In this document: positions 1 through 45,604 of the stretch, piece after piece
How positions within the stretch are numbered: position 1 is the first letter of the stretch
How the letters are laid out: the number at the start of each line of letters is the position of its first letter
Source of the DNA: Parcubacteria group bacterium
GTDB lineage: Bacteria > Patescibacteriota > Patescibacteriia > Magasanikbacterales > GCA-002688135
Length of the DNA: 45,604 bases
Assembly (NCBI GenBank): GCA_002688135.1
Contig: NZCD01000069.1
Span: 1 to 45,604 of the forward strand
Reading direction: 5' to 3'
Notes under the pieces: model-generated
The model's input: the letters and a program-made list of their open reading frames with translations, nothing else
The model's database searches: none
What the model was told of the DNA's origin: nothing
Translations under genes and position numbers: made by a program

Positions 1-867
1 TCCTGACGCGATTGCTACAATTGTACTCGAACCGTCTACTAACAGCATTGGAGATCTAGCACCTCCGTCGTACCCGAGATGAACTGTTCCTGATGCATAT
101 ATATCGTTGTATGACAGCGAAGCAGAACCAAGATCAGATGAATTATTTGAATGAGGCATAATGTTACCCGCAATATTCATGGTGCCAGATGCAAAAATAT
201 CGCCATCTTCATCAACTCGAAATTTTTCTGTGCCGCCGACTGCAAGTCCTAGCAATGTGTAATCTGCTGTTGCGGATGAAGGGTTTATATATAAAACTCC
301 ACCAGCAACTTCTGTGCTTGTTGGGGTTCCTGTAAATACAAAATCTCCGTTATCTAGCGCAGCGGGAATGTATGCTCCGGTGCCGCCTGCAGTAGAAGTA
401 GCTAATCCAGAAAGATATAACGCGTTGTATGCAAAGCCTACGTTGTTTAATTGTTTGCGTGGTGTCATTTCTGAATCTGATTCAACTGTAACACCGAGAA
501 AAAGATTGTTTGATTGAAAAATCGTGGGGTCAATTGTGTTTGTATCTGATCCATCCCCTAGGTTTACTGAAAAAATTCCTCCTGTGACAGTTACAGATAC
601 TGCTGTTGGCGTACCACATGTTCCTGAAGCTGTATAAAGACATGAACCACCTGTTGAGGTGTCGTAAATTGAAAATATTATGTTGTAGGTGCTATCTGAA
701 ACCGTTGTTCCTGAATTATCTGATAATTTTCCTTGATAAGTAATAATCCCATCAAATGCGTGTGCGGGTGTTGCATATAGCAGCAATGCAACGCTCGCAA
801 AAACAAAAATCACCACAGCAGATGTGATCTTAAAAATCCATTCGGCTCTTGACAAGAATGGGGGCAT
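1..867 (-). CDS. Secreted fibre-like surface protein, 3' end outside window
   Basis: I translated this frame by hand: 289 codons run without a stop to the window edge, so the C-terminus is missing. The protein starts MPPFLSRAEW, has one hydrophobic segment at about residues 15-32 (VVIFVFASVALLLY) and a likely signal-peptidase site after ATPAHA. After that comes FDGIITYQGKLSD, then Ser/Thr/Gly-rich beta-strand sequence. The 'YQGKL' opening, the 'MTPRKQLNNVGFAYNA' stretch and the later 'GNIMPHSNNSSDLGS' type repeat are common in long exported proteins of CPR bacteria that resemble phage tail-fibre stalks. The start is fixed by GAAGGAG six bases upstream of the ATG and an extended -10 about 35 bases upstream. 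The role is inferred to be surface display or attachment. The exact family is not identified. Confidence 0.75.
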   Translation of the reverse strand, partial: MPPFLSRAEWIFKITSAVVIFVFASVALLLYATPAHAFDGIITYQGKLSDNSGTTVSDSTYNIIFSIYDTSTGGSCLYTASGTCGTPTAVSVTVTGGIFSVNLGDGSDTNTIDPTIFQSNNLFLGVTVESDSEMTPRKQLNNVGFAYNALYLSGLATSTAGGTGAYIPAALDNGDFVFTGTPTSTEVAGGVLYINPSSATADYTLLGLAVGGTEKFRVDEDGDIFASGTMNIAGNIMPHSNNSSDLGSASLSYNDIYASGTVHLGYDGGARSPMLLVDGSSTIVAIASG

Positions 868-901
868 AATCTCCTTCGAGGTTCTTTATTACCTCCGTCT
901 T

Positions 902-910
902 ATTATAACA
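902..910 (-). promoter_or_regulatory. Extended -10 promoter of the fibre-like gene
   Basis: On the minus strand the sequence reads TGTTATAAT (TGn plus a perfect TATAAT). It lies about 35 bases upstream of the ATG at 867 in a very AT-rich stretch, with no clear -35 box, as expected for an extended -10 promoter. Confidence 0.6.
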
Positions 911-1008
911 TAAAAAGATATATTTTTTTATACTTTTTATTTGCTTTCTGTGTATAAAATATACATTGTGTCTTTCCAAATTTAGAGTGAAAAATACTTT
1001 TTAATCAG

Positions 1009-1032
1009 AAAAAACGCCGCTTAGCGTTTTTT
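1009..1032 (-). terminator. Terminator of the surface operon
   Basis: AAAAAACGC, loop CGCTTA, then GCGTTTTTT. The hairpin is symmetrical and could act on both strands. It lies just past the stop of the minus-strand gene ending at 1057, so it most likely ends the surface operon. Confidence 0.75.
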
Positions 1033-1056
1033 CTACTCACTACAAACTACTCACTC

Positions 1057-4000
1057 TTAGGATCCTTTCCCCTCACCAAAATATCCATCTGATTTTGGTA
1101 GTGGTGGCAACTTTGGTGGCGTCACATCTTCCTCATCTTCGTGTGCTCCGAATATGTCGTCTGGATCCTTTTTGTCCTCTGATTTCTTTGGTGGTTCTAC
1201 TGGTAGCGGCGTTGGAGTTGTGAATGCACGTTTTGGTGGAGCAGATTGCGTTTTTTCGGCTTGCACAACTGGTTTTGGAGCAGGTACTGGTTGTTGCGCT
1301 TGTTCTTGTGGTGCTGCTTGCGGTTCTTCTCCACGACCTACCCCTCGCTCTAGCATCACCTTTTCTCCAATGATTGTAGGTTCTTTTTTATCTGTTAGAT
1401 CAAAAACATCACTCTTCTTCTTCATGAACCCTTTCTTTTCATACGTCACATAGTACGTACGTTGAGAAGCAAGAAAAGCATACCTTCCTTTTGCGTCAGT
1501 AAGTTGTGTATCTAGAAGCTTGTTGTATTCGGTGTCGAAAATGCGTGCAACAGTGTAACGCAATGGTTTTCGTACAAATGCATCGAATACGATACCCCAT
1601 TCTTTTGGTTTTTTCGGATATGCAAGTCGTCGAATGAGGAAAAATAATGCAATGTGTGCGAATAATATGAAGATTGTCTTTCCTGATGGAACGATTATCA
1701 CAGACGCAAGCGCCAGTACAATTCCGAGCATTGAAATTCCAACTTGTACTTTTCGGCCAACCGCTTTCATGATTAGTTTCTTGATTGATAAATCATCGGC
1801 TTTTACCGGGTCCAGCGGAATGTTTGGTGCGATTCGATGTGCTTCATTTTCTACTATAATCTCCTCGTTGTGATAAATTTCAGCATACCTTCCATCAAGC
1901 TGCTCATCTTTCACGTATTCTGATGGAAATGAGAATTTATTTTTTGATGCCTCAAGTCGATATGTTCCTTTATCAACGAAAAATGCATAGCGGCCAAGTT
2001 TGTCGGTGATTTTGGTTCTGATAATTCGCCCCTTGTTCACATCAATCAGACGCACGTATGCGAGATCCACTGGATTTTTTGTGAGTGAGTTGTATACAAC
2101 TCCCCAACCTTTTCGCTTGCGTCTGCTGAATAGTAAGAGTGGTTGTGTAAACATGAATTGGAAATAGTGCAACATCGATGGCAAGCCTGTTGCTGCAACT
2201 GTGTTTACTGCAACTGCTGTTGCAACGGTTGGCGCGACAGTTTGCTCTGTTGCATCCTCAACTTCAGGATTTTGTACAAATTTAATAGTTTCGCGCACTG
2301 CAATCTTGGATCCATACGCAACTTTTTCTCCTACGTTTTCAGTCACATTTAATACGTTTTCTAACATGGGCGCTTCCGGGTCGATCACATCTGCTATCTT
2401 TTTTGGAACTCGGAACAAATCAAATGATCTGTTGATTACATTATTTTCCACATCAAATGTAGTTGTTTCAGTTCGATGCCCTGCCTCACTTACTTCTATT
2501 TTGTATCTTCCATTTGGAATCATGAATCCGTACAATCCGTTTCCTGATGTTGAAGTAGGATTTTTTTGACCATATGAAGTCACATCAATATTGTTTCCGT
2601 CTGTGTCCATCAATCTGATTGAAGCCCCTGGAAGTGCAGATAGTGTTCCATCGGTTTTTGATGAGACTAGCCCATATAGTGCTCCACCTATTGTGAAGGA
2701 TGTTGCATCCTCACTGCCATCTGAATATGCAACACGCAAGAATGATGATTCTTGGCCTGCTTTTTTCATCAGAGTTGTGTGATATGATTTGTCACTTTCT
2801 TTAAGCGTGAACGTTTGATCTCCTGTTACTAAAGTAACTGATTGAACCTGCTTGTCTTGCTGCAAATTCTTTTTTGGAACGACAACACTCAAGTCAAAAC
2901 CCGTAAGAACCGTGACTGTGTTTCCTATTGGGTGTAGTTTAATTTCATAAGATGCTGTTGCAAATGACAAGTCATTTATGTCGAAAATATCTTCTTCTTC
3001 CTCACCCCCCAATCCGATAAAGTCCAGTGCATTATCAATTATACCTTCTTCTTCAGGCTCCTCGTCTTCTAATTCTTCTGCAGCTGCGTCAGCTTCAACA
3101 CCCTCGCCCTCACCCTCTTGAGGTGGTGTGAATGGAATATCATCTGGAATACCTGGCTCTATATCATCTGTTTCTGGGAATGCATCTTCATCACATGCAT
3201 CCCCAACCCCATTGGCATCCTTATCAATTTGATCGGGATTGTGTACAAATGGGCAGTTGTCTTCGTCATTTGGAAATCCATCGTTATCTTGATCTGCTGC
3301 AACAGGTTCGTCCTCCAGAGTTGGCTCTATTAAATCACCTTGCGCTAGTGATCCTGATGAAAAATTTCCGGATGTGTCCTCAGTGAATGCAACAAAATAT
3401 ACTACCTTTGGAAACTGCTCTTCTTTTGGTACTGAAACTATGATTCCTGATGATTCCTCTGTTGTAGAAACTAGTGATAATCCGTCTGTAACGCTGTTAG
3501 GTTTTGTGCCGATGTTATAACGAATAATTGTTTTTTCGAAATCAGGTACGTCAGGATTTTTCCACGAAAGAAGTGCTAGCCATGAATAATTGTTTTCACC
3601 AATTGGTTCTGGAATGAGAGTTGCAGCAAAGTTAATTACATTTGGTGGCGCAACAGCATCTTCTAATGTATCAAAGGTTTTTGTTTCAAGTGTTCCGTTT
3701 GATTGTGCGTCTGCAACATAGACCTCGGCCTGATGAGGGGCATTTGATATAAGCCCTACGAATGTTGCGGTGTGGGAGGTGCTTAATCCCTCTGGGTTCT
3801 TTGTGTGTGGTTCAATGGTTTCCTGATTCTGATTTATTACTTGAATAATACTACTGGTTGGCTCGTCTGTAGTTACTGTAATTGATGCAGTTGTTTTTGT
3901 AATGTCAGTAATTTCAAAAGATGTGATGGCTGGTGGTGTAGTGTCTGGTGTTTGGAATGTGCCAACGTCGTGGACAGTTGTACCATAATCTCCTACCGCT

Positions 4001-5016
4001 CGTACTACATAATAATATGTTGTGTCGGGCGATAATTCCGTTAGTGTGACCGCGTGGTTGATTATCTCTGGTTCAAGACTGATCACAATCTCATCATAAG
4101 GACCTTCAGCGATAGTCGACACTCCGACATGCGATCCAACAGCCTCGTCAGTCTGCCAACTCAAAATCCCGCTCGTGTCAGTTACTGATTCATAAGAAAT
4201 ATCGCTAATCACCGGAGGAATTCCAGTTGTGGTTGCACTTGATTCAAATTCTTCTGATTCTGTGTCGGCTACAGATGTAAGTTTGAAAAAATATTCTGTT
4301 AGAGGCTCTAGTTGTGTGACACTAACTCCATGCTCTGTTACTAATTCTCCTGAATATGACACACCGATTTCATACGCCACTGTTTTTCCTAATTCGAGTT
4401 TTGTATCAGACAGCTTATTTGTAATCCATGAGACAACAAGCGTTCCTGCTGTGTCAGTATCTGTTTCAACATTTGATATTATCAGTGGTGTAAAATCTGC
4501 TGCTGGTGTTGTTATAACCACCTCTTCTTGAATTGCTGTTTCCGTATCTGTTGCTGAAGAAATTTTTCCGAAATATGTCACTTCTGGTATCAGGTCTGTT
4601 AAAACCATGATGTGATCGACCAATTCATTTGGATCATATTTTGAACCCAGCTCGTAGTTGAGTGTTGTCCCCCATTCCACCTGCGAATCCGATGCTTTGT
4701 TAGTTACCCATTCAACCTTCATGGATGTACCTGACAACGGCGTTACCAAGACATTTGAAACAGCCAATGCAGCCGGCTGATCTGGATCTGGAGGATCTTG
4801 ATCTGGAGGTTCTGGGTCTGCAGGCGGATCTGGTTGACTTGGTGCACCTCCACCACCAGCAGGCACTTCAGCTTCTACTGTTACATTTCCTGTGCTGGTT
4901 GAAATAATTTGCGAATGAGCATCCTGCACTCCTGTGTTCATCATCGCCAAGAATCCCAGCGTGATTGCTGCTAATACTATGTATGTTTGAATGCTCTGTG
5001 TTAATCGTTTGATCAT
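1057..5016 (-). CDS. Large exported multi-domain surface/anchor protein (FnIII repeats, TSP3-like motif, regulatory-like beta domains)
   Basis: A 1319-residue protein. An N-terminal signal or anchor (about residues 10-28) is followed by a Pro/Asp linker (55-82). Five fibronectin-III-like units come next (about 84-170, 177-264, 268-357, 361-450, 457-560), each with a W-T(N/D) core such as [17 protein letters not shown] thrombospondin-type-3-like calcium motif ([16 protein letters not shown], about 575-610) leads into a strongly acidic linker. Three carboxypeptidase-regulatory-like beta domains follow (about 778-868, 969-1066, 1138-1230; each has a 'D..GRYAF' or 'GNGLYGF' strand). Hydrophobic segments lie at about 930-965 and 1090-1128, and the C-terminal tail is Pro/Lys-rich. 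Only three bases separate it from the upstream DUF916-like gene, so the two are surely co-transcribed. The likely role is a membrane-anchored stalk presenting adhesive domains; ligand unknown. Confidence 0.8.
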
Positions 5017-5019
5017 AAA

Positions 5020-5931
5020 CTACAATCGTATTTTTCTTATGATTACCCAACCCGCACCCAGCAACAGCATGACCCACAATAAGGGTGTATAGATAATGAA
5101 TCGAGATGATGCTCCTTCGCTCTCACTAAAACCATTTAGCTGCAACTCTGCTTCGTATAATCCAATCGCAAATGGATTGAGTGTTTCATACCATTTTGAA
5201 TTTTCTTTCCAATACTGGGTAATGGTGCGATGCGAGCGAGGCAAAACTTTGTTTAAATCGTCGTTTACTGTGACGACATGCTTTGTTTTTGTAAATAAAT
5301 TTGTAATGGATATGATTCCTTGGGGCGTTGTGTGAATTGATCCGGTATTATTCATGCTGAATGAAAGTTCGACGGGAAAACCTACGATGGTTTTTGGCTG
5401 CGCATTAAACTCACTAATCTCACGCGTTGTCCTCATCTCCCCTTCTATAGTGATGAAATGTAATACACCTACTTCATTTGAATTTCCGATTGTGGCATTT
5501 TCAGCTGGTCTTGTTTTTGCAAATACTGCTGCGTAATATCCTCCTGGTTGTGCATCTGGCGGTGTTGTAATCGAAATAGGAATGAGTTTTGTTTCCCCTG
5601 GTTCTAGAACGATCTCATTTGAAGGCACCTTAAACCATCTTACAGGAAGTGCGTTTTCATTATTGATGAACTCTGGTACTCCTTCTATATTTCCAGCCTC
5701 AAAAGCTTGTGCGCGGAATGTGATTAATTCGATAAAACTTTCCTGATTGCTTACTTCAATAGTAAATTCATGTACTGATCCAGCCTCCATTACAATATCA
5801 TTTAGAAATGGCTTCACTCCAAGCGCATCCACTTTGGTTGCTATCATTACCACCATCATCGCCACCATCCATATAGCACTACGTAATAAACTCACGAATT
5901 GACTGTATTTTTTTTGCTTCAAATTTATCAT
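5020..5931 (-). CDS. DUF916-like (WxL-interacting type) membrane-anchored surface protein
   Basis: A 303-residue protein with a hydrophobic signal (about 16-36, MVAMMVVMIATKVDALG). An N-terminal beta domain begins 'GVKPFLNDIVMEAGSVHEF' and contains 'LEPGETKLIPISITTP..AQPGGYYAAVF', the usual wording of DUF916/WxL-interacting proteins. A second beta domain includes 'FSMNNTGSIHTTPQGIISI'. A single C-terminal membrane helix (about 280-299, LLWVMLLLGAGWVI) is followed by the basic tail RKIRL, giving an outside-facing, membrane-anchored topology. In Firmicutes such proteins bridge WxL proteins and peptidoglycan; here it sits between a small secreted beta protein and a large anchor protein, the same gene logic. 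No strong ribosome binding site is present at the chosen ATG. Assignment rests on motif wording, not on a search. Confidence 0.7.
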   Translation of the reverse strand: MINLKQKKYSQFVSLLRSAIWMVAMMVVMIATKVDALGVKPFLNDIVMEAGSVHEFTIEVSNQESFIELITFRAQAFEAGNIEGVPEFINNENALPVRWFKVPSNEIVLEPGETKLIPISITTPPDAQPGGYYAAVFAKTRPAENATIGNSNEVGVLHFITIEGEMRTTREISEFNAQPKTIVGFPVELSFSMNNTGSIHTTPQGIISITNLFTKTKHVVTVNDDLNKVLPRSHRTITQYWKENSKWYETLNPFAIGLYEAELQLNGFSESEGASSRFIIYTPLLWVMLLLGAGWVIIRKIRL

Positions 5932-5979
5932 AAATCCGTAGCTTCATCCCTCCTTTTGCTTTGATTCATCTACTCTTAA

Positions 5980-6627
5980 TTAAAAATTCGATACGGTAGA
6001 AAATGTGACGATGTGTGAATATGAGCCAGCAGTGGTTGAACCTGAAATTGCGGCCTTAAAATACACAGCCGTAGACTCTGATGTCACTGGATCACTGGCG
6101 CTTGCTATTATAGTTAAGGCTGATGAAATTCCAACATCTGAACTATTATACTGGCCTGATGTTCCCGCAGTACCTAATCCGTATTCCTCGGAACCTATTG
6201 TTACCTCCCCATCGGCCACCGCATCAATGGTTGCAGCTCCATCACTTAACGGCTGATCCTCACTTGCTCTGATGGTGTATCCAGACATGGCATCCGACGT
6301 GACAATGATTTCGATTCTACCCTGCGTTAAAGTAATGGTTGAAAGTGTGCCTAAATCTACCGAACCTGCTGACACTGATGCACTTAATACCCCATCCTGA
6401 AAGGCACCAACTATCCCATCATTAACCTGATAATTTGTACTTGTTGAGGTGTCACTTCCTATCACTCCGATATCATCTTTCAAAGAATAATTCGTTGATG
6501 TTGAGCGTGCACCCGAACCAAACGAATCAAGTTGCATGTGATAGTTTGTTGATGACATTGTTTCTGCCCATGCCGCATATGGCATGAGTAACATTGCTGT
6601 GAGAAGTATGTATATTCTGCATTTCAT
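5980..6627 (-). CDS. Small secreted beta-rich protein, WxL-like
   Basis: A 215-residue protein. The signal peptide MKCRIYILLTAMLLMPYAAWA has a clean AxA cleavage site before ETMSS. Three short repeats follow ('SSTNYHMQLDSFGSG', 'STSTNYSLKDDIG', 'TSTNYQVNDGIVG'), then a beta domain from about residue 85 (VDLGTLSTITLTQGRIEIIVTSD) that ends in 'TTAGSYSHIVTFSTVSNF'. That closing strand resembles the 'GTYTGTLTWTL' end of WxL domains, but the Trp-x-Leu motif itself is absent, so homology is tentative. It is the first gene of the surface operon. The -10 box lies only 11 bases from the ATG, so its mRNA should have a leader of only about 4-5 nt. Confidence 0.7.
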   Translation of the reverse strand: MKCRIYILLTAMLLMPYAAWAETMSSTNYHMQLDSFGSGARSTSTNYSLKDDIGVIGSDTSTSTNYQVNDGIVGAFQDGVLSASVSAGSVDLGTLSTITLTQGRIEIIVTSDAMSGYTIRASEDQPLSDGAATIDAVADGEVTIGSEEYGLGTAGTSGQYNSSDVGISSALTIIASASDPVTSESTAVYFKAAISGSTTAGSYSHIVTFSTVSNF

Positions 6628-6637
6628 AATCGGTCCT

Positions 6638-6646
6638 ATTATAGCA
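6638..6646 (-). promoter_or_regulatory. Extended -10 promoter of the surface operon, overlapping the end of the upstream gene
   Basis: On the minus strand: TGCTATAAT. The -10 hexamer overlaps the TAA stop of the TrmB-like gene. The expected start site (about 6631) leaves a leader of only 4-5 bases before the ATG at 6627. An AGGA also lies at this spot, so near-leaderless initiation is inferred, not shown. Confidence 0.6.
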
Positions 6647-7421
6647 CGAATTTTTTAAATGACTCACTACTTGATGCTTCCCACAAAACATTCCACAAAG
6701 ACTTGAGTTGTCCAACCACCATTGCATCCGTCATGTAGGTTACATGATACTGACCTGATTTTCTGTACAAATATATAACTGTTGATCCTAAAATAATGCT
6801 ATTTGTAGGAAATAGTTCTGTACCAGACCACTTTCTTACGTGCAGAGGTGGTTGGTGAATTGTGATGTCTGGCTGTGTAATTTCTTTTGAAAAAGATAGG
6901 ATGTGAATCGGGACATCGATGTTGTGTGTAAACGCAAGGTCTTGGAGAATATCGATAAAAGGAACCGTTGTTCTTCTGTCTGCGTATGCCCAACCTTTGA
7001 GCGCGGTGAGTGTGTCGATTTGTACTAGTGAATCAAATTTTTCTGAAATGTGTGACACCGCGACTTCGAGTGATTCAAATTGGTGGCGCGAGGCGTATTC
7101 ATAATCATCTTCAGCGTGGAGCTGCTCAATAACTCGTTGGGTAGCTTTTTTCTTTTCTTTTACTCGAGCTGCTTCTTTTTGAACGATAGATTCTAATACA
7201 TGTGGTGACTGTGGTGTAAACGACGTTCCGTTTGTATGCGTTGTGACGGAAATAAGTCCTTTTTTCGACAGCTCCTTAGTTGCACTATATACAGTGGTTC
7301 TGTTCACTCCTGTTGCTGATGAAACATCATTTGGCGTCGCTGTACCTGAATCGAGCAGCCAAACATAAATGGCTGCCTCTGTTTTTGTGAGTCCTACAGT
7401 GAGTAGATCTTGTTCTAACAT
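6639..7421 (-). CDS. TrmB-family transcriptional regulator
   Basis: A 260-residue protein. Residues 1-75 form the TrmB-type winged helix ('GLTKTEAAIYVWLLDSGTAT', 'TGVNRTTVYSATKELSKKGL'). A charged helix follows (about 85-110, rich in K and E, probably a dimerising coiled coil), then a phospholipase-D-like alpha/beta sensor domain ('IDTLTALKGWAYADRRTT', 'WSGTELFPTNSIILGSTVIYLY'). Proteins of this type bind inverted repeats and sense sugars or other small ligands in archaea; many CPR genomes carry them with unknown ligands. It lies directly upstream of, and in line with, the surface operon, and about 390 bases downstream of a promoter flanked by three matching palindromes, so it may regulate itself or the operon. 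No Shine-Dalgarno site is visible at the start. Confidence 0.8.
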   Translation of the reverse strand: MLEQDLLTVGLTKTEAAIYVWLLDSGTATPNDVSSATGVNRTTVYSATKELSKKGLISVTTHTNGTSFTPQSPHVLESIVQKEAARVKEKKKATQRVIEQLHAEDDYEYASRHQFESLEVAVSHISEKFDSLVQIDTLTALKGWAYADRRTTVPFIDILQDLAFTHNIDVPIHILSFSKEITQPDITIHQPPLHVRKWSGTELFPTNSIILGSTVIYLYRKSGQYHVTYMTDAMVVGQLKSLWNVLWEASSSESFKKFVL

Positions 7422-7548
7422 GATTGGGTATGAACCAGTTAGTTTTCGGTTTTTCCCTATTTATATGGTTCCGGGTCGAAGGTTGATGCCAATTGAACCG
7501 CACTTTTCCTCCGCTACGCTGCGGGAGGTTGCGCCGCTTCGCCACTAT

Positions 7549-7600
7549 TGTCATCCCGGCACTATCGCTTCGCTCCAGCACAGGCTCCGGCCGGGATCCA
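7549..7600. repeat. Miniature inverted repeat (TGTCATCCCGG type)
   Basis: Begins TGTCATCCCGGC and ends GGCCGGGATCCA. It belongs to the same family as copies at 10222, 11547, 14271, 14928 and 19462, which share TGTCATYCC termini and a GGATC or GGATT at one inner edge. Confidence 0.6.
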
Positions 7601-7698
7601 TAATGAGGATTCGTGGTACGTCGCTGCCGCTCCAATGGATAGGGATCTTATAGCTTAGAAGTTTGCTTCTCCGAAGCAAATTCATGACTTATAGTAAC

Positions 7699-7737
7699 GG
7701 CAAACTATATTCCGCTATCGCTACATATAGGTTTGCC
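7699..7737. repeat. GGCAAAC-TATAT hairpin repeat, copy 1
   Basis: GGCAAACTATAT pairs with ATATAGGTTTGCC with a single bulged base. A second copy with the same arms but a changed loop lies at 14791-14826. Confidence 0.6.
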
Positions 7738-7773
7738 TAAGTGCTATTGCTGTGCGTGGTAAACTGGCAAAGT

Positions 7774-7947
7774 TGTTGAAGGTACTTCAACAGGTATTTG
7801 AAGCTAAATTTAGTATAGCAAAGTGTAAAATAATGTCAAATTGTTGAAGGTACTTCAACACGAATTACTCTAAATTTAGCGACGGGTTGTGAAGTAAATG
7901 CAATAACTACCATAACACCGAGACTCGGAGTTGAAGTCGATTCAACA
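7774..7947. promoter_or_regulatory. Three related operator palindromes plus two CTAAATTTAG boxes
   Basis: Two perfect copies of TGTTGAAG-GTA-CTTCAACA lie at 7774-7792 and 7842-7860. A third copy (AGTTGAAG-TCG-ATTCAACA, 14 of 16 arm bases matching) is at 7929-7947. The self-complementary box CTAAATTTAG follows the first two after 11 and 9 bases (7804-7813, 7870-7879). The 8-3-8 geometry is constant. One palindrome ends two bases from a -35 box and another falls about +13 to +31 of the same promoter, the usual layout for activator or repressor sites. The TrmB-like protein at 6639-7421 is the obvious candidate ligand, but this is inference. Confidence 0.7.
7812..7839 (-). promoter_or_regulatory. 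Strong sigma70-type promoter, minus strand
   Basis: TTGACA (7839-7834), 16 bases, TATACT (7817-7812). Transcription would start near 7805 and run towards the TrmB-like gene. The -10 box merges into the CTAAATTTAG palindrome. Confidence 0.7.
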
Positions 7948-8036
7948 TGAAAAAGCTTCACATGAAACACCTAATTTGAATGAATCAAATAAAAAATCCG
8001 ATATATTATCGGATATTAGACTTCAAGCCTTAAATA

Positions 8037-8624
8037 CTACGTTCCGCGTGAAACATCACCCTGACCAGCTAATGTTTTGTGGATTTTATGAATTACAGAA
8101 GCATAATCGATGTTTTCAGGGAATGTTGTGTCTACCTGCAGAACTTCCCCCTCAACTTCCAGCACAGGAGCTTTATTTATCTCGAATCTGGCGAATATCT
8201 CATCTTCGGCAAGTTCATCTCTGTGTCCTGGATGCCTTTGGCCCTCTGAAACCCTGCTTTGAAATCTCTTCATTAATATTCTCTTTTCCGCCCAACAAAC
8301 AATCTGTAATACTCTACATCCGGTATTGACCATAATCTCTTGTACTTTTTCTGAATCTACAGATGGATCGAAGTTACTTTCAACAATAATCCATGCTCCT
8401 GATTTCATCAGAACTTCGATTACAGTGTAGACCATCAAGTAACTTGCGGCGCCGACCTTCTTTGACCAATCTCTGTCTCCTGTTCCCATTTTGTCGAATA
8501 GGCCCTCTTTTATTTCGTCCCTACTGATAAGCGGAACCTGCATTGTTTCTGATATTCGCTTGGCGAGTGTCGATTTTCCGCTTGCTGAAAGCCCGCCGAC
8601 TAGTACTAGAACACCTTGTGTCAT
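8037..8624 (-). CDS. P-loop kinase-like ATP-binding protein (AAA_33 / zeta-toxin-like fold)
   Basis: A 195-residue protein with a Walker A motif at residues 11-18 (GLSASGKS), followed by 'LAKRISETMQVPLISRDEIKEGLFDKM', the pattern of small nucleoside or phosphotransfer kinases (gluconate-kinase / zeta-toxin / AAA_33 group). 'GAWIIVESNFDP' supplies a Walker-B-like strand with acidic residues, and 'RFQSRVSEGQRHPGHRDE' looks like the arginine-rich lid. An intact domain of ordinary length. The start is supported by AAAGGAGAT five bases upstream of the ATG. There is no antitoxin-like partner beside it, so a metabolic or modifying kinase is more likely than a toxin. The substrate cannot be told from the sequence. 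Confidence 0.75.
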   Translation of the reverse strand: MTQGVLVLVGGLSASGKSTLAKRISETMQVPLISRDEIKEGLFDKMGTGDRDWSKKVGAASYLMVYTVIEVLMKSGAWIIVESNFDPSVDSEKVQEIMVNTGCRVLQIVCWAEKRILMKRFQSRVSEGQRHPGHRDELAEDEIFARFEINKAPVLEVEGEVLQVDTTFPENIDYASVIHKIHKTLAGQGDVSRGT

Positions 8625-8760
8625 TTTATCTCCTTTAAGTGACTGTCTCCCGATTGGACTTTTGCCAATATTTCATATTGATGTTCAAATTTTCATGCAT
8701 CTCGGCCGGAGTTTATGCTGGCGACGCCAGTGGCAGTGCCGGGATGACAACCCTTTGCCT

Positions 8761-8862
8761 TAGCTCTCACTAAAGTTTCAAAACTAAAAGGGTGAATTTC
8801 GCCCTATCGGATGACCGCCCGATAGGGTGGGATCACTCAATCTGAAAATTTATGACTAAAAG
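8761..8862. repeat. AGCTCTC/AATCTGAAAATTT repeat, copy 1
   Basis: Shares AGCTCTCRCTAAAGTTTC at its left and GATCACTCAATCTGAAAATT at its right with the copy at 24854-24923. Between these parts it carries a 9-bp hairpin, CCCTATCGG (8802-8810) with CCGATAGGG (8819-8827), which the other copies lack. Confidence 0.65.
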
Positions 8863-8894
8863 CCTATCGTGCGACAACTCCTTTATTACCCCTA

Positions 8895-8967
8895 TGTCCC
8901 CAAGAGGAGTCGAACCTCTATCTCCACCTTAGGAGGGTGGCATTCTATCCGGTTGAATTATGGGGAC
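8895..8967 (-). tRNA. tRNA-Arg (anticodon CCU)
   Basis: Read on the minus strand: acceptor GTCCCCA pairs with TGGGGAC. The anticodon arm is CCACC-CTCCTAA-GGTGG with anticodon CCT, and the T arm is AGAGG-TTCGACT-CCTCT. The discriminator base is A at 8895. CCA is not encoded. It decodes the rare AGG codon. Confidence 0.92.
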
Positions 8968-8976
8968 TTAACGTAG

Positions 8977-9090
8977 TGTGGATATTTTGTGGATAGTGTG
9001 GATAATGTTTCACGTGTAACTTTTTATCTCAATAAATTTAAGCTTTTTATTCCGTACTCTTATGCACAGGTCTGGATGGCTAGTGGATAA
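8977..9090. other. DnaA-box cluster upstream of rmuC
   Basis: Three same-orientation 9-mers in tight succession (TGTGGATAT 8977-8985, TGTGGATAG 8988-8996, TGTGGATAA 8997-9005; the last is a perfect DnaA box) are followed by TTATGCACA (9060-9068) and AGTGGATAA (9082-9090). An AT-rich stretch follows immediately. It resembles a replication-origin or DnaA-titration site. Confidence 0.55.
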
Positions 9091-9200
9091 TCTTCTCAAA
9101 ATACTATGTGTGAAACAATATGTGAAACAATTGTATTGATTATTTTAAAATAAGTAAAATAATATTTTTATTTCGTACACACGTCATGAAACGCAGCTTG

Positions 9201-9209
9201 TGTTATAAT
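9201..9209 (+). promoter_or_regulatory. Extended -10 promoter of rmuC
   Basis: TGTTATAAT ends nine bases before the ATG of rmuC. The expected start site (about 9216) leaves essentially no leader, so a leaderless mRNA is predicted. Confidence 0.6.
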
Positions 9210-9217
9210 GATGCCCT

Positions 9218-10195
9218 ATGAATACTCTATCAATTATCTTTGGTGCTGTCAGCTTGCTTGCTATTGGACTTCTTTTATATGTTCTTCGAGAAATTCGCGC
9301 ACTTCATCATTCTCATATGTCTGATAAATCGTCTGAATTACTAAATCAGAATGTGCAGAGCATGCATCAACGATTGGATGCAGCCACAAAAATACTTAAT
9401 GAACGTCTTGATGCTTCACATAAAACCATGCTTAACAGTCATGAGTCAATGTCTAAGGTGATGGGAACTGTCGGACAAGAATTAGGAACAGTTAAGGAAA
9501 TCGGACATCAATTATCAAAGTTTCAGGAATTTCTGAATTCTCCAAAACTTCGCGGAAACTTAGGGGAACATATTTTATACGATTCTCTCGCAAAAATCTT
9601 ACCGAAAGATGCTTTTACACGCCAGCATACATTCAAGACAGGAGCATGTGTAGACGCGCTTATTATAACAGATAAAGGCCATATTCCTATTGATTCTAAG
9701 TTTCCGATGGAGGATTTTCAGGCTTTGGCTAAGTGTGAGGATGAAAAGGAAATCGCGCGATTGCAATCTGCATTTAATCGAAGTTCTAAAAAACATGTTG
9801 ATGCGATTAGCAATAAATATATCTTGCCAGCAGAAGGGACTGTGGACTTTGCATTGATGTATGTTCCTGCAGAGCAAGTTTATTATGAGATGGTTAGCGG
9901 GGATCATGGAGTTGCTGCATATGCTCAACAAAAGAAGGTGATTATGGTTTCACCAAACACATTCTTCCATTTCCTTCGTGTGGTGTTGATGGGACTTGAA
10001 CGATCCAAAGTTAATGACGAGGCCGAGAAAGTTTGGAAAATGCTAACCTCGCTCCAGCATGATTTCACCAAATTTGGTAAACAAATCGACATCTTGCAGA
10101 AGCATATCTCCCATGCCAGCTCTGCCGTTGAAGGCGTTTCATCTGACTATACAAAGATTGGCTTGAAGTTTGACAATATCAAGCAATTAGATTAG
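9218..10195 (+). CDS. rmuC: DNA recombination protein RmuC
   Basis: A 325-residue protein with an N-terminal membrane helix (about 4-24, LSIIFGAVSLLAIGLLLYVL), a coiled-coil region (about 38-115, heptad-like, many Q/L/E), then the RmuC nuclease-like core with 'LRGNLGEHILYDSLAKILP', 'VDALIITDKGHIPIDSKFPMEDF' and 'EGTVDFALMYVPAEQVYYE'. The core matches the family's 'RGNWGE' and 'D...IDSKFP' signature stretches. Family members limit DNA inversions at short inverted repeats; that is notable in a genome so rich in palindromes, although no functional link is shown. The length is on the short side for the family because the coiled coil is reduced. No Shine-Dalgarno site; the promoter abuts the ATG. 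Confidence 0.9.
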   Translation: MNTLSIIFGAVSLLAIGLLLYVLREIRALHHSHMSDKSSELLNQNVQSMHQRLDAATKILNERLDASHKTMLNSHESMSKVMGTVGQELGTVKEIGHQLSKFQEFLNSPKLRGNLGEHILYDSLAKILPKDAFTRQHTFKTGACVDALIITDKGHIPIDSKFPMEDFQALAKCEDEKEIARLQSAFNRSSKKHVDAISNKYILPAEGTVDFALMYVPAEQVYYEMVSGDHGVAAYAQQKKVIMVSPNTFFHFLRVVLMGLERSKVNDEAEKVWKMLTSLQHDFTKFGKQIDILQKHISHASSAVEGVSSDYTKIGLKFDNIKQLD

Positions 10196-10221
10196 AATTG
10201 TCTGGAATTTGATCATCCACT

Positions 10222-10286
10222 TGTCATTCCCGCGAAGGCGGGAATCCACAGAAGGAACCTGGATTCCCGCCTTCGCGGGAATGACA
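10222..10286. repeat. Perfect long inverted repeat (TGTCATTCCCGCG type)
   Basis: Two 27-base arms (10222-10248 and 10260-10286) are fully complementary, separated by 11 bases. Each arm contains its own smaller CCCGC/GCGGG palindrome. The outer ends are TGTCATTCC and GGAATGACA. It sits between rmuC and rpsT and could also act as a transcript barrier. Confidence 0.8.
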
Positions 10287-10351
10287 TATTATTGAGTATT
10301 GGATGAACTTTACTGTGTCTCGTAAATTTCACACAATATTTAAACAAATCT

Positions 10352-10630
10352 ATGGCAAATACATCAGAAAGAAAGAGTGCAGGCCTCAAAGCTGTCCGCT
10401 CTGACAAAAAACGTGCTGCACGCAATGCCGCTCAAAAAGGCGCAATAGAAGTACAAGAGCGCATGATGAAAAAAGCAATCGTTGCAAAAGATTCAGAAGC
10501 TATCAAGAAAATCCAACTCGGATTGCAGAAGCTCTACGACAAAGCAACAAAAAATAACATCATGCATAACAAAACTGCGGATCGTAAAAAATCTCGATTA
10601 GCAAAACGTGTTGCAACCACAACAAAATAG
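10352..10630 (+). CDS. rpsT: 30S ribosomal protein S20
   Basis: A 92-residue, strongly basic helical protein. It starts MANTSERKSAGLKAVRSDKKR, matching the family pattern of an N-terminal basic helix that binds 16S rRNA, and contains 'AIKKIQLGLQKLYDKATKNNIMHNKTADRKKSRLAK', the conserved 'KG.IHKN.AARKKSRL' region of S20 (here 'NNIMHNKTADRKKSRLAK'). The length is normal (85-95). It stands alone with its own terminator, as in many bacteria. No clear Shine-Dalgarno site precedes the ATG. Initiator Met is followed by Ala, as in most S20 proteins. Confidence 0.95.
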   Translation: MANTSERKSAGLKAVRSDKKRAARNAAQKGAIEVQERMMKKAIVAKDSEAIKKIQLGLQKLYDKATKNNIMHNKTADRKKSRLAKRVATTTK

Positions 10631-10633
10631 TTT

Positions 10634-10659
10634 AAAAAATCGCCTTTCGGCGGTTTTTT
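10634..10659 (+). terminator. rpsT terminator
   Basis: AAAAAATCGCC, loop TTTC, GGCGGTTTTTT. An eleven-pair stem with one G-T wobble, then a T tract, four bases after the rpsT stop. Confidence 0.9.
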
Positions 10660-10661
10660 AT

Positions 10662-10690
10662 TTGATTTTGTCTATGATGAGCCTTATACT
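10662..10690 (+). promoter_or_regulatory. Promoter of nfo
   Basis: TTGATT (10662-10667), 17 bases, TATACT (10685-10690). It starts immediately after the rpsT terminator and gives a leader of about 20 bases with no Shine-Dalgarno site. Confidence 0.6.
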
Positions 10691-10716
10691 TTGTATCTAG
10701 ATATCACAATCATTTT

Positions 10717-11541
10717 ATGAAAATTGGAGCACATGTTTCTATTGCGGGTGGGATTGATAATGCGCCTGGGCGGGCGGCTGAATTGGGTTGTGAGGTTTTT
10801 CAGATTTTTTCTCGTTCTCCTCAAGGTGGGCCGGCTCCGAAATTGACTTCTGAATTAGTTGATAATTTTTTGGCGGAATGTGAGAAATATAAGATGGAAG
10901 AGTGGGTTGTGCATACGCCGTATTATATTAATTTGGCGAATGCGAAAGAGCTGACACGGAAAAATTCTGTGAGGATTATTCGTGAGGAATTGGAACAGGC
11001 GAGTGTGATTGGCGCTGCTTATGTGATGACACATATCGGAAGTTCGCGTGATGCTGGCCCGAAAGAAAGCTTGAAGTTGTGTGTTGAGGGTATAAAGAAA
11101 ATTATGGATGGATATGATGGTTCTGCGAAATTTTTAATTGAGATTGCTGCTGGTTCTGGACATGTTATTGGTGGAACATTTGAGGAGATCGCTGAAATAA
11201 TCGAAAAGTCTAGTACTGATGTGAATGTTTGTTTTGATACACAACATGCATTTGGCGCAGGATATGATTTATCTACAAAAGCTGGTGTGAAGAAAACACT
11301 CGACCATTTCGATGCGACTGTTGGGTTAGATAAGCTCAAAATTTCACATTGTAATGATTCAAAAGTAGAACTTGGATCGCAGAAAGATCGACATGAGCAT
11401 ATTGGAGAAGGATTTATTGGAGTGAAAGGATTTGAAGCGTGGTTTGCTGATAAACGCACAAAAGATATTAATCTCTATTTGGAAACAAAACACGACGCAG
11501 TTGAAAAGGATTTGAAATATTTGAAGAAGCTCCGCGGCTGA
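10717..11541 (+). CDS. nfo: Endonuclease IV (AP endonuclease)
   Basis: A 274-residue TIM-barrel enzyme that cuts DNA 5' to abasic sites in base-excision repair. Family landmarks are present in order: 'GAHVSIAGGIDNAPGRA' at the N-terminus, 'VVHTPYYINLA', 'IEIAAGSGHVIGGTFEEIA' (Glu ligand), 'VCFDTQHAFGAGYD' (Asp and His ligands), 'ISHCNDSKVELGSQKDRHEHIGEG' (His-x-Asp and the D-R-H-x-H-I-G block) and 'LETKHD' near the C-terminus. All trinuclear zinc ligands expected for the family can be located. The length is normal (270-290). It is monocistronic, followed by a miniature inverted repeat. Confidence 0.95.
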   Translation: MKIGAHVSIAGGIDNAPGRAAELGCEVFQIFSRSPQGGPAPKLTSELVDNFLAECEKYKMEEWVVHTPYYINLANAKELTRKNSVRIIREELEQASVIGAAYVMTHIGSSRDAGPKESLKLCVEGIKKIMDGYDGSAKFLIEIAAGSGHVIGGTFEEIAEIIEKSSTDVNVCFDTQHAFGAGYDLSTKAGVKKTLDHFDATVGLDKLKISHCNDSKVELGSQKDRHEHIGEGFIGVKGFEAWFADKRTKDINLYLETKHDAVEKDLKYLKKLRG

Positions 11542-11546
11542 CCAAT

Positions 11547-11673
11547 GTGTCATCCTGAGCGTTTGTTCTTAAGATCGTTTCATTTGAGCCTGTCCTCGCG
11601 AAGGCGGGGGAAGGATCTCGAGAGTATACTGAAACCAGACGGGATCCTTCGACTAAAACGCTCAGGATGACAC
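11547..11673. repeat. Miniature inverted-repeat element, 127 bp
   Basis: Perfect 18-base terminal arms (GTGTCATCCTGAGCGTTT at 11547-11564; complement at 11656-11673) enclose about 90 bases that include a smaller CCTCGCGAAGGCGGGG palindrome and GGATC motifs. This is the longest member of the TGTCATYCC family here and has MITE-like form. Confidence 0.75.
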
Positions 11674-11745
11674 GTTTAGTGGCGCAGGTTGACCAATCAT
11701 TCAGTTTGTCCTAGTATTTCTGCAGATCATTTAGAAAAGGATGGA

Positions 11746-12141
11746 ATGATGAGCGTGAGACTGAAGATCAAAACACCCCGACAAACCTTTGAGCGGATCT
11801 TGACTCTGGTAAATAACGATACGCGTGTACATACGCGAAACCCTGAACTTCGAGAGATTTCGTGTGGTGAGTTGAGTGATGAAATTCTTGGGCGCGTTGT
11901 GGCTCTTGGTGGGGCAGTCAACAAGGAAGATCCTTTTGATTGGGAAAACACGGATAAATTCATTCACTTTGAGTTTGATGGTCGGCATTATGGTGCAAAG
12001 CGTGGAGAATTTCTTAAAACCGGTTCTGTGCTCTTGCCCGAAGGTTTTGTAGTGCGTGTTAACAGCTGGAATGAGACCGAACCACCGACACCACGAACAT
12101 GGTCTGTTGTTCCGATGGCGAAAGCGTTTCTGCTTCCATAG
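11746..12141 (+). CDS. Uncharacterised cytoplasmic protein
   Basis: A protein of about 131 residues that I do not recognise. It is soluble, with no signal or membrane segment. It reads 'MMSVRLKIKTPRQTFERILTLVNNDTRV', then 'SCGELSDEILGRVVALGGAVNKEDPFDWENTDKFIHFEF' and 'EFLKTGSVLLPEGFVVRVNSW'. I chose the ATG pair at 11746/11749 because AAAAGGA lies four to seven bases upstream; a longer frame beginning with TTG at 11689 would start at the edge of the repeat element and has no ribosome site. It is followed after 15 bases by another small unknown gene, so the two probably form an operon ending at the 12442 terminator. Confidence 0.6.
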   Translation: MMSVRLKIKTPRQTFERILTLVNNDTRVHTRNPELREISCGELSDEILGRVVALGGAVNKEDPFDWENTDKFIHFEFDGRHYGAKRGEFLKTGSVLLPEGFVVRVNSWNETEPPTPRTWSVVPMAKAFLLP

Positions 12142-12156
12142 CATTTAGGACATACC

Positions 12157-12429
12157 ATGCATCGATATTACAGAGAGCAACACATGCGATCTGTTCAGGC
12201 GAAGTGGGAGGAATCTACTTTTCTTGATTGGGTAGCTCGTGTGTTTCATTTGGATCGTTCGTTGATTTCTCTTGATACGGTTGTGCCGTCTACATCTTCA
12301 ATAGATGTGATTATCGACCATCTTGTGTGGGATCAATGTTCGACCGACAGAAGTCTTCTCCCAAGCGATCGCCTTCCTACATTCAAAGAAGTACGCAATG
12401 TTTTCTATAACATTTCTGGTGGAGATTAA
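12157..12429 (+). CDS. Small uncharacterised protein
   Basis: A 90-residue protein with no recognised family. The N-terminus is rich in Arg, Tyr and His (MHRYYREQHMRSVQAKW). The middle reads 'FLDWVARVFHLDRSLISLDTVV' (probably helical) and the end 'LPTFKEVRNVFYNISGGD'. It has no signal peptide. AGGA lies six bases before the ATG. It shares an operon with the preceding unknown gene and is followed after 12 bases by a clear terminator, which supports it as a real gene. Confidence 0.6.
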   Translation: MHRYYREQHMRSVQAKWEESTFLDWVARVFHLDRSLISLDTVVPSTSSIDVIIDHLVWDQCSTDRSLLPSDRLPTFKEVRNVFYNISGGD

Positions 12430-12441
12430 TTCCTCCACACT

Positions 12442-12462
12442 TCCCGCAATGCGGGATTTTTT
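12442..12462 (+). terminator. Terminator of the 11746-12429 pair
   Basis: TCCCGC, loop AAT, GCGGGA, then a run of T. Confidence 0.75.
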
Positions 12463-12475
12463 AATACTTAGTTTC

Positions 12476-12497
12476 AAAAAATCCGACCGTAGTCGGA
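12476..12497 (-). terminator. Terminator of the zinc-ribbon operon
   Basis: On the minus strand: TCCGAC, loop TACG, GTCGGA, then TTTTTT. It lies directly after the stop of the gene ending at 12503. Confidence 0.75.
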
Positions 12498-12502
12498 GAT
12501 GT

Positions 12503-13171
12503 CTAGCGAAAGAATAGTTCCTGTGGATGGAGCCTGTTTGTTCGCAGTTTTTTCCACCATTTCACTCTGTGGGGTGGGGCGGCGGTGTATTTCCAATATG
12601 CCGTGCCCGCGAGGTTTGGTATTGCGGGTATGTATGGTCCGATTTTATCCGTTCTTGCGCCGAGGCTCTGGTATCGAGGATTTTGGATGGTTCCATTCTC
12701 ATCGATTTCATCGGTATTCATACCAAGAGTCGACGTGATGCATCTAGAGCAAAACGGACTCATGTATCCCTTAGGATTTCTCCATAACTTGCAGTTTGTG
12801 GCACCACATTTTCCACATCGATAGCTATCTGGCACACCAATTTCTGTGAATTCGACAGCCTCATCTGCTTTATCTGGAAGTCGACACCACCAGCCCACTG
12901 CTTCGTCTGGTGATTCGCCATATTCCCAATAACCTAGGTTGTTGTCATATGGAATTGCTGCCATATACCAAACCTTTCCTGATCTGCGTGCATTTTCTAT
13001 TCCATCATTACTGTTTTCAACTACAACACCCTGCTTTCCATCAACACAGTTTACACACAACAACTTTACGGTCCTTGACCAATCATACTCTCGAAACAAC
13101 TTGCAATTCGTTTTACCACACTCCAAACAGATATAATTATCTGGAACTTCATTCTTACTGTAACTCAACAT
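12503..13171 (-). CDS. Tandem zinc-ribbon protein of unknown family (two repeat units)
   Basis: A 222-residue protein made of two copies of one unit. Unit 1: 'VPDNYICLECGKTNCKLFRE' (9-28), CVNC at 39-42, 'WYMAAIPYDNNLGYWEYG' (68-85), WW at 94-95 with RLP. Unit 2: 'VPDSYRCGKCGATNCKLWRN' (113-132), CSRC at 141-144, 'YIPAIPNLAGTAYWKYT' (180-196), WW at 205-206, ending HPQELFFR. Each unit thus has a CxxC...CxxC ribbon with an extra Cys (23 and 127) and a following aromatic beta segment. The neighbouring gene at 13184-13882 carries a third copy. I know of no named family with this wording. There is no signal peptide. The aromatic segment could bind a ligand or another protein; function unknown. 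Confidence 0.7.
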   Translation of the reverse strand: MLSYSKNEVPDNYICLECGKTNCKLFREYDWSRTVKLLCVNCVDGKQGVVVENSNDGIENARRSGKVWYMAAIPYDNNLGYWEYGESPDEAVGWWCRLPDKADEAVEFTEIGVPDSYRCGKCGATNCKLWRNPKGYMSPFCSRCITSTLGMNTDEIDENGTIQNPRYQSLGARTDKIGPYIPAIPNLAGTAYWKYTAAPPHRVKWWKKLRTNRLHPQELFFR

Positions 13172-13183
13172 CAGATTTTTCTC

Positions 13184-13882
13184 CTATTGAAAGAATGCTT
13201 CTTGTGGATGCGATTGATCTTCGGGGAGTCGGTTCCACCAATCAAGCATTTCTTGTTTTACTTCATAGATAAATATGATATCACCAGCAAATCTTGATCC
13301 CGGAATTGCTGGAATCCAGTCTGTTACACGGAGTCTTATTTTCATCACTACTACCACAACACCCTCCTCGTTATTACCGCTCTCACTCTTATCAACAATG
13401 ATTTCGGGTTTCACAGCACAGGCAGTACAGTGCATCTCATTTTTTTCATTTTCCCATAATCGGATTCCCGCTTGTTCGCACCTGCTGCATGTGTACCAAT
13501 CAGGAAAATCTGAAGATGAGTAATCGAATGCGTTTTCAGCTATTTCTTCTGAGTCGATGACGCCTAATTCACGAAATGCTGGAACTAGTTCTTTTGGTAG
13601 CTTCCAATCTTGAATATTCTCTTTAGCATATTGATATCCAAAATGAAATCGACACCGTGCACCTTTTCTTTCTGGATCCTTTTTTCGATCCATCGCATAA
13701 CATCTACCAGCAGGTCCTCCAAGGAAATTACTACAGTCCTCCGGGCGCGCAATGGTCTTATCATCTTCACGACGGACTATTCCAATACTTATTTTAAGTC
13801 CTCCATCTGTAAGAACTGTGTTGCCGTCAAAATCACAGCCCTTGCACGCCACCACTACTTCTCTTTTTATTCTTACCGTCAT
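13184..13882 (-). CDS. Zinc-ribbon protein, paralogue of the downstream gene
   Basis: A 232-residue protein. An N-terminal cysteine-containing region (CKGC at 13-16; C50, C61, C77 and H80, possibly a second metal site) has no counterpart in the neighbour. The C-terminal half repeats the neighbour's unit: 'FPDWYTCSRCEQAGIRLWEN' (126-145), CTAC at 152-155, 'DWIPAIPGSRFAG', then 'WWNRLPEDQSHPQEAFFQ' at the end. The two genes are 12 bases apart and share a strong promoter, so they form an operon. The extra central Cys of the other units is replaced by Ile/Arg here. AAGGAG lies about nine bases before the ATG. Function is unknown; a nucleic-acid- or protein-binding role would fit the ribbons but is inference. 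Confidence 0.7.
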   Translation of the reverse strand: MTVRIKREVVVACKGCDFDGNTVLTDGGLKISIGIVRREDDKTIARPEDCSNFLGGPAGRCYAMDRKKDPERKGARCRFHFGYQYAKENIQDWKLPKELVPAFRELGVIDSEEIAENAFDYSSSDFPDWYTCSRCEQAGIRLWENEKNEMHCTACAVKPEIIVDKSESGNNEEGVVVVVMKIRLRVTDWIPAIPGSRFAGDIIFIYEVKQEMLDWWNRLPEDQSHPQEAFFQ

Positions 13883-13916
13883 TTACCCAATCTCCTTATT
13901 ATGAAAGAACCTTTCT

Positions 13917-13945
13917 AATATATGGTATTTTACTTGTTTTGTCAA
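13917..13945 (-). promoter_or_regulatory. Strong promoter of the zinc-ribbon operon
   Basis: TTGACA (13945-13940), exactly 17 bases, TATATT (13922-13917), about 35 bases before the first ATG and four bases past the yidD stop. Confidence 0.75.
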
Positions 13946-13948
13946 TAG

Positions 13949-14197
13949 TTAAGCCGGGTCATTCCCGCCTTTATTCCAGGGGTTGCAGCGGAGGATTCTG
14001 TAGAGTGTTTTTATAGATCCTTTTAGTAATCCGTGTTTTTTTATTGATTCGTATCCGTATTGCGAGCATGTTGGATTGAATCTGCAGTATCCGTGTGGGA
14101 AGAATTTTTTGAGTGGGCCGTGGTCTGGGGAGAGTGTTTTTTGATATATGCAGACTAAAAACATTCCGACGTGACGAGGTATATGTAGAATGTTCAT
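13949..14197 (-). CDS. yidD: Membrane protein insertion efficiency factor YidD
   Basis: About 82 residues from the chosen start MNILHIPRHVGMFLVCIYQKT. The family core is clear: 'LSPDHGPLKKFFPHGYCRFNPTCSQYGYESIKKHG', then 'GSIKTLYRILRCNPWNKGGNDPA'. The CRFxPTCSxYxxE and RxxRCNPW motifs are diagnostic. The frame is open 16 codons further upstream, but that part is translated repeat sequence, so I start at Met-17 of the longer frame. YidD is a peripheral membrane protein that helps YidC insert proteins. It sits after rnpA as usual, although yidC, which often follows, is not in this window. Confidence 0.9.
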   Translation of the reverse strand: MNILHIPRHVGMFLVCIYQKTLSPDHGPLKKFFPHGYCRFNPTCSQYGYESIKKHGLLKGSIKTLYRILRCNPWNKGGNDPA

Positions 14198-14270
14198 GAG
14201 AATGAAGTCAAAAGTAAAAGCTAAAAAGTAAAAACCACAATTCAAAGTTCAAAACAAACGAGCATAGCGA

Positions 14271-14345
14271 GTCATCCCGTAGTCGTACGGAATCCATTAT
14301 GAAGATACCACGAACGGCATGGATCCCGTACGACTACGGGATGAC
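14271..14345. repeat. Miniature inverted repeat with GTAGTCGTACGG arms, copy 1
   Basis: GTCATCCCGTAGTCGTACGG at the left is complementary to CCGTACGACTACGGGATGAC at the right, with about 35 bases between. Near-identical copies are at 14928 and 19462. Confidence 0.8.
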
Positions 14346-14353
14346 AGTTGGTG

Positions 14354-14734
14354 TTAATTTAGTTTTGAGATGAGTTGCTTCATGTTTTCCATGACATCCT
14401 TATATGAAGCTGCGCGTTCTGGAGGGGTTTTTTGTCCTTCTACTTTTGCTTTGGTGTATGTGATAGATGCGGTTCGTGCTTGAATTACTACATCATAACC
14501 TTTTGGTACTGTTTCAAGGATTTCTCGTAATGATTCTCGTACGCGTCGTTTTATTAGATTACGAACTGTAGCGCGTTTTGCTACTTTTGTGCTTACTACT
14601 ACTGCGAAGCGTGTTTGTTCTGCGTTTGTTTGTAGAATTTGGAAACGAAAAAGCGGCGTCATCATGCGCCGCCCTTTTTTGAATACTTTTTTTATATCCT
14701 TCTCTGCTCTTAGCCTGTTTGCTTTTGGGAGCAT
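14354..14734 (-). CDS. rnpA: Ribonuclease P protein component
   Basis: A 126-residue basic protein that assists the RNase P RNA in trimming tRNA 5' ends. It begins MLPKANRLRAEKDIKKVFKKGRR, the standard opening, followed by 'RFAVVVSTKVAKRATVRNLIKRRVRESLRE', which carries the signature RNR motif (RNLIKRR) in the conserved helix. 'VVIQARTASITYTKAKVE' gives the last strand. The length is normal. It follows rpmH in the typical rpmH-rnpA-yidD order, although intergenic repeats on both sides separate the three genes more than usual. Confidence 0.92.
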   Translation of the reverse strand: MLPKANRLRAEKDIKKVFKKGRRMMTPLFRFQILQTNAEQTRFAVVVSTKVAKRATVRNLIKRRVRESLREILETVPKGYDVVIQARTASITYTKAKVEGQKTPPERAASYKDVMENMKQLISKLN

Positions 14735-14790
14735 ATTTGTACTTTTTATCTTGGTTTTTACAAAATTTAAATTTTCGGTTACTTATTAAC

Positions 14791-14826
14791 GCAAACTATA
14801 TTCCGTTTCACTGCATATAGGTTTGC
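14791..14826. repeat. GGCAAAC-TATAT hairpin repeat, copy 2
   Basis: GCAAACTATAT (14791-14801) pairs with ATATAGGTTTGC (14815-14826). Same arms as 7699-7737. Confidence 0.6.
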
Positions 14827-14927
14827 TTTCAGCTCGTAGCCGATTTTGTTTCGGGAGCATGTTTCAAGATTAAAGATAAAAGCGAAAAATGCAAAACTAC
14901 AGATCAAAATTCAAAGATGTTGTTCAC

Positions 14928-15005
14928 TGTCATTCCGTAGTCGTACGGAATCCATGCTGTTTTGTGCCGTATATTTGATGGATCCCGTACGACTACGGGA
15001 TGACA
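14928..15005. repeat. Miniature inverted repeat with GTAGTCGTACGG arms, copy 2
   Basis: TGTCATTCCGTAGTCGTACG at the left, CGTACGACTACGGGATGACA at the right. Preceded by an A-rich composite sequence that also precedes the copies at 14271, 19462 and 23729. Confidence 0.8.
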
Positions 15006-15010
15006 AATGA

Positions 15011-15148
15011 CTACGCTGCCAATGATTTTCGGCCTTTTGCTCGGCGTCTTTTTAGGATGTTTCGTCCTCCTGGAGTGTTGGTTCGTGCACGAAAACCATG
15101 CTTTCTGGCACGTTTTTTTACTTTTGGTTGATACGTTCGTTTGGGCAT
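15011..15148 (-). CDS. rpmH: 50S ribosomal protein L34
   Basis: 45 residues from the chosen start: [20 protein letters not shown], then '[21 protein letters not shown]'. This is the full L34 pattern (KRTYQPS..KR.R.HGFR.RM.T..GR.VL..RR.KGR). The open frame extends 15 codons further upstream, but those codons lie in non-conserved sequence and L34 almost always starts M-K/P-R-T, so the inner ATG is right. It diverges from dnaA across the origin region, the commonest arrangement at bacterial oriC. Confidence 0.95.
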
Positions 15149-15496
15149 ATATTTAGGATTGAGAGGTGAGGGGTGAGGATTGAGTCCCTGCATTCAGGTT
15201 TTGTGGGGGTATACTAACATTGTGGTTTATGTTTGGCAAGAGATGGGATATAAACTTAAAATTGTGCTCGTGTGGACAAAGGTTGACAGAATCCACAGCT
15301 CGCGATAGGCTTAAATTCTAGCTATTGTTAGCGAATTAATATATTTTTAAAAATATATTCACACCTGTTTTTAGTATTTATCCACACTATCCACAGGTTT
15401 TCCACATGGTACACACATATCGTAAACAGTTGACCCTTTTCAAAGAATATTTTGTGATGTATCATCGAAAGACTTATGATTTCATAAATGAAATCA

Positions 15497-15587
15497 GTAA
15501 TGCGTAAGGAGTAATGCGTAATGAGAGAAAGCCTTCGGCTTTTGCCGCCGACGGCGACCGCTTTACGCCTTACTAATTACTCTTTAC
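15497..15587. repeat. GTAA...TTAC inverted repeat, copy 1
   Basis: GTAATGCGTAAGGAGTAATG and related bases at the left mirror GCTTTACGCCTTACTAATTA at the right. Related elements are at 33113-33200 and 43045-43139. The element lies in an open frame continuous with dnaA, which would mislead start calling. Confidence 0.6.
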
Positions 15588-15592
15588 TAAAA

Positions 15593-15601
15593 TGTGATAA
15601 T
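15593..15601 (+). promoter_or_regulatory. Extended -10 box close to the dnaA start
   Basis: TGTGATAAT ends nine bases before the ATG at 15611. The predicted transcript would begin about three bases upstream of the ATG, which suggests a leaderless dnaA message. Confidence 0.5.
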
Positions 15602-15610
15602 GACCTCTTT

Positions 15611-17008
15611 ATGATGACGAACGAATCAATCTGGCAAGCAGTACTTGCTGAACTCGAACTTGAACTCTCAAAAGCGAATTTCACCACGTGGTTTCGCAAT
15701 ACTTCGTTGTCTTTAATGGAGAATAATGAGGTTTCGGTTTATGTTCCAAATAACTTCACCAAATCTTGGTTGGAGAAAAAGTATCACACATCTATATTAA
15801 AAACTCTCGAACAGGTTTTGGGGGCTCGAATTCAGAAGGTTGCGTATTGCGTTGAAAAAAATCCGCAAAAGACTCAAGCCTCTTTTATCACACAAGGTTT
15901 CACTTTCAATCACGATTCTGCAGACAATTCACTTACTGTTGGCCCACAGACTCCTGTGGTTCAGCAAAATCCAAATGCGCGCGGCTTACACCCGCGTTAT
16001 GTTTTTGATAATTTTATTGTGAGTAAAAGTAATGAGTTGGCACATGCTGCAGCGCAGGCTGTTGTATCGAATCCTGGTGCTTCTTATAACCCCCTCTTTA
16101 TATACGGAGGAGTTGGTCTTGGGAAAACTCATTTAATGCAGGCAATTGGACACTCTGTGTTAACTCAGAATTCAGAGGCTAAAGTATTGTATGTATCTTG
16201 TGAAACATTCACGAATGATTTTATTCATGCGGTTCGAAATGGTGTTGCTAAGGAATTTAAAGATCGATATCGAAATGTAGATGTTTTGATTGTTGATGAT
16301 ATTCAATTTATTACTGGTAAAGAGGGGACGCAGGAAGAATTCTTTCACACCTTTAATGCGCTTCATCAGCAAGACAAGCAGATTATTATTTCATGTGATC
16401 GTCCACCAAAAGCAATTCCTGCTTTAGAGCAACGATTACTCTCTCGTTTTGAGTGGGGGATGATCGCAGACATTTCATTTCCTAATGTTGAAACACGTGT
16501 TGCTATTTTGGAAGCGCGTTGCAGCGAGCGTGGTATTAAAGTGCCATCAGATATTTTACATACGATTGCGAATCACATTCAAAATAATATCCGAGAGTTA
16601 GAAGGTGCTTTGAATAAAATTATTGCTACAATTGAAATGCATAAGACTGAACCAACGAAAGAAATGGTTGAGCAGGTTTTGGGGAGCATTAAGGCATCGC
16701 GTACTATTCATTCTGTGTCGCCTAAGGAATTGATTAGAGTTGTTTCTGAATATTTTGATGTAGGTATTGATGATATGGTTGGTAAGAGCCGTGAGAAGCG
16801 TATTGCGTTTCCTCGTCAGATTATTATGTATTTGTTGCGTAAGGAGATGAAGAACTCATATCCGTCGATTGGTGCTGAATTGGGTGGACGAGATCATACT
16901 ACAGCGATTCATGCGTATGAGAAGATTCGAAAGGCGGTTGAGGTTGATAATAAGTTGAAGGCGGATATTCAGTATATTAAGGAGCGGTTGTATACGCCGG
17001 CGGCTTAG
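15611..17008 (+). CDS. dnaA: Chromosomal replication initiator protein DnaA
   Basis: About 465 residues from the chosen ATG. Domain I starts 'SIWQAVLAELELELSKANFTTWFRNT'. A linker follows, then the AAA+ domain with Walker A GGVGLGKTH (about 166-174), Walker B 'VDVLIVDDIQFI' (about 223-234) and the arginine-rich sensor region. Domain IV ends with the DnaA-box-binding signature GRDHTTAIHAYEKI (about 426-439). The frame stays open 30 codons upstream, but that part translates the inverted repeat 15497-15587 and does not look like DnaA, so I begin at MMTNESIW. No Shine-Dalgarno site; the extended -10 lies nine bases upstream. It is followed by dnaN in the same direction. Confidence 0.96.
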   Translation: MMTNESIWQAVLAELELELSKANFTTWFRNTSLSLMENNEVSVYVPNNFTKSWLEKKYHTSILKTLEQVLGARIQKVAYCVEKNPQKTQASFITQGFTFNHDSADNSLTVGPQTPVVQQNPNARGLHPRYVFDNFIVSKSNELAHAAAQAVVSNPGASYNPLFIYGGVGLGKTHLMQAIGHSVLTQNSEAKVLYVSCETFTNDFIHAVRNGVAKEFKDRYRNVDVLIVDDIQFITGKEGTQEEFFHTFNALHQQDKQIIISCDRPPKAIPALEQRLLSRFEWGMIADISFPNVETRVAILEARCSERGIKVPSDILHTIANHIQNNIRELEGALNKIIATIEMHKTEPTKEMVEQVLGSIKASRTIHSVSPKELIRVVSEYFDVGIDDMVGKSREKRIAFPRQIIMYLLRKEMKNSYPSIGAELGGRDHTTAIHAYEKIRKAVEVDNKLKADIQYIKERLYTPAA

Positions 17009-17347
17009 TGAGGTGTAAGGTTTTAGGTGTAAGGTGTAAGGTTTTGCACTTGTTGTTCACAGGGTACGCACATGTGATTAGACTGTTAGGGAGGTCGAGT
17101 AAGGTGTGATTAACAATTGAGTTGTTCACAGAAAAAAATAAGGGGTTAAGTTCATACACAATTCGTACACATGGCATTTCACAGTTGGTGTGTACAAATT
17201 ATTGTCTAAAATTAAAACAAAAAGTGAGTTGTTAGACTTATCCCGTGCCTTATTATTACTATTAGTTTAATTTATATATAAATATAATATAATACATTTT
17301 CAGAAATGAGAGAGAAGGGGGAGTTATAAACCTAAGAAAGGAAGAAT
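17009..17347 (+). other. dnaA-dnaN intergenic region
   Basis: Two identical DnaA-box-like 9-mers, TTGTTCACA, lie at 17053-17061 and 17122-17130 (two mismatches from TTATCCACA). A short GGTGTAAGG direct repeat (about 17012-17040) follows the dnaA stop. The right part is very AT-rich (17260-17300) with overlapping TATAAT boxes. This may be a secondary part of the origin plus the dnaN promoter. Confidence 0.5.
17283..17293 (+). promoter_or_regulatory. Likely dnaN -10 region
   Basis: Two overlapping TATAAT hexamers (17283-17288 and 17288-17293) about 55 bases before the ATG. No convincing -35 box. Confidence 0.45.
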
Positions 17348-18472
17348 ATGAAGTTCTCATGCACAAAGGAGAATTTACTCAAAGCGTTAACATGTACTGG
17401 ATACGTATCTGGTAAACAAGTGAACTTGCCGATATTGCAAAATGTGTTGATATCAATGAAGAACACAGAAACGAAGATTGTATCGACTAATTTGGAGATT
17501 GCGGTTTCAGCGCAGTTGCGAGCGAAGGTTGAGACTGATGGAGAGTTTACTGTTCCGGCGAGAGTATTTTTGGAATATATGTCGAATGTTCCAGGGGATC
17601 GTGTTGATATTGAATTGCATGATTCTGGATTGGGTGTTCAGATGGGGCATTCTAAGACTGTGTTGAAGGGGATGGAGGCGACGGAGTTTCCTCTGATTCC
17701 AGGAATAGAAGGTGATGTTGTATTTGAATTAGATGCGAAGGTTTTGTTGAATGCGTTGCATCAAGTTTTATTTGCAGCTTCTAAGAGTGATGTTCGTCTG
17801 GAATTGTCTGGTGTGTTATTTCATTGTAATCCACCTGAAGGAAAACAAAATTTAGTATTGGCGGCGACAGATAGTTTTCGGTTAGCTGAAAAGAAAATTA
17901 CGTTTAAGAGTGGTGGAACTGAAGAGAAGCGTGTGATTGTTCCATCTAGAACTGTTGCTGAATTGGTTCGTATTATAAATGTTTCTTCAAAAGAAATTGA
18001 TAGTGTGACGATGCGTGTTTCTGATCATCAGATTGTATTTGTGTGTGGTGGTGTGCAAATTACATCGCGATTAACTGAAGGGAATTATCCGAATTATGAA
18101 CATATTATCCCCAAAGAATCGAATGTTGAAATGAGTGCTTTGAAGGATGATGTTGTGAAACAAGTTAAGGGTGCGAGTTTGTTTACTACGAAGGGGATTG
18201 GTGCGGTGCGGATGAAATTTGTGGCAGCTGAAAATAAAATAAATATTACATCGACGAATGCGCAGACGGGGGAACATGCTGGGAGTGTTGTTGCGGAAGG
18301 AAAAGGTGATGAAGTTGAGATGTATTTGAATCATCGATATATTTTGGATGGGTTGGGTGTGATTGATAATGAGCGGGTTGTTTTTTCTGCGCAGTCTACT
18401 GATGCGCCGTTAGTGATGCGCCCACAAATGGATAAAGATTATCTGTACATGATAATGCCGATTAAACAGTAA
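17348..18472 (+). CDS. dnaN: DNA polymerase III beta sliding clamp
   Basis: A 374-residue protein with the normal three-domain clamp length. It opens MKFSCTKENLLKALTCTGYVSGKQVNLPILQNVLIS, the family's N-terminal helix-strand pattern. 'ATDSFRLAEKKI' is the highly conserved domain-2 motif, and the C-terminus 'YLYMIMPIKQ' corresponds to the conserved 'Y.vMP(M/V)R' ending. A dimer of this protein tethers the replicative polymerase to DNA. AAAGGAAG lies a few bases before the ATG, one of the clearer ribosome sites here. An 11-pair terminator follows directly. Confidence 0.95.
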   Translation: MKFSCTKENLLKALTCTGYVSGKQVNLPILQNVLISMKNTETKIVSTNLEIAVSAQLRAKVETDGEFTVPARVFLEYMSNVPGDRVDIELHDSGLGVQMGHSKTVLKGMEATEFPLIPGIEGDVVFELDAKVLLNALHQVLFAASKSDVRLELSGVLFHCNPPEGKQNLVLAATDSFRLAEKKITFKSGGTEEKRVIVPSRTVAELVRIINVSSKEIDSVTMRVSDHQIVFVCGGVQITSRLTEGNYPNYEHIIPKESNVEMSALKDDVVKQVKGASLFTTKGIGAVRMKFVAAENKINITSTNAQTGEHAGSVVAEGKGDEVEMYLNHRYILDGLGVIDNERVVFSAQSTDAPLVMRPQMDKDYLYMIMPIKQ

Positions 18473-18487
18473 TTTTAGGTGCTAGAT

Positions 18488-18513
18488 AAAACCACACAGA
18501 TTGTGTGGTTTTT
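18488..18513 (+). terminator. dnaN terminator
   Basis: AAAACCACACA, loop GAT, TGTGTGGTTTT, then T. Eleven perfect pairs. Confidence 0.9.
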
Positions 18514-18543
18514 GTGTTGTAATACTTTTTGTGATTTTGAAAA

Positions 18544-19392
18544 TTATTTAAGCGTGGTGTTAATTGTTTTGAGGAGGGGATGTTTGAGATTAATATGCGA
18601 TGTTTTTGTTGTGAAAATTCCGACAGTACGCGATATTTTAAATGAAATTTTTGTTTTGTGAAGAGATTTATTTTTTAGTTCGTCTGTGATTTGATGTTGT
18701 GGGAGAAGTGTTACGCCAGCTCCAGATTCTGCCATCTCTAGTAGAAAGTTTGGGTTAGTTGATTCAATGAGAATTTTTGGTGTGTAGTTGTTTTTTTGAA
18801 ATGTTGTGTCGATGTATGATCTTGTTGTTGATCCTGCATCATAAAGAATGAACGGGATTTCTTTTTTTGGATTCCATTTTTTTCCTGAAACAGGGATGAG
18901 TTCTTCGTCGTATGTTTTGAGGATTGTGATATTGTGGGGAGGCTTGTATTGTTGTGGGACAACACAAATACATATATCGAATAATCCTGCTTGGAGCCAT
19001 GAGAGCAAGTTTCTTGAATTATCGATTTTCATTTCGAAATGATACTCGTTTGTGTCGAGATTTTTTTTGAGAAAGTGGATTAGTTTGAGCGCTGCGGAAT
19101 CGTATAGACCGAGAGAAATAATTTGAGATCCACGAAGATTCGTCAGTTCGCTGGCGTTTTGTATTTTTTCCCAATTGTCGTTCATTCTTCTGGCGAGCTG
19201 GTATACGATTTGGCCTTCTTTGGACAGCTGTGGTGTTGGGGTGAGGGATGTGAACAGATTTAGCTGTAGGTGCTCTTGAAGGCGTTTGAGAGACTGTGAG
19301 ATGGCTGGTTGGGATATGTTGTGGGATTCGGCTGCTTTGGTTACGGAGCCTTTATGTACTATTGAGATGAATCGCTCCAGTTCGAGTAGCAT
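18544..19392 (-). CDS. LysR-family transcriptional regulator
   Basis: About 282 residues from the ATG MLLELERFISIVHKGSVTKA. The winged helix-turn-helix is canonical: 'GSVTKAAESHNISQPAISQSLKRLQEHLQLNLF' at about 13-45, then the linker helix and a periplasmic-binding-like effector domain ('IISLGLYDSAALKLIHFLKK', 'GAGVTLLPQHQI'). The frame also opens at a TTG 15 bases earlier; the ATG gives the usual LysR N-terminus. LysR proteins normally regulate a divergent neighbour, here the inositol-phosphate synthase at 19673, but a miniature repeat lies between and I see no obvious T-N11-A operator. LysR regulators are uncommon in reduced CPR genomes, so acquisition by transfer is possible. Confidence 0.88.
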   Translation of the reverse strand: MLLELERFISIVHKGSVTKAAESHNISQPAISQSLKRLQEHLQLNLFTSLTPTPQLSKEGQIVYQLARRMNDNWEKIQNASELTNLRGSQIISLGLYDSAALKLIHFLKKNLDTNEYHFEMKIDNSRNLLSWLQAGLFDICICVVPQQYKPPHNITILKTYDEELIPVSGKKWNPKKEIPFILYDAGSTTRSYIDTTFQKNNYTPKILIESTNPNFLLEMAESGAGVTLLPQHQITDELKNKSLHKTKISFKISRTVGIFTTKTSHINLKHPLLKTINTTLK

Positions 19393-19461
19393 ATTTTTCA
19401 AGATCAAATATTAAAGCGAAAAGATTAAAACCACAGATCAAAATTTAAAGATTTTGTTCGT

Positions 19462-19539
19462 TGTCATTCCGTAGTCGTACGGAATCTATGTTGCTTTGTA
19501 TTGCTGACTTGATGGATCCCGTACGGCTACGGGATGACA
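19462..19539. repeat. Miniature inverted repeat with GTAGTCGTACGG arms, copy 3
   Basis: TGTCATTCCGTAGTCGTACG at the left and CGTACGGCTACGGGATGACA at the right, with one arm substitution compared with 14928. Confidence 0.8.
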
Positions 19540-19543
19540 ATTA

Positions 19544-19572
19544 TGTGGATAAGCTGTGCTTATAGTGGATAA
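19544..19572. other. Pair of DnaA-box-like sites
   Basis: A perfect TGTGGATAA (19544-19552) and AGTGGATAA (19564-19572), same orientation, 20 bases apart, starting five bases after a miniature repeat. Confidence 0.4.
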
Positions 19573-19632
19573 GTATCATTAATTTGGATTATATATGAGT
19601 ATGGTATATAGTTCAAGCGTTCTTTACTTAAC

Positions 19633-19659
19633 TGGATTTCCGCCTTTGCGGGAATGACA
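19633..19659. repeat. Half-size miniature repeat abutting the ino1 ribosome site
   Basis: TGGATTTCCGCCTTTGCGGG followed by AATGACAA. The AAAGGAGAG ribosome binding site of the next gene begins directly at its edge. Confidence 0.65.
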
Positions 19660-19672
19660 AAAGGAGAGTTTT

Positions 19673-20812
19673 ATGAGCACGCGAACTATCAACGTAGCGA
19701 TTGTCGGCGTAGGTAACTGCGCTTCTTCATTCGTGCAAGGTCTGGAGTATTACAAATATTGTGCTGATGAGCATATTCCTGGATTGATCAACACAGATTT
19801 GGGTGGGTATCGGATTGGCGATATTCGTGTGGTTGCTGCTTTTGATGTAAATGCAAATAAGGTTGGGCGGGATTTGTCACGAGCGATTTTTTCTGCGCCA
19901 AATAACACAACGAAGTTTGCTGATGTTCCTGAAGTTGGTGTGCGTGTGTGTAATTCGAGGCGCATGGATGGTATTGGTGAATACATTGATGGTGTTTTTC
20001 CGCTTTCTGATGCGGAGATTCCGGATCCGATTCAAGTGCTGCGTGATTCAGGTGCGGATGTGTTGGTGAATTATCTTCCGGTTGGTTCGCAAAGGGCTGT
20101 CGAGTACTGGGCGCAGGTTTGTTTGGATGCTGGTGTTGCGATGGTGAATTGCATGCCGGTGTTTATTGCGAGTGATCGCGCGTGGGAACAGAAGTTTTCT
20201 AAAGCAGGTATTCCGATTGTGGGAGATGATATCAAGTCACAGTTCGGAGCGACGATTTTGCATCGTGCGCTTATCAAGTTGATGGCTGATCGTGGGATGC
20301 CGGTGGACACAACGTATCAATTGAATTTTGGTGGAAATACTGATTTTCAGAATATGTTGGAACGCAAGCGACTTGCCAGCAAAAAGCTTAGTAAGACGCG
20401 CGCCGTTACTTCGCAAGCCGATCGTGATCAGAGCTTGTCGCATGATGATGCGACACATATTGGACCTTCTGACTATGTTCCGCACTTGAAAGATAATAAG
20501 ATTGCCCAGATTCATCTAGAAGGTCGTCATTTCGGTGATGTTCCGATGAACGTGGAAGTTCGATTGTCTGTTGAGGATTCTCCGAATTCCGCTGGTGTTG
20601 TTGTTGATGCGGTTCGTTGTGCGAAGATTGCTTTGGATGCGCGTGTTGGTGGCGCACTTCTTGCACCGAGCGCGTATTACATGAAATCTCCGATTCGTCA
20701 GATGGAGGATTCTGTTGCGAGGGATGGTGTGTTGAGGTTCGTGCACGAATGTCAGGAGATGATTAGTAGTCCGTCGCTGTCGGTGATGCAACCGACCGTG
20801 AGTCGAGCGTAA
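19673..20812 (+). CDS. ino1: myo-Inositol-1-phosphate synthase
   Basis: A 379-residue enzyme that turns glucose 6-phosphate into inositol 1-phosphate using NAD. It has the N-terminal nucleotide-binding motif 'VAIVGVGNCASSFVQGLEYY'. 'GIPIVGDDIKSQFGATILHRAL' and 'NFGGNTDFQNMLERKRLASKKLSKTRAV' are the conserved substrate- and lysine-containing segments of the short prokaryotic (actinobacterial/archaeal) form. The length fits this form (about 360-390) rather than the larger eukaryotic one. The ribosome site AAAGGAGAG lies five bases upstream of the ATG. The product could feed inositol phospholipid or a compatible solute; no partner gene is in the window. Confidence 0.92.
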   Translation: MSTRTINVAIVGVGNCASSFVQGLEYYKYCADEHIPGLINTDLGGYRIGDIRVVAAFDVNANKVGRDLSRAIFSAPNNTTKFADVPEVGVRVCNSRRMDGIGEYIDGVFPLSDAEIPDPIQVLRDSGADVLVNYLPVGSQRAVEYWAQVCLDAGVAMVNCMPVFIASDRAWEQKFSKAGIPIVGDDIKSQFGATILHRALIKLMADRGMPVDTTYQLNFGGNTDFQNMLERKRLASKKLSKTRAVTSQADRDQSLSHDDATHIGPSDYVPHLKDNKIAQIHLEGRHFGDVPMNVEVRLSVEDSPNSAGVVVDAVRCAKIALDARVGGALLAPSAYYMKSPIRQMEDSVARDGVLRFVHECQEMISSPSLSVMQPTVSRA

Positions 20813-20814
20813 TA

Positions 20815-20846
20815 AAAAACCTCCGAGATTTCTCGGAGGTCATTTT
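20815..20846. terminator. Bidirectional terminator between ino1 and the PBP gene
   Basis: A-tract, ACCTCCGAG (20819-20827), loop ATTT, CTCGGAGGT (20832-20840), then a T-rich tract. It serves two convergent genes. Confidence 0.88.
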
Positions 20847-23663
20847 TTATTTACTGACGAAGAGAGGGAGGGTTTGGGAGGTTGTGGTTTGATTTCCGTC
20901 GTAAGAAGCTATAAAAGAAAATTCGTAGAAGCCTCCTTCTTCTGGAATGTTTTCCCAAGTGTGTGTCATGTTTGATGAGAAGTCTCCATCAAAAATTATT
21001 GTTTCTAATAATTCTCCGCCTTTCTTTTTGATGTATAGGGTAACCTTGTTGATGCGCGATGGCATGGTTGGACGGAATTCGAATGTGAATGGGAAATCGT
21101 TTTGTGTGATGGTTACATTGGCTGGTGGGTAGTTCCATAAAACTGTAGGAGTATCAGATTGTCCTGTGAGGTTTATGGTGAAGGATTGTGATTTAACATT
21201 GAAGTCTACATCGTATGCGCGAGCTTCAAATGTATGGAAGCCGCTGACGAATTGTCCGAGGTTGAGTGTTGCGGCGTATTCTTCTCCGGAAAATACTTCA
21301 CCTACTTGAACGCCATCCACGAAATATCTAACCCTTTTTATTCCTTGTGGAGCAGATGCTTGAACGCGAGCAGTCATAATTCTGTTCACTGTTTGTTTTT
21401 TTGTTGGTTCAAGAATAGAAATTGATGGCGTGAATTCTGGTTTATGAATATCGTCGTATTCGGTTGGTGGTTCTGAAATTTCGATTGGTTCTTTTTCTAA
21501 TTCTTCATCGGTTTTTTTCGCCCATTCTTGAATTCCTTTTTCCCATGATGCAAATTGTGCATCACTCTCTGGATTTTTTGGTGGTTTTCCTTGTGGGTCA
21601 TTTTTATCGATGTGATACAAAATTGAATGTCCTGCAAAGAACTTTTTCTTTTCTTTTGTTTCTTCAGGAGTAAATTCTGTGGCGAGTTTTCCTGAAACTG
21701 TATCAATTTCAACTTCTTGTAATCCAGGGTCTTGTCCAGTTAACACGGGCTTATTTGTTTTTGGTTCTTCTGGTGGTTCGAATTGTTCGATTTCAGTTCC
21801 TTCTAGTGCGCGTAACATAAATGCTTGCCAGATTGGTCCAGCTGCAGTTGATCCACCAGAGCCTTGTCGCATTGGCGTGTTGTTGTTATTTCCAGCCCAT
21901 ACTCCTGCCGCAAATGATGGTGTGTATCCCATGAGCCATCCGTCACGATAATCATTTGTTGTTCCTGTTTTTGCGGCGACTGGTCTTTCTCCTAATTGTG
22001 CGACAGAGTTTAATCCAAATGCGTATGCGCGTGCGTTGTTATCCGAGAGGATATTTGAAAGTTGTCGAACTGCGTTTTTATCAATTGCTTTTTTGCCTCG
22101 TTTTTTTTCATGTTCGAAAAGCACTGTTCCATCATCATCCTCTACTTTCAAAATAGAAACTGGCGCGATGTATGCACCTTCGCGGGCAAATGTTGCGTAT
22201 GCGGTTGTGTGTTCAAGTAATGTTACTTCTCCGCCACCCAACACGAGTGATAATCCGAAACGAGATCTGTCTGAAAGTGTTGTATAGCCGATTTTTTCTG
22301 CAACATCTAATACATGACTAATTCCTGCTAAATAAATCATTTTTACAGCCGGAATATTTAGTGATCCTTGAATAGCTTTTCTGATCGTAACGGGTCCGCG
22401 TTCTTTGAAGTCGTAGTTATTTGGTTCATATGGTTTTCCGATTGCATTTGAGAAAGCAGTTTTTGCATCGTAGAGAATAGTTTTGGGGGTGTAGCCTTTT
22501 TCAAATCCTGCGACGTATACAAGTGGTTTGAAGGATGATCCTGGTTGGCGCGGTGCGAGCGCGACATTAAATTGACCATCGTATTCTTTGTCGAAGAAAT
22601 CTCGAGACCCTACCATTGCTCGGATTTCTGCGGTTTTAACATCGATCGCAACGAGTGCTGCATTTTCTGCTTTATTGTGTTCTCGATTGTGTTCTACTCC
22701 TTTTTTTATTTCTTCCTCTGCGATTTCTTGTAGATCATAATCGAGTGATGTGGTGATTTTGAGTCCACCTGTTTCAACCAATTTTTCTCCGAGTGTTTGC
22801 GAGAGTTGTTCTTTTATCATCATCACAAAGTGAGGTGCGCGAATGGAGTTGTCGACATTTTGTTTAAGTTCGACATCTACATTTTTTGCGGTTTTCGATT
22901 CTTGCTCTGTGATAAATTGTTGTTCTACCATCAAATCTAAAATGAAATCTCGTCGATCTTGTAATCGTGTGAGATTATTGAGATAGCGTGTTGGCGCTTG
23001 TGGGAGTGCGGCGAGTGTTGCTGCTTCGGCTATTGAAATATCTTCAACTTTTTTCGCGAAGTAGCTTTGTGAAGCTGCTTCGATTCCGTAGTTTGTTGAT
23101 CCGTATGGAATTTCATTGAAGTAGAGTTGGAGGATTTCTTTTTTGGTGTATTTTTTTTCAAGTTGTGTTGCGAGGATTGCTTCTTTGATTTTTCGAATAT
23201 ATGAATGGTCGTCTCCAACGATTGCATTTTTGATGAGTTGTTGTGTGAGGGTGGAGGCACCACCTTGCCCAGATTTTTTTCCGAGTAAATTTGAAATTGC
23301 GGCGCGTGCAATACTTTTGTATGCAACACCTTTGTGATTGTAGAAATTTTTATCTTCAACGGCGAGTGTTGCGTTTACTGCGTATTCAGGAATATCTTCG
23401 AGTGCTACAAGTGTTCGTTTTTTTTCATTGAAGATTTCAAATAATAAAGTTTCTCCGGTTCGGTCATAAATTTTTGTAGTTTGTCCGAGTGATCGTTCTG
23501 AAAGTTTTTCTGGATCTGGTAAATCTTTTGCGATTGATGCAATCCATATCGTCAACAAAATGAACATCAATAATCCTAGGCCCAATCCCCATTTAACAAG
23601 TTTCCAAAAGAAGCGCTTTTTGGCGCGACGTTTTTTATATGGTTTGTGGTAACGTTTGTCCAT
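20847..23663 (-). CDS. Bifunctional class A penicillin-binding protein (PBP1A type)
   Basis: A 938-residue protein: basic cytoplasmic N-terminus, one membrane helix (about 20-44), glycosyltransferase-51 domain (catalytic Glu in AVEDKNFYNHKG at 103; 'GGASTLTQQLIKN' at 134-146) and transpeptidase domain with SxxK at 376-379 (PGSSFKP), SLN at 434-436 and KTG at 565-567 (AAKTGTTNDYRDGW). After about residue 640 comes a Pro/Glu linker and two Ig-like beta domains (about 730-935, 'RVRYFVDGVQVGEVFSG', 'WNYPPANVTITQNDFPF'). It polymerises and crosslinks peptidoglycan outside the membrane. The beta-rich C-terminal extension is longer than in model PBP1A proteins and probably binds the wall. No ribosome site is visible at the start. 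Confidence 0.95.
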   Translation of the reverse strand: MDKRYHKPYKKRRAKKRFFWKLVKWGLGLGLLMFILLTIWIASIAKDLPDPEKLSERSLGQTTKIYDRTGETLLFEIFNEKKRTLVALEDIPEYAVNATLAVEDKNFYNHKGVAYKSIARAAISNLLGKKSGQGGASTLTQQLIKNAIVGDDHSYIRKIKEAILATQLEKKYTKKEILQLYFNEIPYGSTNYGIEAASQSYFAKKVEDISIAEAATLAALPQAPTRYLNNLTRLQDRRDFILDLMVEQQFITEQESKTAKNVDVELKQNVDNSIRAPHFVMMIKEQLSQTLGEKLVETGGLKITTSLDYDLQEIAEEEIKKGVEHNREHNKAENAALVAIDVKTAEIRAMVGSRDFFDKEYDGQFNVALAPRQPGSSFKPLVYVAGFEKGYTPKTILYDAKTAFSNAIGKPYEPNNYDFKERGPVTIRKAIQGSLNIPAVKMIYLAGISHVLDVAEKIGYTTLSDRSRFGLSLVLGGGEVTLLEHTTAYATFAREGAYIAPVSILKVEDDDGTVLFEHEKKRGKKAIDKNAVRQLSNILSDNNARAYAFGLNSVAQLGERPVAAKTGTTNDYRDGWLMGYTPSFAAGVWAGNNNNTPMRQGSGGSTAAGPIWQAFMLRALEGTEIEQFEPPEEPKTNKPVLTGQDPGLQEVEIDTVSGKLATEFTPEETKEKKKFFAGHSILYHIDKNDPQGKPPKNPESDAQFASWEKGIQEWAKKTDEELEKEPIEISEPPTEYDDIHKPEFTPSISILEPTKKQTVNRIMTARVQASAPQGIKRVRYFVDGVQVGEVFSGEEYAATLNLGQFVSGFHTFEARAYDVDFNVKSQSFTINLTGQSDTPTVLWNYPPANVTITQNDFPFTFEFRPTMPSRINKVTLYIKKKGGELLETIIFDGDFSSNMTHTWENIPEEGGFYEFSFIASYDGNQTTTSQTLPLFVSK

Positions 23664-23728
23664 GACAAAAGATTAAAGCGAAAAATTTAAAGCCACAATT
23701 CAAAATTCAAAAGTGACGACCGTAGTGA

Positions 23729-23805
23729 GTCATTCTGGAGCTTGCGATAGAATCCAGAAATTCAACGCGAAAGTGTTGGATTCTATCTCTTTGTTCCAGA
23801 ATGAC
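23729..23805. repeat. Miniature inverted repeat with CATTCTGGA arms
   Basis: GTCATTCTGGA at the left and TCCAGAATGAC at the right; inner arms GATAGAATCCA and TGGATTCTATC also pair. A variant of the TGTCATYCC family. Confidence 0.7.
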
Positions 23806-23913
23806 GCGATGCGTCAGTTTGTTGAACTATTTATACCGTTTTTGGTAGTTTAGAGCAATGTTTTTTTGTTGTAAATATGTTGCATCATAAGAAAATTAAT
23901 CCACATCAGAGTA

Positions 23914-23942
23914 TTGACTTTTAGGGTAATTCGTGCTATACT
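23914..23942 (+). promoter_or_regulatory. Strong promoter of the 3D-domain gene
   Basis: TTGACT (23914-23919), 17 bases, TATACT (23937-23942), with a TGC extended -10. The expected start is about 23949. Confidence 0.75.
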
Positions 23943-23950
23943 ATTGGCGT

Positions 23951-23978
23951 CTTTGAAGAGTCTTTCAAAGGCTTTTTT
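23951..23978 (+). terminator. Attenuator-like terminator in the leader of the 3D-domain gene
   Basis: CTTTGAA, loop GAGTCT, TTCAAAG, GC, then TTTTTT. It begins within about three bases of the predicted transcript start and precedes the coding region by about 70 bases, so most transcripts might end here as a very short RNA unless the hairpin is prevented. Confidence 0.6.
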
Positions 23979-24012
23979 ATTCGATATATATAGAGGAAAT
24001 AGAGGATTCTGA

Positions 24013-24039
24013 TGGATTCCCGCTTTCGCGGGAATGACA
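24013..24039. repeat. Half-size miniature repeat (TGGATTCCCGC type)
   Basis: TGGATTCCCGCTTTCGCGGG followed by AATGACA. The ATG inside it opens the coding frame slightly early; the true start is probably 24049. Confidence 0.7.
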
Positions 24040-24048
24040 ATTTATACT

Positions 24049-24534
24049 ATGATTACTGACTTTATTATTCAGGCAACAGCTAAGGCATTAATGATTACTA
24101 CTGCCGCTTCAACGCTTCCTGTTGCTATTAATTCTACCCCTTCTGCGGTACAAGATGTGTCGCGTAGTTTTGGTATTGGGCAGCGCGTGCCCGATCCACT
24201 TCCGATTTCGGAAGAACGTGGCTATACCACATGGGTTGGTACGACTGCGTATTCATCTTCACCAGATCAAACTGACGATTCCCCATTTATTACAGCGAAT
24301 CAAACCGTTGTGCGTGATGGGATTGTTGCGGCAAATTTTTTACCATTTGGAACTCGTGTGAAAGTTCCAGAGTTGTATGGTGACAAAGAATTTGTTGTGG
24401 CGGATCGAATGAATGCGCGTTATTACAAAAAAATGGATTTTTGGATGCCTACTCGTGAGGCTGCGATGGCGCATGGGTATAAGTACGTCGAAATCGAAGT
24501 ACTTCCTCCGGCGCATAATATTGCGCGACAGTAG
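24049..24534 (+). CDS. Secreted 3D-domain (double-psi beta-barrel) protein
   Basis: About 161 residues. The N-terminus carries a modest hydrophobic signal-like stretch (MITDFIIQATAKALMITTAA). The C-terminal half is a 3D/double-psi barrel domain: 'GTTAYSSSPDQTDDSPFITA', 'GIVAANFLPFGTRVKVPELYG', 'EFVVADRMNARYYKKMDFWMP'. These supply the aspartates typical of the family (the D in 'VADRM', 'KMDFW'). Related domains are found in lytic transglycosylase-like and wall-remodelling proteins. I start at the second ATG because the first lies inside a repeat. A strong terminator follows the stop. Substrate is taken to be peptidoglycan by family analogy. Confidence 0.8.
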   Translation: MITDFIIQATAKALMITTAASTLPVAINSTPSAVQDVSRSFGIGQRVPDPLPISEERGYTTWVGTTAYSSSPDQTDDSPFITANQTVVRDGIVAANFLPFGTRVKVPELYGDKEFVVADRMNARYYKKMDFWMPTREAAMAHGYKYVEIEVLPPAHNIARQ

Positions 24535-24551
24535 CCTTATAATTTATTTAG

Positions 24552-24576
24552 AAAAACGGCTAACGCCGTTTTTTGG
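24552..24576 (+). terminator. Terminator of the 3D-domain gene
   Basis: AAAAACGGC, loop TAAC, GCCGTTTTTT. Nine perfect pairs plus T tract. Confidence 0.9.
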
Positions 24577-24769
24577 TTTATTTTTATTTCATTATTTTTT
24601 ATTATTATTGTACTCTATGAAAGCTTTATTTTGTCACAGTAAATTTCTTGCATTGCTTTTTCAAAAAAGCAACAAAAACCTCGCGCCACGTTCTGTTTTG
24701 GGCTCACCTTGTTTTTTCAGACTAATTTTCAAACTCACTCTCGGGCCTAACACACACAAAACTTTGACC

Positions 24770-24846
24770 AATCCCCGCCTACGCGGGGATGACAATCTAT
24801 AATTGAGGCTCGTCTTTATGGATCCCGGCCTACGCCGGGATGACAA
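24770..24846. repeat. Two adjacent half-size miniature repeats
   Basis: ATCCCCGCCTACGCGGGGAT plus GACA (about 24770-24794) and ATGGATCCCGGCCTACGCCG plus GGATGACA (about 24818-24846). Same family, same orientation. Confidence 0.7.
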
Positions 24847-24853
24847 TTTTTAG

Positions 24854-24923
24854 TAGCTCTCGCTAAAGTTTCAAAACTTATTTGAAGAATTGATCACTCA
24901 ATCTGAAAATTTGTGATCAAAAG
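24854..24923. repeat. AGCTCTC/AATCTGAAAATTT repeat, copy 2
   Basis: TAGCTCTCGCTAAAGTTTC at the left, TTTGAAGAATTGATCACTC and AATCTGAAAATTTGTGATC at the right. Matches 8761-8862 on both sides and 43324-43369 on the right part. Confidence 0.7.
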
Positions 24924-25142
24924 TCTTGTGCGCGCTAGACCCTGCGTTCAAACAGTGAAAATTAGTATCTGAAAAAACTGCGTTTCGCTGATCCAAAACG
25001 CCACTATGCGCGGCGGCTATCGCCGACTTATATGCTGCTATCGCAGATTTTTATTGTTTTTATATGGTTTGGTTGACAAAGGGAGGTTTTGTGCTTACAG
25101 TTAATAGTGCTCGTTGATAATTGATTTTTTTAGGAGGGTAGC

Positions 25143-25502
25143 ATGGGCCAATCGGGTCCGTGGAAGAGGCGTCATACTGGTTTGAATGAGCTGAATCAGC
25201 GATCGGATGAATTTCGTCATCGTTCTGATTCTGCTTTAATTTCATTACATCAAAGATGTGATACTCGTTTGGGACGCATGAAAACGCGTTTGAAATTGGT
25301 ATTGATTATTTTGCTGTTAGGTGTGATTGGTTCTGTTTCCTTATTTCGTGTTGTGACATGGCTGGCATATATTTTTGTTGGCGTGTCTGTTATTGCGGGG
25401 TTTGTGGGTTTGCATGCAATTCACATTAAGGAAAAATGCTTCACAATGTTGGCCGTGATTTCTGTTGAATTGAAGGCGAGAGGCGTGAATCATCGGTTGT
25501 AG
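25143..25502 (+). CDS. Small two-helix membrane protein
   Basis: A 119-residue protein with no recognised family. The N-terminal 50 residues are hydrophilic and Arg/His/Asp-rich ('MGQSGPWKRRHTGLNELNQR', 'RCDTRLGRMKTRLK'). Two membrane helices follow (about 51-71, LVLIILLLGVIGSVSLF, and 74-95, WLAYIFVGVSVIAGFVGL), then a short tail. The strong ribosome site AGGAGGG lies five bases before the ATG. First of three adjacent small membrane proteins on the same strand, probably one operon that ends before the tRNA array. Confidence 0.7.
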   Translation: MGQSGPWKRRHTGLNELNQRSDEFRHRSDSALISLHQRCDTRLGRMKTRLKLVLIILLLGVIGSVSLFRVVTWLAYIFVGVSVIAGFVGLHAIHIKEKCFTMLAVISVELKARGVNHRL

Positions 25503-25558
25503 TTGACTTTTCACGAGTGCTTCAGTACATTGTGCCCAGGTCTTTACAGGAGGGCATG

Positions 25559-25942
25559 ATGAAGAGGTCTGACTTTGAATCTGAACATGCATTTATGCAT
25601 GCTCGGTCGTTGCGCATTCATGATATGGCTCGGAAGTGCATTTCTGCGGTTAGTGAAAGAGAGCAGCTTGAATATAATCGCTTGAATTTGTCGCGATATA
25701 TGTGGGCTGTGTGGTCGCTTGCTAGTTGGATTTTATTGGGTTTGTTTGCGAGACGTGCGTATATGTCTGATTTGGCGTATCATTCTTCGCTGGTCAGCGT
25801 GCTTAGTGGGTGTTTGCTTGTCGTGCTAATTCTTTTTGTGAAATCACGTCTTTATGCGAATCGAGTTTTTGAACTTAATGATATAATTCGGCCTCTTGCG
25901 GATTCTGCTGATGCTATATCGAAGACCTTCGAAGTGAAATAG
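25559..25942 (+). CDS. Small two-helix membrane protein
   Basis: 127 residues from MKRSDFESEHAFMHARSLRI. It has the same plan as the preceding protein: a hydrophilic basic-acidic N-terminus (about 55 residues), two membrane helices (about 58-77, YMWAVWSLASWILLGLF, and 87-106, SLVSVLSGCLLVVLILF), then a hydrophilic tail (LYANRVFELNDIIRPLADS). I chose the second of two adjacent ATG codons because AGGAGGG is four bases from it but only one base from the first. It starts 56 bases after the previous gene and ends three bases before the next. Function unknown. Confidence 0.7.
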   Translation: MKRSDFESEHAFMHARSLRIHDMARKCISAVSEREQLEYNRLNLSRYMWAVWSLASWILLGLFARRAYMSDLAYHSSLVSVLSGCLLVVLILFVKSRLYANRVFELNDIIRPLADSADAISKTFEVK

Positions 25943-25945
25943 TGC

Positions 25946-26191
25946 ATGATGCAGCTTGTGTTTGGCGCGGGGATGGTGAGTGCATTGATTGGGCTATGTG
26001 GAATCGTTGGTGTGTTGTTTTTTGTGGCTCGCGTACGGTATCTGCAGTCGCATCAATCTCAGGATGATGCTAAGATTGCACAATGGGACATGTATGCATT
26101 GCAAGGAATTCTTTCTGAGTTTGCTGCAAGTTTGTTTGCTCTTCTGTTGGGTGTAGTCTTGATTGTTGTTTCGCATTTGTTTGGCGGGTAA
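25946..26191 (+). CDS. Small two-helix membrane protein
   Basis: An 81-residue protein: an N-terminal membrane helix (about 5-28, VFGAGMVSALIGLCGIVGVLFF), a hydrophilic loop ('RVRYLQSHQSQDDAKIAQWD') and a second helix (about 57-77, FAASLFALLLGVVLIVVS). It lies three bases after the preceding gene, so translation is probably coupled. No family recognised. The cluster of three such proteins suggests a small membrane complex, but nothing in the sequence shows what it does. Confidence 0.65.
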   Translation: MMQLVFGAGMVSALIGLCGIVGVLFFVARVRYLQSHQSQDDAKIAQWDMYALQGILSEFAASLFALLLGVVLIVVSHLFGG

Positions 26192-26209
26192 GTCCCGTCT
26201 TTTTTATAC

Positions 26210-26238
26210 TTGATTTTTGTGAGTGATTTCTATATGAT
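26210..26238 (+). promoter_or_regulatory. Promoter of the tRNA-Cys array
   Basis: TTGATT (26210-26215), 17 bases, TATGAT (26233-26238). The predicted start (about 26245) falls six bases before the first tRNA-like unit. No other promoter is seen before the terminator at 26739, so all three units probably share one transcript. Confidence 0.65.
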
Positions 26239-26250
26239 ACATCTCGCTGT

Positions 26251-26435
26251 GGCCAGGTAGCCAAGTGGTAATGAAGGGGCCTTCAACCCTCTTAGTTGCT
26301 CAACTTACAATACTGGCAAGCTGCACCTGTTTTCACTCGTCGTTTGATCGACGTACTACAACGTACGCCTCACTGCACGACTCGTTCCAAACAGGCACAT
26401 CTTATCCAGTCTTGAAAGTTGCTCGCGTCCGTGGA
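26251..26435 (+). ncRNA. tRNA-Cys-headed structured RNA unit A
   Basis: It begins with 20 bases identical to the tRNA-Cys 5' end (GGCCAGGTAGCCAAGTGGTA) but loses the D-stem (GCC faces TGA). From TTGCTCAAC (26297) it becomes a different structure. P1: CAACTT 26301-26306 with AAGTTG 26416-26421. P2: CAATACTGG 26308-26316 with CCAGTCTTG 26406-26414. P3: CCTGTTT 26326-26332 with AAACAGG 26389-26395. P4: GTCGT 26339-26343 with ACGAC 26377-26381. P5: CGTAC 26352-26356 with GTACG 26363-26367. The internal loop between P2 and P3 (CAAGCTGCA / CACATCTTAT) is identical in unit B. No open frame, no tRNA 3' half. Identity unknown. Confidence 0.75.
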
Positions 26436-26446
26436 AATTAAAATGT

Positions 26447-26640
26447 GGCCAGGTAGCCAAGTGGTAAGGCAGGGGCCCACTTCACCCTCTATTCTCTATT
26501 GCTCAACATCCGATACTGGCAAGCTGCACCTATCTTCACTCGTCACTTATTCGACGTACGGAAATGTACGTCTCATTGCGTGACTCCCTCCAGATAGGCA
26601 CATCTTATCCAGTCTCGAATGTCGCCGATGTTCGTGGTCT
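26447..26640 (+). ncRNA. tRNA-Cys-headed structured RNA unit B
   Basis: It matches the tRNA-Cys gene through the D arm and, apart from the anticodon loop (CCACTTCA region instead of CTGCAAA), through CTCTATTC of the variable region. It then switches to the structured element: P1 AACATC 26505-26510 with GATGTT 26627-26632; P2 CGATACTGG 26511-26519 with CCAGTCTCG 26609-26617; P3 CCTATCT 26529-26535 with AGATAGG 26592-26598; P4 GTCAC 26542-26546 with GTGAC 26580-26584; P5 GACGTAC 26553-26559 with GTACGTC 26566-26572. Compared with unit A the helices differ by paired changes (P1, P2, P3 and P4) while single-stranded bases between P2 and P3 are unchanged. That is the pattern of a selected structure. 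Confidence 0.75.
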
Positions 26641-26658
26641 ATTGGAAATAAACACTTG

Positions 26659-26730
26659 GGCCAGGTAGCCAAGTGGTAAGGCAGGGGCCTGCAAAGCCTC
26701 TATTCGTGGGTTCGATCCCCGCTCTGGCCT
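26659..26730 (+). tRNA. tRNA-Cys (anticodon GCA)
   Basis: Acceptor GGCCAGG/TCTGGCC, D arm GCC-AAGTGGTAA-GGC, anticodon arm GGGGC-CTGCAAA-GCCTC with anticodon GCA, T arm GTGGG-TTCGATC-CCCGC, and discriminator U at 26730, the usual identity base for tRNA-Cys. CCA is not encoded. It is the third and only complete copy of the tRNA sequence in the array. Confidence 0.93.
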
Positions 26731-26738
26731 TATAAAAT

Positions 26739-26761
26739 CCATCACGTATGTGGTGGTTTTT
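26739..26761 (+). terminator. Terminator of the tRNA-Cys array
   Basis: CCATCAC, loop GTAT, GTGGTGG (one wobble pair), then TTTTT. Nine bases after tRNA-Cys. Confidence 0.8.
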
Positions 26762-26764
26762 ATG

Positions 26765-26793
26765 TTGACAATTTTTTTAGTGAATGCTATGGT
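26765..26793 (+). promoter_or_regulatory. Promoter of the NUDIX gene
   Basis: TTGACA (26765-26770), 17 bases, TATGGT (26788-26793) with a TGC extended -10. An upstream ATG at 26784 lies inside this promoter and so cannot be the start of translation. Confidence 0.65.
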
Positions 26794-26822
26794 TTTGCTG
26801 TTCTTTAATAAGGGGGTTAGTT

Positions 26823-27221
26823 ATGAGTGAAGTTGCAAAAGATTGTGCTCCGGTTGTGATTGTTGATCAGCATGGGAAATACATGTTGCAGTTTCGGGAT
26901 GATACTCCGGGAATCAACCATCCTTTGATGTGGGGATTTTTTGGAGGTCAATGTGAAGATGGTGAGACTCCGGGGCAATGCGCGTCTCGTGAGTTGCATG
27001 AGGAGTTGGTAGTTGAATTTATGGCGTTTGATTTTGAGGAGTTAGCATCTCTTCCAAAGGATAATGGTAGTATGCGGCATGTTGTTCGTTTGTGTTTTCC
27101 GATTGTGTGGGGAGAGTTTGCGTTATGTGAGGGGGCTGGTGTTGGATATTTCACTAAGGATGAGGCTTTGAAGTTGAATCTTGTTCCGGGTGCTCGTGTG
27201 ATTTTTGAGGAGGTTCTGTGA
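26823..27221 (+). CDS. NUDIX hydrolase
   Basis: 132 residues from MSEVAKDCAPVVIVDQHGKY. The NUDIX box is present: G-x5-E-x7-R-E-L-x-E-E in 'GGQCEDGETPGQCASRELHEEL', with the four catalytic acidic/Arg residues intact; only the late Gly is replaced by Val. The fold is standard: 'MLQFRDDTPGINHPLMWGFFGG' before the box and 'VPGARVIFEEVL' at the end. NUDIX enzymes remove nucleoside diphosphates linked to another moiety; the substrate cannot be told. Start fixed by AAGGGGG six bases upstream and the promoter position. Its last codons contain AGGAGG and a GTGA overlap with a decayed second copy. Confidence 0.88.
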   Translation: MSEVAKDCAPVVIVDQHGKYMLQFRDDTPGINHPLMWGFFGGQCEDGETPGQCASRELHEELVVEFMAFDFEELASLPKDNGSMRHVVRLCFPIVWGEFALCEGAGVGYFTKDEALKLNLVPGARVIFEEVL

Positions 27222-27364
27222 GTGACACGAAGAATTATGCTGGGTTTTTTATTCGAAATGCGGCTGGTTTGTATCTTTTGTAGTTTCGTATGACGTGTCC
27301 TGTTTGCAACCGATTTACTATGGTGCTCGCGAGATGTTTCGTAGATTTGCAGAATAGTTTATAA
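27218..27364 (+). pseudogene. Decayed tandem copy of the NUDIX gene
   Basis: A GTG overlaps the NUDIX stop (GTGA), four bases after AGGAGG. The frame reads SDTKNYAGFFIRNAAGLYLL, then TAG (27281-27283), then FRMT. This lines up with the intact gene's 'SEVAKDCAPVVIVDQHGKYMLQFRDD', so a Gln codon has become TAG. Further on, in a shifted frame, 'YGAREMFRRFAE' and a stop mirror the intact C-terminus 'PGARVIFEEVL'. The NUDIX box between is gone. It looks like a duplicated gene reduced by a point mutation and a large internal deletion. A clean terminator follows, so the remnant is still within the transcript. Confidence 0.65.
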
Positions 27365-27386
27365 GGGCTGATGAGCCCTTTTTTTA
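27363..27386 (+). terminator. Terminator of the NUDIX transcript
   Basis: AAGGGCT, loop GATG, AGCCCTT, then a run of T. Confidence 0.88.
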
Positions 27387-27451
27387 TTTTGTTTGAGGTG
27401 GTAATATCAGTGAGTAGTTTATAGTGAGTAGTGAGTAGAATTTTAATAATG

Positions 27452-27480
27452 TGGATCCTGGATCATGTCCGGGATGACAG
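27452..27480. repeat. Half-size miniature repeat before polA
   Basis: TGGATCCTGGATCATGTCCG followed by GGATGACAG. An ATG inside it is in frame with polA and would add eleven unrelated residues. Confidence 0.6.
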
Positions 27481-27497
27481 TTTCTATCGGCTCCGAT

Positions 27498-30170
27498 ATG
27501 AATTCTAACAAGACATTGGTTTTGATTGATGGGAACGCGATATTGCATCGTGCGTATCATGCATTGCCGCCGATGAGTACTAAGGATGGGATGTTGGTGA
27601 ATGCGGTGTATGGGTTTTCGTCTCTTTTGTTGAAGATTATGAATGACATTAAACCAGAAGGTTTGGTGTGTACTTTTGATTTGCCTGGGGGGACGTTTCG
27701 AGATGAGATTTATCCAGAATATAAAGCGACGCGTGAGAAGAAATCGCAGGAGTTGTATGATCAGTTGGATCCGATTAAAGATGTGTTGGATGCGTTTGCT
27801 ATTCCGTGGTTTGAGAAAGAGGGGTATGAGGCCGATGATATTATTGGATCGATTGCAAAACAGGTGACGAAAAAAAATAAGGACTGGAAGGTTCTCATTG
27901 TGACTGGAGATTTGGATGAGTTGCAGTTGGTGGATGAGCGGATTAATTTATATATGTTGAAGAAGGGGATTTCGCAGGTACAGATTTATGATGAGGTTGC
28001 TGTGCATGAAAGGTATGGTTTGACTCCGGATGAGTTGATTGATTATAAGGCTTTTAAGGGTGATCCATCTGATAATATTAAGGGTGTTGCTGGGATTGGA
28101 GATAAGGGTGCTACGCAATTGATTCAGAAGTTTGGTTCGGTTGAGGGCGTTTATAAGGCTTTGGGTGATGATGGTTTGGAGGGGTTTTCTGATGGGGTTG
28201 CGAAAAAAGTTCGTGAGGGGGAGGATAGTGCGAAGTTATCGAAAGAGCTGGTGACTATTGTTTGCGATTTAAAAACAGATTTTGATTTGAAGGATTCGTA
28301 TCTTCATGATTTTGAGTTTGAGGATGTTGAGAAGGTTTTTCGTGGTTTGGAATTTGGTTCACTTTTGTCGAGGGTTCCTGGTTCGAAAGTTGCGCCGGTG
28401 CGAGCTTCTTCAGCTGGATTTACGATTATTCCGCTTGAGGTGAATGTTGATCAGAAGGATTGGAAGGAATTTATTGGATTGTGTGAGAAGCAAAAGCAAT
28501 TGATTGTGTTTTTACATAAAGCCGAGCAAGTTTCGATGTTTGAATCTGGGATTACGATAGGGTGTGTAGCAGGAAAAGAGGTTTATGTATTTGTTCTGAA
28601 TGATGCGCGACGTAATCAATTGTTGGATACTATTTTGGAAAAAAATATTAGGTTGGTTGGTTTTGATGTGAAGCGAATGTTTCATGAATTGGATGTTGAT
28701 GATGTATCAGGATTTGTGATTGATGATGTTATGTTGTTGGAGTATGTTTTGCATGCTGGGCGGCAAACGACATTATCGAATGTGTTGTTTCAGTATGCTG
28801 ATGTACAGATTGGATCCCCGCTTTCGCGGGGACAAGGCAAAGTTCCGACGAATGTTGCGCAGTATGTTGCGAATATTGTGGAGGGTGTTGGTGTTGCGCA
28901 TGATGCATTGCGAAAGGAGATTTCAAAACATCCGTCAAAGAAAATTGTAGATGATATTGAGTTGCCTTTGTTGCCGGTTTTGTATGCTATGGAACGTGCT
29001 GGGGTTTTGTTGGATGTTGAGGAATTGTCGAAGTTGCATGATGTAGTTGTGAAAGATATAGAGAAATTGAAAAAGAAAATGTATAAGGCTTGTGGGGTTG
29101 AGTTTAATATTTCGTCGCCATCGCAGTTGAAGGATGTTTTGTTTGAGACTTTGCAGTTGCCGACGCAAGGAATTAAGAAAGGGAAAACAGGGTATTCTAC
29201 AGCAGCTTCAGAATTGGAAAAGTTGCGAGGAATGCATCCGGTTATTGAAGATATTTTTGTGTATAGGGAATTGTCGAAATTACAGTCGACTTATATTGAT
29301 GCGTTGCCGAAGTTGGTGGCGAGTGATGGGCGTGTGCATACAACATTTGCGCAATCGGTTACTTCTACAGGGCGATTGGCATCTCTTAATCCGAATTTGC
29401 AAAATATTCCGATGCGTACAGAACGAGGGCGTGAGGTGCGCGCGGCGTTTATTCCAAAGGATGGTTTTGTATTATTGGCGGCTGATTATTCGCAGATTGA
29501 GTTGCGATTAGTTGCGCATATTTCGAAGGATAAAGAATTGACTCGCATATTTCGCGAAGGTGAGGATGTTCATACAGCGACTGCGGCAAAGATTCATGGG
29601 ATTCCAATTGAGAAAGTTACCAAGGATATTCGACGAACAGCGAAGGAAGTTAACTTTGGAGTTTTGTATGGAATGGGGTCGTTTGGCTTGGCGCAACGCA
29701 CGGGAATCTCACGAGTTGAGGCTGCGGAGTTTATTGAAAATTATTTTGATTTGTTTTCGGGCGTGAAAAAATATGTTGATGAGACGATAAAGCAAGCGAC
29801 GAAGGATGGATTTGTTGAGACCATGTTTGGTCGTCGTCGAGAATTGCCGGAATTATCGAGTGATGTTGGGATGGTGCGGAAGGCTGGCGAGCGCATGGCA
29901 GTGAATATGCCAACACAAGGTGCGCAAGCTGATATCATTAAAAAAGCGATGGTAGAATTGTATGAGGTTTTGGATGGAGAGGAAGATGAGATTAAGATGT
30001 TGCTGCAAGTTCACGATGAGTTGGTATTTGAAGTGAAAAAAGGAGAGGAGGAAAAATGGAGTAAGAAAATTAAGAGGGTTATGGAGGATGTAGTTAAATT
30101 ATCCGTGCCAATTATTGTTGATGTGCATGTGGGAGATAATTGGAGGGATATGAAAGAACTTCATTGTTAA
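27498..30170 (+). CDS. polA: DNA polymerase I
   Basis: About 890 residues. The 5'-3' exonuclease domain comes first ('TLVLIDGNAILHRAYHALPP', 'GYEADDIIGSIAKQ', 'KGDPSDNIKGVAGIGDKGA'). The central 3'-5' exonuclease-like domain looks degraded. The polymerase domain has motif A 'LAADYSQIELRLVAHIS', motif B 'RRTAKEVNFGVLYGMGSFGLAQ' and motif C 'LLQVHDELVFEV'. At 28812-28835 a palindromic sequence of the local intergenic repeat family is translated in frame (GSPLSRGQGKV), inserted in the central domain. The start is the ATG at 27498, because an earlier in-frame ATG (27465) lies in a repeat. The enzyme removes primers and fills repair gaps. Confidence 0.95.
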   Translation: MNSNKTLVLIDGNAILHRAYHALPPMSTKDGMLVNAVYGFSSLLLKIMNDIKPEGLVCTFDLPGGTFRDEIYPEYKATREKKSQELYDQLDPIKDVLDAFAIPWFEKEGYEADDIIGSIAKQVTKKNKDWKVLIVTGDLDELQLVDERINLYMLKKGISQVQIYDEVAVHERYGLTPDELIDYKAFKGDPSDNIKGVAGIGDKGATQLIQKFGSVEGVYKALGDDGLEGFSDGVAKKVREGEDSAKLSKELVTIVCDLKTDFDLKDSYLHDFEFEDVEKVFRGLEFGSLLSRVPGSKVAPVRASSAGFTIIPLEVNVDQKDWKEFIGLCEKQKQLIVFLHKAEQVSMFESGITIGCVAGKEVYVFVLNDARRNQLLDTILEKNIRLVGFDVKRMFHELDVDDVSGFVIDDVMLLEYVLHAGRQTTLSNVLFQYADVQIGSPLSRGQGKVPTNVAQYVANIVEGVGVAHDALRKEISKHPSKKIVDDIELPLLPVLYAMERAGVLLDVEELSKLHDVVVKDIEKLKKKMYKACGVEFNISSPSQLKDVLFETLQLPTQGIKKGKTGYSTAASELEKLRGMHPVIEDIFVYRELSKLQSTYIDALPKLVASDGRVHTTFAQSVTSTGRLASLNPNLQNIPMRTERGREVRAAFIPKDGFVLLAADYSQIELRLVAHISKDKELTRIFREGEDVHTATAAKIHGIPIEKVTKDIRRTAKEVNFGVLYGMGSFGLAQRTGISRVEAAEFIENYFDLFSGVKKYVDETIKQATKDGFVETMFGRRRELPELSSDVGMVRKAGERMAVNMPTQGAQADIIKKAMVELYEVLDGEEDEIKMLLQVHDELVFEVKKGEEEKWSKKIKRVMEDVVKLSVPIIVDVHVGDNWRDMKELHC
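28812..28835. repeat. Miniature repeat inserted in frame inside polA
   Basis: GGATCCCCGCTTTCGCGGGG followed by ACAA. The 6-bp arms CCCCGC (28816-28821) and GCGGGG (28826-28831) flank TTTC, as in the intergenic copy at 24013-24039. Relative to that copy two bases of the GATGACA end are missing, which keeps the reading frame open. Confidence 0.7.
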
Positions 30171-30257
30171 ATTGTTAAATGGCTAAATTGTTTTGCGCCT
30201 GCGGCGCTGAAATGAGTGAGGTGTTAACAATTTAATAATCTTTCATGTTTGTTGTAT

Positions 30258-30285
30258 TTGACCATCTTCTCATTTTTGTTACCAT
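30258..30285 (+). promoter_or_regulatory. Possible hicBA promoter
   Basis: TTGACC (30258-30263), 16 bases, TACCAT (30280-30285), about 20 bases before the hicB ATG. The -10 box is weak. Confidence 0.4.
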
Positions 30286-30306
30286 GAAGATAATGAAATT
30301 TTGTGT

Positions 30307-30528
30307 ATGACAAAAATAGATTTAAAATCAGTGGTTTGGAAAGAGGGCGACTATTATGTGTCGCGTTGTCTTGATGTAGAAGTATCAAGTTTTGGGAAAA
30401 CGAAAAAAGAGGCTCTGGCTATGCTTCAGGAGGCTTTGGAATTATATTTTGAGGATGTTCCGGTTCCTGAAAAGAAGGAGCTTATTAAGCGTCCAACTCT
30501 TGCGTCGGTGACGCTTTCGTATGCCTAA
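30307..30528 (+). CDS. hicB: HicB-family antitoxin
   Basis: 73 residues: MTKIDLKSVVWKEGDYYVSR, then 'CLDVEVSSFGKTKKEALAMLQEALELYF'. The 'E.gyYva.cp.l...s.G.T.eEA...l.ea...' pattern is the partial RNase-H-like fold of HicB. The C-terminus is short (ends 'ASVTLSYA') and has no obvious DNA-binding helix-turn-helix, as in the small HicB class. It overlaps hicA by eight bases, so the pair is translationally coupled. Here the antitoxin gene comes first, while many hic loci place hicA first. I start at the ATG rather than at a TTG two codons earlier. Confidence 0.82.
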   Translation: MTKIDLKSVVWKEGDYYVSRCLDVEVSSFGKTKKEALAMLQEALELYFEDVPVPEKKELIKRPTLASVTLSYA

Positions 30529-30742
30529 ACAATATTCTGTTAGGCTTGTGATACGTGTTCTTAGAAGCAAAGGCTTCTTTTTTGTTTCTCAAAAGGGTTC
30601 TCATGCTAAGTACAGAAAAGTTGGTAAGCTTGTATTGACCGTCATTATTCCTAAGCATGAGAAGGATTTGCGTTATGGAACATTTAAGTCTATTTTGGAA
30701 CAAGCTCAGTTAAAGGAAAGTGATTTTAATAAGAGAAAATAA
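30521..30742 (+). CDS. hicA: HicA-family mRNA interferase toxin
   Basis: A 73-residue basic protein with a dsRNA-binding-like fold: 'VRLVIRVLRSKGFFFVSQKGSHAKYRK' carries the family's catalytic His in GSH. 'VIIPKHEKDLRYGTFKSILEQAQLKESDF' matches the conserved 'vP.H...el..GTl..ILkqagl..eeF' ending. HicA cuts mRNA and tmRNA when not bound by HicB. The gene is intact, with all expected residues, so the toxin is probably active. Followed after three bases by an HD hydrolase gene, perhaps in the same transcript. Confidence 0.87.
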   Translation: MPKQYSVRLVIRVLRSKGFFFVSQKGSHAKYRKVGKLVLTVIIPKHEKDLRYGTFKSILEQAQLKESDFNKRK

Positions 30743-30745
30743 TAT

Positions 30746-31252
30746 ATGAGTAGATATACTAATGATTTATTGATAGAATCTGCTATTCGTATACTGTGTG
30801 AATATGCGCCGTCGGATTGGGATCGTCCTAAGCGACTTTTGATGCATGATTTGCGGGTTGGGTTTTATTTGTATGAGCATGACTATTCGGTAGATGTTGT
30901 CGTTGCTGGCTTTCTTCATGATGTATTGGAATGGACTGATTGTGATGAATCTCTCGTCAGATCAAAGTTTGGGGATCAAGTGTTTGAAATTGTGAGTGCG
31001 AATACGAAAGATCGTTCAATTTCTGATCCACATGACCGTAGGGTTGAATATGTACAAAGATGTTTGCGGGTTGGTGAAGATGCGTTGATTGTGAAAGCTG
31101 TAGACACACTTGATAGTTATAAATTTTATGTTGATTTGGGAGATGAGTCTGAAATTGAGCGTTCGCGAGATATTGCAAGAATTGTTTTAGATGTTTGTAC
31201 GCAGGACATGAAAGATCCGATTTTTAAGAAATTGAATGAGATTGTAAATTAA
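30746..31252 (+). CDS. HD-domain hydrolase, (p)ppGpp-hydrolase-like
   Basis: A 168-residue protein. It has the HD metal motif of RelA/SpoT-type and MESH1-type hydrolases: H34 in 'LLMHDLRVG', H58-D59 in 'VAGFLHDVLEWTD' with E62, then 'FGDQVFEIVSANTKD' and D120 in 'LIVKAVDTLDSYKF'. These are the usual HD, ED and 'K.aDr..N' positions, although the last reads KAVDTLDS. There is no synthetase, TGS or ACT domain. A small alarmone hydrolase or a related nucleotide phosphohydrolase is likely. It follows hicA by three bases, which is unusual and may tie the toxin pair to a stress nucleotide; that link is inference. Confidence 0.72.
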   Translation: MSRYTNDLLIESAIRILCEYAPSDWDRPKRLLMHDLRVGFYLYEHDYSVDVVVAGFLHDVLEWTDCDESLVRSKFGDQVFEIVSANTKDRSISDPHDRRVEYVQRCLRVGEDALIVKAVDTLDSYKFYVDLGDESEIERSRDIARIVLDVCTQDMKDPIFKKLNEIVN

Positions 31253-31258
31253 TGTTGT

Positions 31259-32221
31259 ATGGTTTTATTTTATTGGGGAGCTGATGGTTTTCGGTCGCAT
31301 GAGCATGTTGTGCGGACGATTGAGAGTTTTAGGGAGAAGAGAGATCCGCAGGGATATAATGTTTTTGTGTTTGATGTTAATGATGCAAAGTCTGCTGAAA
31401 TTTGGGAGGCGATTTCGTCGGCGCCGTTTATGGCGGAGAAGAAGATGGTGGTTGTTAAGCATTTATTTTCGGTGAAGTCTGAATTTGAGGATGAGTTGAG
31501 GGAGCGATTAGCTAGCTTGGATTCTAGAGAGGATTTAGTTTTGTTGTTACACAGCGAGGGAGATAAATTTCGAAATAGTTTGTTTAAGGATGTGATGAAA
31601 TTGAAATATGCGCAGGAATTTATTCCGTTGAAGGCTCCGGAGATTATGGGGTGGATAGCTGAACGGTTGGATGGGCATGGGGTGACGATTGAATCGAATG
31701 CATCTTCTTTGTTGGCTAAATCTTATACGGAGGATATGTGGTCTTTGTCGCGATTGGTTGATCAGTTGGTGGCTTTTGTGAAATCTGAAAGTCGTGCGAT
31801 TGTGACTAAGGCTGATTGTGAAGTGTTTTTGCCGGAAGTTATTGATGATAATACATTTCATTTTGTGGATGCGATTAATGCGAAGGATCATGGACGCGCG
31901 TTGTCATTATTAGATCAGCAATGGCAGTCTGGGAAAACGCCAATTGAGGTTATTGGGTTGTTGTTGTGGCAGTGGAGAGTGATGTTGAAGGTTCGTGCAT
32001 TATTGGATGAGCAGCCAAAACTTCGAGGTAAAGAAATCGCAAAGGAGTTGAAATTGCACGCATTTGTAGCTGATAAAACAGCGCGATTAGTTCGTGATGT
32101 TGACGTCAATCATGTTTTGGGACAATATAATCAACTCATGCGATTAGATGAGTCTGCGAAATCTGGGGGGTATGCGCAGGCGGAATTAACTTCGTTGGTT
32201 ACGACACTTACATGTCAGTGA
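31259..32221 (+). CDS. holA: DNA polymerase III delta subunit
   Basis: A 320-residue clamp-loader subunit. 'VLFYWGADGFRSHEHVVRTI' is the typical opening; 'ISSAPFMAEKKMVVVKHLFS' matches the family's 'l.t.plF..krlVvv....' segment; 'FHFVDAINAKDHGRALSLLDQQWQSG' and 'VIGLLLWQWRVMLKVRALLDE' match the 'f.l.dail.gd...al.ll..L...G..p..il..l.rqfR.ll' core of the C-terminal domain. The delta subunit opens the beta clamp encoded by dnaN in this same window. Its last ten bases overlap the next gene. No good ribosome site is visible. Confidence 0.88.
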   Translation: MVLFYWGADGFRSHEHVVRTIESFREKRDPQGYNVFVFDVNDAKSAEIWEAISSAPFMAEKKMVVVKHLFSVKSEFEDELRERLASLDSREDLVLLLHSEGDKFRNSLFKDVMKLKYAQEFIPLKAPEIMGWIAERLDGHGVTIESNASSLLAKSYTEDMWSLSRLVDQLVAFVKSESRAIVTKADCEVFLPEVIDDNTFHFVDAINAKDHGRALSLLDQQWQSGKTPIEVIGLLLWQWRVMLKVRALLDEQPKLRGKEIAKELKLHAFVADKTARLVRDVDVNHVLGQYNQLMRLDESAKSGGYAQAELTSLVTTLTCQ

Positions 32222-33045
32222 AAAAATTAGTTATCATATTCAGTATTGTTTTGATGGGGGCTGCCCCTTCTTTTTTATTTGGAGAGGAGCGATTAGAAAA
32301 TGAGATTAAGCTATCTGTTCCGATTGAGATTCATGATGAGGTTTTGGCGTATATGTTGGATAATTTTGTTGATGAGAGATTTGTGTTTGAGGATTTTCGA
32401 TTAGATGGTGAATATGTCGTCGAGCAGTTTATTGATTCGTATTATGATTCGTCGAAATTTGATGTGTTGGATGATGATAATGGGATTCGATATCAACGAC
32501 GATTTGCTGATGGTGAGATGTCTTCGCATATTGTGCAGGTGAAAGTTGCTGGTGAAGATACGGTCGCGAAGGAATTTAAATTTGAGATTGATGATGGTGT
32601 TTTTGATGATCGATCTCCTGCGTTAGATGATTTGATAGTCGATGCTGTAGGATTTTCTGATTTGATGTTGGAATTGAGTTATGATGAAAATAAATTACGG
32701 CCAGCTTTGGAGTTGGCGCAGATTCGTGATCGTGTGTTATTGGGAGTCGATGATGAGCCTCGTGTGACTTTAACTTTGGATTCAGTGTATTCAAAAAAAT
32801 GGTGGATTGACCGCCAGTTTGTGGAGTTAGAATTGGAATTGAATGAGGTTTATTACACTGCAGCGGATGAGGTTGAGCGTGCGCGACTTGTGCGTTTGAT
32901 TGAGTCGATTGAAGATGAAATTACGTCCGAGTTTGAGGAGATTGTGCCGAATCAGCGGCCAAAATATTCGCAGATGTATGAGAAGCTTAATGTCTTTCCC
33001 CTTTCTTGGTTTTGGAGGCCGTTTCGATGGCTGGGGTTGATGTGA
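32212..33045 (+). CDS. Exported CYTH-like (triphosphate tunnel) protein
   Basis: A 277-residue protein. A signal peptide (MSVKKLVIIFSIVLMGAAPS, cleavage near FLFG-EE) leads directly into 'ERLENEIKLSVPIEIHDEV'; ENEIK at 29-33 is the ExExK motif that opens CYTH domains. Also typical are 'EQFIDSYYDSSKFDVLDDDNGIRYQRRF' (the 'YyDT....L...g..LR.R' element) and 'FVELELELNEVYY' (the ExExE-like strand near the end). It ends with a hydrophobic-aromatic segment (FPLSWFWRPFRWLGLM). CYTH enzymes act on triphosphates in the cytoplasm, so a secretion signal on such a domain is unusual. It overlaps holA by ten bases. The fold call is a motif reading; catalytic activity is uncertain. Confidence 0.65.
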   Translation: MSVKKLVIIFSIVLMGAAPSFLFGEERLENEIKLSVPIEIHDEVLAYMLDNFVDERFVFEDFRLDGEYVVEQFIDSYYDSSKFDVLDDDNGIRYQRRFADGEMSSHIVQVKVAGEDTVAKEFKFEIDDGVFDDRSPALDDLIVDAVGFSDLMLELSYDENKLRPALELAQIRDRVLLGVDDEPRVTLTLDSVYSKKWWIDRQFVELELELNEVYYTAADEVERARLVRLIESIEDEITSEFEEIVPNQRPKYSQMYEKLNVFPLSWFWRPFRWLGLM

Positions 33046-33112
33046 TTTTGGTATTTAGTATCTGGTATATGATGTCCGTAGGTTTTCATTGTGAGTGGCA
33101 ATTTTCATGATA

Positions 33113-33200
33113 GTAATGCGTAAAGAGTAAAGAGTAAAGCGATTCAAACCTCATAGATGATTTACAGAAATCGCTTTACTCTTTACGAGTTACTCTTTAC
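33113..33200. repeat. GTAA...TTAC inverted repeat, copy 2
   Basis: GTAAAGAGTAAAGCGATT (33127-33144) is perfectly complementary to 33169-33186. Flanking GTAATGCGTAA and GAGTTACTCTTTAC extend the symmetry. It lies between convergent genes and might also end transcription. Confidence 0.75.
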
Positions 33201-33278
33201 TTTTTTCGAGATTGCCGCGCTAAAACGCTCCCCGATAAAAATCGGGATAAACCTTCGATGACAGCTCCTCATGTGTGT

Positions 33279-34877
33279 CTAATACCCGACGTTGGTGATG
33301 GGGAGTTCGTGGAGTTTTTGGGAGATGAGGTTTTTTAATATTAATGTGATTTCTGGGCGGATTGTTTGTGGTTTGTTGAACCGAAGTTTGAATGTGTATG
33401 TTTGCGGTTCTGTTTTGAATGTTGTGTAAAGGAGATGTGTGTCACGAATTATTTTGTTTGCCATAATTTCTGGTTGGCTGATACGTTTTCCATTTCCATC
33501 GTAGATTGAGAATGGTGTGTCTGCATTCCATTCCATAATTTTATATGGTGCGCCACTTTGTGTGGTTATTTTTATTTCCGCGATGGTGTTATTCGTATTC
33601 CATGATGTATGTGCGTAAATTTTGAAATTCTGTATTTCGTCTTTAATTAATGAGATGTTTGTATCTCGAAGTTGCGCATATGTATCGAATGCTGTTTGAA
33701 TGGCTGTATTTGTGACTTCTTTTTTACGATCCCAAAAGAGCGCAGGCTTCATCGTTTGGATGGCTTGTTGAAAGTTTGCTGTATCGTTTGTTTTCCATTC
33801 TTGGTTGCTTGTGATGTTCCAGAGAATTTTGCCTCGTAAGATTTGATATTCTTGTACATTCACTAATCGGTCCAATAACGGATTATATTTTCGATCGATC
33901 ATGTTTTCACGATGGAGTTCTTCAAATAAAACATCCCATGGCATGAATCTTAGCTTTCTGTCTTCTGGAGAATAATAGATGCGCATGTTGTGCGCCCAAT
34001 CTTGATGATTTGATCCTGCGAGAATTGAGTGTGCGTGCCATGTTGCGAGATTTTCAATGTCTACAATCTCTTTTAGTTTTTGATAGAAAATATCATCTGA
34101 CGATTCGTTGAGAAGTTCGAGGAGATTTGCGAGGGGTTGAAATGAAGCGTTTGGATCGCCAGCTTTGATACTCCAATATCCTGCATTTGAGAAAATCGGT
34201 TCGTTTACGCCGTCCTCTCCGAATAATATTGTTCCTTCTGAAAGATCGTGTTTGATTAAGAAATCATTATCGACATGTTCAAATGCGATATATGGCCCCA
34301 TCTTTTTTTCATTGAGTGTCATTGTGACAAATTGTGCATCAGGTACAAGAAGATTCATTTTTTTTGCGCGTTCATTATTGAGCCATTCCATAACATACAA
34401 ACGATCTTCCGGAACAATGAGATTGAGAGTGCTGTGTCCTAAAATAGTTTTATTTTTTTTGAGTTCGATGCGCCACGATTTTTTTGCATAAGCCCAATGC
34501 GAACTTGTGTCGCCGCGTAAACGAACACGTGCTTTGTATTCTTCTCCGTTAAATGTGACTTCACCGTCGCGCCATAGTTTTCCGCGAGTTTGGTATTCGT
34601 CGTCTGATGTAATGTTGTTGAGTGTTTTGATATCTGTTGGTTTCATCTTTAGATGAATGGTTGGCAGTGACTTTTTTTGAAATGTTGTTTTTAGCATTGA
34701 GGGTGCATCTTTGAAAAACAGTACACTATATTTTCCAGCTTTTCGTAATCCATCCGGCAGACTGTTTACAAATCCTGATCCACGTAATGCTTGAACATTT
34801 CCAGATGCAACAAACACAAAACCGCCTAATAGGGCGATTGTTATTAATGTGGTGAGGATTTTCGTTCTTTTTTTCAT
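33279..34877 (-). CDS. CotH-like protein kinase family protein, exported
   Basis: 532 residues from MKKRTKILTTLITIALLGGF (signal or anchor helix, about 8-26). CotH landmarks: 'YKARVRLRGDTSSHWAYAKKSWRIELKK' (the RLRG.SS....KK.w.iK motif), 'VPDAQFVTMTLNEKKMGPYIAFEHVDNDFLIKH' (the 'N...Gly.l..E.id..fl' motif) and 'LRFMPWDVLFEELHRE' (the 'PWDlD..f' active-site motif, with Asp retained). The C-terminal ~120 residues form a beta domain. Spore CotH phosphorylates coat proteins; in non-spore formers such proteins are exported and probably modify surface proteins. The frame continues upstream in non-conserved sequence, so I start at the inner Met. It has no operon partner here. Confidence 0.82.
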   Translation of the reverse strand: MKKRTKILTTLITIALLGGFVFVASGNVQALRGSGFVNSLPDGLRKAGKYSVLFFKDAPSMLKTTFQKKSLPTIHLKMKPTDIKTLNNITSDDEYQTRGKLWRDGEVTFNGEEYKARVRLRGDTSSHWAYAKKSWRIELKKNKTILGHSTLNLIVPEDRLYVMEWLNNERAKKMNLLVPDAQFVTMTLNEKKMGPYIAFEHVDNDFLIKHDLSEGTILFGEDGVNEPIFSNAGYWSIKAGDPNASFQPLANLLELLNESSDDIFYQKLKEIVDIENLATWHAHSILAGSNHQDWAHNMRIYYSPEDRKLRFMPWDVLFEELHRENMIDRKYNPLLDRLVNVQEYQILRGKILWNITSNQEWKTNDTANFQQAIQTMKPALFWDRKKEVTNTAIQTAFDTYAQLRDTNISLIKDEIQNFKIYAHTSWNTNNTIAEIKITTQSGAPYKIMEWNADTPFSIYDGNGKRISQPEIMANKIIRDTHLLYTTFKTEPQTYTFKLRFNKPQTIRPEITLILKNLISQKLHELPITNVGY

Positions 34878-34931
34878 CTGCCAAACATTATCAGAGTCAG
34901 AATTTAGAATCAAGAATTTAGAATTGAGAAT

Positions 34932-34956
34932 AAAAAAGCTCCGCATATGCGGGGCT
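34932..34956 (-). terminator. Terminator of the lipoprotein-like gene
   Basis: Minus strand: AGCCCCGCAT, then ATGCGGAGCT and a T tract. It lies just after the stop at 34962 and separates that gene from CotH. Confidence 0.75.
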
Positions 34957-34961
34957 TGTGG

Positions 34962-36095
34962 TTACTCGTAGATGATGAGTACTTGTCCATCTGGGAGTTC
35001 GGCGAGATTGAATCGACCCTTTTCACGCATTTCTCGGAAGGCGTGTTCGCGGAGGGTTTTCATGTCGATTGTGACAGTGATTTCAGTTTGTAACACGGTG
35101 CGATATGCTGCCATGAATTTGTCTTCTTTCATGTAGCGCGCGTAGAGTTTGGCGGCTTCTTGTTTGAAGATTCTTTCAGCTTCATCGTGTTGCTTGAATG
35201 TCGGTGTGTTGAATGTGACGGCTTTGCTTCTCCATCCGAATGCGCTTGCGATGTTTCCAGCGAGCATTTCTTCTGTTGAGCGACTCATGAAGTATTGGAA
35301 TTTTGCTTCTGAAACCAACGATGATTCTTCGTCGAATTTCATGACTGAAGCAAGCTTGACTGCAGTTTCCCAGCATCCCTTTTCTTTGAGTTTTTCGAAG
35401 ATGCGTTTTGCGATTTCTGGTGATAGTTTTTTCTGACAGTACTGCTGGAAGTTTTGCGTGCGGTGTCCATATGGAAGTGATGGGGGATCATCTTCTATAC
35501 CGAGCCATACTGCTTCTATGATTTCACTGTGATGAATGTATGTAGTGAATATGTCGAAGTCTTGGGTGATTTGCCATGCGAAGTATGGTTTGTTGTTTTC
35601 CAGTGCGGCGGCAATACAAACTACGCCAACATCATTTGCTTCTTCTGTTTTGAGTCGTGCGTATCCGACGCTGTTTACATGAGCTTTGTACATCGTTTTG
35701 CAATACTGTACGCTCGCTGTTTGATCAGGTTCGAATGTGAGAATCTGATTGACTGCGAGTTTGCGGAGTGCAACTACAGCTTGTCGAAGTTCTTGATTCG
35801 GTTGGCCATCTTGAAGTTTGTGCATTTGCAAAATGAAGTTCATGTATGCAAATACAAATTCATCTTTGTGGAGTGGCTCGAGGATTGTTCTATCGTTGAT
35901 TTGAGAGTAATCAAGCCCGCGAATGTAGTTGAGCACCAGCTGTTTTTTGGTGTGTGGTGTTGAGGGTTCGGTTTCCAGTGCTTGCCTTTCTTTCTGAAGT
36001 CGTCTGATTTCATCATGGTTGCTTGTGTATTCATATTCACCACAACTCAATGTTGTGAGTGCGATGCATGCACAGAGTGCGAGATGCGTTTTCAT
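34962..36095 (-). CDS. Probable lipoprotein of unknown function
   Basis: A 377-residue protein. The N-terminus MKTHLALCACIALTTLSCGE resembles a lipoprotein signal, with Cys-18 as the possible acylation site; the -3 position is Thr rather than the usual Leu, so the lipobox is imperfect. The rest is helical and hydrophilic, without recognised motifs: 'HDEIRRLQKERQALE' near the start, several helix pairs ('AKRIFEKLKEKGCWETAVKLASV', 'AERIFKQEAAKLYARYMKEDKF') that look TPR-like in spacing, and a short beta end 'GQVLIIYE'. Strong AAAAGGAG ribosome site and a good promoter (36125-36153). Could be a scaffold or a trafficking subunit; not identified. Confidence 0.6.
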   Translation of the reverse strand: MKTHLALCACIALTTLSCGEYEYTSNHDEIRRLQKERQALETEPSTPHTKKQLVLNYIRGLDYSQINDRTILEPLHKDEFVFAYMNFILQMHKLQDGQPNQELRQAVVALRKLAVNQILTFEPDQTASVQYCKTMYKAHVNSVGYARLKTEEANDVGVVCIAAALENNKPYFAWQITQDFDIFTTYIHHSEIIEAVWLGIEDDPPSLPYGHRTQNFQQYCQKKLSPEIAKRIFEKLKEKGCWETAVKLASVMKFDEESSLVSEAKFQYFMSRSTEEMLAGNIASAFGWRSKAVTFNTPTFKQHDEAERIFKQEAAKLYARYMKEDKFMAAYRTVLQTEITVTIDMKTLREHAFREMREKGRFNLAELPDGQVLIIYE

Positions 36096-36124
36096 GATTG
36101 CTCCTTTTAAAGATCGTTGGGTGG

Positions 36125-36153
36125 AGTGTAGTTTATTTATTTGGTTTTGTCAA
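36125..36153 (-). promoter_or_regulatory. Promoter of the lipoprotein-like gene
   Basis: TTGACA (36153-36148), 17 bases, TACACT (36130-36125), about 30 bases before the ATG. Confidence 0.7.
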
Positions 36154-36170
36154 TGGTTTTGTGTGATAGC

Positions 36171-36194
36171 AAAAACCCACCTTGCGGTGGGTTT
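36171..36194 (-). terminator. Terminator-like hairpin, minus strand
   Basis: AAACCCACC, loop TTGC, GGTGGGTTT; a T tract follows on the minus strand only. It would stop read-through from tig before the next promoter. Confidence 0.65.
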
Positions 36195-36262
36195 GCTGCA
36201 TGGATCCCATGCAGTACGGATCGGAATTGTCAGTGATTGTATTGTAGCGTGATGTGTGCTTT

Positions 36263-36293
36263 TTGTCAAGCTGTTTGTTCAATGTGTTACAAT
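36263..36293 (+). promoter_or_regulatory. Promoter of the tRNA-like gene
   Basis: TTGTCA (36263-36268), 19 bases, TACAAT (36288-36293) with a TGT extended -10. The predicted start lies about five bases before the RNA's acceptor stem. Confidence 0.6.
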
Positions 36294-36304
36294 GAGCTTG
36301 ATAT

Positions 36305-36372
36305 GGGGATGGTGTGGTACGGGATCGGAATTGTCAGTCCAGATCCCCGGGGTTCAACTCCCCGCATCTCCA
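36305..36372 (+). tRNA. D-arm-less tRNA-like gene, possibly tRNA-Asp (GUC)
   Basis: Acceptor GGGGATG (36305-36311) pairs with CATCTCC (36365-36371), discriminator A. The T arm is perfect: CGGGG-TTCAACT-CCCCG (36348-36364) and abuts the acceptor stem as in a tRNA. Only nine bases (GTGTGGTAC) stand where the D arm should be. The anticodon arm is a long hairpin, GGGATC-GGA, loop ATTGTCAG, TCC-(A)-GATCCC, joined to the T stem with no variable loop. The loop contains GTC, which would read Asp, but has eight bases instead of seven. It has its own promoter and terminator, so it is transcribed; whether it is charged is unknown. Confidence 0.6.
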
Positions 36373-36381
36373 TGTCGATTG

Positions 36382-36405
36382 AAAAAACGGCTTATGCCGT
36401 TTTTT
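36382..36405. terminator. Bidirectional terminator (tRNA-like gene and tig)
   Basis: AAAAAACGGC, loop TTAT, GCCGTTTTTT. It lies ten bases after the tRNA-like gene and 47 bases after the end of tig on the other strand. Confidence 0.85.
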
Positions 36406-36424
36406 CTTTTGTAACCTCCCCTTC

Positions 36425-36445
36425 CCCCTCCTTGAAAAGGAGGGG
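36425..36445. repeat. CCCCTCCTT hairpin
   Basis: CCCCTCCTT, loop GAA, AAGGAGGGG: nine perfect pairs. This hairpin type is a common short intergenic repeat; only one copy is seen in this window. Confidence 0.5.
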
Positions 36446-36451
36446 AACTTG

Positions 36452-37756
36452 CTACGATGTTTTTTGTGTGACCTGTTTCTTTACTAGTTTTTCGCGGAGT
36501 TTTGCGGTTGTTTTTCTGTTGCGGAGGTTTACAGTGATGAAGTCGATGATGTTTGGATCTTTTAATTTTTCATCGATTTGTGGGTTGTCTTGATATGATT
36601 TTTTTACTTGTTCGAGTTCGAGTTTTAATTCTTCATCTGAAATTTCGATTTTTTCGATGTCAGCTAAGTCGCGGAATACGAGAGATCCCTTCACACGTTT
36701 TACTGCTTGTTCTTTGAATCCTTCTCCCATTTCTTCAGGAGTTTTTTTGATATCTTTGAGGTATTGTTCGAGTGTCATTCCTTGATCAGTTAAGCGTTGT
36801 TTGAATTCTCCTAAGAGACGTTCTTTTTCTGATTCAATCAATACTTCTGGAATTTCTCCGAACGTGGATTTTTCAAGGATGGTGTCAATCATCTCTCCTG
36901 TCGCACGTTCTGTTTCTTTTGCTTGTTTGTCGCGCAACATATTTTCTTTGAGCATTTTTTTCAGCTCATCTATTGATGTCGTTCCTAATCCTTTTGCGAA
37001 TTCTTCGTTTAGTTCTGGCAGTGTTCGTTCAAATACTTCTTTTACTTTGATTTTGAATTGAGCTTTTTTTCCAGATAGCATTTTTGAGTAATGTGTTTTT
37101 GGAATTTCCAAGAAGAAATCTTTATCCTCATCTTTTTTTGCTCCAATTAGTTTTTCGGTTAAACCTGGAACATAACTATCTTCTGAAAGATAAATTGAGT
37201 GATCTTTTGTTGTCCCGCCCTCAATCGCAACATTTTCTACAAGAATTTCCATATCAACCACTACGCGATCTTCTGCTGTTGCGGCTTTTGTTGTTGCTGC
37301 TTCTGTTGCGCGCATTTTGCGGATTTCCTCAATTGCTTTTTCAACTTCTCCTTCCTCAATTGCAACTGTTTTTTCTTCTACTGAAATCGTTGAGATGTCT
37401 GGAAGTTTTGTTTCTGGAAGTTTTGCCCATTCAACATCAACTTCTACATCATTTCCGGGAGTGAGTTTTTTGATTTCAACTTTTGGTTGGCCGATTGTGT
37501 GTAGACTATTTTCTTTTACAGCGTCGACTAATCCTTTTTGAATCATTTCATCTGCGGCAGTTTCAAGAATTGCCATTTCGCCCACTTCTTTTTTGACGAT
37601 ATCAAATGGAATGTGTCCTGGACGAAATCCAGAGACTTTTAAATTTTTAGAAATTTTTTCTGCAGCCTTTTGCAAAAATGGTTCCTGTTGGTTGACAGGG
37701 ATTGTAAGTGTGATGTGTACGAGTGACTTTGGTTTTGATTCACAAGTGATCTGCAT
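36452..37756 (-). CDS. tig: Trigger factor
   Basis: A 434-residue ribosome-associated chaperone. The N-terminal ribosome-binding domain includes 'LKVSGFRPGHIPFDIVKKEVG', equivalent to the 'GFRkGKvP' signature loop. The middle holds the prolyl-isomerase-type domain (about 150-245, 'VVVDMEILVENVAIEGGTTK', 'YVPGLTEKLIGAKKDEDKDFFLEIP'). The long helical C-terminal arms follow (about 250-430, 'LPELNEEFAKGLGTTSIDELKKMLKENM'). The length is normal. A strong promoter lies 53 bases upstream, and the leader contains three tandem ATAATTC units. It binds nascent chains at the ribosome exit. Confidence 0.93.
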   Translation of the reverse strand: MQITCESKPKSLVHITLTIPVNQQEPFLQKAAEKISKNLKVSGFRPGHIPFDIVKKEVGEMAILETAADEMIQKGLVDAVKENSLHTIGQPKVEIKKLTPGNDVEVDVEWAKLPETKLPDISTISVEEKTVAIEEGEVEKAIEEIRKMRATEAATTKAATAEDRVVVDMEILVENVAIEGGTTKDHSIYLSEDSYVPGLTEKLIGAKKDEDKDFFLEIPKTHYSKMLSGKKAQFKIKVKEVFERTLPELNEEFAKGLGTTSIDELKKMLKENMLRDKQAKETERATGEMIDTILEKSTFGEIPEVLIESEKERLLGEFKQRLTDQGMTLEQYLKDIKKTPEEMGEGFKEQAVKRVKGSLVFRDLADIEKIEISDEELKLELEQVKKSYQDNPQIDEKLKDPNIIDFITVNLRNRKTTAKLREKLVKKQVTQKTS

Positions 37757-37808
37757 ATGATGTAGAAGTAAGAATTATGAATTATGAATTATGAATGTTG
37801 TGGCCTGA

Positions 37809-37837
37809 AGTATAGCTTTTTTGATGTTGTTTGTCAA
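37809..37837 (-). promoter_or_regulatory. Strong promoter of tig
   Basis: TTGACA (37837-37832), exactly 17 bases, TATACT (37814-37809). A triple GAATTAT-type direct repeat (37771-37793) lies in the leader. Confidence 0.8.
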
Positions 37838-37860
37838 TGGTTAGGGTGTGTAAATAAAAG

Positions 37861-37878
37861 AGCATCCTGTAGGATGCT
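37861..37878 (-). terminator. Terminator of the 37938-38408 gene
   Basis: AGCATCCT, GT, AGGATGCT with T-rich sequence following on the minus strand. Confidence 0.65.
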
Positions 37879-37937
37879 GGATTTTACTTTTGTGGGATTC
37901 GATGAGAGTTTTGAGTCCGACTTTGATGCGTCGAGCA

Positions 37938-38408
37938 TTATTGCCGTGTTGTTTCTAGGGCAATGACTGGTGACATGACATAGGCATTCAATTCGATATT
38001 TGTGCTTTTGTATATTCTGGTAGCCCAGTCTGGTTCGTATCGTCCGATTCCTGAAAGGATTCTTTCAAAATCTGCACAGATGTCTCTGTTTTCTGCTTGT
38101 TTATCCAATAGCCCCATCAAGTCGAGGATGGTTTGGTTAATCATCCAAAAGACTTTTTTTTCGAGAAATTCTGTTTCTTCGAAAGCCTTTTGGAGTCCAG
38201 CTTTACCTGGTTCGTTTGTGAATGAGAATAATCCCATTTCATCATCTAGTTGCCACGCAGTTTCATCGGGATTGCATGCGTCTGTTACGCTGAACGAGAT
38301 GATGCATGATTGGCGTTTATTGTCGATGTTGATTGTGGCTGTGCCTGTGTAGTTGTATTGTGAGTCGATGAGTTTTCGTTTGCCTTGTGCGCATAAATTG
38401 ATTCTCAT
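37938..38408 (-). CDS. Uncharacterised protein
   Basis: A 156-residue soluble protein with no recognised family. It starts MRINLCAQGKRKLIDSQYNY, followed by a beta-like part ('TGTATINIDNKRQSCIISFSV') and a helical C-terminal part ('LQKAFEETEFLEKKVFWMINQTILDLMGLL', 'ADFERILSGIGRYEPDW'). The first residues resemble those of the next gene upstream (MRITFACSL), and both genes have their own terminators, so they may be distant paralogues. A possible TTGACG -35 overlaps the upstream gene's terminator T tract. Not a secreted protein. Confidence 0.55.
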   Translation of the reverse strand: MRINLCAQGKRKLIDSQYNYTGTATINIDNKRQSCIISFSVTDACNPDETAWQLDDEMGLFSFTNEPGKAGLQKAFEETEFLEKKVFWMINQTILDLMGLLDKQAENRDICADFERILSGIGRYEPDWATRIYKSTNIELNAYVMSPVIALETTRQ

Positions 38409-38461
38409 GGTGCACCTTTAAATGGTCTGTGGGTTTTTTATCATGGTTGGTTTTTTTCGTC

Positions 38462-38485
38462 AAAAAAAGCGCCTCGTGAGGCGCT
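38462..38485 (-). terminator. Terminator of the 38491-39240 gene
   Basis: Minus strand: AGCGCCTC, AC, GAGGCGCT, then seven T. Lies six bases after the stop codon. Confidence 0.88.
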
Positions 38486-38490
38486 GATGT

Positions 38491-39240
38491 TTATGCTGCT
38501 TCTGTGGCTGTGATGAATTTATCGTGTGTCTTCATCATGTCGTTGAGTTCTTTTTTGATACGGCGTGCGTGTTCGCCACGCCAGCCTTGTGCGTTAAATG
38601 TAAACTTTCCAACAATTTCCAGTGCTCTGTCTTGATGGAAGTCGTCTTCGAGTGTTGAGAGTGAGGCCATGCATGAGATGGGATCGTTGGCTGCTGGGTT
38701 TGGTTTTTTCCAATGATCTCTGATGTCTTTGGCGATGATTGAAAGTGATCGTGCCCCTGATGCGATCAGAAATGCAGTGTATTGATCGCCTGGTTCTAGC
38801 AGAGTTTGGGTTTCTGAACATGACAGTGTTGTGAAGGTTTTTTCGAAGCGGCCGAGTCGTGGAGCGATATGTGTCCAAGACACAACGGTTTGTTTCGCGA
38901 GAAGCTCAAGATCTTTTTTTGCAGCGATGTAGATGCGCATACATTCCCTCACGGGAAGTGCCACGAGAGAGCTCACAATTTGCGTTGCTGTGCTCGTGTT
39001 TGTGATGCGTTCTGGCTCTTGAAGCTTCAATTCGAATCGCCAGTGCGGCTTGCCGTCTTTTTTCAGATTTATTGTTCCGTCATGATCACGAAAATACCAG
39101 AATTCTACGTCGTATGTTGTTTCTGTAGTGCGTTGGAGTGCTAGATTTTCATATCGGCATGTCATTGAACCGATTGCGAGATCATTATTGTCTGGGTGTT
39201 TTGGCTGTGGTGTTAATGAGCATGCAAATGTAATTCTCAT
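38491..39240 (-). CDS. Uncharacterised protein
   Basis: A 249-residue soluble protein, unknown family. The N-terminal part looks beta-rich ('MRITFACSLTPQPKHPDNND', 'TTYDVEFWYFRDHDGTINLKKDGKPHWRFELKL'), the rest helical ('VRECMRIYIAAKKDLELLAKQT', 'ARSLSIIAKDIRDHWKKP', 'HARRIKKELNDMMKTHDKF'). No signal peptide and no catalytic motif stands out. The gene ends with its own strong terminator. It shares a promoter region with the small gene at 39264, which ends 23 bases upstream of its start; the two are likely co-transcribed from the promoter at 39546-39574. Confidence 0.55.
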   Translation of the reverse strand: MRITFACSLTPQPKHPDNNDLAIGSMTCRYENLALQRTTETTYDVEFWYFRDHDGTINLKKDGKPHWRFELKLQEPERITNTSTATQIVSSLVALPVRECMRIYIAAKKDLELLAKQTVVSWTHIAPRLGRFEKTFTTLSCSETQTLLEPGDQYTAFLIASGARSLSIIAKDIRDHWKKPNPAANDPISCMASLSTLEDDFHQDRALEIVGKFTFNAQGWRGEHARRIKKELNDMMKTHDKFITATEAA

Positions 39241-39263
39241 GTGTTTTTCCTCGCGATATTTTT

Positions 39264-39503
39264 TTATGCAGCTTTCAGTGAAATGTTGAGAACTGGGTGG
39301 TTGTCTGCGTAGCGAATCTCACCCTGCATTTCGTGCGTGTTGAGATTTCGTTTGATGCGATCGACCACGCTTGAGCTCCACCTTTGTGGGAGTGGAATGC
39401 TCACTGTCTCGCCTTCACGAACTCGTTCGAGTTGTGAATTGACGGTGTCGCGGAGGGTGTCGAGTTGACGTTGCTGGGTTCGAGAAAACTTTTTTCTAGA
39501 CAT
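39264..39503 (-). CDS. Small basic uncharacterised protein
   Basis: A 79-residue protein starting MSRKKFSRTQQRQLDTLRDT. The first 30 residues are basic and helical; the second half reads 'ETVSIPLPQRWSSSVVDRIKRNLNTHEM', then 'GEIRYADNHPVLNISLKAA'. It might bind nucleic acid or be a regulator, given its size and charge, but no known motif is present. It has the best promoter of this neighbourhood (TTGACA-17-TATTAT) and precedes the 249-residue gene in the same direction. Confidence 0.55.
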   Translation of the reverse strand: MSRKKFSRTQQRQLDTLRDTVNSQLERVREGETVSIPLPQRWSSSVVDRIKRNLNTHEMQGEIRYADNHPVLNISLKAA

Positions 39504-39545
39504 TCTTAACCTTTTTGGTTGTTTGAGTTGTAAAAGACTGCCGAA

Positions 39546-39574
39546 ATAATAGCAGTGTAATGAATGTTTGTCAA
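39546..39574 (-). promoter_or_regulatory. Strong promoter of the 39503-38491 pair
   Basis: TTGACA (39574-39569), 17 bases, TATTAT (39551-39546). Leader of about 35 bases with a weak AAGG site. Confidence 0.75.
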
Positions 39575-39578
39575 TACA

Positions 39579-39602
39579 AAAAACGCCCGAGTGGGCGTTT
39601 TT
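39579..39602 (-). terminator. hppA terminator
   Basis: AAAAACGCCC, loop GAGT, GGGCGTTTTT; symmetrical. Followed on the other side by a miniature repeat (39609-39635) before the hppA stop. Confidence 0.85.
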
Positions 39603-39608
39603 ACTTTC

Positions 39609-39635
39609 TGGATTCCCGCCTTCGCGGGAATGACA
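39609..39635. repeat. Half-size miniature repeat (TGGATTCCCGCC type)
   Basis: TGGATTCCCGCCTTCGCGGG followed by AATGACA, identical in its arms to the right half of 10222-10286. Confidence 0.75.
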
Positions 39636-39638
39636 ATT

Positions 39639-41651
39639 TTAGAGCATGAGGCCAACAATGAGAAGTGCGACGATATTGATGATTTTAATCATGGGGTTTA
39701 TTGCTGGGCCTGCTGTGTCTTTGTAGGGGTCTCCGACTGTGTCGCCTGTGACTGCTGCGGCGTGAGCAAATGAACCTTTGCCGCCGTGGTTTCCCATTTC
39801 AATATATTTTTTTGCATTGTCCCATGCACCTCCGCCTGTTGCCATTGAGAATGCGAGGAAGATTCCGGTTACGATTGATCCAACTAATACTCCTCCGAGC
39901 GCGACAGGGCCGAGCATTGTTCCGACAAGAATTGGAATGACGATTGGAAGCATTGCAGGAACGATCATTTGTACGATTGCGCCTTTTGTTACGATATCAA
40001 CTGCTGCTGCGTAATCTGGTTTTGCTTTTCTTTCCATGATGCCGGGGATTGCTTTGAATTGTCGGCGAACTTCCTCAACTACTTTTGCGGCGACTTTTCC
40101 AACAGCTTCCATTGCGAATGCTGCGAAGAGATAAGGTATCATTCCACCGATAAACAGTCCGATGATGACCAATGGATCTCCTAACTCAAATACGAGTTCT
40201 TTTCCGCGGTGAGCGAATTCTTCGGTGTAGGCTGCGAATAAAACTAATGCTGCTAATCCAGCAGATGCGATTGCGTATCCTTTTGTAACAGCTTTTGTCG
40301 TGTTTCCAACTGCATCAAGTGCATCTGTAACTTCACGAACTTCACTATCTAATTCTGCCATTTCTGCAATTCCTCCAGCGTTATCTGTAATTGGTCCGTA
40401 TGCATCGATTGCCACGATAATTCCAGTGAGTGATAACATGCTCATTGCTGCGATTGCTACACCGTATAATCCTGCGACGTTAAATGATGCGAGAATTCCG
40501 GCTGCGATTACGATGACAGGGAGTGCTGTAGATTTCATTCCAACTGCTAATCCTGAAATGACGTTTGTTCCGTGTCCTGATTCTGAAGCTTTTGCGATTT
40601 GTTTTACAGGGGCGTATTCAGTTGATGTGTAATATTCTGTGAGCCATACAACTAATGCAGTTACACCTAATCCGATGAGTGCAGCGTACGTTAGATTTGT
40701 TGCAGTCAATCCTTCTGCGACTTGTTCACCTCCAAATAACCATTTTGTGATGGGTTGAAATGCGATGGCTGAAAGTACACCGGCTGCGATTAATCCTTTA
40801 TACAATGCGCCCATGATGTTTTTCTTTGGACCGAGTTTGATAAAGAATGTTCCGAGGATTGATCCGATAATTGCAACTGCTCCGATCATTAAAGGATAGA
40901 GAACTAAGTTTGGTGAGTCTGGAAATAGTAATCCACCGAGCAACATGGTTGCTACTGCTGTGACAGCGTATGTTTCAAATAAGTCAGCTGCCATTCCTGC
41001 GCAATCTCCGACATTATCTCCAACTAAATCTGCGATAGCTGCAGGGTTGCGTGGGTCATCTTCTGGAATTCCTTTTTCAACTTTTCCTACGAGGTCTCCT
41101 CCGACATCTGCACCTTTTGTGAAAATTCCACCACCCAATCGGGCGAATACAGAAATGAGAGATCCACCAAATCCTAATCCGATGAGGGCTTGTGTTGATC
41201 CATCAAACAACATGTATACACTTGTGACACCGAGTAATCCTAATCCTACAACAAGCATTCCTGTTACAGCTCCACCTTTTACCGCAACATCCATAGCTTT
41301 TTGCATTGATGTTTTTGCAGCTTGTGCGGTTCGGAGATTTGCTTGCACGCTGGTGAGCATGCCGAAAATTCCGGCAAGTCCAGAGAGGACTGCACCGATG
41401 GCAAATCCTAATGCGGAATCAAGTGACAAAAATTGCCACAACAGAATGAAAACTACGAGCCCGATAGCTGCGATAGTTTTGTATTGTCGCGTGAGGTATG
41501 CGCGTGCGCCGATTTGAATAGCGCGTGCGATCGATTTCATGCGATCATCTCCTTGGGATTGCTTAAGAATCCATTTCGTGGCGATGATGCCGTAGAGAAT
41601 ACCCGCAGCTGCTGCGAGTAAGGCGAGGTTCTCTGGGGTGATATTACCCAT
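39639..41651 (-). CDS. hppA: Membrane-bound ion-translocating pyrophosphatase, K+-independent type
   Basis: A 670-residue, roughly 16-helix membrane protein that couples pyrophosphate hydrolysis to ion pumping. The substrate site is intact: '[29 protein letters not shown]' followed by '[19 protein letters not shown]', and near the end '[12 protein letters not shown]' and '[19 protein letters not shown]'. The segment [16 protein letters not shown] has Lys and Thr at the two positions that separate K+-independent (K, T) from K+-dependent (A, G/A) enzymes, so a K+-independent proton pump is predicted. One family position reads Gly (DVGGD) where Ala is usual (DVGAD). It would let a fermenting cell recover energy from biosynthetic pyrophosphate. 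Confidence 0.95.
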
Positions 41652-41668
41652 ATATAGTTTAGGTTTTA

Positions 41669-41674
41669 ATTATA
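41669..41674 (-). promoter_or_regulatory. -10 box of hppA
   Basis: TATAAT on the minus strand, 17 bases before the ATG; no clear -35 box. A leader of roughly ten bases is expected. Confidence 0.5.
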
Positions 41675-41776
41675 GTGCTCACAGTATGACTATTTTTTTT
41701 AAAAACGTCAATTTCTTGAGTCGAAACCTCGGTGGACTTTTTGCGCATTACTTGCTAGGATAATTCTTGTACATAT

Positions 41777-43042
41777 ATGAAACGATTCGGATTAAACATC
41801 CTACTGACACTGTTTCGCTGGCTTGTTTTACTGAAACGCGCACTCATACGCAGCTTCTTTTTGGTAGGTCGATCACTTCGGCCTTCTTTTGTTTTTTTTG
41901 GTAAAATTTTTGTTTTGCCAGTTTATGCTTTGGTTGTGAAAGTTTTGCGTCGATTTACGCGAGCTCGCGCCACAAAGGTTTCGGTTCGTGAGATGATGGG
42001 TTTTGATCGATTGCCGATGGTGTTGGCGGTTGTGATGATTGGAGTTTTGTTTATTGGAGATTCTCGGGTGTTTGCAGGCGAACCTTCTCGTGGAGATGTT
42101 TTGTTGGTAGCTATGTTTCCTCAAAATACACATGGTGAGCGTGTGATCGGACAATATGTTGATGATGAGGAGTTGGAAGAATTAGTTGCTCCATCTGCAG
42201 AGGAGCTTCCGTTTGGCGGAACTGTTGCGGGTGGGCGTGCAATTGTTGCGCCATCTACTCTGCCAGGTGCGCCAGAAGAAGGTGAGCGTCGTTCGACTTC
42301 AAATTATGTTGTGAAACCTGGTGATACAATTGGTGCGATTGCAGAACGTTTTGGTGTGAGTGTTGAAACGGTGTTATGGGAAAATGGTTTATCATCTCGT
42401 TCGCGTATTCGTCCTGGAGATATTTTGAAAATTTTGCCGACGACTGGTGTTAAACATACTGTGAAAAAAGGAGATACATTGAATAAGATTGCAAATAAAT
42501 ATGATGTTGAGATTGATAAAATTTTGGCAACTAACCGATTGGATCCTGAATCTAAGATTGCAATCGGAGAATCTTTATTGATTCCTGATGGTCGTCCGAT
42601 TCGTCGTGCTGTTCCTGTTTCACGACGATCTTCTTTTGCGGTTCGTGCTCCTGTTGCAGTTCCGAGTGCATCTGATAGTGGTACTGAATTGTTGTGGCCT
42701 ACGTCTGGTCGTGTGATTACGCAATATTATCACGGTCGACATTCTGGTTTGGATGTTGATGGACATTATGATTCTCCGATTTATGCATCTGAAGGGGGTG
42801 TTGTTGCAACTGCTGGATGGAATCGCGGAGGATATGGAAATTATATTATTATTGATCATGGTGGTGGTTTGAAGACATTGTATGCGCATGCATCGAAAAT
42901 GTTTGTGGTTAAGGGACAGCGTGTTTCTCGTGGTGAGGTGATTGCTATGGTTGGTACTACGGGGAGGTCGACGGGAACCCATTTGCATTATGAAGTACGT
43001 GTTGGGAATCGACGAATGAATCCTTTGCGTTATACGAGGTAA
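41777..43042 (+). CDS. LysM-containing M23 zinc metallopeptidase
   Basis: A 421-residue envelope protein. The basic N-terminus and two hydrophobic segments (about 24-58 and 80-100, 'MVLAVVMIGVLFIGDSRVFA') suggest a membrane anchor. Two LysM domains ('YVVKPGDTIGAIAERFGVSV' and 'HTVKKGDTLNKIANKYDVEI') bind peptidoglycan. The C-terminal M23 domain has all zinc ligands and catalytic residues: H322 and D326 (HSGLD), H371 (LYAH) and H404 (HLHYE). It probably cuts peptide crosslinks during growth or division and complements PBP1A. The stop codon directly abuts an inverted repeat. Confidence 0.93.
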   Translation: MKRFGLNILLTLFRWLVLLKRALIRSFFLVGRSLRPSFVFFGKIFVLPVYALVVKVLRRFTRARATKVSVREMMGFDRLPMVLAVVMIGVLFIGDSRVFAGEPSRGDVLLVAMFPQNTHGERVIGQYVDDEELEELVAPSAEELPFGGTVAGGRAIVAPSTLPGAPEEGERRSTSNYVVKPGDTIGAIAERFGVSVETVLWENGLSSRSRIRPGDILKILPTTGVKHTVKKGDTLNKIANKYDVEIDKILATNRLDPESKIAIGESLLIPDGRPIRRAVPVSRRSSFAVRAPVAVPSASDSGTELLWPTSGRVITQYYHGRHSGLDVDGHYDSPIYASEGGVVATAGWNRGGYGNYIIIDHGGGLKTLYAHASKMFVVKGQRVSRGEVIAMVGTTGRSTGTHLHYEVRVGNRRMNPLRYTR

Positions 43043-43044
43043 GA

Positions 43045-43139
43045 CGTAACTCGTAAAGCGTAACTCTGGCAATGTATCATCGAAGATGATGATTTATAGA
43101 ATGTCGCCTTGCGACTCATTTTACAAGTTACGAGTTACG
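43045..43139. repeat. GTAA...TTAC inverted repeat, copy 3
   Basis: CGTAACTCGTAA (43045-43056) is the exact complement of TTACGAGTTACG (43128-43139). It begins two bases after the M23 gene's stop codon. Confidence 0.65.
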
Positions 43140-43323
43140 ATGTCCTAAATTTACTGACAAATATATATTTTTTAAAAGGTATAATTTTAAAGTTGTATCT
43201 TTTTTTTATATTTTGTGCTAATATAGGACTGTCTTACATGACTTGTTTTGCCAAAATTTTTATATTCAGGCTAGATTCTATCAAAAAATTTTTTACCTTA
43301 GCTTATGCTAAGCCGCAAAATTT

Positions 43324-43369
43324 GTTTGAAGAATCTATCACTGAATCTGAATAATTTATGATCAAAACG
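43324..43369. repeat. AATCTGAAAATTT repeat, partial copy 3
   Basis: GTTTGAAGAATCTATCACTG, AATCTGAATAATTTATGATC and AAAAC match the right half of 24854-24923 with a few changes. Confidence 0.55.
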
Positions 43370-43433
43370 TTCATGTGAGTCAGCCCTAAAAATACAAAAA
43401 TAATATTTAAGGCGCGTTGCGCTGGATAGGAAT

Positions 43434-45604
43434 ATGCCAAATTCAGAAAATCCATTATTGGATCAAAAGAAACCTAAAAAAGAGCTTTTGGGTTTGGATA
43501 CTTCTGGGGTCGATCAACCCCCTGGGCCACCTGGTGGACCTCCTGTAGAGCCGCCGCTTAAGGCTGATGTGCAATCAGAGCCGTCCATGCTGGATGAGGT
43601 TATGGCTGAAGCAAGGCGTGAGGGTGATTCGTTGTCAGATGATATTGCCTCAAGAAATCGTGCGGATGCGATTAAGCGCCTCATGAAAGTAGATCGGAAT
43701 TTGTTGAGAGAGTTGAGAGAGTCGGGAGAGTTGGATCAAATGGATGTTGGTGAAATTAATCAGCTTGGTATTGAACAAGGTTTGGAGCATGATCGACTTA
43801 CGAGAGAATCAGATGAATCCGATCAAGGATTTTCCGAGGCGCGAGATTTAGGTTTTCACAAGACTCCGGATGAGGAATATCGTGAGCGTGGGGATGCGGC
43901 ATATGAAACATGGCGTCAGTTGGTTGGTGTGGTAAATGAATTAAAGGGTACAAAAATTGGATGGTTTGCAAAAATTAAATTTAAAGGAAAAATTCCTACT
44001 GCAGGTGGCGATATCGCAGCACAAAAGAAATTTGGTTTGGACGATGGAATGTCGGCTGGTGATGGAATTAAGTCATTCCATGGTTCGATGGAGGGGTTGG
44101 AGATGACTAATGAAATGAAGGCTGAAGATTATTTTACGAAGAAAAATAATAATGAAGGTTTGGCGTTACTTGATGAATATGATCGGTTGATGGGAGAGTA
44201 TCGTGCACATGTATTGGATATGTCATCTGGCGGTGGGGTTGATCGAATTGGTGTCGCTTCTGCTGAAAGTTTTGATATTGGGAAACATGAGGGCATTGGT
44301 GATTATCAGGAGGCTGCTTTTGATGAATCTGCGCAAGATGTGCGTGAGCATGCTGCCGGGCCAGCAACTGTTGAAACGCCAGCTGTTTCTGATGCTGATC
44401 TTGTTGAGGCAACTCCTACGTTAAGAGACATGCCATCGGTAGAAGGTGAATTAAGTGATGCTGATCTTGTTGAGGCAACTCCTACGGTACAAGATATTCC
44501 AGCAGCTCCTCGAACCGAAACACATCCGTATGTTCCTGTGGATCGAACTCCAACATTGATGGATGTAGAGCCTGCGGATTCCCAATTTGCAACAGCTGAA
44601 ACTGAGATGGATTTTGTTACATCAGATACATTGGCGGCAGTTCCATCTGAAACTGAAACTGGAACCGAGCGTGATATGGAGGCTGCGAAATTACCACGCG
44701 CAACAGAGGAGTATGTTGATTATGCGGCGGTTGAGCGAAAGGCGAAGAGGCGAGATAAAGAAGCAAGTGCACGAGCGGCAGAGCGGGCATTTCAAGCTAT
44801 TCTTGCAGAGTCACAGAGTGTGATTCGGGAAATCCCCATGGATTCGGATGCGAAAAAACTGTTAATGAATGATACATATTTTGCTCACCGTATTCAGGAT
44901 CATATGGACAATGCTGGGAATGTTGATGTTGCTCGTGTTGCGACAGACTATAAAGAATACTTGGAAGAGTGGTTTAATTTTCACAAATTATTGAATTCTA
45001 ATGGAAGGTTGCGAAAGAGTTCTGTTCGAGTAGCGGAGAAGGCTGGGGTTTCTCGAGCGAGGATTGATGACCAATACACATTGCTAGTTCAAATGGATGA
45101 TTTGATTGATCAATCAATTGGTAATACTGTTTCTGTTTCGCGAATGAAGGGTGCTTCTGGTGGTCGTCGTGTAGCGCGTCTTGATCGCGAGAATAAGCAA
45201 GTATCGGCTGAGCCTTTTAATCCTCCTGTAGAAGTTGAAGGTAGAGAGGTTCCACCACCGTTACCGGGAGACAAGGAATCTGTAGAATCAATTCCAGTAC
45301 CTGATGCGGAAATTGAGCTTGTGGCGGATGCTATGATGAGTACAGATGATGTTATTGATTTGATTGATGATTTAAAAATGGATAGTAAGCTGAAGCTTGG
45401 TTTGTATGATGCGCGGTTTATGGATATTGTTGCTGAATCTGGCCAGGATGTTTTTGCAATTTTGAATAAAGCGCAAAAACTTTCTAATGAAACACTTAAG
45501 CCTAATTTATTTGAGAAGTATGGGGCCAAGTTTACTTTAATAAATCCTGGATTACGAGGTAGTGATGAGGGAATTAATTTCGGAATTGAAAATAAATTAG
45601 ATAA
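43434..45604 (+). CDS. Large acidic cytoplasmic protein of unknown function, 3' end outside window
   Basis: Hand translation from the ATG gives 723 codons with no stop before the window ends. It starts MPNSENPLLDQKKPKKELLG, followed by a Pro/Gly-rich piece (DQPPGPPGGPPVEPPLK) and mostly charged, helix-prone sequence with many Asp and Glu. Around residues 320-350 an 11-residue unit is repeated (SDADLVEATPT...; DNA copies near 44390 and 44458), then a weaker third (VDRTPTLMD). 'VERKAKRRDKEASARAAERAFQAILAES' looks coiled-coil. No membrane segment, no catalytic motif. Weak AGGA ribosome site. It could be a structural or regulatory scaffold; not identified. Confidence 0.6.
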   Translation, partial: MPNSENPLLDQKKPKKELLGLDTSGVDQPPGPPGGPPVEPPLKADVQSEPSMLDEVMAEARREGDSLSDDIASRNRADAIKRLMKVDRNLLRELRESGELDQMDVGEINQLGIEQGLEHDRLTRESDESDQGFSEARDLGFHKTPDEEYRERGDAAYETWRQLVGVVNELKGTKIGWFAKIKFKGKIPTAGGDIAAQKKFGLDDGMSAGDGIKSFHGSMEGLEMTNEMKAEDYFTKKNNNEGLALLDEYDRLMGEYRAHVLDMSSGGGVDRIGVASAESFDIGKHEGIGDYQEAAFDESAQDVREHAAGPATVETPAVSDADLVEATPTLRDMPSVEGELSDADLVEATPTVQDIPAAPRTETHPYVPVDRTPTLMDVEPADSQFATAETEMDFVTSDTLAAVPSETETGTERDMEAAKLPRATEEYVDYAAVERKAKRRDKEASARAAERAFQAILAESQSVIREIPMDSDAKKLLMNDTYFAHRIQDHMDNAGNVDVARVATDYKEYLEEWFNFHKLLNSNGRLRKSSVRVAEKAGVSRARIDDQYTLLVQMDDLIDQSIGNTVSVSRMKGASGGRRVARLDRENKQVSAEPFNPPVEVEGREVPPPLPGDKESVESIPVPDAEIELVADAMMSTDDVIDLIDDLKMDSKLKLGLYDARFMDIVAESGQDVFAILNKAQKLSNETLKPNLFEKYGAKFTLINPGLRGSDEGINFGIENKLD

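Follow-up and report, generated by a model that had tools for sequence, protein, structure and literature searches.

Two small RNA genes are predicted side by side within the window, i.e., the entire 45,604-nt stretch of DNA that was analysed, which is contig C69 of a 1.05 Mb genome. The first gene encodes RNA1, a tRNA-like RNA of 68 nt on the plus strand (36305-36372) that was delineated by its sequence, its fold, and its homologues. It consists of I) an acceptor stem GGGGATG/CATCTCC (36305-36311/36365-36371), which holds a G3:U70 pair; II) a 9-nt linker GTGTGGTAC in place of a D arm (36312-36320); III) an anticodon-arm-like hairpin with a bulged A, GGGATC-GGA-(ATTGTCAG)-TCC-A-GATCCC (36321-36347); IV) a T arm CGGGG-TTCAACT-CCCCG (36348-36364); and V) the discriminator A (36372). 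The minimum free energy fold returns exactly this layout, in agreement with the first-pass annotation of this DNA, which had described a tRNA-like gene with perfect acceptor and T arms, a 9-base linker, and a bulged-A hairpin. The promoter and terminator that it proposed for this gene were also found on the plus strand, namely, TTGTCA-19-TACAAT at 36263-36293 and an intrinsic terminator at 36381-36406.

The same annotation reported an upstream partial copy of RNA1 (36214-36234) and a palindrome (36196-36214). Both are present as described, but the copy, taken at the time for a duplication or a decoy, is predicted to belong to a separate antisense RNA gene that has a promoter and a terminator of its own. 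This second gene encodes RNA2, an antisense small RNA of ~65 nt on the minus strand (36170-36235; start inferred from the promoter). In minus-strand order, the gene comprises the promoter TTGACA-17-TACAAT (36269-36241; 11/12 consensus positions), the stretch ACTGACAATTCCGATCCGTA, the palindrome hairpin, and the terminator hairpin. The 5' antisense part that had been read as the copy (GTACGG-ATCGGAATTGTCAGT, 36214-36234) would pair with the linker, the 5' arm, and the loop of RNA1, and the first 23 nt of RNA2 are unpaired in the predicted fold. The internal hairpin (36196-36214) holds GGGATC, which is complementary to GATCCC in the 3' arm of RNA1 and constitutes a third pairing element (h3). 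The terminator hairpin AACCCACC-GCAA-GGTGGGTTTTT with its T run, supported by sequence and fold, occupies 36170-36194, and a match to sroH on the minus strand was discarded because its score comes mainly from this terminator.

The -35 boxes of RNA1 (36263-36268) and RNA2 (36264-36269) overlap on opposite strands, so that the two divergent promoters may compete and polymerase at one may exclude polymerase at the other. Across the family, promoters match the consensus at a mean of 10.3 of 12 positions for RNA2 and 8.2 for RNA1, vs. 7.2 in shuffled sequence, and most RNA2 promoters have TTGACA as their -35 box. From these stronger promoters, an excess of RNA2 over RNA1 is predicted. The locus comprises two predicted transcription units, and both RNAs are presumably expressed.

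RNA1 is called as a tRNA neither by ARAGORN nor by Rfam at the gathering cut-off, and no Rfam 15 family matches the module at that cut-off in the window and six relatives. The best match below the cut-off is mascRNA-menRNA (32.9 bits), followed by the tRNA-like ends of tmRNA (32.1 bits). RNA1 is not a tmRNA, given its length of 68 nt, this sub-threshold score, and the true tmRNA on contig C45. G3:U70 and A73 are known identity elements for alanyl-tRNA synthetase (AlaRS), and the acceptor of the window RNA1 carries both. An earlier suggestion that RNA1 is an odd tRNA-Asp was rejected: there is no tRNA call and no D arm, the acceptor has the alanine pair, the GTC of the loop is no conserved anticodon, and a normal tRNA-Asp(GTC) lies on contig C32.

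Distribution, variants and gain or loss of the RNA pair

The window genome contains four RNA1/RNA2 pairs, located on C69, C19 (L012), C22 (L002), and C20 (L004/L016, a longer variant). A covariance model detected the module throughout the window's order (Candidatus Magasanikbacteria) in several families, and a second covariance model recovered it across the class and the phylum (Patescibacteria) in many families, the phylum counts being lower bounds since 13 candidates per genome were scored. Plain DNA similarity returned only T-arm fragments (mostly those of tmRNA) and terminators in relatives, and Rfam RF01684, used as a probe, recovers RNA1 but mostly tRNAs. No match to the exact pattern of one canonical RNA1 subtype was found in viral contigs, and no module was found in plasmids scanned by pattern or similarity.

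Canonical RNA1s (e.g., L111, L084, and L080) are more tRNA-like than the window RNA1 and possess an 8-bp acceptor, a 4-bp T stem, a small D arm with a TGG loop, and an encoded CCA; the window RNA1 is a reduced form of the family that has no real D stem. In all parsed cases, RNA2 lies within 250 bp of RNA1, either on the opposite strand or, where both share a strand, upstream or downstream of it. G3:U70 was found in 42 of 43 non-redundant modules; the matches were not filtered for that pair, and the high share is partly by design, as sequences with G3:U70 were the basis of the RNA1 models. The exception (L215:908-975) is a clear module, on a contig that ends just inside the RNA2 promoter, in which RNA1 carries C3-G70 in the acceptor and T as the discriminator; G3:U70 would therefore not determine which amino acid this RNA1 receives. 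The loop triplets of RNA1 include UAU, UGU, UAC, UAA, CGA, and others, and are not those of alanine.

Some further features were observed at individual loci. ARAGORN called L142:1142-1214 a tRNA-Trp and L224:1502-1570 a tRNA-Asp; both have G3:U70 and a nearby antisense match, and public tRNA annotations in these phyla may include mis-called RNA1 genes. In L080-L114, the leaders just 5' of RNA1 hold a conserved GGTGG that is complementary to CCACC at the RNA1 3' end, so that the CCA end may be masked in the precursor before processing. Another odd tRNA-like sequence, L189 (G000:C23:5534-5606), scores 38 bits in Rfam and is not called by ARAGORN; there are mismatches in the outer part of its acceptor stem, and it has a terminator of its own.

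The number of modules per genome ranges from zero to about five. Genome G065 carries the L103 module, and in its genus-mate G066 the aligned flanks are intact, with 10 bp between them in place of the ~302 bp that hold the entire module; another genus-mate, G032, has no module at this site and a different one (L233) elsewhere. The module sequences are widespread but patchy in occurrence, and are present or absent as a unit of ~300 bp. No conserved neighbour gene was found; the neighbours, which from their sequences we take by eye to be trmD, gyrA, SMC, rplA, and others, are unrelated. In L130, L133, and L146 (about 1400-1570), the modules are antisense and stop-free within long open frames resembling protein genes, and peptides are read through them, e.g., NLSSGGPEGNRTPETPMSKRSSPPDQAHQASLYH. 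The module peptide is missing from orthologues of the gene that hosts L146, the boundary of the empty site being inexact since the linker at that place is hypervariable. These in-frame modules resemble the insertion of Rickettsia palindromic elements (RPE) in coding frames. The L133 host protein also has repeated SVIPGSDPES-type peptides, which are probably a translated second interspersed repeat tolerated in coding sequence.

The presence or absence of ~300 bp, the in-frame antisense copies within genes, and the unrelated neighbours would suit a selfish mobile cassette (MITE-like or RPE-like) that carries, or is, the RNA pair and is kept benign by the antisense pairing. Such a cassette is improbable, as the copies within one genome are strongly diverged and neither a target duplication nor a recent burst was seen at the single junction examined.

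Complementarity and covariation between RNA1 and RNA2

An antisense partner within 250 bp and with a score of at least 31 was found for all 44 distinct non-tRNA RNA1 loci (GGG...TCC ends); these loci were not selected on partner presence, and statements on all members refer to loci parsed by script. The mean complementarity score of the 44 pairs is 46.9, vs. 28.4 +/- 3.7 in unrelated flanks that served as the null, and 84% of the pairs score above the 99th percentile of that null. The mean duplex energy is -40.2 kcal/mol for cognate pairs vs. -19.2 kcal/mol for swapped pairs, and the cognate RNA2 ranks first in 40 of 45 rows of this comparison. When the sequences are anchored on the loop, arm positions show 70-95% Watson-Crick pairing with compensatory change through all four pair types, and most loop positions reach 95-100%. 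The RNA1 loop reads N-U33-Y-R-Y-C37-A38 in most members and keeps a UNR U-turn in nearly all, the invariance of U33, C37, and A38 being partly by construction as all three are in the anchor pattern.

Helix h3, between the downstream RNA2 segment and the RNA1 3' arm, is supported across the family as well (permutation p <= 5e-5; e.g., TGAATACTT:AAGTATTCA in L149). RNA2 is thus a permuted antisense, matching first the loop and 5' arm, then the D region, and then the 3' arm, and not a simple copy. Pairs that reside together in one genome have no cross-match (G000, G031, G034, and G006). At the sequence level, the partners consequently show cognate complementarity with covariation, and co-resident pairs show mutual specificity.

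The earlier proposal of a tRNA mimic or stable tRNA-like RNA is supported. It was also suggested at first that RNA1 is a decayed tRNA, for which a normal tRNA-Asp elsewhere in the genome would speak. This gene does exist, and the copy in the window has neither a D arm nor an encoded CCA. A tRNA pseudogene with a chance partial duplication nevertheless has next to no probability: the paired structure is conserved and covaries with its partner across many families of the phylum, by which we count this reading as already refuted, and both RNAs have promoters and terminators.

The position of h3 also bears on a split, two-piece tmRNA-like RNA in which base pairing would hold together a tRNA-like domain, provided by RNA1, and the rest of the molecule, provided by RNA2. 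RNA2 pairs beside the T arm, like tmRNA helix 2, and RNA1 has G3:U70 and scores 32.1 bits against tmRNA. In true two-piece tmRNAs, the acceptor strands are supplied by different pieces, whereas both are here in RNA1; moreover, a complete tmRNA in one piece, tag reading frame included, is encoded in the genome, and a few RNA2 sequences read by eye share no tag frame. A split tmRNA is accordingly most unlikely.

Proposed function of the module

We lean slightly towards the view that the locus is a two-gene, RNA-only toxin-antitoxin-like module in which RNA2 neutralises RNA1. In this view, RNA1 is compact and tRNA-like, and AlaRS is predicted to recognise its G3:U70 pair and charge it with alanine. 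RNA2, a small RNA made from the stronger promoter, would pair by its unstructured 5' end with the UNR U-turn-type loop of RNA1; the pairing would continue down the 5' arm and the D/linker region, and a later RNA2 segment would take the 3' arm. This binding would unfold the core of RNA1 and leave the acceptor and T arms intact. The stable and harmful RNA would be RNA1, which, charged with alanine but having a loop that is not that of alanine, could bring the amino acid to the wrong place or block the ribosome; RNA2 would be the abundant, short-lived antidote. From the sequence features described above, we infer that RNA1 is alanylated and toxic, and that RNA2 inhibits it.

Ordinary decoding by RNA1 is doubtful because of C37 in the loop and the bulged anticodon arm, where an RNA that bears alanine on a molecule with such a loop would do harm or be of no use, the loop not being that of alanine. 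The window genome retains a full tmRNA (C45; tag GNVMSRVENAVAKAFGAQKLATVVA) and normal tRNA-Asp, tRNA-Ala, and tRNA-Ile(TAT), which makes RNA1 unnecessary for those tasks. Against a toxin-antitoxin function, the same pairing would be expected of a useful, regulated tRNA-like RNA with a dedicated antisense. RNA1 might, for instance, donate alanine outside ordinary decoding (in envelope chemistry or as a ribosome-rescue helper), with RNA2 as its dedicated antisense switch. In line with this, the acceptor, the T arm, and, in canonical relatives, the CCA are conserved, the loop is of the tRNA U-turn type, and antisense control is present in every case. We consider such a donor rather unlikely, as the modules are patchy within a genus, occur in up to five copies per genome, are orthogonal where compared, and have no linked gene, all of which is unlike a housekeeping supply. 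Addiction by a toxin-antitoxin pair fits best, considering the insulated and strongly promoted antisense, the patchiness, the multiple copies, and the absence of linked genes.

It is conceivable, though we hold it with a little more doubt than belief, that the family represents a new class of RNA-only toxin-antitoxin systems running through Patescibacteria, with an alanine-charged tRNA-like toxin, a core-unfolding antisense antitoxin, and dozens of insulated pairs. No earlier description of the module was found in the literature on candidate phyla, and no published account was found in which a tRNA-like RNA has an antisense RNA dedicated to it. The module is invisible to protein-based annotation and is carried by several families of the order and many others of the phylum, the members of which are hard to culture. 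The family is a natural source of dozens of orthogonal RNA/RNA pairs in which covariation is clear. It also makes it possible to ask directly at the bench, in E. coli K-12, whether a tRNA look-alike can act as a toxin.

Comparison with known systems

RNA1 resembles the tRNA-like domain of tmRNA (RF00023) in its G3:U70 acceptor, short D region, and T arm, but has neither a message-like domain nor pseudoknots, and the real tmRNA is encoded elsewhere in the genome. It also resembles mascRNA-menRNA (RF01684), a D-arm-less tRNA-like RNA, in the acceptor, the tiny D arm, and the T arm; mascRNA-menRNA is, however, a product of eukaryotic 3'-end processing, for which we know of no antisense partner, and the match of RNA1 to it is below the cut-off.

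Among toxin-antitoxin systems, toxin and antitoxin are both RNA in SdsR/RyeA (type VIII) (PMC6610125) and in CreTA (PMC8501985). As for type VIII, linked RNA partners were found here, at 44 of 44 parsed RNA1 loci and with no conserved adjoining coding partner, and specific pairing is predicted by the energies, the covariation, and the lack of cross-match. SdsR and RyeA are mutually cis-encoded, whereas the candidate toxin of the present module resembles a tRNA and its antisense RNA has a gene of its own; in CreTA, CreA guides a CRISPR effector.

The allo-tRNAs (Mukai et al. 2017, as reviewed) were reported from Clostridia, Proteobacteria, Acidobacteria, and metagenomes (PMC7609411). Their 12-bp acceptor/T branch is of the 8/4 or 9/3 type, and canonical RNA1s such as L111 and L084 are like those with an 8/4 branch in their 8-bp acceptor and 4-bp T stem, G3:U70, and disturbed stems, whereas the window RNA1 differs in being 7/5 and without a D arm. 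An antisense partner is nowhere mentioned in that review (PMC7609411). Many canonical RNA1s share the loop U-UAU-CA with the allo-tRNA-UAU group, which proved unusable for translation in E. coli and for which a tie to toxin-antitoxin systems or transposable elements has been guessed (PMC7609411). The module offers a possible answer for this non-translating group, the members of which might each be one partner in an RNA pair.
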